From: Planctomycetota bacterium
GTDB taxonomy: Bacteria; Planctomycetota; PLA2; JAEUHO01
Reading direction: 5' to 3'
Length of the DNA: 36,728 bases
NCBI GenBank assembly: GCA_027625315.1
Contig: JAQBWE010000003.1
Span: 1-36,728 of the forward strand
The position numbers and the translations under genes are program-made. Each line of letters opens with the position of its first letter. Within the stretch, counting starts at the first letter, position 1. Positions 1 through 36,728 of this stretch are shown piece after piece. Below the pieces are notes generated by a model. The model saw nothing but the letters and a program-made list of their open reading frames with translations, searched no databases and was not told the DNA's origin.

Positions 1-1
1 T

Positions 2-1147
2 TTGCGGCGCGCGGCCACCGAAGCTCGAGGGGTGGACCTCGAGCGGGCCCGCGACTTCGCAGCCGCGGAAGCGGCGCGGCACCACCTCTTCTACGGCTGT
101 GCCAACATCACGCAGTACGGACGCTTGGTTGGCTTTGACGGTCGCCGAGCGCGTGAGTACGCCGCTGCGGGTCGTGTGATCGAGCGCCATAGTCCGGCCG
201 CACAGGCCCTGCTCAGCGGAGTCATCGGTATCGAGGCCCTGGCGGCGCTGGAGCCGTTGTTCACGCAAGCGGATCTGCGTCTGCTGGATGAAGAGGGCAA
301 GCAGCTCGACGACGCGGCGACCCTTGCCTGGGCGGCCGTGCGCCCTGAGCGCGAGATCCGCGATGCGGTCATGCGACGCAAGGAAGAGGTCCGCGCGCAG
401 GCTGTGATTGTGAGCCGCACGCTGCATTTGACGCGCCAGGGCGCGCGCGACTTGGAGCGTACGCGCGTGCTGGTCTCACGGAGCGAACGGCGGCCGCTAT
501 CGATGAGCGAGGCCGCGGCATGCGCGTTTCGTGAGTTTGTCGCGCGCCATGACTCGTTGGAGCGTAGTGCCGGATCGAGGCGTTTGCCGGCGATGCCACG
601 ACGTGCGGATGGACAGCGTCACCCGCGGGCCATACCCGCCGAGGTGAAGCGCCAGTTGATGCGGACGTACGGCGACGTCTGTGCGATCGAAGGCTGCGAC
701 CACGACATCTGGCTCGAGAACGCTCACCATGTTCCTCATGCCCTGGGCGGAGGCAACGAGCTCGAAGACCAGCAGCGCATCTGCGCCGTCCATCACCGCA
801 TGAAAGACCACGGCGAGCTCAGGTGGGTTCCCCTCGGTGGCCCGGATACCTCGCAGGGTCACTACCTGACGCCAGAGGGGCGGATCGTGCGGCTGAGGCC
901 CGCTGATGGGGTCAGGGAGCGCGCGCCGCCGCTGGCGGTCTCGCGGGCTCGACGGCGAAGGCCGAAACCCAGACAGAGGCTCCAGGTACGGCCTGCTGGA
1001 TACGGGATCCTTCGCGTCGCTCGACGCGCTCGTAGGCTGGACGATCCGCACCATGCAGACCCCGACACAGGGCTGGATCCGCTTGGCCCTGGTGGCGCTG
1101 CCGATCACCGCGGTCTTGGTCGCGTGCGGCCAGCCCACTACAGATGA
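2..1147 (+). CDS. HNH endonuclease-domain protein, 5' truncated by window edge
   Basis: The reading frame is open at the left edge, so the true start lies outside the window. Residues of about 1-190 are a charged helical region resembling the N-terminal part of DUF222-like HNH proteins of deltaproteobacteria and planctomycetes. An HNH nuclease motif follows at about residues 225-275: CAIEGC, then ENAHHVPHALGGGN, then CAVHH. The paired Cys residues suggest a structural zinc site. Such proteins are usually presumed DNA nucleases of mobile origin, with unknown targets. The last 75 or so residues are Arg/Pro-rich, show no domain, and overlap the next gene by 95 bases. This suggests a lost stop codon or a 3' frameshift after the HNH core. 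The HNH call is sound; the natural C-terminus is uncertain. Confidence 0.75.
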   Translation: MRRAATEARGVDLERARDFAAAEAARHHLFYGCANITQYGRLVGFDGRRAREYAAAGRVIERHSPAAQALLSGVIGIEALAALEPLFTQADLRLLDEEGKQLDDAATLAWAAVRPEREIRDAVMRRKEEVRAQAVIVSRTLHLTRQGARDLERTRVLVSRSERRPLSMSEAAACAFREFVARHDSLERSAGSRRLPAMPRRADGQRHPRAIPAEVKRQLMRTYGDVCAIEGCDHDIWLENAHHVPHALGGGNELEDQQRICAVHHRMKDHGELRWVPLGGPDTSQGHYLTPEGRIVRLRPADGVRERAPPLAVSRARRRRPKPRQRLQVRPAGYGILRVARRARRLDDPHHADPDTGLDPLGPGGAADHRGLGRVRPAHYR

Positions 1148-3407
1148 TCCGGTCGCGGTCAGAGCGGCCGCCTTGGAGTATCAACACGCGGTTCCAGCGG
1201 TGCTTGAGCGCTATTGTCTTGAGTGCCATGGAGCCGAGGATCCTGAGGGTGGATTCAGCCTCGGGGCGTATCTGCCCGCGTTAGTCCCACCGGCCGCGGC
1301 GCAGATCCGTTCGTCTACGGCGGTCCTAGAGCGGCTCTCACATCACGTGAGCGGCGGCCTGATGCCGCCTGAGGGCAGTCCTCCCGTCCCTGAGGCGGAG
1401 CGGGAGCGCTTGACTGCTTGGATCGCAACTGCGATCGACCGTGCCTGGGTTGAGGCGGGACCCGATCCGGGTCGCGTGACCATGCGGCGTCTGAGCCGCT
1501 ATGAATACCGCAACACGGTGCGCGACCTGACGGGAGTGGACTATGACCCGAATGTCCGCTTCCCGGCAGACGACGTGGGCTACGGATTCGACCACATCGG
1601 TGACGTGCTGACGTTGCCCCCGGTACTCCTCGAGAAGTACATGGAGGCGGCCGAAGAGATCACGGCGCAGGCTCTCGTGGTTGTGCACGCTGACACGCCC
1701 GATGTGCGCGTGCGCAGGGTCGAGGCGGAGGCCGCTTCGCGAAGCGACGGTGCTGCCCTGGCCGCGGACGGGGTCTCGCTCAACTCAGTGAGCGATGTCT
1801 CAGCAATCCTGGCATTTCCAAGGGCGGGGTACTATCTGCTTCGCGCGCGCGTTCGGCCGACGCAGGCAGGGCCCGATGCTGTGCGGGTGCAGTTCGCGGT
1901 CGAGGACCGGGTCGTCGCCGACTTGCAGGTCGCGGAGCTGACCGGGACAATCGTTGATCGCTCTGTGCGGGTCCGCATGGGACGCGGCCAGCGCCGAATC
2001 TCAGTTCGCTTCCCGAACGATTACTACCAGCCTAATCACCCGGATCGCTCCCAGCGGGATCGGAACCTGTTCGTGGACTGGTTCGAAATCGAGGGTCCGG
2101 AGGAAGTCGAGCAGGGCGTCGAGCTCGACTCATTCCTCCCATGCGAGCCCAAGCCAGGGCGGGAGTCGGAGTGCGCCGAGGCGTACCTTGGGCCCTTGCT
2201 CGCACGCGCATTCCGACGGCCTGCAACGCCAGATGAGTTGCAGCGCTACGTGAGCTTGATGCTTGAGACCGTTGCGGCGGGAGAGTCGTTCGAAGGAGCC
2301 GCTCAGGTTGCGCTGCAGGCAGTACTCGTAGCACCGCAGTTCTTGTTTCGCATTGAGATGGACGCGCCGGGAGCTGACCGCAGCCGACCGCTCAACGATC
2401 ACGAGTTGGCCTCCCGGTTGAGCTACTTCCTTTGGAGCTCGTGCCCAGACGAGGACCTCGCAGCGGCTGCAGACTTGGGGATGCTCCGAGTAACGTTGCA
2501 TGAGCAGGTGGCTCGCATGCTCGCGGATGCGCGCTCACAGTCACTGGTCGAGAACTTCGCCGTTCAGTGGTTGGAGCTTCGCCGACTTGATACGGCCGCG
2601 CCAGATGCGCGACGCTTCAAGGCCTTTGATGAGGCATTGCGGGCCTCCATGCGACGAGAGACCGAGCTCTTTGTCGAGGCGATCATCACTGAGGATCGCA
2701 GCATCCTGGACCTCATCGACGCACCCTTCACGTATCTAAATGAGGCTCTCGCGGCGCACTATGGAATCGGCGGCGTTCAAGGAGACGAGTTCCGGAGGGT
2801 GGACCTGCCTGACGCGCGCCGCGGCGGCCTCCTGGGTCAGGCCTCGATCCTCACACTTACGAGCTTCCCGCACCGCACGTCACCCGTCCTGAGGGGGAAG
2901 TGGGTGCTCGAGGAGATCCTAGGTCAGCCTCCTCCGCCTCCGCCTCCGGGCGTGGGCACGCTAGAAGCCCAACCAACGGAGTTCCTGAAACTCTCGCTGC
3001 GGGAGCGTCTCGCGCGGCACCGGGCGGACCCTGGTTGCGCCGGCTGCCACGACACCATGGACAACCTGGGCTACGGGCTGGAGAACTTCAACGCGATCGG
3101 TGGCTGGCGGACGCGTGATGGCGCGACCACCCTGGACACGCGAGGTCAACTCCCCGATGGCCGTACATTCGAGGGCCCGGCGGAGCTGCGTCGTATCCTG
3201 CGCGCGGACCCGGGCTTCCCTCACTGCTTCGCAGAGAAGCTGCTGACCTACGCGCTGGGGCGTGGCCTGGAGCCCTTCGACCGGCCCGCACTCAAGCAGA
3301 TCACACGCGAAGCCCGGAGAGGTCAACTGCGCTTCTCGGCGTTCGTGCACGCTGTGGTGGCAACCGACGCGTTTACGATGCGTCGTACTCATGGAGAATC
3401 CCGATGA
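1053..3407 (+). CDS. DUF1592/DUF1588/DUF1585 cytochrome-type lipoprotein
   Basis: A 784-residue exported protein. I chose the ATG at 1053 because it gives a lipoprotein signal peptide with lipobox LVAC (Cys25); the longer ORF start adds an unrelated tail. A heme c motif CLECH lies at about residue 55. Next come a DUF1587-like segment (LSRYEYRNTVRDLTG), a carbohydrate-binding-like beta region at about 220-350, DUF1595, DUF1592 (ELASRLSYFLWSS), DUF1588 with a second CxxCH (CAGCH, about residue 662), and a C-terminal DUF1585. This is the standard order of the planctomycete-type cytochrome family. These proteins sit outside the cytoplasm and are thought to be redox proteins, with unknown substrates. 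The stop overlaps the next start as ATGA, so it is translationally coupled to the DUF1552 partner. Confidence 0.9.
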   Translation: MQTPTQGWIRLALVALPITAVLVACGQPTTDDPVAVRAAALEYQHAVPAVLERYCLECHGAEDPEGGFSLGAYLPALVPPAAAQIRSSTAVLERLSHHVSGGLMPPEGSPPVPEAERERLTAWIATAIDRAWVEAGPDPGRVTMRRLSRYEYRNTVRDLTGVDYDPNVRFPADDVGYGFDHIGDVLTLPPVLLEKYMEAAEEITAQALVVVHADTPDVRVRRVEAEAASRSDGAALAADGVSLNSVSDVSAILAFPRAGYYLLRARVRPTQAGPDAVRVQFAVEDRVVADLQVAELTGTIVDRSVRVRMGRGQRRISVRFPNDYYQPNHPDRSQRDRNLFVDWFEIEGPEEVEQGVELDSFLPCEPKPGRESECAEAYLGPLLARAFRRPATPDELQRYVSLMLETVAAGESFEGAAQVALQAVLVAPQFLFRIEMDAPGADRSRPLNDHELASRLSYFLWSSCPDEDLAAAADLGMLRVTLHEQVARMLADARSQSLVENFAVQWLELRRLDTAAPDARRFKAFDEALRASMRRETELFVEAIITEDRSILDLIDAPFTYLNEALAAHYGIGGVQGDEFRRVDLPDARRGGLLGQASILTLTSFPHRTSPVLRGKWVLEEILGQPPPPPPPGVGTLEAQPTEFLKLSLRERLARHRADPGCAGCHDTMDNLGYGLENFNAIGGWRTRDGATTLDTRGQLPDGRTFEGPAELRRILRADPGFPHCFAEKLLTYALGRGLEPFDRPALKQITREARRGQLRFSAFVHAVVATDAFTMRRTHGESR

Positions 3408-4792
3408 GCTCGCCCCGGCCGTTTGCCCGGAACCCCCTGAGCCGCCGAACGGTCCTTCGCGGCGTGGGTGCCGCCTTGGCCCTGCCGTGGCTCGAGGGCA
3501 TGAGCGGTGCCATGCGCGCCCTAGCCAGGGCTGAGGATGCACCTGCCCACCCCCGCAGGCTCGCATTCCTGTTCATGCCGAACGGCGCGCACATGGCGGA
3601 TTGGACACCGGCGTTGGAGGGTCGTGCGTTCGCGCTGCCGTGGATCTTGGAGCCGCTCGCGGCGCATCGAGACGACCTCCTTGTGCTGTCCGGACTTGCG
3701 CAGGATCAGGCTCGTGCGCATGGTGACGGGCCCGGCGACCATGCCCGCAGCGCCGCAGTGTTCCTCACAGGCGCGCATCCAGTGAAGACGGGCGGCGCCA
3801 ACCTGAGGGTCGGCGTGTCGGTCGATCAGGTGGCCGCTAGGGTGGTCGGAGCCGAGACTCGGTTCGCTTCGTTGGAGCTCGGCGTTGAGGGCGGCCGCTC
3901 CAATGGCGAGTGTGACTCTGGGTACAGCTGCGCCTACTCGAACAACATCAGCTGGCGCGGCCCTTCAACGCCCAGCTCCAAGGACGTCGATCCGCGAGTT
4001 GTGTTCGAGCGCCTGTTCTTGAATGGGAAGCCCGGGGAGACTGATGCGGCTCGCGAACGCCGCATTCGGCGGCGCAAGAGCATTTTGGATTTCGTGGGCG
4101 AGGACGCGCGTGCACTGAGAGATCGGCTAGGTGTGGCCGATCGGGCTAAGCTCGACGAGTACCTAGCCGGTGTCCGTGAGCTCGAGGCCCGCATCGAGAA
4201 GACGGAGCGGCTCCGCGTTGACCCCACTGGTGCCGCCGCATCGTTTCCAGCCCCTACGATGACACGCGATGCTCTGCGGGAGGATCGGCGCGAACACATT
4301 CGGATCCTCTGCGAGCTCCTCGTCTTGGCCTTTCAGACGGACACGACGCGCGTTGCTACGTTCATGCTCGGGAATGGCGGGAGCAACCTGGCCTATCCCC
4401 AGGCCGATGTTCGGGAAGGGCACCACGGTCTGTCGCATCACGGAAATGACCCAGACAAGATCGAGAAGATTCGGCGGATCAACCGATTCCACATCGAGCA
4501 GTACGCCTACCTCCTCTCGCGGCTCCGCGAGGTTCGGGAGGGAGACGGCACGCTCCTAGACAACTCCCTGATCATGATCGGGAGCGGAATCGGCGACGGG
4601 AATCGGCACAATCACGACGATCTACCCATCCTGCTCGCAGGACGGGGGGGCGGGACTGTGCGGCCGGGGCGCCATGTCGCCTACGCGCGCTCAACGCCGC
4701 TCAACAACTTGTACCTCTCGATGCTCGACATAGCGGGGGCTCCGACGAAGAGCCTCGGGGACGGCACAGGAGCCCTGCCCGGCCTGGGCTAG
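3404..4792 (+). CDS. DUF1552 domain protein with Tat signal
   Basis: A 462-residue protein whose start overlaps the preceding stop by ATGA. The N-terminus carries a twin-arginine signal (SRRTVLRG) followed by a hydrophobic stretch, so it is probably folded before export. The body matches the DUF1552 family: FLFMPNGAH near the start, a central helical region with an ARELEARIEKTE-like segment, and GSGIGDGNRHNHDDLPILLAG near the end. DUF1552 proteins are distant relatives of DUF1501/sulfatase-like alkaline-phosphatase-fold proteins and nearly always sit beside DUF1592 cytochromes, as here. The reaction is unknown. The His/Asp-rich motif near the C-terminus may bind metal, which is an inference. 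Confidence 0.9.
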   Translation: MSSPRPFARNPLSRRTVLRGVGAALALPWLEGMSGAMRALARAEDAPAHPRRLAFLFMPNGAHMADWTPALEGRAFALPWILEPLAAHRDDLLVLSGLAQDQARAHGDGPGDHARSAAVFLTGAHPVKTGGANLRVGVSVDQVAARVVGAETRFASLELGVEGGRSNGECDSGYSCAYSNNISWRGPSTPSSKDVDPRVVFERLFLNGKPGETDAARERRIRRRKSILDFVGEDARALRDRLGVADRAKLDEYLAGVRELEARIEKTERLRVDPTGAAASFPAPTMTRDALREDRREHIRILCELLVLAFQTDTTRVATFMLGNGGSNLAYPQADVREGHHGLSHHGNDPDKIEKIRRINRFHIEQYAYLLSRLREVREGDGTLLDNSLIMIGSGIGDGNRHNHDDLPILLAGRGGGTVRPGRHVAYARSTPLNNLYLSMLDIAGAPTKSLGDGTGALPGLG

Positions 4793-4866
4793 TGCGGTCT
4801 CGTCGCCAGCACAGGGCGGCGCACCTGCTTGTGCAACTACCGAAGGCCGTCCGGTAGTCTGGGAGT

Positions 4867-6984
4867 ATGCGGTTCCGAGCTCTCGTACTCCTGGGGCTGC
4901 CACTTCTTTGCTGCGCGGTTCTACGAGAGCCGGCGGCTTCGGACCCGCTCCCGGCGCGCGTGGCGGGCGAAATTGTGCTTCGTGGCGACCCCGATGGACT
5001 CGCCGCCGTCCGCTTCGTCCCCGCGTTTCCCCAGCTGCGTTTCCAACGTCCGCTCTGGGTTGGCAGTCCTCCGGGTAGGACCAACGAACTCTGGGTGCTT
5101 GAGCAGGACGGACGGATCTGGGCATTCGAGAACCGGTTGGAGGTGACGGAGCGTCGGCTCGTCCTCGACATCTCCGAGAAGGTCTACCGCCGGCACAACG
5201 AGGAAGGGCTGCTGGGCCTCGCGTTCCATCCTGGCTTCGCCCGCAACGGCCGCGTGTACATCCACTACTCCGCAGACGGCCCTCGCCGCGGCGTCGTGGC
5301 CCGCCTCCAACTGTCCGCCGATCGAACGCGGCTTGACCCGACGAGTGAGTCGCTGGTCCTAGAGCAGGCTCAGCCGTGGGGGAACCACAACGGTGGCGGA
5401 CTCGAATTCGGTCCGGACGGCTATCTCTACGTGTCGTTCGGCGATGGAGGAGCCGCGAACGACCCACTCGGCAGCGGCCAGGATGTGTCTACGTGGCTTG
5501 GGGCCATGCTGCGGATCGATGTGGATGCGGGCGAGCGCTACGCAGTGCCGACCGACAACCCGTTCATTCATCGTGCAGGAGCTCGTCCTGAGATCTGGGC
5601 CTACGGCCTGCGCAACGTGTGGCGATTCTCCTTCGATCGCGTGACAGGCGCGCTTTGGGCGGGTGACGTCGGCCAGAATGCATGGGAGGAGATCGACATC
5701 CTTACGGCTGGAGGCAACTACGGCTGGAACGCACGCGAGGGACACGAGGCATTCCGGCGCGGCGTGAAGCAGAAGGACATGATCGATCCGGTGGTCTCGC
5801 ACCCCGTCCAGGAGGCGCGGTCCATCACGGGCGGCTATGTGTATCGGGGCTCAGCGGTACCAAGCCTGCAAGGTGCGTACGTGTACGCGGACTACGCCAC
5901 GGGCTGGATGTGGGCGCTGCGCTGGAGTGGATCGGCGGTGACGCAGCAGATGCGGCTTGGGCGCGGTGGGCCGGTATCAAGCTTCGGAGAGGATGGGAAG
6001 GGCGAGCTCCTGTTCGCGAGCTTTGACGGTCGGCTCTACGGCTTTGCGCCGGTGGGCGCGGAGTCGGAAGGCGTGTTTCCGCGACGGTTGTCGGCCACCG
6101 GCTTGTTTCTCGACACGCAGGCGATGGTGCCCAATCCAGCGCTCATCCCGTATTCGGTCAACGTACCCCTGTGGGCGGATGGGGCGGAGAAGAGCCGCTA
6201 TGTGATGCTTCCGCGCATGGAGCGCATCCGCGTGGATCGCGATGGCTCGTATCGCTATCCAATCGGCACCATCTTCGTGAAGACGTTCCTGGCGGGCGAG
6301 TTCCGACTTGAGACGCGGCTACTTGTCCTCCGCGAGAATGGCTGGGCAGGGTTCACGTACGCCTGGGACGACGCCCAGGAAGATGCAGTCCTTCTGGATG
6401 CGCGCGTGAACCGACCGCTATCGGATGCCCTTGCGGGACAGCTCGCGTCCAAAGTCTGGACCTATCCTGGCCGTGCAGATTGCACGAGCTGCCATACGGC
6501 TCAAGCGGGCTTCATCCTTGGATTTCGAAGCGAGCAGCTAGATCGACCGCGTGCTGTAGGAGCGGGGAAGCAGGAGAACCAGCTCCAGGCATTCGCACAC
6601 ATCGGTCTGTTCGACGGCGAGCCGCGAAGTGATCCCGCCTGGCCGGATTGGACCGAGACACGAACCGATCCCACGGCACAGGTTCGCGCGTACCTCGATG
6701 CCAACTGTGCCTACTGCCACCAGCCGGGCGGCACCGGGAACGCGCGCATCGATCTGCGCTATGGCACGCCGCTCGGCGAAGCTCGACTTGTCAACGAGGC
6801 GCCGGGCCAGGGCGATCTCGGCGTACTCGGCGCGCGAGTTGTCGTGCCGGGGCAGCCCAAGGCGAGCCTGCTGTATCTGCGTATGCTCCGAACCGATGCG
6901 GCCGGCATGCCCAATCTTGCTCACAATGCGGTTGACCCAACTGCCGCTGCGCGCGTGCGTACGTGGATTGAGTCGCTGCGCTAG
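4867..6984 (+). CDS. PQQ-type sugar dehydrogenase propeller fused to SO2930-like diheme cytochrome
   Basis: A 705-residue exported protein with a hydrophobic N-terminal signal. Residues of about 45-400 form a glucose/sorbosone-dehydrogenase-like beta-propeller. Its marks are EEGLLGLAFHPGF, NHNGGGLEFGPDGYLYVSFGDGG, EIWAYGLRNVWRFSF and GGNYGWN. The second half (from about residue 415, LPYSVNVPLWADGAEKSRY-type sequence) matches the SO2930/HNE_0200-like cytochrome family. It carries two heme c motifs, CTSCH at about residue 539 and CAYCH at about 614. The propeller would oxidise a sugar-like or alcohol substrate and pass electrons to the attached hemes; substrate and cofactor are inferred from the family. 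It follows the DUF1592/DUF1552 pair by 74 bases on the same strand, so the three may form one extracytoplasmic oxidation module. Confidence 0.88.
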   Translation: MRFRALVLLGLPLLCCAVLREPAASDPLPARVAGEIVLRGDPDGLAAVRFVPAFPQLRFQRPLWVGSPPGRTNELWVLEQDGRIWAFENRLEVTERRLVLDISEKVYRRHNEEGLLGLAFHPGFARNGRVYIHYSADGPRRGVVARLQLSADRTRLDPTSESLVLEQAQPWGNHNGGGLEFGPDGYLYVSFGDGGAANDPLGSGQDVSTWLGAMLRIDVDAGERYAVPTDNPFIHRAGARPEIWAYGLRNVWRFSFDRVTGALWAGDVGQNAWEEIDILTAGGNYGWNAREGHEAFRRGVKQKDMIDPVVSHPVQEARSITGGYVYRGSAVPSLQGAYVYADYATGWMWALRWSGSAVTQQMRLGRGGPVSSFGEDGKGELLFASFDGRLYGFAPVGAESEGVFPRRLSATGLFLDTQAMVPNPALIPYSVNVPLWADGAEKSRYVMLPRMERIRVDRDGSYRYPIGTIFVKTFLAGEFRLETRLLVLRENGWAGFTYAWDDAQEDAVLLDARVNRPLSDALAGQLASKVWTYPGRADCTSCHTAQAGFILGFRSEQLDRPRAVGAGKQENQLQAFAHIGLFDGEPRSDPAWPDWTETRTDPTAQVRAYLDANCAYCHQPGGTGNARIDLRYGTPLGEARLVNEAPGQGDLGVLGARVVVPGQPKASLLYLRMLRTDAAGMPNLAHNAVDPTAAARVRTWIESLR

Positions 6985-6993
6985 CGCGGTGAG

Positions 6994-7563
6994 TTAGGAC
7001 CCGGAGAGGACCGTGCCCGTGCGGTGGATGCGTTCGAGGGCGGCGGTGCGATCACGGTCGGTGGGCAAGAGCCAGCGGTCAAACCCCCGTCGCCAGACGC
7101 GACCCGCCGGGGGCCGAGCCCAGCCGTGGTACTCCGTGCCCCGTAGGTACGCCTTGGTTGTGGTGAACTTGAGCCACCTGATGATGACGCGTAGATGCTC
7201 GGGATCATCAAGTGCGGCTTGGGAGGAGGAGAAGAAGCGGACAATGCCGAGGACACCTCTCGGACCGATGGCGAACGGCTCCAAGCGCACATGCAGGTAC
7301 CGCTGGGGGAGCTGATACCAGTAGTGGCGAACTGCGAGGCCAAAGCCCGACAAGGTTCCGAAAGCACCACCCCCGTCGGCCCCCGCGTCGGCCTCGGTGG
7401 CGGAATCGGTGGCGGAATCGGTGGTGGAGCCGCCGCCGGCGCTGTCTGGCGCGTGCGCAAGCAGCCCAGTTACGTGAGGCTCAATCGTGAGCCCTAGCAG
7501 ATACCGCTGCGGAGACGCATGGGCGAACCCGGTGGTCGCAGAACGAGGAGGACCCAAGATCAT
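6994..7563 (-). CDS. Uncharacterised ORF, possibly a degenerate transposase-like remnant
   Basis: A 189-codon ORF fills most of a 619-base stretch without other genes. The middle is low complexity (Gly/Ser/Thr/Asp/Ala repeats), encoded by a 12-bp tandem repeat. The C-terminal half (YLHVRLEPFAIGPRG, then IIRWLKFTTTKAYLRG and VWRRGFDRWLL) loosely recalls the layout of REP-associated or IS200-like tyrosine transposases. The expected HUH motif is absent, with IGPRGVLG at that place. I cannot assign a function. It could be a decayed mobile gene, a divergent real protein, or a chance ORF in GC-rich DNA. Third-position GC looks moderately coding-like on this strand. Confidence 0.35.
   Translation of the reverse strand: MILGPPRSATTGFAHASPQRYLLGLTIEPHVTGLLAHAPDSAGGGSTTDSATDSATEADAGADGGGAFGTLSGFGLAVRHYWYQLPQRYLHVRLEPFAIGPRGVLGIVRFFSSSQAALDDPEHLRVIIRWLKFTTTKAYLRGTEYHGWARPPAGRVWRRGFDRWLLPTDRDRTAALERIHRTGTVLSGS
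7394..7429. repeat. 12-bp tandem repeat
   Basis: The unit tcggtggcggaa occurs twice in direct succession (7394-7405 and 7406-7417), followed by a third diverged copy. It lies inside the weak minus-strand ORF and produces its low-complexity Ser/Ala/Thr/Asp segment. Slipped-strand expansion is the likely origin. Confidence 0.8.
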
Positions 7564-7603
7564 GCCAAGCCCTCGCGGCTCGGCATGCGGGGGTCACACT
7601 TGG

Positions 7604-8599
7604 CTACTCAGCAGCTTCGAGCTCCGCGATCAGCGCGGCCGCGGCCTTGCCCGCCCGTGTATCGCGGTAGGACTTCCCCGTCATCGGGGCGAGGGCCTTC
7701 AGGGTCTTCTTGCTGGACATGCCGCGAATCTCCGCGCGGATCTTGGCGAAACGGTCCCCTGCTTTGATCTCGTCCTTCTTCTCGCCATCGGAGAGCAACT
7801 CCGCGGCCAGGCTCGCAGCCCGCTTGCCAATCGCGCTGCCCTTGTAGCCCTTGGAGATGTCCTCGTAGGCGACCCACGCCTCGTAGAAGTCGCCCGCCTC
7901 AGCGGACTTGCCGGCCTCTGTGACGGTCGACTCCGCGTACCACGTGAGCCAGGTGTCAATCTTTGTGGCGACGGCCGCATCGGCTTCTTCGAGCTTGCCG
8001 CCCTCGATCGCCTTGAGTACCGCCGTCTGCGCGTCGGCGAACTTCTCCTTGTCGAACTGCTTGCGCGCACTCGCAAGAGCCTTGGGGAACTCCGGCAGGA
8101 TCTGCGCTTGCTGGAGGGCTTCCTCGATGACGCTGTCTTGGAGGTTGCCGGGGTGACCGGTCCAGAGAATGCGTCCGTCGGGCCCAATGAGGAACGACGA
8201 CGGGTAACTGTTGCACCCGTAGTTGCTCATGCTGTCCGAACTCTCGAGAACGATCGGATGCTTGGCGCCGGTCTCCTCGACGAACTTGTCGACTGCCGCG
8301 CGGTCCTGCTTCGTGATCGCGAGGATCGAGAGACCCTTGTCGGACATCTCCGCGTGCAGCTTGTCCAGGTGAACCACCTGGGTCTTGCAGGGGCCTCACC
8401 CGGTGCTGAAGAGCTCGATGAACACGATTCGGCCGCGCAGCGACTTGAGATCGACCGGCTCCGAGTTGACGAACTCCTTGCCCTCAAAGTCGGCGGCGCG
8501 ATCACCCACGCCGAGGACCACGCCCGCGTGAACGGGGGTGGCAACGGTTAGCGCCAATCCGGCACCGAGCAGCAATCCGAGTGTTCGCAGCGTGCGCAT
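7604..8599 (-). CDS. Periplasmic thioredoxin-like selenoprotein with UxxC motif (in-frame UGA)
   Basis: The track lists two ORFs here (8396-8599 and 7604-8377), but they share one frame and are separated by a single TGA at complement(8396-8398). Read through, they give one 331-residue protein. It has a signal peptide (LLLGAGLALTVATPVHAG), a thioredoxin/TlpA-like domain (about 27-160) and a helical TPR-like C-terminal region. The UGA is codon 68 and replaces the first Cys of the redox motif, reading FSTG-U-GPCK with resolving Cys71. The cis-Pro region (SYPSSFLIGPDG, Pro133) is intact. A hairpin fitting a bacterial SECIS lies about 15 nt past the UGA. The ATG at 8599 has GGAGG seven bases upstream. 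Expected role: extracytoplasmic thiol/disulfide or peroxide chemistry. A nonsense mutation is the alternative, but an exact hit on the catalytic Cys plus the hairpin makes Sec more likely. It lies 64 bases after the KS-like gene and may share its transcript. Confidence 0.85.
8365..8381 (-). promoter_or_regulatory. Candidate bacterial SECIS hairpin for selenocysteine insertion
   Basis: In mRNA sense the sequence is CCAGGUG-GUU-CACCUGG, a perfect 7-bp stem. With the top pair opened it is a 6-bp stem and a GGUUC loop, giving the G (and GU) expected early in bacterial SECIS loops. The loop sits about 21-26 nt after the UGA, within the known 16-37 nt range. Short flanking UGCA segments on both sides could form a lower stem. 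It lies inside the coding region, as bacterial SECIS elements do. Confidence 0.7.
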
Positions 8600-8663
8600 A
8601 CGTAGGCCTCCGTCGAGAGAGCCCCAGTGTATGCGACGGGCCCCGCCAAGCCTCGCAGACGGT

Positions 8664-9800
8664 TCAGGGCCTCAGAAGGACCAGGGCCCCAGCTTGGCCC
8701 AGCAGGCCAGCGGAGAGCACGAGGGCACCGGATCCGGGCTCAAGGCTGGCCAGCGCGAGGGCGGCCTCGACGGCGTCGGCCGCCAGGCCGCAATGCCCCA
8801 GCTGGTCCTTGTACGCGCTCCGGCCTACGCCACAGGTCGCGGGCAGCCCATCCAGAGTCCGCTCGAGGTCAGACTGGCCTGCCCCGGGAACGACCACCAC
8901 CGCCAGGTCCTCAGCGACGGCTCCAGCCTCCGCGAGCGCGGCCTCCGCGGCCGAACACAGAGCCAGGGTGGACGGCGCTAGGGAACCGCCCCGCGGCGCA
9001 ACCGTCCGCCCCGCAGAGCCAACCACCACACCGCGGATCAGCGCCCCGCGGGCGAGGGCCTCTGCGCGCCGTTCGAGCACGAATGCCGCGGCACCATCAC
9101 CGGGCGCGAAGGTAAGCCCATGAGCCTGGAGCTCCGCGCGGGCCACTCCCGACGTGGGGCGGGCGGCGCCGAGCACGACCGCGGCGTCAAGTCGCCGCGA
9201 CCGAACGCTACGTACCGCCATGTCGAAACAGGTCCATGTGGGTCCTGCGTAGCCTGCGACGGAGGTGTTCGCACCGCGCAGGCCGTATCCGGTAGCTAGG
9301 AAACTGAACGCATTGTTCTTCAGGCTCTCGAGCATGAAGAACGGCTTGACGTGTCGCGCGGCGGCGCGGTTCAAAACCTGCGCATCGATGTCGGCGTCGA
9401 GATCCTCGGTGGCCGCGCGGAACGCGTTGTGGAACTCAGGGCAACTCCAGTCGTAGCTATCCATCTGGGCTAGGTACAGGCCGCGGCGCGCATCCGGATA
9501 GGGGCTGGCGAGCAAGTTCGACGCTGCCACCGCCTCGGCACAGGCGTCGGCGGCAAGCCGACCCGCGCCGTTGAGGAACTTGATTTGCGGCTCGAGCTCC
9601 TCTGGGACCTTTGAGCGCAAGAGGGGTTCCGCGATGACGGCCGCGCGCGCCATCCCTGACCTAGGCGAGGCGTCGCCCTGCGCCGTAACCGCGCTGCGGC
9701 CCGTCAAGATCGCCGCGTGGCTGCTGGCTAGATCATGGCCAAGCGCCGTCACGCAACCCACGCCGGTGATCACGACGTCGTCGTCTCCGAGCGTTCTCAT
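8664..9800 (-). CDS. Ketosynthase-fold protein lacking the active-site Cys (chain-length-factor-like)
   Basis: A 378-residue thiolase-fold protein with a FabF-like start (DDVVITGVGCVTALG). The nucleophile region reads NTSVAGYAG instead of TTACSA, so Gly (about residue 183) stands where the catalytic Cys should be. The first catalytic His motif (NAHGT) is replaced by VVVPGAG. A remnant of the second (QLGHCGLAADA) remains. It therefore cannot condense by the normal mechanism and may act as a partner subunit for a complete ketosynthase, like chain-length factors of type II PKS and aryl-polyene systems; that role is inferred. The start overlaps the upstream dehydratase stop by ATGA, making it the last gene of the overlapped operon. 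Confidence 0.8.
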   Translation of the reverse strand: MRTLGDDDVVITGVGCVTALGHDLASSHAAILTGRSAVTAQGDASPRSGMARAAVIAEPLLRSKVPEELEPQIKFLNGAGRLAADACAEAVAASNLLASPYPDARRGLYLAQMDSYDWSCPEFHNAFRAATEDLDADIDAQVLNRAAARHVKPFFMLESLKNNAFSFLATGYGLRGANTSVAGYAGPTWTCFDMAVRSVRSRRLDAAVVLGAARPTSGVARAELQAHGLTFAPGDGAAAFVLERRAEALARGALIRGVVVGSAGRTVAPRGGSLAPSTLALCSAAEAALAEAGAVAEDLAVVVVPGAGQSDLERTLDGLPATCGVGRSAYKDQLGHCGLAADAVEAALALASLEPGSGALVLSAGLLGQAGALVLLRP

Positions 9801-10246
9801 GCGCTCGCCCCGCGCAGGACGGCAAAGGCCGCGCGTGCGCGCGCACCGGATTCGAGGCCTTCCAGGGGAATCACGCGCGCTTCAAACTCAATAGCGGCCC
9901 CGCGCTGACCATCCTGGCTGGTTTCGGCGCGGTAGGCGCGTCGCTCTGGGTCGTCGAGCGGCAGGCGCTCGAGGCGAATGTCCACACGATCCCCGGGGAT
10001 GGCGAACTTGTAGTAGCGAGCGCTGCGCACGTGATCGAGCAGCACCCAGTGTGCGAAGTCTGAAGACGCCGCCTCGAGCCAGCCGGCCAGCTGCGCGCAC
10101 GCCTCAAGGATCAACATGCCAGGCAGAATGGGGCGCTCGGGAAAATGCCACTCGAGGTAGTCCTCGCTCATGGCCACAGTCTTGAAGCCCTCGATACTCG
10201 TGTCGGGCGTCAGCGCCACGATGCGGTCAACGAGCAGAAATCTCAC
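9797..10246 (-). CDS. FabZ-like 3-hydroxyacyl-ACP dehydratase (hot-dog fold)
   Basis: A 149-residue single hot-dog protein that would dehydrate 3-hydroxyacyl-ACP to trans-2-enoyl-ACP. The FabZ-type catalytic pair is visible: His34 in EWHFPERP and Glu48 in LPGMLILEACAQLAG. Length and motif spacing are normal for FabZ. It begins with GTG, which overlaps the holo-ACP synthase stop as GTGA, and its own stop overlaps the KS-like gene as ATGA. It shares the opening MRFLL-DR segment with the second dehydratase of the operon, so the two are probably ancient duplicates. Confidence 0.85.
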   Translation of the reverse strand: MRFLLVDRIVALTPDTSIEGFKTVAMSEDYLEWHFPERPILPGMLILEACAQLAGWLEAASSDFAHWVLLDHVRSARYYKFAIPGDRVDIRLERLPLDDPERRAYRAETSQDGQRGAAIEFEARVIPLEGLESGARARAAFAVLRGASA

Positions 10247-10650
10247 GATGCCTCCTTCGTGACCATGATGACCGACGCCAGCGCGTGGTCTCCATCGTGG
10301 GTGAGCGAAACTGTGGAGTCGGCGACTCCTAGCCGCTGGGCGTGCTCCGCGGGCTTGCCGTGCAGGGTTAGATGGGGGGCCGTCCCGCGGCGCACAACTT
10401 CGATGTCTTTCAGCTTGGGATCCACACCAGTAGGGGAGATCCCCAGGCCGAGCGCTTTTAGTGCGGCCTCCTTGGCGGCGAACCGCGCGGCGTAGTGCGG
10501 GACAGGGTTCGGAAGCCGATCGCAGTAAGCACGCTCAGCATCCGTAAACAGGCGCGCGGTGAGCTCGGGCTGGCGCGCGAGCAGGTCCGCGAACTTAGGC
10601 ACGTAGACCAAGTCGATTCCGTGGCGGAGGCGGGTGTGTGTCGTACTCAT
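10243..10650 (-). CDS. acpS: Holo-[acyl-carrier-protein] synthase (4'-phosphopantetheinyl transferase)
   Basis: A 135-residue AcpS-type enzyme that would transfer 4'-phosphopantetheine from CoA to the ACP serine. Family motifs are clear: GIDLV (metal-binding Asp13), RFAAKEAALKALG (Glu61 and Lys) and the late SLTHDGDHALASVI segment. The length is typical of AcpS. It overlaps FabG upstream by ATGA and the dehydratase downstream by GTGA. Placement inside the operon suggests it serves the zinc-ribbon ACP of this cluster, though it could also be the cell's only AcpS. Confidence 0.92.
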   Translation of the reverse strand: MSTTHTRLRHGIDLVYVPKFADLLARQPELTARLFTDAERAYCDRLPNPVPHYAARFAAKEAALKALGLGISPTGVDPKLKDIEVVRRGTAPHLTLHGKPAEHAQRLGVADSTVSLTHDGDHALASVIMVTKEAS

Positions 10651-11402
10651 GCGATCGACAGTCCGCCGTCCACGACCAAGGCTTGGCCTGTGATGTACGC
10701 CGCCGCTTCAGATGCGAGGAAGGCGACGAGGCACGCCACGTCCTCGGGCTGCCCAAACCGTGCCTGGGGGATCTGCGCAAGCACTGTGTCGCCCGCGCGC
10801 CGCTGGATCACCTGGGTCATGTCCGTCTCGATAAAGCCGGGGAGGACGGCGTTCACGCGCACGCCCCGATCCGCGACCTCCAAGGCCGCAGCGCGGGTAA
10901 GTCCGAGCACGCCCGCCTTCGCCGCCGCGTAGTTGGCCTGACCGCGTCCACCGCGTAGGGCCTGGATTGACGCCAGATTCACGATGCTGCCCTTGCGGGC
11001 GCGCATCATGCTCCGGAGTGCCAAGCGCGTCGTGCGCATGAGTCCAGTGAGGTTGACGTCGATCACACGCTGCCAGTCGGCGTCGCGCATCGTGACAAGC
11101 AGCCCGTCCTTCACGACGCCCGCGTTGTTGATCAGAATGTCCAGATCGCCGTGCTGCTTGAGCACACCAGCGAAGAGCGCCTCTGTGCTCTCGGCGTCAC
11201 CGATGTCGCCCTGGACGGCCACCGCGTGACCTCCGGCGTCGAGGATCGACTTCGTTACGGCGTGCGCCTCTGCTTCGGAGGATCGGTAGTTCACGATGAC
11301 GTGCGCACCGCTCGCGCCGAGGCGACGCGCGATGGCCGCGCCGATACCGCGACCCGCACCCGTGACGAGGGCGACCTTGCCGCCTAGATCTACGCGAATC
11401 AT
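10647..11402 (-). CDS. fabG: 3-oxoacyl-ACP reductase, SDR family (FabG-like)
   Basis: A 251-residue classical short-chain dehydrogenase. It carries the NAD(P)-binding TGAGRGIG motif (about 14-21), NNAG, Asn118, Ser145, and the YxxxK pair Tyr158/Lys162 in NYAAAKAG. The C-terminal AAYITGQALVVDGG is typical of FabG. It would reduce 3-oxoacyl-ACP to the 3-hydroxy form between the ketosynthases and dehydratases encoded beside it. ATGA overlaps join it to the KS upstream and acpS downstream. A housekeeping FabG probably exists elsewhere, so the symbol denotes type only. Confidence 0.9.
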   Translation of the reverse strand: MIRVDLGGKVALVTGAGRGIGAAIARRLGASGAHVIVNYRSSEAEAHAVTKSILDAGGHAVAVQGDIGDAESTEALFAGVLKQHGDLDILINNAGVVKDGLLVTMRDADWQRVIDVNLTGLMRTTRLALRSMMRARKGSIVNLASIQALRGGRGQANYAAAKAGVLGLTRAAALEVADRGVRVNAVLPGFIETDMTQVIQRRAGDTVLAQIPQARFGQPEDVACLVAFLASEAAAYITGQALVVDGGLSIA

Positions 11403-12694
11403 GCGTCCTCCTCTGCGGTGTACTTCTTCACCACGATGCAGGCGTTCTGACCGCCGAATGCGAAACTGTTGTTGAGGGCCGCGCGCACGGGCAACGCGCG
11501 ACCGCGGCCCGGGACCAAGTCGACATCGCAGCCCCGGTCGGGATGCTCGAGATTGGCCGTCGGCGGTACGGCATCCTCCTGGACAGCCTTCACACAGCAG
11601 CAGAACGCGACGCCAGCCGCGGCCGAGAGTAGATGCCCGAAGGCGCCCTTGCTGCTCGACACGGCGACGGTCGCGGCGTGCTCACCCAGCACGGCCTTGA
11701 TGGCCGTGATCTCGGCCGGGTCGTTGCGCTTCGTGCCGGTGCCGTGAGCGTTCACGAAGGCGACGTCGGCGGGGGAGACGGCGCCGTCCTCTAGGGCGTA
11801 CCGCATGGCCTCCTCTGCGCCGCGTCCGTCCGGCGGCGGGGCCGTCGTGCGAAAGGCATCCAGAGAGGCGCCGTAGCCCGCGACTTCCGCCAGGATGGTC
11901 GCCCCGCGAGCGCGCGCATGGTCGAGGGACTCCAAGACGACGACACCCGCTCCCTCGCCCATCACGAGGCCGGAACGCCGGCGATCAAACGGCCGGCAGG
12001 CCGAAGCGGGATCGTCATCGTCCACCTGCGCGGAAGCGCCCAGGAGAACGAAGAAGACCATTCCGAGCGGGTTGATCTGTGAATCGGAGCCGCCCGCCAG
12101 CACCCAATCGGTCTCGCCCGATCGCACGCTCCGCCACGCCATACCAAGCGCTTGGTTCGAGGCAGAGCAAGCCGTGGTGACCGCGTGGACGGGACCGCCG
12201 ATGCCGTAACGCGACGCGACGCAGGCGGCGGGCTGCTCCGCGGGCGCCCGCAGGATCGACTCCTGCTCAAGGTCCTTCAGCTGCCCGGCGAAGCGCACGG
12301 CGTCGAAGCGGCCGTCGGCATCCAGACAGCGCGCCACATCCTCAATCCGACTCGCCCCAGGTCCAGCACCGAGCATCACGCCGGCCCGAGGATGGTTCCC
12401 GGCCTCGAGTCCGGCGTGGGCGAGCGCTCGCCTTGAGGCCGCCAGCGCGAAGAGCGTGCGGGGGTCGACGAGGCGGGCCGCGTCGGGGCCCGCGCCCTCC
12501 GCTGCTTCCGCCCGCAGTGCGGCCACGACCTCGGGGGCGATCTCTCCGACGGCGCGGGTGGGCGGCCCATGCGGACCGAGCCGCTGCGGCGCAGCGACGC
12601 CGCGCTCGCCGGCCAACAAACGCTTCCACGCGGCGTCGATGTCACACCCCAAGGGCGTCACAATCCCCAGACCCGTGACCACGACGCGGCGCAT
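11399..12694 (-). CDS. Beta-ketoacyl-ACP synthase, FabF-like, catalytically complete
   Basis: A 431-residue ketosynthase. The track extends it to 12967, but MRRVVVTGLGIVTPLG is the family start, so I use the ATG at 12694, which overlaps the upstream stop as TGATG. The full Cys-His-His set with Lys is present: Cys176 in TTACSASN, His317 in NAHGTGT, Lys349 and His354 in SSKGAFGHLLSAAAG. It would condense acyl groups with malonyl-ACP. It sits between the atypical dehydratase and FabG. With the Cys-less KS-like proteins in the same operon it may form heterodimers, which is an inference. Confidence 0.92.
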   Translation of the reverse strand: MRRVVVTGLGIVTPLGCDIDAAWKRLLAGERGVAAPQRLGPHGPPTRAVGEIAPEVVAALRAEAAEGAGPDAARLVDPRTLFALAASRRALAHAGLEAGNHPRAGVMLGAGPGASRIEDVARCLDADGRFDAVRFAGQLKDLEQESILRAPAEQPAACVASRYGIGGPVHAVTTACSASNQALGMAWRSVRSGETDWVLAGGSDSQINPLGMVFFVLLGASAQVDDDDPASACRPFDRRRSGLVMGEGAGVVVLESLDHARARGATILAEVAGYGASLDAFRTTAPPPDGRGAEEAMRYALEDGAVSPADVAFVNAHGTGTKRNDPAEITAIKAVLGEHAATVAVSSSKGAFGHLLSAAAGVAFCCCVKAVQEDAVPPTANLEHPDRGCDVDLVPGRGRALPVRAALNNSFAFGGQNACIVVKKYTAEEDA

Positions 12695-13131
12695 CACGGC
12701 GTGCCGCCGTAGTACCGGAAGCGCTCGCGCATGACGTCGGGCTCTGGCGCGGGCACATGGGCGTACAGGATCCGCCCCGCGCTCGCCACGCGCACGCCGT
12801 CTACCTCGCAGTACGCACTGGCCATGGAGCCCTTCGGATTGGTTCCCCGCAGCTCGCCGACGATCTTCAGGGTTGTCCCCGGAGCCAAGTCCGCGGGCAG
12901 GGCAACATCTTCCAAGACGGAGAGTACGAGCGACACACCGTAGTTGTGACCGGCAATGGCCGTCCACGCGGTGAGCTGCAGCATGCTCTCAAGGACGAGC
13001 GAAGCGGGGTAGAGCGCCCGGCGCGGGAAGTGCTCCTTGAGCGCCTCGTCGGCCAGGGTGATGCACTTCACGCCCTCGATGCGACGCCCGGGCTCGAAGT
13101 GTGTGACGCGGTCGAAGAGCAGGAATCTCAT
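12694..13131 (-). CDS. FabZ-like hot-dog dehydratase with atypical active-site loop
   Basis: A 145-residue hot-dog protein related to the 9797-10246 gene (shared MRFLL-DR start, His34 in KEHFPRRAL, Glu48 in LVLESMLQLTAW). The usual Pro-Gly before the active-site helix is Pro-Ala here (YPASLVLES). The catalytic His and Glu remain, so activity is plausible, perhaps on a different chain length or as a non-catalytic partner. The start overlaps the KS-like gene stop by ATGA, and the stop overlaps the next KS start. Confidence 0.78.
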   Translation of the reverse strand: MRFLLFDRVTHFEPGRRIEGVKCITLADEALKEHFPRRALYPASLVLESMLQLTAWTAIAGHNYGVSLVLSVLEDVALPADLAPGTTLKIVGELRGTNPKGSMASAYCEVDGVRVASAGRILYAHVPAPEPDVMRERFRYYGGTP

Positions 13132-14219
13132 GCGACCTCCACCAGCAAGGCCGCGGTGCCACCGCGCGAGCCACTTGCGAGAATGAGCGCGCAGCCGGGC
13201 TCGGCACGCAGCGCTACCTGCGCAAGTGCGAGATCGATCGCCGGCGCGGCCGTGCCGGCGTGCCCCAGGTGGCGCTTGGTGTGCACGGCGCGCGCGCCCG
13301 CGAGCCCCTGCGCGGCGACCGCGGCAAGCTCCTCGTCGTCATCGGCTCCGTGATGGAAGACGAACCGACACGACGACGCGCTGCGCTGACCCTCCGCGAG
13401 CGCCGCGATCATGGCGCGGCTCATGGCCGCGGCGTCGGGGCCTTGGCCGGAACGCGGGCCGAACGCACTGCCGCCTCCAAGGATGCGCAGCGTGCCGACG
13501 ACATCCGACTCGTGACGGACGAGCGCGCAGGCCCCAGCGCCTTCGGCGGGGGCCACACCTAGCAGTTGGCCCTCCAGCGCGAGTCGAGCCAGGGTGGCGG
13601 GCGTGATGCGACCCGAGGCGCCCCCCGCGAGGGCCGCATCGCAGTCACCCCGCGCCACACTCCGCGCGGCCTCAAGTAGCGCGCGCAGTCCTGCATCCGC
13701 GTCGGCGGACAGTACGAGGTTGTCGCCGCGAATATCGAGATCGATGGCGACCTGGCCGACGGCCACATTGCCGAGCATCGAGAGGGGCCAGAGCGGGTGC
13801 ACGGAACGGTAGCCCCCCGCGAAGAACGCGGAGAGCGAGAAGGCTCCGGTGGCGTCGCGCGAAGCCTGCGCGGCAGCTGCGAGATCGTGGACGGCGGCAT
13901 CGACCATGCCCATACCGACAAACAGCCCGACGCGCTCGCGCGGCACGGTCGCCAAACCGCCTGCGCTGTGCGCGGCGCGGCTGACGGCCTCGAACAAACG
14001 ACCGTGCGGGCCTAGGATGCGCAGCGCCGGGTCGTCCTCCGCATCCTCAGGCTCGTGCCACACCTGCGCCGCGCTGGGCGCTCCGAACCCGGAGGCATCG
14101 AAGCCCTCGATCGGGGCGAGGGCGGTGGCACCCGAGACGACGCGCTGCCAAACTTCGCGGGGATCGTCCCCGAGCGCTGTGCGCAGTGCAGTGGCGGTGA
14201 CGGCAACGTCCAGGGCCAC
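13128..14219 (-). CDS. Ketosynthase-fold protein lacking catalytic Cys (second KS-like partner)
   Basis: A 363-residue protein with a shortened FabF/thiolase fold. Where a KS has TACSA this reads LSADADAG, so Asp (about residue 173) replaces the nucleophilic Cys. The NAHGT segment is replaced by VFHHGADDD, while HLGHAGTAAP keeps the second His region. It is unlikely to condense and probably pairs with a complete KS, as KS-beta subunits do. It starts with GTG at 14219 and lies 99 bases after the complete KS gene. No other gene is visible in that gap. Its stop overlaps the dehydratase by ATGA. Confidence 0.78.
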   Translation of the reverse strand: MALDVAVTATALRTALGDDPREVWQRVVSGATALAPIEGFDASGFGAPSAAQVWHEPEDAEDDPALRILGPHGRLFEAVSRAAHSAGGLATVPRERVGLFVGMGMVDAAVHDLAAAAQASRDATGAFSLSAFFAGGYRSVHPLWPLSMLGNVAVGQVAIDLDIRGDNLVLSADADAGLRALLEAARSVARGDCDAALAGGASGRITPATLARLALEGQLLGVAPAEGAGACALVRHESDVVGTLRILGGGSAFGPRSGQGPDAAAMSRAMIAALAEGQRSASSCRFVFHHGADDDEELAAVAAQGLAGARAVHTKRHLGHAGTAAPAIDLALAQVALRAEPGCALILASGSRGGTAALLVEVA

Positions 14220-14318
14220 GCTAGCCGACTCGCTTCAGGCTGGGGCCGACGTATCGGCTGTGAAGTCCCACAAGGCGTCGGACCGCGGGTTCCTGCCGGC
14301 GCCTCGGAGCCATGGGGG

Positions 14319-15605
14319 CTACTTCCCTCCGGCAAGGGCGCGGGCGGCGGAGCCCAAGCAAACGCACGCGTTCTGGCCGCCGAAGCCGAAGGAGTTGGAG
14401 AGCGCGACATGGTGCTCGCGAGCGCGCGCCGCGTTGGGAACGTAGTCCAAATCGCAGCGCCGATCGGGCGCCTCCTGATTGATCGTCGGCAGCAACATGC
14501 CCGCCTGCATTCCCTTGAGCGTCAAGATGGCTTCAATCGCGCCCGCGGCACCGATGGTGTGGCCGATCATGGACTTGTTCGATGAAATGGGCACCTCGGC
14601 CGCGCGGTCACCGAACACGCGCTTGCACGCCATGGTCTCGGTCGGATCGTTGATGGGGGTGGACGTGCCGTGGGCGTTGACGTACTCGACGTCGGCCGGC
14701 GTCAGCCCGGCGTCGTCAATCGCGGCGCGCATGGCTCGTACGGCGCCGTCGGCCTCCGGGTGCATATCCGTGATGCGGTAGCCGTCGGCCGAGTCACCGT
14801 ACCCAAGGATCTCACCGAGGATCGGGCGTCCGCGAGCGAGCGCATGCTCGCGCGTCTCAAGCACGAGGATCCCGGCTCCTTCCCCGATCACGAAGCCGTT
14901 GCGACGGCGATCAAATGGCCGCGAGGCCTGCTCGGGCGAGGGATAGCGGCGCGAGAGGGCTCCGAGAATGGCGAAGCCGAGGTAGTAGGAGAACGACAGA
15001 AGCGGCTCTCCGCCGCCGGCGATGACGACATCGGCGCGACCCTCGCGCAGCAAGCGCAAACCCTCGCCCATTGCTTGCGAGCCCGCCGCGCACGCCGAGA
15101 CGATCGGAAACACAGGGCCCTGTGCGTCCAACAGATGAGCGAGCAGAGTCGGCGCGGTCTCGGGTGAGCGCGTGGTGAACTCGGAGGCGTCAAAGCGCGG
15201 ATCCGCACGGAGCGCGTCGACGTTCACTTGCCCATCTTCGCGCGCGTGGCGAGTCATGAGTTGAATCACGTCGCGATCCGGCACGCGCCCGTGGCCGCCA
15301 ATGGCGACGGCGATACGCTCGCGATCGGTGACCTCGTCCAATGCGGCCGTTCGCAAGGCCTCAGCCGCTGCGTGGCGGAGCAGGCGCAACTCCGTACCCC
15401 CGACCGCGTCAGAGGGATGCGCGGGAATCAGCCGGTCGACATCGATCTGAGCGCCGATGTCACAGGGCAGCCCTGTTGCGTCGAACCGCGTGAGGTGACG
15501 GACGCCCGAGCGTCCAGCCCGCATCGCCTCGAACGTCTCGTCGACGCTCGCTCCGAGGGCTGTGATCATCCCCCAACCGGTTACGACGACGCGGCGATCA
15601 GGCAT
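14319..15605 (-). CDS. Beta-ketoacyl-ACP synthase, FabF-like, catalytically complete
   Basis: A 428-residue ketosynthase. The ATG at 15605 is preferred over the TTG at 15611 in the track, giving the family start MPDRRVVVTGWGMITALG. Catalytic residues are all present: Cys172 (VSACAAGSQA), His312 (NAHGTSTP), Lys344 and His349 (NKSMIGHTIGAAG). It overlaps the zinc-ribbon ACP stop by eight bases. Gene order ACP, complete KS, Cys-less KS suggests a KS-alpha/KS-beta/ACP minimal set like that of type II polyketide and aryl-polyene synthases; this is an inference from order and motifs. Confidence 0.92.
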   Translation of the reverse strand: MPDRRVVVTGWGMITALGASVDETFEAMRAGRSGVRHLTRFDATGLPCDIGAQIDVDRLIPAHPSDAVGGTELRLLRHAAAEALRTAALDEVTDRERIAVAIGGHGRVPDRDVIQLMTRHAREDGQVNVDALRADPRFDASEFTTRSPETAPTLLAHLLDAQGPVFPIVSACAAGSQAMGEGLRLLREGRADVVIAGGGEPLLSFSYYLGFAILGALSRRYPSPEQASRPFDRRRNGFVIGEGAGILVLETREHALARGRPILGEILGYGDSADGYRITDMHPEADGAVRAMRAAIDDAGLTPADVEYVNAHGTSTPINDPTETMACKRVFGDRAAEVPISSNKSMIGHTIGAAGAIEAILTLKGMQAGMLLPTINQEAPDRRCDLDYVPNAARAREHHVALSNSFGFGGQNACVCLGSAARALAGGK

Positions 15606-16167
15606 TGGCAAAGAGCTGCTTCTCGCGCTGCATATCGTGGATCCAGCGCTTGGTCAGCTCGTCGCCGTCGGGGTACTCCGCGTCCTTGCCACACCCCCCG
15701 CAGGCGACCTTGGTGCTGTCGTCGCTCTTCCACGAGGCGGCGCTGCACGCCGGACAGGCGTCGGGAAGATGGGCGATGATCTTCTCGACGGCGGTCGCGA
15801 TGGAACCTGGCGTGACGACGGCCGGCACCTCATCGGCGTATATGCCGGCCTTGATGCTCTCAGCCTCCGGGAACTGCTCGCGCAGCAGAGCGGCGGCGCC
15901 GGCGGTGATCTTGTTGTCACGGTCGATGGCGGTGCCCTCGCCGAGTTCCTCCTCAACGTGATCCAGCAGGAGCTGGCTTGCGAGGCGGATGCCGAAGACC
16001 TGCTCGAGCCGGAAATTGATGTCGAGGAAGTCGATCGAGGTGGCGCCCAGGTCGTTGATGATCGACTGCTCCATGCCGATGCCGTTCGCATCGATCCGCA
16101 GCGTCGTCGCCAGGGCAGCGCGGACCTCCTGGTCGATACGCTCGCGCGTCACAAGGGAATTGGCCAT
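15598..16167 (-). CDS. Acyl carrier protein with C-terminal zinc ribbon
   Basis: A 189-residue protein. Residues 1-80 are an ACP domain with the phosphopantetheine site in NDLGATSIDFLDINF (Ser44; the usual DSL is replaced by ATS). A linker of about 50 residues follows, then a four-Cys zinc-ribbon-like module (CPAC at 138-141, CGGC at 156-159) and a short charged tail. Stand-alone ACPs are usually 75-90 residues, so this is more than twice the norm. The ribbon might dock partner enzymes of the operon; this is a guess. GGAGG lies about ten bases before the ATG. It is the first gene of the overlapping run after a 134-base gap. Confidence 0.85.
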   Translation of the reverse strand: MANSLVTRERIDQEVRAALATTLRIDANGIGMEQSIINDLGATSIDFLDINFRLEQVFGIRLASQLLLDHVEEELGEGTAIDRDNKITAGAAALLREQFPEAESIKAGIYADEVPAVVTPGSIATAVEKIIAHLPDACPACSAASWKSDDSTKVACGGCGKDAEYPDGDELTKRWIHDMQREKQLFANA

Positions 16168-16196
16168 CTCGTGTTCGCCTCCGGTTTGTAGGGTTC

Positions 16197-16225
16197 GGTG
16201 TACCCCGTTGTGCGCCCATTCGCAA
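16197..16225 (-). promoter_or_regulatory. Weak sigma-70-like promoter candidate before the ACP operon
   Basis: On the minus strand TTGCGA and TACACC are 17 bases apart, about 30 bases before the ACP start. Only half of the -10 matches consensus. It lies in the 134-base gap between the SDR and ACP genes, where an internal promoter would make sense. Nothing else stands out in that gap. Confidence 0.22.
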
Positions 16226-16301
16226 AATCGGGGTCGGGGGATTCTCCCCGCTGGCCGGGTCGCGGCTGCACCCGCGTACGCACGGCCACGGGATCACAGG
16301 C

Positions 16302-17066
16302 TCACGGGGATCGCAGGATCCTGTTGGAGAGACCGCGGTCGACGATGAGCGTCTGCCCCCCGATGGCGCGCGCTTCGTCCGAGCACAGGAAGGCGGTCAC
16401 GTCGGCGACCTCCTCCGGCGTGACGTAGGCCTCTTCTGGCAGCGCGGCCAGCTCGGGCCACAGTCGCCGCAGGGTCTTGTAGCTGTCGGTCTTGACGAGG
16501 CCGGCGCAGACCGCGTTGGCCTCGATTCCCTGAGGCCGCAGCTCTTCAGACCACTGGCGCACCATGGCCTCCATCGCGGCCTTGATGGGTCCGAGCGGGT
16601 ACTGCGCGTTCATGTAGCGCGAGCCGAGGCTGGAGATGAACACGATGCGGCCCCCGCCGCGTTCAAGCAGGGGCAGGGCCTTCTGCACACAGAACAAATG
16701 GCCCAGCAAGTTGGTATCGACCAGGAGTCGCAGATCGCGCTCTAGCAGCCGCGTGGTGTCCTTGAACGGCGCCCGAGCCGCGTTCAGGATCAAGAAATCA
16801 AGGCCTCCGAGACCGGCCTCGATCTGCTCAACGGCCGCCGCGACCTCGTCCTTGCGGGCGATGTCGGCCGCGACGCAGACGGCACGCCGACCGAGTCCTC
16901 GGATCTCATCGGCGAGTTCCTCGGCCAAGCGCCGCGACGGTCCGTCGGCCGAACGACCGTGCAGGGCTAGGTCGGCCCCGTCGCGAGCGAGGCGCAGGGC
17001 GATGGCCCGACCGATGCCGCGCGTGCTACCCGTGACCCAGGCGATCTTCCCGTCGAAGCGTTGCAT
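16302..17066 (-). CDS. SDR-family enoyl-ACP-reductase-like protein (FabL-like)
   Basis: A 254-residue SDR; the ATG at 17066 gives the family start MQRFDGKIAWVTGSTRGIG, and the longer ORF upstream is not conserved-looking. NNAG is replaced by LNAAR. The active-site stretch SSLGSRYMNAQYPLGPIKAA has a Tyr-Lys spacing wider than the classical YxxxK. This resembles FabL/FabI enoyl reductases rather than ketoreductases (compare the SSLGS-Y-K region of Bacillus FabL). The end (GGQTLIVDRGLS) is also FabL-like. It would saturate the enoyl-ACP made by the operon's dehydratases. It precedes the ACP by 134 bases on the same strand and is divergent from the putative methyltransferase. A different SDR role is possible. 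Confidence 0.75.
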   Translation of the reverse strand: MQRFDGKIAWVTGSTRGIGRAIALRLARDGADLALHGRSADGPSRRLAEELADEIRGLGRRAVCVAADIARKDEVAAAVEQIEAGLGGLDFLILNAARAPFKDTTRLLERDLRLLVDTNLLGHLFCVQKALPLLERGGGRIVFISSLGSRYMNAQYPLGPIKAAMEAMVRQWSEELRPQGIEANAVCAGLVKTDSYKTLRRLWPELAALPEEAYVTPEEVADVTAFLCSDEARAIGGQTLIVDRGLSNRILRSP

Positions 17067-17157
17067 GGCGGAAGGATAGCGCACGGTTCGAATATGGAGG
17101 TCGCTCGTCCTACCCCTCCCTACCATCCGGGGCTCGCAGTCTCGGGAGCCGCACGGC

Positions 17158-18300
17158 ATGGATACGGAGCAGGTCACGCGTCGGGTCACATCCGGCCGCA
17201 AGCTGGACATCCTGCTGGGCGCCATCGAGGAAGGCCGGGAGCCCAAGCCGGACTGGATTGATCTCGAGGGCAAGTGCGATCCCGCGAGTCTCTCGGACGC
17301 GGATCTGCGGGCCGTGGTGAGCCGGATGCACGGGTGCGTCCTGCGCGGCTTTCGTGCCAACGAGGTACGGGTCAAGGGCCGCCGCAGGCTCCTTGCCTAC
17401 TGGAAGGCGCTCGCGCAGTCGGGGTTCCACGACTTCGGTGAGGATCGCTGGATGAAGCAGTACGACTCCCCGTTCATCGAGAGCTACGACTATATCTCGG
17501 CGTACCAGGAGGGTGGCATCGACGCCCTCGATCCCTACATGGTGTACTCGTCGGTGCTGGGCACTTGGGAGTACTCGGTTGAGGACTTCATCAGCACGCG
17601 GCTGGGGGAGAGCATCGGCACGATCGTTGAACCGCTCGCGGGCACGGCCGAGTTCTCCTACGCCGGGCACTTTCGTCACCCCGAGCTGAAGTACGTGATG
17701 TTTGACCTTGACCACGAGGCAAAGCAGCACGTCGAGGGCAAGCCGTGGCTGGCGGGGACGGAGCGTGCGTTTCTCATTGGCGACGCGCTCGTCGAGTCGA
17801 CCTGGGAGTCCGTACGCGCAGCCAGCGTCGGGCGCTCGCTCGCCTACATCGGCAAGCAGAGCCAGAACTTCTTCAAGGCCAAGGAGCTGCTTCAGGTCCT
17901 CGAGTGGGGAACGAGGCACGTGGACTACCTCATGCTGGAGGTGTCTGAGCCGTACCTGCTCGACGAAGAGCCGTCCATCGACGACCTCACGCGACCCGAG
18001 CAAAAGGCTGCGGGCTTCCACGTCGCGCTGGATGACGTCGACGACATCATCCCGAACCCGCTTACCAATCGATTGGACTTCTACCTGATCGCGTGGGACG
18101 AAGAGCGGCGGCGCAACCTGTTCTCCTATTGCGACTGGGTCGGCTGGCAGGCGCCCACCTTGACGGCCCTCGCCCGACTGCTCGACCTCGACGTGCGCTA
18201 CTATCACGATGCGAAGCTCGACTTCCTGCCGGTGGAGCTGGATGTCGAGACGTCTGAGGTCCGCTGCAACAACACGTTCATGCTGTTCAGCCGGCGGTAG
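17158..18300 (+). CDS. Putative SAM-dependent methyltransferase
   Basis: A 380-residue cytoplasmic protein without signal peptide or membrane segment. The centre has a Rossmann-like order resembling class I methyltransferases: IVEPLAGTAEF (about 157-166, possible motif I), an acidic strand end MFDLDHEA (about 181-188) and a later LIGDAL. The family is not one I recognise firmly, and the substrate is unknown. It is divergent from the enoyl-reductase-like gene with only 91 bases between starts, so it may be co-regulated with the fatty-acid/polyketide-like operon. GGGAG lies nine bases before the ATG. Confidence 0.5.
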   Translation: MDTEQVTRRVTSGRKLDILLGAIEEGREPKPDWIDLEGKCDPASLSDADLRAVVSRMHGCVLRGFRANEVRVKGRRRLLAYWKALAQSGFHDFGEDRWMKQYDSPFIESYDYISAYQEGGIDALDPYMVYSSVLGTWEYSVEDFISTRLGESIGTIVEPLAGTAEFSYAGHFRHPELKYVMFDLDHEAKQHVEGKPWLAGTERAFLIGDALVESTWESVRAASVGRSLAYIGKQSQNFFKAKELLQVLEWGTRHVDYLMLEVSEPYLLDEEPSIDDLTRPEQKAAGFHVALDDVDDIIPNPLTNRLDFYLIAWDEERRRNLFSYCDWVGWQAPTLTALARLLDLDVRYYHDAKLDFLPVELDVETSEVRCNNTFMLFSRR

Positions 18301-18421
18301 CGCTCTCAGCCCCGCGTGGAGCCTCGGGCTGGCGGCTCGGGCGACAGCAGGGGCAGGCGTGAATTGGTCGATAGGGCCGTAGCCGCCCCGCCCTGCGGTC
18401 GGGGAGGACTGTGAGCCGCCC

Positions 18422-19288
18422 ATGAACCACGACCCCACCCGTCACACCGCGCGCGTGCCGTTCTCGGCCCGGGCTGTCGTGCGCGGTGCCATGGCGGCCT
18501 ATGACGCCGCCGCGGAGGACATCAGTCGCACGGGCATCCGGCTGGCGGTGCTGCGCGATGTGCTGGGCCTCGCGCCGAACGCGGACCTCGCCGCCGCCGC
18601 CGCGCTTGTTCAGACGCGCATCGGCTCCCGCTTTCAGCTTGATCTCGGGCTGTCCGCTGCCGGCCATGGCCGTGTGCGCAAGGTCGTCGAACTCGTTCGT
18701 CTCGTGCTGGACGGTCCAGGGTCTGATTGGATCGGGCTCGGTTGCACGTTCGTAGAGCCGCTGACCGCTTCGGAGGCGAGTTCCCTGAACCTGCAGCTGC
18801 CCGACGACGACGAGGCCGCCGTGCGCCAGACGGGTCGCTTCGCGGATGGTGGGCGTGCCAGCCTCGATCCGCGGCTTGGTGCGGAGAAGGTGGACCGGCT
18901 GTTCGACGTGCCGGCTGCGACGGCCACGAGTGACCGGACGCCGGACCGAGAGCTCGGTGCCCTACTGCGTCCCAGCGGCGGCGCTTCCGGCGAACCACTC
19001 GTAGGTCAGGTGGCTGACCTGACGGAAGCCAGTGTGCGTCTGGCTGTTCCGGATGCGCTCCGCGAGGCGTGGGGGGGCGGCGGCGGCTGCGTCCCTGATG
19101 TGGCGACGCAATTGCACGCGCGCTTTGGGGACTGGCCCGAACTTGAGCTGTTGGACGCTCGGCAGCGGCTCTGGCATGGCCCTGTGCGCCTAGCGGGCTT
19201 GGAGTTAGGGCCCGACGGGAGCCTCATGCTCAGGTTCGTATTCTCGCGGCGGTTGCCGCCAGTCCTGCTCGAGCGCCTCTGCGCGTAG
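18422..19288 (+). CDS. PilZ-domain protein (possible c-di-GMP binder)
   Basis: A 288-residue protein. The N-terminus shows the PilZ signature: RHTAR (RxxxR) at about residues 7-11 and DISRTGIRL (DxSxxG) at about 37-45, which together bind cyclic di-GMP in this family. A second, degenerate PilZ-like half may lie in the C-terminal part (GQVADLTEASVRLAV), where the RxxxR is not evident. No signal peptide or membrane segment is visible. It probably acts as a c-di-GMP receptor, partner unknown. The 120-base gap before it holds no clear gene. Confidence 0.72.
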   Translation: MNHDPTRHTARVPFSARAVVRGAMAAYDAAAEDISRTGIRLAVLRDVLGLAPNADLAAAAALVQTRIGSRFQLDLGLSAAGHGRVRKVVELVRLVLDGPGSDWIGLGCTFVEPLTASEASSLNLQLPDDDEAAVRQTGRFADGGRASLDPRLGAEKVDRLFDVPAATATSDRTPDRELGALLRPSGGASGEPLVGQVADLTEASVRLAVPDALREAWGGGGGCVPDVATQLHARFGDWPELELLDARQRLWHGPVRLAGLELGPDGSLMLRFVFSRRLPPVLLERLCA

Positions 19289-19326
19289 GCGTCCGGAAGC
19301 ACGCCCAGCCTGCCGCGATCCTGAGG

Positions 19327-20094
19327 CTACTTCTTGCGGGCGGCGGCTTTCTTCTTGGGAGCCGCCTTCTTCTTCGTTGCGGCCTTCTTCGTTGCGGCCT
19401 TCTTCTTGGTCGCAGCGTTCTTCTTCGGGGCCTTGCTCTTCCCCGTCTTGCCGCTGGCGGCCTCGGATACTGCCTCTACCTCCGCGACGGCAGCCTTCTT
19501 GGGCTTCTTCTTGGGAGGGCTCGCCTTCGGCTGGAACTGGTTGCGCAGTTGCTTGTTGCGGCGCCGGGTCGCGTCACGCAGAGCCTTATCGCTGGCCTCA
19601 GCGGCGGCGAGCGCCTCCGCAGAGGGCTGCGTGGCCGCCTCCTTGGGCATGGGCATGGTGTCCCCGTGGTCCAGCGCTGTGATGGCGCGCCCAAGGCGCT
19701 CATCCCAGCCCGCGATCTCAGTAGCGCGCGCATGGGGCCAGGACCGCTCCCGAAGCTGCCGGGAGAGCATCTCAAGGACGGTCAGCTGGTGGCGCAGGGT
19801 CATCCCCGGGATGGTGGCGGCCGGAATGTCAGGCCAGATGCCTGGGTTGCGGGCGGGCGGGACGTCGGGCGGGTAGGGGTCCCCGTAGCCCGGCAGCATG
19901 GGCATGCAGAACGCGTTGTAGGCGGCTTGGCAGCGCCGACACCACTCCTCGCGCTCACTGCCTGAGTGGAACCCCAGCTGGCGCATCTCGCGGCAGATCC
20001 AGACGAGGTAGTCCAAAACGGACCGGATCGTCCGGTCCGGTCGGGCCGTTGAAGTCATTTCGGGCCAAGGTTGCGTGCGCATCGCGGCGTCCAT
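19327..20094 (-). CDS. Hypothetical protein with histone-H1-like Lys/Ala tail
   Basis: About 255 residues. The N-terminal two thirds is a helical, Trp- and Cys-containing domain I do not recognise (LDYLVWICREMRQLGF). The last 65 residues are almost only Lys, Ala, Thr and Pro (KKAATKKAATKKKAA), like bacterial H1-type nucleoid proteins and AlgP-type tails, so nonspecific DNA or RNA binding is likely. The track start at 20139 is a TTG; I prefer the ATG at 20094 directly after GGGAGGAA, or the ATG at 20082. The tail comes from imperfect nucleotide repeats. Confidence 0.65.
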   Translation of the reverse strand: MDAAMRTQPWPEMTSTARPDRTIRSVLDYLVWICREMRQLGFHSGSEREEWCRRCQAAYNAFCMPMLPGYGDPYPPDVPPARNPGIWPDIPAATIPGMTLRHQLTVLEMLSRQLRERSWPHARATEIAGWDERLGRAITALDHGDTMPMPKEAATQPSAEALAAAEASDKALRDATRRRNKQLRNQFQPKASPPKKKPKKAAVAEVEAVSEAASGKTGKSKAPKKNAATKKKAATKKAATKKKAAPKKKAAARKK

Positions 20095-20176
20095 TTCCTC
20101 CCGGGGCGGCAGGATGTGCAATCGCGGGGCGAATTGCAAGGTCTGGATTGCCGTCGCCCAGCGAGCCCAAGCCCTT

Positions 20177-20223
20177 GGGGGGTGGGGGGTTGCGTCGCCG
20201 GGGCGGATGGGCAGGCCGGGGGG
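20177..20223 (+). other. G-run cluster, possible G-quadruplex
   Basis: Five runs of three to six G fall within 47 bases on the plus strand (two GGGGGG, one GGGG, one GGG, one GGGGGG). They lie in the gap between two divergent genes. Such runs can fold as a quadruplex, but in DNA this GC-rich they may be chance. No other gene or clear promoter is visible in the 20095-20320 gap. Confidence 0.35.
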
Positions 20224-20320
20224 TGGCCGCGAAGTGGGCGCGAGGAGTCTGCGGGGCTATGGTGCCGTGGTCCCCCGGGGTCCGCGTTACCGGCCCCATC
20301 CTCCTTAGGTGTCGAGTGTC

Positions 20321-21004
20321 ATGAGCCAGCTTCCTTTTACGGGCCCTAGTGGGTCCGTCAGCCCGGCCGAGAACGAGGTGCCCCTGTTGGAGGGCGTCCC
20401 CGGACGGGGCGCACTCGGAGAGCCGGCCAGCGAGCCCGTCCAGCCCGACGCGGGCTCGGCCCCGGAGGCCTCCGTGCGAGTGCACCTGGCCGTGGGCGGC
20501 GTGGGGTTGCGCTTCGCGGGGCGTCGCACGTTCTTCGACCGCCATGTGGGTCCGCTGATCGAAGCGGCTTACCGGCGCGCCGGCGGTCTCCCGACCGACG
20601 CGGAGCAGTGCCCGGCGGCCGACCCTCTGCAGGCAGCGGCCTCGCCCGCGGGGCTCGGATCGGTAGTGCCTTCACCGGTGGTGCCCGAGCTGCCGACGTT
20701 CAAGCCCAGCGCCCCGGCTCGTTTCCAGCAGTACGCCGGGCAGGTGGGCGCCAACGCCGGGACCGTCGACCAGCGCATCATGGCGTTCGCGTTCTATCTG
20801 TGGAACTACGAGCGCGAGGACACGTTCGATTCGGACGCGATCGTCGCGTTCTTCCGGACCGTGCACGAGGAGCCGCCCGAGAACTTGCCGGAGCTCCTGC
20901 AGGGGCTGTGTGACAGCAAGCGCTGGCTGGAGCCCGCCGGTGCCGCCTGGCGCATGACGACCAAGGGCGTCAACTACGTCAAGAATCGCCTACTGGGCGA
21001 GTGA
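20321..21004 (+). CDS. Hypothetical protein with C-terminal winged-helix-like domain
   Basis: A 227-residue protein using the ATG at 20321; the track start at 20309 is a GTG four codons earlier. The N-terminus is Pro/Gly/Glu-rich and probably disordered. A short strand-rich segment (VRVHLAVGGVGLRF) lies near residue 55. The last 80 residues look like a winged-helix fold: helices from QRIMAFAFYLWNYERED, DAIVAFFRTV, LPELLQGLCDSKRWL, then WRMTTKGVNYV. The job is unknown; DNA or protein binding is likely from fold only. It converges on rplC across the 32-bp repeat. Confidence 0.6.
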   Translation: MSQLPFTGPSGSVSPAENEVPLLEGVPGRGALGEPASEPVQPDAGSAPEASVRVHLAVGGVGLRFAGRRTFFDRHVGPLIEAAYRRAGGLPTDAEQCPAADPLQAAASPAGLGSVVPSPVVPELPTFKPSAPARFQQYAGQVGANAGTVDQRIMAFAFYLWNYEREDTFDSDAIVAFFRTVHEEPPENLPELLQGLCDSKRWLEPAGAAWRMTTKGVNYVKNRLLGE

Positions 21005-21029
21005 TGCGCTCCCGCCCTTGGCGGTGGCT

Positions 21030-21110
21030 GCCCGCCCTGGGCGGCAAGTCAAGTAGAGTCAGCCCGCCCTGGGCGGCAAGTCAAGTAGAGTCAGCCCGCC
21101 CTGGGCGGCA
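21030..21110. repeat. 32-bp tandem repeat with internal hairpin, between convergent genes
   Basis: Two identical 32-bp units (21030-21061 and 21062-21093) are followed by a partial third (21094-21110); a diverged half-copy precedes them (21011-21024). Each unit holds the inverted repeat CCGCC-CTG-GGCGG and the spacer AAGTCAAGTAGAGTCA. The array fills the gap between the convergent 20321-21004 gene and rplC. It may act as a bidirectional terminator or mRNA stabiliser; no T-tract follows. Confidence 0.8.
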
Positions 21111-21123
21111 GGCAGATATCGCG

Positions 21124-21783
21124 TCAGCTCTTCTTGGCCTTCTTCTTGGCCTCGCGGATCAGCACCAGGCCGCCGTTCGGGCCGGGCATGGCACCCTTGA
21201 CGTAGAGCAAGCCGCGCTCCGCGTCGACGCGCAAGATCTTGAGGTTCTGGACCGTTGTGCGCGTGTTGCCGTGCTGGCCACCCATGCGCGTGCCAGGCAG
21301 CGTGTGCTGCGGCTTGCGCGAGCCGATCGAGCCGGCGTGGCGATAGAAGAAGTGCGCGCCGTGCGACTCCTTGAGCGTCTTGAACTTGTGGCGCTTGATG
21401 ACGCCCGTGAACCCGCGACCCTTCATGGTGGCGATCACGTCAACGAAATCGCCCTCAGCAAAGATGTCGCACGTGATCTTGTCACCAACGGCCGGGGTGT
21501 CGTCGCCGGCCTCGTAGAGCCGGATCTCGCGCACGTGGCGGAAGTTGGTGCCGCCCGACTTCTTGAAGTGACCCTGCATCGGCTGCGTGACGAGTTTCTC
21601 ACGCTTCTCTTCGTAGCCGATCTGGATGGCGTCGTAGCCCTCATCCGCAGCCGTCTTGCGCTGCAGGACGGTGCAGGGGCCAGCCTCGACCACGGTGCAG
21701 GCGACGGCGTCGCCGTCTTCCTGGAACACGCGGGTCATCCCGACCTTCTTGCCGAGGATGCCGCGCTTGACGATTGCCGCCAT
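21124..21783 (-). CDS. rplC: 50S ribosomal protein L3
   Basis: A 219-residue protein matching bacterial L3. Marks are the start MAAIVKRGILGKKVGMTRVF, the KGRGFTGVIKRHKF region, and the loop near the peptidyl-transferase centre PGTRMGGQHGNTRTTVQNL, whose Gln is the usual methylation site. I use the ATG at 21783 with GGAG six bases upstream; the track start four codons earlier lacks support. In most bacteria rplC lies between rpsJ and rplD in the S10 operon. Here it stands alone, with a convergent unrelated gene downstream and a divergent membrane protein upstream. A strong promoter-like sequence lies ahead of it. Confidence 0.96.
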   Translation of the reverse strand: MAAIVKRGILGKKVGMTRVFQEDGDAVACTVVEAGPCTVLQRKTAADEGYDAIQIGYEEKREKLVTQPMQGHFKKSGGTNFRHVREIRLYEAGDDTPAVGDKITCDIFAEGDFVDVIATMKGRGFTGVIKRHKFKTLKESHGAHFFYRHAGSIGSRKPQHTLPGTRMGGQHGNTRTTVQNLKILRVDAERGLLYVKGAMPGPNGGLVLIREAKKKAKKS

Positions 21784-21858
21784 GGGAGTCTCCAAATGGA
21801 TGGGACGTCGCGTGCCGTAGGGCCGGAGTGGTCCCGAGAAATTGTGGCGAAGGGGCGA

Positions 21859-21886
21859 ACAATAGGGCCCCGCCGGCCAGGGTCAA
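21859..21886 (-). promoter_or_regulatory. Sigma-70-type promoter candidate for rplC
   Basis: On the minus strand TTGACC (21886-21881) and TATTGT (21864-21859) are 16 bases apart, about 75 bases before the rplC start. Five of six -35 and four of six -10 bases match consensus, which is notable in DNA this GC-rich. Confidence 0.55.
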
Positions 21887-21966
21887 GCCCGGCGCAGGCC
21901 CCCTGGAACCGTCTGGAGCGCCCAGCGGGGCGGAACAACCAGCCCCCTGCGAGCGTAGTTCCGGCA

Positions 21967-22461
21967 GTGAGCACACACCCCAACCGGCCTGAGTCCGCCC
22001 GCAGACACACGCATGCTCGTGGCGCAGCCGCGAATGGTCAACCGGCCGACTTACAGGCCTCCGAGCAGGGCGTGGCGGCTTGGTTCGGGCGGCTAGAGCG
22101 CGTGCAAGCCCCCACGGGCCTGCGGGCTCGTGTCCTTGCTCAAGGCCCGCTCGCAGGGGCCGAGCAGGCCTCAGGGTCGCGTCTTGGCAGCAGGCTCCGT
22201 CTGCTGAGCGACAGGGTGCCCTTTGGCGCCTGGGGGCTGGCCAGTGCGGCTGCGCTCCTGCTCGCCTTGGGCGCTGCCGTGACCCTGGAACTCACGGAGA
22301 CACCCGGGAGCGCGTCGGCACCGATCAGCGCTGATTTGCGGCCCCTGGCCGGTGACTACTCAATCACCGAGGATGCCACCTTGGCGCTGTACCACGGCGT
22401 CGAGACCTTCGATGAGGTCGGGCTCGCGCCCGGTGAGCTGATCGCGGACTGGGGTCGCTAG
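21967..22461 (+). CDS. Single-pass membrane protein, anti-sigma-factor-like
   Basis: The track ORF 21001-22461 is mostly an antisense shadow of rplC. Only the 3' part looks coding. The GTG at 21967 gives 164 residues. Residues 30-60 (EQGVAAWFGRLERVQAPTGLRARVLA) resemble the cytoplasmic segment before the membrane helix in anti-sigma-like proteins. One membrane helix follows at about 87-107, then a periplasmic tail of 57 residues. It precedes an RseB/MucB-like gene, the usual partner of an RseA-type anti-sigma factor. No zinc anti-sigma motif and no sigma factor gene are visible in the window. The start codon is uncertain. Confidence 0.5.
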   Translation: MSTHPNRPESARRHTHARGAAANGQPADLQASEQGVAAWFGRLERVQAPTGLRARVLAQGPLAGAEQASGSRLGSRLRLLSDRVPFGAWGLASAAALLLALGAAVTLELTETPGSASAPISADLRPLAGDYSITEDATLALYHGVETFDEVGLAPGELIADWGR

Positions 22462-22591
22462 CCCGCGCGTAGCCTCCGTCCGTCCGAAGGACGAGAACTC
22501 CGCCCAAGCCGCGCACCTCGGGGCTACCCTCGCAGTGGGACGCATGGCGCCCTGCCGCGCGTTTCCCACTCCGATTGAGGATCTCCGCCCC

Positions 22592-23857
22592 ATGAACCGC
22601 TCCTGTTCGCAGGGTCGCCATCGCCCGCCGGTCCGCGTAGGCTCTGCGGCCTCTGGACAGGCTGCTGGTGCGATCCTGTTCGCCTGCGTGCTCGCGGCGA
22701 TCGCCGTGGGGGGCTGGCTCTGGCTGACCGACCGTGAGGCACGGCTGGAAGCCGGGGCGGTACACGGCGCGACACCGCAGCCCGGCCGCGCCGACAAGTG
22801 GACAAGTCAGCTTGGCCGGTTCCTGGAGCAGGGCCCGGAGCCGGGCAGCTGGCAGACGCGCTCGTTGTCGTGCCTCTACACGCACTACCTCGCACCGCAT
22901 CCGCGCAAGCCGGACGTCGTGTTGATCGCCCAGGTCGGGCCGGAGGGCAGCGCACCGCCGCGCGCGGTCTCGCGCTGGCTGGTGCCGCGCTTCTTCTTCC
23001 GGGCACCCGCGCACCTGTTCTTCAGCAACTACGTGCGCACCGAGGGGCCGATCTCAGAAGAGATCGACGACGGCACGCGCTGCTGGCGTGTGCACTGGGG
23101 GCCGCGGGATCAAGTGGAGGGTCTGACGGAGCGCATCGTCTGGTTCGCCCAGGTGGGTGGCGAAGTCGTCCAGGTCGAGGACCGAGCCCGCAACGGCCAA
23201 GTGATTCGTAGCGTGCGTCGCCTGGCGCGCGACACGGGTTCCTGGGACCCGGCTGAGTTCGATCCAGCCACGCTGGAGCACATCGAGAGCGAGCCGCCGG
23301 ATCCGAGCGTCGACCCGGAGCGCACGCTGGCTGACCTGGCGACGAAGGCCTCGTTTGACGTGTACGCCCCGCGCTATCTCCCGCCCGGCTTCGTGCTCGT
23401 ACGCTCGACCTTCGACGTTCGCGATGCCGCGACGATGCCCGCCAGCGCCAACCCGGCTTCGCCCGAGCGCGCGACGGCACCGGTCCAGTTGCTCTCGCAG
23501 CTCTATAGCGACGGGCTGGGGCTCATCTCGGTCGGTGTGGCGCTCACGCGCGACATGGATGCGATCGAGAGCCTCACGGATGGCATGACCGAACTCAATA
23601 GCCCTACGCCTTGTCCCGGCCTGCCGGCGGAGCCGCGGGACGTGCGTCACGAAGGCGCCACAGTGCGCATGCGGACTGACAGCTGTCGGACCGTCCTGCG
23701 GCGCGACGACCTCACCGGCGTTAGCGTGACGATCATCGGGCGCAACGAGATTGGCCCGGATGAGTACCTGCGCATGATGGCCAGCCTCCAGCGCTTGGCT
23801 CGCGGGGACGGCGGCGCGCGAAAATCCGGTGGTGACCGGAAGGGAACGGACCGATGA
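22592..23857 (+). CDS. RseB/MucB-like periplasmic regulator, membrane anchored
   Basis: A 421-residue protein; the ATG at 22592 is preferred. A membrane anchor lies at about residues 26-45, and the rest should be periplasmic. The C-terminal part has the MucB/RseB-type strand pattern (YAPRYLPPGFVLVRSTF, later LYSDGLGLISVGVAL). The N-terminal half fits a LolA/RseB-like sheet (THYLAPHPRKPDVVLIAQV, IVWFAQVGGEVVQVEDRARNG). RseB proteins bind anti-sigma factors and sense lipoprotein or LPS stress; the lipoprotein exporter genes just downstream fit that theme. The role is inferred. Confidence 0.6.
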   Translation: MNRSCSQGRHRPPVRVGSAASGQAAGAILFACVLAAIAVGGWLWLTDREARLEAGAVHGATPQPGRADKWTSQLGRFLEQGPEPGSWQTRSLSCLYTHYLAPHPRKPDVVLIAQVGPEGSAPPRAVSRWLVPRFFFRAPAHLFFSNYVRTEGPISEEIDDGTRCWRVHWGPRDQVEGLTERIVWFAQVGGEVVQVEDRARNGQVIRSVRRLARDTGSWDPAEFDPATLEHIESEPPDPSVDPERTLADLATKASFDVYAPRYLPPGFVLVRSTFDVRDAATMPASANPASPERATAPVQLLSQLYSDGLGLISVGVALTRDMDAIESLTDGMTELNSPTPCPGLPAEPRDVRHEGATVRMRTDSCRTVLRRDDLTGVSVTIIGRNEIGPDEYLRMMASLQRLARGDGGARKSGGDRKGTDR

Positions 23858-23959
23858 CCCTTCGAGGGTAGAGAATGCTGTCGTGGTGCAACGTGTGCGG
23901 TGATCCGCCTGCGGCGCACAGCCCGCCGACCTGCCCAATCAGAACCCCGGAAGCCAGAC

Positions 23960-25405
23960 GTGTACCGCCTGTTTCTCGCCCTCCGCTATCTGCGCAGCCG
24001 CCTGGTGAATCTGATCTCCGTGGGCGGGGTCATGGCCGGCGTGGCCGTTTTGATCATCGTCATGTGCATCATGGACGGCTTCCAGGCGCGGGTACGCAAG
24101 CACGTCCGGGGCAGCCTCAGCCACATCATCTTGACGCCGACGACGGGCCAGCAAGCGCCGCCGACCTTTGCCCGCCTCGAGCAGGCGCTGAAGGCGGGGG
24201 AGAGCCACGTGGTCGCCGCGGCGCCGCAGATCCGCTACCCGATCTTCTACGAGTACCAGACGCAGCGGCAGGTCGCGTACGGCGGTGACGGCTTCACTTG
24301 GTGGCAGATGGAGGCGGTCGGGGTCGACTGGGAGGCTGAGCGACGCGTCTCGGAGCTCGCCGATGGCCTGCTGGCCTGTCGCGACCCTGAGCGACCGTTC
24401 TTCGTGAGCCGCGAGGCCGAGGCGCGCGGCAAGACGACCCTGCTTGTGAGCCGGACGTTTGTCGAGCGGTTTGCGCTGACGCCATACGACGACAACGGCG
24501 CAGCGCGCTATCCGTATGGCGCGATGCGGGACGACCGAACCGGGGCCCGGCTGGAAGACGACGCGACCATTCGCGAACGAGCTGAGACGCTCATCGGCCA
24601 GGAACTGCAGCTGCTCTACGGGACGGCCCTCAAGGATGAAGCCGGCAATCCGCGCTTTGATCCGAGCACGCCCATTGCCTTGATCGCCGGCGTCTACGAC
24701 AGCGGGGACTCCCTGGAGGACCTCAAGACGGTGTTCATGGACATCGAGCAGGTGCGCGGGATGTTGCCGCACCGCCTCGACCATTCGACGAATCCGCCCG
24801 GACGGCACCCCCCGGCTGAGTACCTTCAGGTGAACGTCCGGCTTGATGACTTCGAGCATGCGGATCTCGTAAGAGGACGGCTCGAAGAACGTCTTGGCCA
24901 CGCCTTCATCGTCGAGACGTGGGAGGACCAGAAGGCGGACTTCCTCCGCGCGGTCGAGCAGGAGAAGGTTCTGCTCGTGATCGTGCTCTCGTTCATCGTC
25001 ATGCTGAGCGGCTTCATCATTCTTGCGACCCTGACGCTCACGGTGGTCGAGAAGACGCGCGACATCGGCATCGTGGCTGCGCTGGGTGCAAGCCGAACGG
25101 GTATCCTGTCGATCTTCCTGTTCAACGGGTTGCTGATCGGGATTCTTGGATCGCTGCTGGGCCTGGGGCTCGGTGCGTGGTTCACGGCGAACGTGGACGT
25201 CGTGAAGGACTTTCTGCACGACTGGTTCGGCATCGACATCTTCCCGCCCAACATCTACCACTTCCGCTCGATCCCCACGGTGTGGCATTGGCCGTCCGTG
25301 CTCAAGGTCATGGGAGGCAGCGTGCTCATGTCGTTCGTCGCAGGGCTGCTGCCGGCGATGCGCGCGGCGCGACTCGACCCCATTAAGTCGTTGCGCTATG
25401 AGTGA
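23960..25405 (+). CDS. Lipoprotein-releasing ABC transporter permease, LolC/LolE family
   Basis: A 481-residue inner-membrane permease that, with LolD, extracts outer-membrane lipoproteins for LolA. I use the GTG at 23960 (VYRLFLALRYLRSR, the family start) with GGAAG six bases ahead; the track start is 20 codons earlier. A first membrane helix lies at about 17-40, a large periplasmic domain follows, and three C-terminal helices form the FtsX-type domain with the coupling segment TRDIGIVAALGAS and the end ARLDPIKSLRYE. It is longer than E. coli LolC (about 400). Only one permease gene is present, so it may work as a homodimer. Confidence 0.88.
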   Translation: MYRLFLALRYLRSRLVNLISVGGVMAGVAVLIIVMCIMDGFQARVRKHVRGSLSHIILTPTTGQQAPPTFARLEQALKAGESHVVAAAPQIRYPIFYEYQTQRQVAYGGDGFTWWQMEAVGVDWEAERRVSELADGLLACRDPERPFFVSREAEARGKTTLLVSRTFVERFALTPYDDNGAARYPYGAMRDDRTGARLEDDATIRERAETLIGQELQLLYGTALKDEAGNPRFDPSTPIALIAGVYDSGDSLEDLKTVFMDIEQVRGMLPHRLDHSTNPPGRHPPAEYLQVNVRLDDFEHADLVRGRLEERLGHAFIVETWEDQKADFLRAVEQEKVLLVIVLSFIVMLSGFIILATLTLTVVEKTRDIGIVAALGASRTGILSIFLFNGLLIGILGSLLGLGLGAWFTANVDVVKDFLHDWFGIDIFPPNIYHFRSIPTVWHWPSVLKVMGGSVLMSFVAGLLPAMRAARLDPIKSLRYE

Positions 25406-26201
25406 CGCCGAACTGCCCGTCGAGTCGTTGCCTATCCAGCCAGAGCCCCCGGAGTCGAGCTCCCTTGAGCTCGAGCCTCCGATGCTGGAGGGCCGCGGGC
25501 TGGCGAAGTCCTACCGCGTCGGTGGACAGCGACTCGACGTGCTGCGGGGCGTAGACATCGCCGTCCGCGAGGGCGAGATTCTGGCGATCCTGGGCAAGAG
25601 CGGCTGCGGCAAGAGCACGCTGCTGCACGTGCTCGGCTGGCTCGACAGTCCGGATGAGGGCCAGATCCTGTACCGCGGCCGCGACCGCGCCACGGTGGGC
25701 GCCACCGAACGCGCCCAGCTACGCAACACCGCCTTGGGCTTCGTGTTTCAGTTCTACCACCTCCTGCCGGAGCTCACGGCGCTCGAGAACGTCTTGATGC
25801 CTTCGATGATCACCCACGGGGCTCTCACGTGGGGCGCCAACCGCCGAGTGGCACGAGAGCGCGCGGCCGAGCTGGTCGAGCTGGTCGGCCTCACTACGCG
25901 TGCCAAACATCGCCCGCGGCAGCTCTCGGGCGGGGAGCGTCAGCGCGTGGCGATCGCACGGGCTTTGCAGAATCGTCCCGAGTTCCTGTTCTGCGACGAG
26001 CCGACAGGCAACCTCGATGGCCAGACCGCGGAGGACGTGCGCGCCCTGCTTTGGGGCCTGAACGAAACCCAGGGCCAGACGATGGTGATCGTGACGCACG
26101 ACGCCAAGTTGGCCTCGCAGGCGCACCGCATCGTGCACCTGGTCGACGGCCGCATCGTCACCGACCGCGAGCCTGAGCTCGTTGAGCAGGTGGAGCTGTA
26201 G
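25398..26201 (+). CDS. lolD: Lipoprotein-releasing ABC transporter ATP-binding protein LolD
   Basis: A 267-residue ATPase overlapping the permease stop by eight bases. It has Walker A GKSGCGKST (66-74), Q-loop FQFYHLLPELTALEN (Gln118), signature LSGGERQRVAIARAL (176-190), Walker B EFLFCDEPTGNLDG (Asp200, Glu201) and the switch His in VTHD. This pattern matches the LolD/MacB/FtsE group, and the neighbour settles LolD. The first 28 residues are an acidic/Pro extension not usual for LolD; an alternative ATG at 25482 would remove it. Confidence 0.9.
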   Translation: MSDAELPVESLPIQPEPPESSSLELEPPMLEGRGLAKSYRVGGQRLDVLRGVDIAVREGEILAILGKSGCGKSTLLHVLGWLDSPDEGQILYRGRDRATVGATERAQLRNTALGFVFQFYHLLPELTALENVLMPSMITHGALTWGANRRVARERAAELVELVGLTTRAKHRPRQLSGGERQRVAIARALQNRPEFLFCDEPTGNLDGQTAEDVRALLWGLNETQGQTMVIVTHDAKLASQAHRIVHLVDGRIVTDREPELVEQVEL

Positions 26202-26252
26202 CGCGATCGCCGCCGCCCGTCTGAAGGGCCGCGGAACCTGACGGTCGTCACA

Positions 26253-27917
26253 CTAGCGGATCACGCCGTAGGTCGTGAGGGTGCCGAGCGACGCGCTGCC
26301 GGAGCCGAAGTAGAAGTTGGCGGCATCCAGGGTGCCGCTGACCTGGACGAACATGTCCGGACGACCTAGGGCGTTGGGGAACAGGACCACGTTGCCCAGG
26401 GTCCGCCCCGGGACTGCCGCAAACTGCGTGGAGCCCGCCGCGAAGTTGGGCGTAAAGAGCGAGCCTGTGACGAGGTTGCTAGGCAAGCCGAGCAAGTACA
26501 GCTGACCTGGGATCGCCGGGCTCTGGAACAAGTCCCCGAACCCGGTTACGGCCAGCGTGCGTCCATCGGGTGAGAGGGCCACACCCGTAAGGTTGCCTCC
26601 CGGACCACCAGACTGCGCCGCGGCGACGCCGATGCCGTTCAGCGGTCCGCGCAGCACGCCCAACTTCGTGGCGTCGATCGGATCGCTCTGGAGCCCGTCC
26701 AGCCGCAGCAGGTAGATCTCGCCAGTGACGCTCGACGGATAGAACCCGACGAGGTGATTGACGCCATCCCGGCCGATCGCCGGACGGATGCCAGCGAGGC
26801 CGCCGAGCCCGAGGTCGAAACGTCCGAGGTAGGCGCCGTCTGCGGCGCCGTACACCTCGACGTTGCTGACGGTGACCGGCACGAGGTTGAAATTCGAGTC
26901 GTAGCCGGTCGTGCCGGCGCAGGTCACGAGTACGCGATCGCGTGGCAAGCCGCCGGGGACGACCGGCGGCACCGGCAGGACGTGCAGGGCCACGGGGTTG
27001 TAGGCTCGGGTCTGCAGAACCAGCGGGCTGCCCAGGCCACCTCCCGCGAAGCTCATCGGCAACGCGCTGCCGAGTGCAACGTCGAGTACCTGCACCGTCC
27101 CGGGCAGCTTGGTCGCGCCATAGGACGGCGCGCCAAACACGAGATTGCTCATGGCGATGAACAACCGACCGAAGCCCGACGTGGTGTGCGAGAAGGCGAG
27201 GCCCTCTGCGCCGGACTGCATGAACTGGCCACCAAGCACGGGCACGCCGAGAGAGTCAAAGAGCGGCTGCGTGCCGAGATAGGTCGTGGCGAGATTGAGC
27301 ACCTGGAGAATGGCGCCGGTGGTGGGGTCAAACGCCACGACGTTCGAGAGAGTCGGCGCGGTGTCTGAGCCGCCCGCGTTCACGACGGCGAAGCCCAGTC
27401 GGGCCGTCACGATGTGAATGTCGTTGACGAAGAAGCCGAACCCCACGGGGGCGTTCGCGTCGCCGGGCTGGCCGGCGCTGTCGCGGAGGTCACTCGCACG
27501 AATCGTGACCGTGGAGTAGATCACTGAGGGGGTCGGAGCCGCACCGGAGACATCGAACGGGAGAATCCGGGCGCCGATCCCCTCGACCGCGTCAGCGTCC
27601 GTGGCGAAGAGCGTGTCGCCAAAACGCACGAGGTCACTCGGGAAGGACCCGAAGAGCGCCGTGCGCCCGTAGACCACGGCATCCGGTCTCCACACCGGGG
27701 CCACAGGCGCGGTGGGGGGCGGCGTGGTGGTGCCGCCGCCGCCGGACGGCGGAGTGGGCAGTGGGAAGGTTTCGTCGAAGGGCGCGGACTCGGGGGCTGA
27801 GCCGCCGCAGGCGCCAAGGAAGCACGCGACCAGGGCGAGCATGAGGGCGGCGGGCCACGCAGGGCGCCACGACCGCACGACGCCGCGCAGGGGCGCGGCG
27901 GGCAGAAGCTTGAACAT
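26253..27917 (-). CDS. Propeller-like surface lipoprotein under a cobalamin riboswitch
   Basis: A 554-residue lipoprotein. The ATG at 27917 has GGAGAG seven bases upstream and gives a signal peptide ending in lipobox LGAC (Cys37). A Gly/Pro/Thr linker of about 35 residues follows, then a repetitive beta-rich domain with blade-like segments (VVAFDPTTGAILQVLNL, VEVYGAADGAYLGRFDL, GVALSPDGRTLAVTG), consistent with a beta-propeller. No catalytic motif is visible. Its leader carries a clear cobalamin riboswitch, so its level should fall when B12 is plentiful. Bacteroides BtuG is likewise a surface beta-propeller lipoprotein that captures B12. A similar role here is inferred from context and fold, not from sequence identity. 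Gram-negative outer-membrane location is likely. Confidence 0.8.
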   Translation of the reverse strand: MFKLLPAAPLRGVVRSWRPAWPAALMLALVACFLGACGGSAPESAPFDETFPLPTPPSGGGGTTTPPPTAPVAPVWRPDAVVYGRTALFGSFPSDLVRFGDTLFATDADAVEGIGARILPFDVSGAAPTPSVIYSTVTIRASDLRDSAGQPGDANAPVGFGFFVNDIHIVTARLGFAVVNAGGSDTAPTLSNVVAFDPTTGAILQVLNLATTYLGTQPLFDSLGVPVLGGQFMQSGAEGLAFSHTTSGFGRLFIAMSNLVFGAPSYGATKLPGTVQVLDVALGSALPMSFAGGGLGSPLVLQTRAYNPVALHVLPVPPVVPGGLPRDRVLVTCAGTTGYDSNFNLVPVTVSNVEVYGAADGAYLGRFDLGLGGLAGIRPAIGRDGVNHLVGFYPSSVTGEIYLLRLDGLQSDPIDATKLGVLRGPLNGIGVAAAQSGGPGGNLTGVALSPDGRTLAVTGFGDLFQSPAIPGQLYLLGLPSNLVTGSLFTPNFAAGSTQFAAVPGRTLGNVVLFPNALGRPDMFVQVSGTLDAANFYFGSGSASLGTLTTYGVIR

Positions 27918-27925
27918 CAGGGGTC

Positions 27926-27941
27926 TCTCCACCGGCGGAGA
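27926..27941 (-). promoter_or_regulatory. Hairpin sequestering the ribosome-binding site (expression platform)
   Basis: In mRNA sense UCUCC-GCCGGU-GGAGA forms a 5-bp stem whose 3' arm is the GGAGAG Shine-Dalgarno of the lipoprotein gene. Blocking that site would stop translation, fitting the riboswitch upstream. Whether ligand binding favours this hairpin cannot be told from sequence alone. Confidence 0.5.
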
Positions 27942-27970
27942 CGCGTTGCGACCAGGGCTCGCACGCCGCG

Positions 27971-28012
27971 CCACTCGATCCGGAGTGGTTGCGGATCTCC
28001 CACGGGAGATCC
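27971..28012 (-). promoter_or_regulatory. Two hairpins between riboswitch aptamer and start codon
   Basis: A perfect 9-bp inverted repeat (GGATCTCCC-GT-GGGAGATCC, 28012-27993) is followed by a 6-bp one (CCACTC-CGGATC-GAGTGG, 27988-27971). They lie just past the aptamer in the leader. The first contains both ATCTCC and GGGAGA and could compete with the hairpin at the ribosome-binding site. No U-tract follows, so translational rather than transcriptional control is favoured. Confidence 0.5.
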
Positions 28013-28023
28013 AAGCCGCGACC

Positions 28024-28236
28024 CCGGAGCCGGTCTTCTGGCTTCCGGATCAACCTCCCGTCGCGCCTTCCCACATCCCGCACCCGTCAGGGTTTGGTAC
28101 GCAGTGGCATGGCTCGCAGCGCATGAGCGCGCAGCGGCACGGTGCGACGATTGTCCCCGGTCACAGCGGCGGTCCCGCGGGGGTTTCTCACCCCTCTTCC
28201 TTCCGTTGCCGCCGCGCACAAGCGCGACGGATCCGG
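28024..28236 (-). promoter_or_regulatory. Cobalamin (B12) riboswitch
   Basis: Read on the minus strand the 213-nt leader carries the conserved cobalamin aptamer blocks in order. They are GGTGAGAAACC, then CCGCCGCTGTGACCGGGG (family CCGCCACTGTGA), then GCCACTG, GTGGGAAGGCGCGACGG, GATCCGGAAGCC and the B12-box AAGCCAGAAGACCGGC. These match the corresponding parts of E. coli btuB (CACTG, GGTGGGAAG, AAGCCCGAAGACCTGCC). CCGGA at the 5' end and TCCGG at the 3' end can pair as P1. It ends 106 nt before the lipoprotein start. The track ORFs over it are shadows. It is expected to repress the gene when cobalamin binds. Confidence 0.9.
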
Positions 28237-28283
28237 ACGTGACTCCCGGGTCGTGTGGTGGGGATAAAGAGCAAACCAAAGCG

Positions 28284-28359
28284 TGGTGGAGCTGAGGGGA
28301 GTCGAACCCCTTACCTCCTGAATGCCATTCAGGCGCTCTACCAGGTGAGCTACAGCCCC
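28284..28359 (-). tRNA. tRNA-Ala (anticodon GGC)
   Basis: A 76-nt cloverleaf reads on the minus strand from GGGGCTGTAGCTC to CAGCTCCACCA. The acceptor stem GGGGCTG/CAGCTCC has one G-U pair. The anticodon stem CCTGA/TCAGG holds the loop ATGGCAT, so the anticodon is GGC. The T arm GGGG-TTCGACT-CCCC is intact and CCA is encoded. The 3' end lies only 47 nt before the cobalamin aptamer on the same strand, so the two may share a transcript. Confidence 0.97.
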
Positions 28360-28377
28360 GCGCTTCGGTCGGCGCGG

Positions 28378-28406
28378 ATTGTGGCCGATATGCGGCACGC
28401 GACCAA
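28378..28406 (-). promoter_or_regulatory. Promoter candidate for tRNA-Ala
   Basis: On the minus strand TTGGTC and CACAAT are 17 bases apart, about 19 bases before the tRNA 5' end. Spacing is ideal and each box matches consensus at four positions. It could also feed the riboswitch-lipoprotein unit downstream. Confidence 0.4.
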
Positions 28407-28590
28407 GCACGGGCGCGAGGGAAATCGCGGACCGAACCGACGGCAGTCGCTGGCGACCATGTGCGCCTGAGTGCGGTCGTTGAGGGGAAAACCCCCAAGA
28501 TGTAGGGGCCCTCCGCGGTACACTGAGCGCAGCAGGGACGGTCGTGCCCTGCCCGTAGAGTGGTTCACGGACCACAGGAGCAGGAACATC

Positions 28591-29421
28591 ATGGTCGGCA
28601 GCGCCGGGGAGTCGAGGCCCCCCGAACCCACAAGTCGCTTCGACGCGCCGGTCGACGCTGAGCGCGTCGCCGAGTCGCGCTTTGGCGACCGCATTGCTGT
28701 TCGCGGAGAGGCCAGCCGCGGAGAGGCCAGCCGCGGAGAAGCTCTGCGCACTGGTGACGCCATGCCGCGCGAGTTGGGCGAGCGCATCCAGGGCGGCTTC
28801 CAGGATATGTCGCGCCTCCTCGGCGCCATCAAGGAGACGCTGCAGGGCCGCGACGGCCAAGTGCAGCAGACACTGCAACACCTGCCGAGCTTCCTGCAGC
28901 AGGTGCCCCGGATTCACCGCGCCGAGATCGAGTGCCTCGCGCAGATCAGCAAGCAACTTGAGCACATGGGCAGCGGCACGCGCGACGTGGTCGCTCGGCT
29001 GGAAGGCTTGCCGGATCTCATCCGCACCCTCGCCGTCGGGCAAGCCGAGCAGGCCCAGTTCCTCGACACGCTGCAGGGCCGCTTGGCCGACTCACTTGAA
29101 ACCCAGTCGACCGCCATCCGCCAAGGGCTCGAGCAGTCGCGCAAGGCGGGTGAAGCGCAGCTCAAGATGATCCAGGGGCTGGCCTCGACCCAGGAAGACA
29201 TCTTCTCGACGTTCCAGAACACGCAGAACCGCGCGCTCAACGTGTTTCACCGCGCGCAGCAGCAGACGAATGCTCAGCACCGCGACACGCAGTCGATCAT
29301 GAACAAGCAGATCGAGATGCTTGTGGACCGCGTGCACTCAGCGCAGTCGAAGGTGTTCTGGCTCTCCATCGGCTTCGCCGCCATCGCGGCTGCGGGGCTG
29401 ATCACGATGCTGTTTATCTAG
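28591..29421 (+). CDS. Coiled-coil protein with C-terminal membrane anchor
   Basis: A 276-residue protein; the ATG at 28591 is preferred and the 40 codons upstream in the track overlap a likely leader. Residues 1-60 are charged and include a RGEAS repeat. Residues of about 65-250 are Gln/Leu-rich helical coiled coil (LGERIQGGFQDMSRLLGAIKE, then long QAEQ..LDTLQGRL heptads). One membrane helix ends the protein (VFWLSIGFAAIAAAGLITMLFI), so it should be tail-anchored with the coil in the cytoplasm. I know no family for it. It might organise a membrane complex, but no partner is evident. Confidence 0.7.
   Translation: MVGSAGESRPPEPTSRFDAPVDAERVAESRFGDRIAVRGEASRGEASRGEALRTGDAMPRELGERIQGGFQDMSRLLGAIKETLQGRDGQVQQTLQHLPSFLQQVPRIHRAEIECLAQISKQLEHMGSGTRDVVARLEGLPDLIRTLAVGQAEQAQFLDTLQGRLADSLETQSTAIRQGLEQSRKAGEAQLKMIQGLASTQEDIFSTFQNTQNRALNVFHRAQQQTNAQHRDTQSIMNKQIEMLVDRVHSAQSKVFWLSIGFAAIAAAGLITMLFI
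28702..28740. repeat. 15-bp in-frame tandem repeat
   Basis: The unit cgcggagaggccagc is present twice (28702-28716, 28717-28731), with a diverged third start. It encodes RGEAS-RGEAS-RGEAL in the coiled-coil protein and keeps the frame, so copy number could vary without breaking the gene. Confidence 0.8.
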
Positions 29422-29447
29422 CCTGCTGTTTATCTAGCCTGCTGTTT
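29408..29447. repeat. 16-bp tandem repeat spanning a stop codon
   Basis: The unit tgctgtttatctagcc occurs twice (29408-29423, 29424-29439) with eight bases of a third. The first copy contains the final codons and TAG of the coiled-coil gene, so the gene's 3' end has been duplicated just past its stop. Confidence 0.8.
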
Positions 29448-29468
29448 GCCCAAGCGGTTGTTCAACTA

Positions 29469-29498
29469 GGCGGGCACTGCCCAGTGCTAGGCGCCGCC
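29469..29498. terminator. Inverted repeat between convergent genes, terminator-like
   Basis: GCACTG-CC-CAGTGC is a perfect 6-bp inverted repeat flanked by GGCGG and CCGCC that could extend it after an asymmetric bulge. It lies between the convergent coiled-coil and lipoprotein genes. No T-tract follows in either direction, so intrinsic termination is uncertain. Confidence 0.35.
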
Positions 29499-29531
29499 CA
29501 GCCGAGTCGCACCGGAACGCGGTGATCACGC

Positions 29532-31028
29532 CTACGGGGCTGGCGGGAACGAGCCGTAGTTGGCGCCGACGACCAGCGGCACGACGGCGATCGGCACGCC
29601 CTGAATCCCCGGCGTGCCGAGATCAAGATCCAGCTGCGCGAAGTTGCCACCGTTGTCGTACGCCCAGGTCGTCATCATCGGGCCAGAGGCCGTAGCGAGG
29701 AACACGAGCATCCGATCGCCAACGGCGAGAAACGAGATGCCATACACATCCGTGGCGCCCTGCGCGATGCCGCCGATGTCGTCAGAGACGGCCACGGCAG
29801 TCGTACTCGTGAAGCCGTCACTGCGCGCCCGTCGCTGCAGGGCGTCGAGGCCCGCGAAGCCGGTCAGGGCGTGCAGCACGATGGCTCCGTCCGGAGCGCG
29901 TACGAGGGCCGCCGTGCTACCCACGACCGTGCCCACCGACGTCGCGGCGGGACCGTTGCCTTGGGCGATCGCCGCGTCGGTGTTGCCCGGATCGGCGACG
30001 ACGGAGATGTTGTTGGCCACGGTCGTCGGGCCGCCACCGGCCGGGAGCGGAATGCCCTGCACACCGGCGGTCAGCGCATCGTGGTCAATTTCTACAAACG
30101 TGCGCGGATCGAGCGCAGCCAGCATGCCAGTGGCGCCATCCGCAGCGCTCACGACCAGCTGCGGCGGGATGCGCTGCTCGCCAATGCCGAGCCCTGTGGG
30201 CATCGTGGCCGCATCAGCTGGCACGGACTCCAACTCCAGCACGGCCGTCTCGGTCGCAGTCACGGTATCGATGGAGTAAACGCGCACGCGGCCGGAGGCG
30301 TCATCGCGGTAGGCCACATAGACCGCGCCACCCAGCGGATCCACGCTGATCGTCGAGCTTGTCGCTAGCAGGTCGCCGCCGGACGTGGTCAGGGCGATGG
30401 GCGTCATCACCCCGTCGCCAGGCTCGAAGTAAGCGAGGGCCTCACCCGTCCCGCCGCCGTCCTCCAATTGCACCCAGATGCGCCGGACACCATCGACAGT
30501 CGTGGCGAGGACGCCCACGGGCCGACGAGCGGCCGGGGTCGGCACGGTCTGGACGGCGAGCCCCGTCGTGGTCCTCAGGAGCGACACCGTTGCGAGCCCG
30601 GCCACGGGTAGGGGTGGCTCCCTCCCAGTGTTGAAGCCGGTGATGTACTTCCCTGAGGCGTAGTGTCGATCCTGGTTGATCGCCAGCCCCTGGATCACCG
30701 TGATGCTCATCTCCGCATTCTCAGGGAAGGCCGTGCGGGCCACGGGGAACACGTAGATGTTGTTCGCCTCATCCGGATGCTGGAGCACCGTCACCGCGAT
30801 GAAGCCGCCGTTGACGGTGACCAGTACGTCGTTCGGGTTCAGGACCGTCACGGGCTCGTTGTAGGTGACGCGTATGAACGGCAGGGGACCGTCGGTCGTC
30901 TCCCATGTCGTCGGCCAGGTCGAAACCACGAACGGTCGATTCTGATCGCTGAGGCCGCAGCCGGCGGTAAGTCCCGCGAGGAACAGAGCGGCGAGAGCAG
31001 CGAGCACGCGGGGGGGAAGAAGGCACAT
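29532..31028 (-). CDS. Lipoprotein with Ig-like N-terminal domain and beta-rich repeats
   Basis: A 498-residue exported protein with a signal peptide ending in a lipobox-like LTAGC (Cys24). Residues of about 33-130 look like a bacterial Ig-like domain (PLPFIRVTYNEPVTVLNPNDVLVTVNGG). The remainder is a series of strand-rich segments (VYVAYRDDASGRVRVYSI, GIGEQRIPPQLVVSAADG) suggestive of a propeller. No enzyme motif is visible. It resembles the riboswitch-controlled lipoprotein in style but has no riboswitch in the 132-base gap upstream, which it shares with the divergent aminotransferase. Probably anchored in the outer membrane; function unknown. Confidence 0.72.
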   Translation of the reverse strand: MCLLPPRVLAALAALFLAGLTAGCGLSDQNRPFVVSTWPTTWETTDGPLPFIRVTYNEPVTVLNPNDVLVTVNGGFIAVTVLQHPDEANNIYVFPVARTAFPENAEMSITVIQGLAINQDRHYASGKYITGFNTGREPPLPVAGLATVSLLRTTTGLAVQTVPTPAARRPVGVLATTVDGVRRIWVQLEDGGGTGEALAYFEPGDGVMTPIALTTSGGDLLATSSTISVDPLGGAVYVAYRDDASGRVRVYSIDTVTATETAVLELESVPADAATMPTGLGIGEQRIPPQLVVSAADGATGMLAALDPRTFVEIDHDALTAGVQGIPLPAGGGPTTVANNISVVADPGNTDAAIAQGNGPAATSVGTVVGSTAALVRAPDGAIVLHALTGFAGLDALQRRARSDGFTSTTAVAVSDDIGGIAQGATDVYGISFLAVGDRMLVFLATASGPMMTTWAYDNGGNFAQLDLDLGTPGIQGVPIAVVPLVVGANYGSFPPAP

Positions 31029-31160
31029 GCGCGCACGATACCCACCCGCGGGGGCCTCTCCAAAGCGGGCGCTCGGGTCGATCCGGCTGACCGTCCGCGG
31101 GTGCTACCGGATGGCGCCGAGCCCTGCGATGATGCGCGCCGCGCTCCGGGAGAACACCGC

Positions 31161-32360
31161 ATGCCCGCTACAGGCAACTCCGCCACCTCGCTGCCCTCCA
31201 CCCGAATCGCGGCCCGCTGCCGCCGGATGGGGACCGAAGCGGCGTTTCGGGTGTTTGCCCGCGCGAAGACCCTGGAGGCCGCGGGCCGCGACATCATCCA
31301 CTTGGAGATGGGGGAGCCCGACTTTCCGACCCCGAGCTTCATTCGTGCGGCCTGTGAAGCGGCGCTGGCGGCCGGACACACAGGCTACGCTCCGGCAGCG
31401 GGGCTGCCGGCGCTGCGGACCGCTGTGGCGAGCTACGTCGCCCGGACGCGCGGCATCCACGTCGAACCCGCGCAGGTCGTGATCACGCCCGGGGCGAAGG
31501 CCGTCATCTTCTTCACCTACATGGCACTGCTGGAGCCGGGGGACGAGGTGATCGTGCCCGATCCCGGGTTCCCGATCTTCGAGTCCATGGCGGATGCGCT
31601 CGGCGCGGTGCGGGTGCCTTGGCACCCGGGCTCGGGCACGCAGACGCGACCCGACCTCGACCGCCTGGATTCGCTCATGGGGCCCAAGACGAAGCTGCTT
31701 GTCTTGAACAGTCCGGGCAATCCGACGGGCATCGTGTACACGCTGCCCGAGATCGCGCGGATTGCCGAGCTGTGCGTCAAGCACGATGTGCTCGTTCTCT
31801 CCGATGAGATCTACTCGCGCATCCTGTTCGGCGGCACGCATCACAGCATTGCGGCGCAGCCTGGCATGGCGGAGCGCACGGTGCTGCTCGACGGGTTCTC
31901 GAAGTCTTGGAGCATGACGGGCTGGCGACTCGGTTATGCCGTGGCGCCGCTGGACATCGCAGCGGCCTTCGAGAAGTTGATGACCAATAGCGCGTCGTGT
32001 GCCGTGCACTTCGTCCAGCACGCAGCGCTCGCCGCTCTGGCCGGGCCCGCGGATGAGGTGGAGCGCATGGTGGCGGCGTTTACGCTGCGACGCGACGCAC
32101 TCGTGGACGGGCTCGCCGCCCTGCCTGGGGTCCGCTGCGACCGCCCGGCTGGCTCGTTCTTCGCCTTCGCCGACATTCGCGAGACGGGATTCGATGCCCG
32201 CTCGCTGGCGGATCGCCTGCTCGAGGAGGCTGGCGTCGCCTGCGTGGAGGGGCCCGCGTTCGGCGCGGGCGGGGCCGGGCATATCCGCTTCTCGTTCGCG
32301 GCCGATGTCGCCCGTATTCGGGCCGCTACAGTGCGCATGGGGGCTCTCCTTCGCAGTTGA
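31161..32360 (+). CDS. Class I/II pyridoxal-phosphate aminotransferase
   Basis: A 399-residue AspC-fold aminotransferase; the ATG at 31161 has GGGAG eight bases upstream. PLP residues are clear: NSPGNPTG (Asn187), SDEIY (Asp215, Tyr218), Lys248 in DGFSKSWSMTGWRLGY, and Arg256. The N-terminal IIHLEMGEPDFPTP and GYAPAAGLPALR segments are typical of subgroup I-alpha/gamma aspartate or aromatic transaminases. It would move an amino group between an amino acid and a 2-oxo acid; the preferred substrate cannot be told. The longer ORF in the track lies antisense to the divergent lipoprotein. Confidence 0.9.
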   Translation: MPATGNSATSLPSTRIAARCRRMGTEAAFRVFARAKTLEAAGRDIIHLEMGEPDFPTPSFIRAACEAALAAGHTGYAPAAGLPALRTAVASYVARTRGIHVEPAQVVITPGAKAVIFFTYMALLEPGDEVIVPDPGFPIFESMADALGAVRVPWHPGSGTQTRPDLDRLDSLMGPKTKLLVLNSPGNPTGIVYTLPEIARIAELCVKHDVLVLSDEIYSRILFGGTHHSIAAQPGMAERTVLLDGFSKSWSMTGWRLGYAVAPLDIAAAFEKLMTNSASCAVHFVQHAALAALAGPADEVERMVAAFTLRRDALVDGLAALPGVRCDRPAGSFFAFADIRETGFDARSLADRLLEEAGVACVEGPAFGAGGAGHIRFSFAADVARIRAATVRMGALLRS

Positions 32361-32385
32361 GCCCCGCGGAAGAGGCCAGCCCCTG

Positions 32386-32404
32386 CCAGGGATGCTATCC
32401 CTGG
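32386..32404 (+). terminator. Hairpin after the aminotransferase gene
   Basis: CCAGGGAT-GCT-ATCCCTGG is a perfect 8-bp inverted repeat 25 bases past the aminotransferase stop. It may end or protect that transcript. No T-tract follows, so it is only terminator-like. The 139-base gap holds nothing else clear. Confidence 0.4.
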
Positions 32405-32499
32405 ATGGCGCCAGAGCCCGCAACCGACCGGGGTCTGGCAGGTATGGGGGAGACCGGCCACGTGCCGGCCGTGTCCTCCGCGAGCCCTCAGGAGATTCC

Positions 32500-34062
32500 A
32501 TGCATCACCCCGTACGCCGTCCGCTTCGCCACGTGGCCCGCCTGAGCGCCTTGGCGCTCCTGGCCGCGCTTCTCTTCGCTCTCCCGAAGGGCTACAGCGA
32601 GCCGCGCAACGGCTGGCGCCTCGAAGCGCGCGTTCCGGCCACCACGCTGGGCCTCGTGACGCTCGAGGACGTCGGAGGCATGAGCGCGCGTATGCAGAAC
32701 ACTGCACTCGGCGGCTTGTTCCAGGAGCCGGAGATGAAGGCGTTCATGGCGCCCATCGAAGCGGCCGGCCAGGACATGCTCGACGCCGGCGAGGAAGGCC
32801 CGTTTGGCGAGGCGGGCCCGATGCTCGTTCGCGTGCTAAAGCAACTCGAAGGACTGCGCGGGCAGATCGCCGTCGCCGTCGTCGACATGGACATGGAGAG
32901 CGAGAAGCCCCGCCTCGTGGCGAGCCTCGACTTCGGCCCGCACATCAAGGACTTCGTCACCTTCGTTCAGACGCTGCGCGCGGAGCTCGACCCGGAGGGT
33001 GAAAACATCCAGGAGTTCGAGCGCGACGGCCGTCTGTACTGGTCGGTCGACGAGGGCATGCCCGTCATCGCCACGACGGCCGACACCGCGTTCGTCCTGG
33101 CCACGGATGAGGGCCTGCTCGCGAGCGTGCTCGCCGGCACCGTCGAGAAGCCCCTCTCTACGAGCGACGGCTTCCGGGCCGTACGCACCAAGTCCGGGGG
33201 CGAGGATCTCGCGTTCTTTGCCTTCGCGAACATGCCCGCGATTGCCGCGCGCCTTGTCGAGGTCATGGACGACGAGGGCATGCGGATGGCCCGTCATCTG
33301 GGGCTGGACACCATCCATGGCATCGGCTACGGCATGGCGTTCGTCGGCGACGGCTTCATGGACAGTTTCGTTGTCCATGCGCCGGGGGCGGAGCACGGCC
33401 TCGTGCCGCTGGTTTCCATGCCCGCCTTCAAGTCGCAGGCCCTCAAGTTCGTCCCCGAGAAGGCGTTCTACTACGAGGAGGGCTCGGCCGATCTCACCGC
33501 GCTCCTTCCCCGCATGCGCACGCTGATCGAGGGCATCGAGCCCGGCATGTCAGAGCAGTTGGACGAGGGCCTCGCCCACGTGAACGAGGCGATCGGCGTG
33601 GATCTCGAGAAGGAGATCCTGGCAGGTCTCGCCGGGCCGAGTGCTTGGTACATGACCATGCCGGAGAGCGGCGGCTTGTATCCCGAGCTCGCGCTGTTCC
33701 TCAAAGCGAAGGATCCGGCGGCGTACGAGCGTGTGCTCGAGCGTGCGATGGCCGGGCTCGCTGGGATGTTGACGGAGGAGGGCGAGGTCATCGCCAGCAC
33801 GCGCGTCTTGGAGTACCGAGGCCAGCGGCTGCATCTCCTGGATCTCCAAGCCGCGCAGGGCGACGACGTGATTCCGTTCACGCCGACCTGGACTCTGCTC
33901 GACGGCTGGTGGGTGATCACACTCGTCCCGCACGCGATGAAGGAAGTCGTGCTGCGACACGGCAGTCAGACCGGGGGTGGGCTCGCGGCCCAGGAGGACT
34001 TCCAGGCGCTGATGCGCGTCATGCCGGAGACGGCCGGCGCGATGAGCTACCTCGACCTCTAG
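32500..34062 (+). CDS. DUF3352-like exported protein, N-terminal part before an in-frame TAG
   Basis: This part is 520 codons; the ATG at 32500 has AGGAG five bases upstream and a signal-anchor (LSALALLAALLFALPKG). The body (VPATTLGLVTLEDVGGM, then ATTADTAFVLATDEGLL, FVPEKAFYYEEGSADL) has the repeated strand-helix pattern of DUF3352-like proteins of planctomycetes, whose function is unknown. The frame stops at TAG (34060-34062) in SYLDL, two codons before the next ORF. That ORF continues in the same frame with the expected family continuation. I read 32500-34659 as one gene of 719 residues interrupted by an amber codon. Confidence 0.7.
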   Translation: MHHPVRRPLRHVARLSALALLAALLFALPKGYSEPRNGWRLEARVPATTLGLVTLEDVGGMSARMQNTALGGLFQEPEMKAFMAPIEAAGQDMLDAGEEGPFGEAGPMLVRVLKQLEGLRGQIAVAVVDMDMESEKPRLVASLDFGPHIKDFVTFVQTLRAELDPEGENIQEFERDGRLYWSVDEGMPVIATTADTAFVLATDEGLLASVLAGTVEKPLSTSDGFRAVRTKSGGEDLAFFAFANMPAIAARLVEVMDDEGMRMARHLGLDTIHGIGYGMAFVGDGFMDSFVVHAPGAEHGLVPLVSMPAFKSQALKFVPEKAFYYEEGSADLTALLPRMRTLIEGIEPGMSEQLDEGLAHVNEAIGVDLEKEILAGLAGPSAWYMTMPESGGLYPELALFLKAKDPAAYERVLERAMAGLAGMLTEEGEVIASTRVLEYRGQRLHLLDLQAAQGDDVIPFTPTWTLLDGWWVITLVPHAMKEVVLRHGSQTGGGLAAQEDFQALMRVMPETAGAMSYLDL

Positions 34063-34068
34063 GCGATC

Positions 34069-34659
34069 ATGAGCCTGATCTACGACACAGCGGTGCCGCT
34101 GCTGCAGACCGCGGTCAAGCCCAACATGCTGCAGGAGCAGATGCCGTTCGCGCTGGACTGGGCGCAGCTGCCCGCCGCGCGGACCGCCCGACCCTACTTC
34201 CGCAGCATGGCCGGCTTCACGACGTGGAACCAGGACGGCATCGCGATCCGTGTGCACGGTCCGCTGCCCTTGCTCGGGGCGATGGCCATCGGCGTCGGCG
34301 TGGGCGCCGCCTACTTCGTCATGGCGGGCTCGCGGGATCCCTTCGACGGCATGGAGATCGAGATGCTCGAGCCCATGGACATGCCGATGGAAGAGGAAGA
34401 CGGCGCCACCCGATTGGCTCGTCTCCAGGCGGAGCAGGTCGGCAGCTACGTCCGCGTGTTCGTGCTGAACAAGAAGCGCATGCCGGTCGATCTGAACGAG
34501 CTGGTCTCAGAGGACATCGCCGCCAGCGTGCCGCGTGACCCTTGGGGTGCGTCGTTCCGACTGCACGTGCTCGACGAGAAGACGCGCGAGTTCCTGATCA
34601 TCTCAGCCGGTCCGGATGGTGAGTTCAACACCGAGGATGACATCGTCAGTGGCGAGTGA
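34069..34659 (+). CDS. C-terminal part of the DUF3352-like protein, with membrane helix and pseudopilin-like tail
   Basis: 196 codons in the same frame as the preceding gene, after TAG and two codons. It starts without a signal peptide or ribosome-binding site, in the middle of a fold ([17 protein letters not shown]). A membrane helix lies at about 68-86 ([20 protein letters not shown]). The end resembles the C-terminal half of type II secretion pseudopilin GspG ([10 protein letters not shown], then [15 protein letters not shown]), including the acidic calcium-site-like run. It could be made by reinitiation, readthrough, or not at all if the gene is dead. Confidence 0.6.
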
Positions 34660-35707
34660 CTCGAGCTCAGTGGCGGGTGATTCGACGCCGGCGGACTTCC
34701 GTAGCGACACGGTGACGCGGCCGACCGCGGCCATGCGCCGGGCGATGGCTGAGGCCATCGTGGGCGACGACGTGCTGGGGGATGATCCCACTGTCGTACA
34801 GCTCGAGAACGAGGTAGCTGAGCTGCTCGGCAAAGAGGCCGCGTTGTTCGTGCCTTCCGGCTCGCAGGGCAACCAGATCGCCGTGCGGCTGCACACAGGC
34901 CCCGGCGAGGAAGTCGCCGTGGGAGACACGAGCCACACGTACGACTGGGAGATGGCGGGGCTCGCCGGCATTTCCGGCGTACAGGCCCGCCCGCTGCCCG
35001 CACCCGGCGGGCGCGTCGATCCGGAGGCGGCGCGCGTGGCACTCCGCCCCGCCGGGGGGCATCGGCCCGCCTGTCGGCTGCTCACGACAGAGAACACGCA
35101 TAACTTCCACGGCGGCGCCATCGTGCCGCTCGAGCACCTGCGTGCGCTGCGGGGCGTAGCCGACGAGCGCGGCGCCTCAGTGCACCTAGACGGTGCGCGC
35201 CTGTGGAACGCCACGGCCGCCACGGGCGTGCCGCTCGCCAGCTGGGCTGCCACGGCGCACTCGGTGATGGTCTGCCTGTCGAAGGGCCTGGGTGCCCCGA
35301 TCGGCAGCGTGCTGGCCGGCGACGAGTCCTTCATCGCGCGCGCTCGCGACGTGCGCAAGATGCTCGGCGGCGGCATGCGGCAAGTCGGCGTGCTCGCCGC
35401 CCCAGCTCTGATCGCGCTGCGAACCGGGCGTGAGCGACTGGTCGAGGACCATGCGCGTGCCGCGCGGCTGGCCGAGGGCTTTTTGGCCACAGGTGCTGCG
35501 GAGCTGCCCTTCGGCCCGCCCCAGACGAACATCCTGTTTGTTCGTCTACCGGGCCGGGATGCGGCCAAGGTGCAAGCCGCGCTCGCGGAGGCGAACGTCC
35601 TCACCTTCGCCACGGGGCCGGAGGTCCTACGGTTCGTCACACACTACGACGTGGACGACCAGGGCGTGGAACGCGCCATCGCCGCCTTGGCCCGGGCGGT
35701 GCGGTAG
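34637..35707 (+). CDS. ltaE: Low-specificity L-threonine aldolase family
   Basis: About 356 residues. It splits threonine or related beta-hydroxy amino acids into glycine and an aldehyde using PLP. The family start [29 protein letters not shown] and the PLP lysine (Lys216 in [17 protein letters not shown]) are all present, and the length is normal. The start is uncertain: ATG 34637 (overlapping the previous gene by 23 bases), GTG 34649 or GTG 34670 all lie just before the conserved region. Confidence 0.92.
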
Positions 35708-35742
35708 ACGCGCGCGCGGGTCCCGCGCGTACCCTGGACCGT

Positions 35743-36728
35743 GTGAGTGGCACCGTCCTTCGCATCATCACCCGCCTGAACCGCGGCGGTCCCCTGCGCC
35801 AACTCTGCGCCCTGGTTCCCGAACTCGCCCGGCTGGGCTGGACGGGGCCCGTCATCACAGGCCAGGTGGGGCGGCAGGAACCGGACGGTACGCGCGAGCT
35901 GGAGGCCCACGGCGCCGAGGTGATCGTGGTGCGCGCACTACGTCCCGGCATCGATCCATCGGCCGACCCACGCGCGATGAAGGCGATCGCGGCGCTGGTC
36001 CGGCACCACCGGCCCGACGTTGTCCACTCGCACACAGCGAAGGCCGGGATGTTCGCGCGTGTTGCCGCGCACCTGGCGGGCGTGCCTGCGGTACACACCT
36101 TTCACGGGCACCACTTCGAGGCTCCCTGGCCGGGCGGCATGCTTGCTCGGCTTGGCGAGCGGATGCTCAGTCGCTACACCGATGCTGCGATCGCGCTGAC
36201 GGAGCGGCAGCGGCGCGACATCGTGGTCGTGCACCGGGTGCTACCCGCGGCCAAGGTGCACGTGGTGGGGCCGGGACTCGACGCCGCGGGCTTTCGCGCG
36301 CGCGCCCAGGCGGGCCCGCCGCCGTGGCCACCCAGCGACTGTCCTCGGTTCTTGTGGACGGGCCGATTCGTCGCCGTCAAGGAGCCGGGTCTCCTGGTCG
36401 AGGCCGTCGCGCGGGCCAAGGCCAAGTTCCACGTGACCATGCTGGGGCGTGGACCGCTGCTCGCCTCCGTGCGGGCGCACATTCAGCGCGCCGGCCTTGA
36501 GGATCGCATCGCGTGCCCCGGTTCGGTTGCGGACGTCGCGCCCTGGGTCGCGGCCGCGGACGCTGTCGTGCTGTGCTCACGGAGCGAAGGCACGCCGCTC
36601 TCGTTGCTAGAGGCCCTGGCGGTCGGCACACCGGTGATTGCGCCCACGGTCGGCGGCATCCCGGATGTCATCCGGCACGAGGGCGAGGGCCTGTGGGTGC
36701 CGCCGGGCGACGCGGGTGCCCTGGCGGC
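35743..36728 (+). CDS. GT4-family glycosyltransferase, 3' truncated by window edge
   Basis: Absent from the ORF track because it has no stop in the window. Translating from GTG at 35743 gives at least 328 residues. The start VLRIITRLNRGGP and PDVVHSHTAKAGMFARVAA are typical of the N-terminal GT-B domain. The C-terminal domain has LWTGRFVAVKEPGLLVEA, FHVTMLGRGPLL and the donor-binding ExxxxxxxE motif in SRSEGTPLSLLEALAVGTPVIA. It would move a sugar from an NDP donor to a polysaccharide or lipid carrier; the substrate is unknown. It follows the threonine aldolase by 35 bases. Confidence 0.9.
   Translation, partial: MSGTVLRIITRLNRGGPLRQLCALVPELARLGWTGPVITGQVGRQEPDGTRELEAHGAEVIVVRALRPGIDPSADPRAMKAIAALVRHHRPDVVHSHTAKAGMFARVAAHLAGVPAVHTFHGHHFEAPWPGGMLARLGERMLSRYTDAAIALTERQRRDIVVVHRVLPAAKVHVVGPGLDAAGFRARAQAGPPPWPPSDCPRFLWTGRFVAVKEPGLLVEAVARAKAKFHVTMLGRGPLLASVRAHIQRAGLEDRIACPGSVADVAPWVAAADAVVLCSRSEGTPLSLLEALAVGTPVIAPTVGGIPDVIRHEGEGLWVPPGDAGALA

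Follow-up and report, generated by a model that had tools for sequence, protein, structure and literature searches.

BtuG (BT1954/BtuG2; PDB 3DSM, 8PTF) is a surface B12 lipoprotein of Bacteroidota with a beta-propeller body, which in BtuG2 has seven blades. The btuG gene always adjoins btuB (PMC10404256), and its homologues were found only in Bacteroidetes (PMC6143338). Proteins of the DUF4465 family (BtuJ; Pan of the planctomycete Mucisphaera) are exported B12 binders, the planctomycete member included (PMC13398666). They also occur at planctomycete riboswitch loci, but they are beta-jelly-rolls unrelated to the propeller described below. The YncE/YVTN propellers (PF21783, TIGR02276) have riboswitch-led members in other planctomycetes. 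BtuB-like receptors of other Planctomycetota stand right behind the riboswitch as well, but these are TonB-dependent barrels. A literature search, which left most subscription journals and preprints outside its coverage, returned no paper on BtuG or a cobalamin riboswitch in Planctomycetes, or on a cobalamin riboswitch with a beta-propeller.

Here we analysed a 36,728-nt stretch of a planctomycete genome (hereafter the window), in which a cobalamin riboswitch precedes a lipoprotein gene. Like BtuG, the encoded protein is a lipoprotein with a propeller body as predicted by modelling; B12-riboswitch control and a host that appears to need imported B12 and carries a BtuFCD-type importer are also common to both systems.

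Cobalamin riboswitch and leader hairpins

The aptamer proposed in the original prediction was confirmed by cmscan against Rfam, which matched RF00174 at 28033-28200 (minus strand); the score of 50.2 bits (E 8e-10) is well above the gathering score of 31.5 bits. The match covers model positions 47-167, and the P1 arms fall outside the matched segment. These arms, GACCCGGGAG (28252-28243) and CTCCGGGGTC (28029-28020), could be read directly from the sequence and form 9 of 10 pairs. The aptamer therefore extends over approximately 28020-28252 on the minus strand. It was the only cobalamin riboswitch detected in the source genome, a 3.2 Mb assembly estimated to be 92% complete. A tRNA-Ala(GGC) gene (28284-28359, minus strand) precedes the riboswitch by about 30 nt and is context outside the system; the same tRNA gene stands beside the riboswitch on the same strand in genomes G004-G007 and on the opposite strand in G008 and G009.

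A P13-type regulatory hairpin (CCACTC-CGGATC-GAGTGG; 27971-27988, minus strand) is located 3' of the aptamer, at the site expected for P13. Across 10 relatives, 96.7% of its cells were paired and compensatory changes were seen at four of the six pairs, a level that 0 of 500 shuffles reached. Sequence reading and folding gave a second, short hairpin (TCTCC-gccggt-GGAGA; 27926-27941, minus strand) over the Shine-Dalgarno sequence GGAGAGA, the GGAG of which (27930-27927) lies inside this small stem, separate from P13. This second hairpin had been proposed to act as a simple translational switch. It does overlap the GGAG. With a folding energy of -7.3 kcal/mol, however, it is weak, and its stability does not exceed that of shuffles (z 0.38); a simple switch is unsupported. 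Among the leader hairpins P13 is thus the better supported, and the ribosome-binding-site hairpin is unremarkable. As judged from the leader sequence, translational control by the window riboswitch is plausible. At the locus of a distant homologue (G048), a G+C-rich hairpin with a subsequent T run stands behind the aptamer and looks by eye like a terminator; hence the output mechanism may differ among lineages.

Lipoprotein sequence and predicted fold

The lipoprotein gene (26253-27917, minus strand; ATG at 27917, stop at 26253) encodes 554 aa, as delineated by open reading frame, alignment and structure model. A signal peptide with lipobox Cys37 is followed by a Gly/Pro linker (approximately residues 38-70) and the propeller region (approximately residues 75-554). 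The lipobox LGAC occupies residues 34-37, and its Cys is kept in the homologues that have a complete N-terminus. The residues following Cys37, GGSAPESAPFDE, were examined for a Bacteroidetes-type lipoprotein export signal; we know of no defined planctomycete equivalent of that signal.

AlphaFold2 with a 14-homologue alignment gave an all-beta model (pLDDT 85.2, pTM 0.90), and Foldseek matches of this model in the PDB were mostly propellers. No Pfam or NCBIfam family, and no enzyme family, matched the protein above cut-off, and no catalytic or heme motif was seen in the window family. The body of the lipoprotein is a predicted beta-propeller, and the description of a propeller-like lipoprotein lacking an enzyme motif holds. 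The family matched none of the YncE/YVTN models and gave a sub-threshold match to PD40 only, whereas the model of a distant homologue from family f2, of lower confidence (pLDDT 68), had E. coli YncE as its top PDB match. Matches of the lipoprotein to WD40/WRAP design sequences in the PDB span one repeat only and were discarded as uninformative.

Comparison with BtuG

The BtuG2-cyanocobalamin structure (8ptf) ranked 24th for the window model in the Foldseek search of the PDB (E 1.6e-5, TM 0.50 by target). Generic WD40 and integrin propellers matched about equally or better, and in fold the model resembles BtuG2 no more closely than it does generic seven-bladed propellers. The propeller region comprises about 480 residues in the window protein and about 330 in BtuG, and the two proteins come from different phyla. 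No BtuG chain was present among the phmmer and profile matches of the window family to PDB chains. Whereas btuG adjoins btuB, the window-family gene does not: a look for btuB near the homologues had been suggested, but neither btuB nor another TonB receptor gene was found close to the lipoprotein gene, either in the window or in those relatives that were read. Because sequence homology and btuB adjacency were both tested and neither was found, the window lipoprotein is not to be filed as a member of the BtuG family. The part of the idea of BtuG-like capture that is supported is a riboswitch-linked propeller lipoprotein outside Bacteroidota; the specific analogy with BtuG would be one of function.

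Conservation of the riboswitch-lipoprotein pair

A single-protein query against genome contigs found no homologue. When a family profile was used instead, 13 relatives were found, and a profile of 16 members placed the family in 18 of 294 phylum genomes, with one copy each. The riboswitch lies directly upstream of the family gene in 16 of these 18 genomes, in planctomycete families f1, f2, f34 and f40, in agreement with the expectation that relatives keep it in the same position; identity to the window protein drops to about 28% among the riboswitch-paired homologues. The other two genomes are not assessable for pairing because contig ends cut the upstream region: in G001 the riboswitch and the gene are on different contigs, both near contig ends, and in G017 the homologue begins at a contig end. 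Riboswitch and homologue are both missing from two draft genomes, G010 (f1) and G015 (f2). A fifth family is represented by G033 (f19), whose riboswitch-led lipoprotein was paired with the likewise riboswitch-led homologue of G058 in a two-sequence profile; this profile matched the window family (hhalign 99.6%, E 4e-24).

B12 economy of the host and candidate transport partners

The corrin-ring gene CbiC was not found in the source genome and was absent in 24 of 25 genomes tested, while seven control genomes were positive in the same search. De novo corrin synthesis is hence unlikely in the source organism. Its genome does encode B12-binding-domain proteins of MetH size and a PduO adenosyltransferase. 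The single FecCD permease, together with an adjoining Peripla_BP_2 protein and an ABC ATPase (contig C209), is by sequence the sole BtuF-BtuC-BtuD-type importer of the source genome. Judging from this gene content, the source organism probably must import corrinoids. With CbiC not found, B12-binding proteins present and a single importer, it is thus the lipoprotein gene that stands first behind the only riboswitch detected in a probable corrinoid importer. A parallel is E. coli, in which btuB is the uptake gene that bears the riboswitch. No btuFCD genes adjoin the window-family gene.

One TonB-dependent receptor was found in the source genome (contig C256). A single TonB receptor lineage is common to the f1, f2 and f34 genomes; it is separate from the receptors that stand under riboswitch control in other planctomycetes and scores nearer to heme/siderophore receptor models. 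In the f2 genomes G012 and G014 (L083, L084) the sole TonB receptor found lies beside pst/pho phosphate genes, and G010 has the receptor of this lineage while lipoprotein and riboswitch are absent. The separate lineage, the phosphate neighbours and the lone occurrence in G010 led us to treat the receptor as a candidate rather than a proven partner.

Genes behind cobalamin riboswitches elsewhere in the phylum

One strong riboswitch per family was surveyed in 37 further families, which together with f1, f2 and f34 gave 40 families. The surveyed loci were top-scoring matches and hence a biased sample, and most genes were assigned by eye; in this sample a propeller was the first or second gene in 17 of the 40 families (read by eye, partly with profiles), a TonB receptor came first in 10, btuF or another btuFCD gene came early in four, a DUF4465 protein was encoded in three and other genes followed in six. 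Profiles support 13 of the 17 propeller families, either through the window family or through YVTN/YncE models or alignments, and the remaining four (f66, f20, f52, f23) were called from sequence appearance alone. The loci of these four (L140, L144, L151, L154) show a separate unnamed propeller-looking family behind the riboswitch. DUF4465 proteins were seen at L145, L146 and L156, two of them with PEP-CTERM, and an unnamed exported family adjoins. At L122, L123, L124, L146 and L149 the first gene is type IV pilin-like (GFTLIELLVVIAI), with cobalamin genes following in some.

Genome G017 carries an operon (L185, contig C46, from 15725 down to 2 on the minus strand) in which the riboswitch is followed by a propeller lipoprotein of YVTN/YncE type, then by btuF, btuC and btuD, and then by corrin-synthesis genes with cobO last. 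As a background control, the propeller profiles were compared with 396 ORFs at other loci in the same genomes; they matched only this riboswitch-led propeller and one kinase-like ORF. A BtuG identity for the G017 propeller was rejected: the match (E 1e-4) was not specific, and an archaeal YVTN propeller and others scored better. Another propeller-like fragment lies upstream of the riboswitch at L185 and runs to the contig end. In G048, the divergent neighbour of the riboswitch-lipoprotein pair encodes an MsrA-CobO/BtuR fusion (L036:11762-12904). At the level of gene arrangement, B12-linked propeller lipoproteins outside Bacteroidota are thus supported by a riboswitch linkage that is conserved in several families, together with the propeller-btuFCD operon of G017.

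Proposed function and alternative explanations

A B12-capture role of the window lipoprotein is probable because the only riboswitch detected controls it and because the pairing recurs in distant planctomycetes. We propose, with a probability of roughly two in three for the whole uptake scheme, that it is an envelope-anchored corrinoid-capture protein acting like BtuG. Cobalamin riboswitches of this class switch expression on when cellular B12 is low, and the window riboswitch would likewise permit expression of the lipoprotein under such a condition. The protein would be lipidated at Cys37, and its flexible linker would tether it, probably to the outer membrane, where it may be displayed on the surface. 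The propeller would then capture cobalamin or a relative and may pass it to a TonB-dependent receptor, perhaps that of C256, from which the BtuFCD-type importer of C209 would bring the corrinoid into the cytoplasm, where MetH and further cobamide enzymes would use it. If this is true, propeller-based B12 scavenging would be a wider and perhaps convergent strategy; BtuG-type surface capture has so far been regarded as restricted to Bacteroidetes (PMC6143338). The analysis also offers a so far unnamed gene family a working function, and provides a short list of proteins for direct corrinoid-binding assay.

A wider scenario, which we hold tentatively and at somewhat less than even odds, is that Planctomycetota, independently of Bacteroidota, put several propeller families, the window family included, in the place of btuB under an often single riboswitch, where they would serve as envelope corrinoid-capture proteins; the window family would cooperate with a TonB receptor of another lineage than the known BtuB.

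The strongest competing explanation is that the lipoprotein is a B12-repressed envelope protein which does not bind B12 and fulfils a function needed in B12 shortage, e.g. as a B12-independent substitute or envelope factor. B12-independent isoenzymes are known under cobalamin riboswitches, the riboswitch-downstream genes of G078 and G213 resemble ribonucleotide reductases, and the corrinoid role of the propeller is read from context rather than from a binding site. However, several propeller families recur in the slot held elsewhere by btuB, btuF or DUF4465, and the G017 operon joins a propeller to btuFCD. Propellers in an uptake-gene slot and this operon therefore indicate acquisition, and we consider a protein that does not bind B12 unlikely. 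Clearly less likely again is an enzyme or chaperone acting on corrinoids or cobalt, in remodelling or cobalt loading, comparable to NirF with heme d1. Propeller proteins do handle tetrapyrroles in other systems, and the G017 propeller matches cytochrome d1 and NirF, but the window family shows no catalytic or heme motif, the genome lacks CbiC, and a lipoprotein export signal is present.

The genes beyond the lipoprotein vary among relatives. In most f1 relatives lipoprotein, nfeD, nfeD and floA are closely spaced on one strand; in several relatives this NfeD protease-flotillin operon follows the lipoprotein gene by about 30-80 nt, and shared control is possible. It is nevertheless very improbable that the operon is the true riboswitch target and the lipoprotein a passenger, since the window has a convergent lolD instead of nfeD behind the lipoprotein, the pair is kept with different downstream genes in the f2 genomes, G048 and G058, and no genome with riboswitch and nfeD but lacking the lipoprotein was seen.

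Beside the corrinoid-capture lipoprotein proposed here, the window encodes another lipoprotein that has no Pfam family (29532-31028), and similar lipoproteins occur at the equivalent place in relatives. Further away, ketosynthase, dehydratase, AcpS, FabG, acyl-carrier-like and SDR genes (8664-17066) form what appears by eye to be an aryl-polyene-like cluster.
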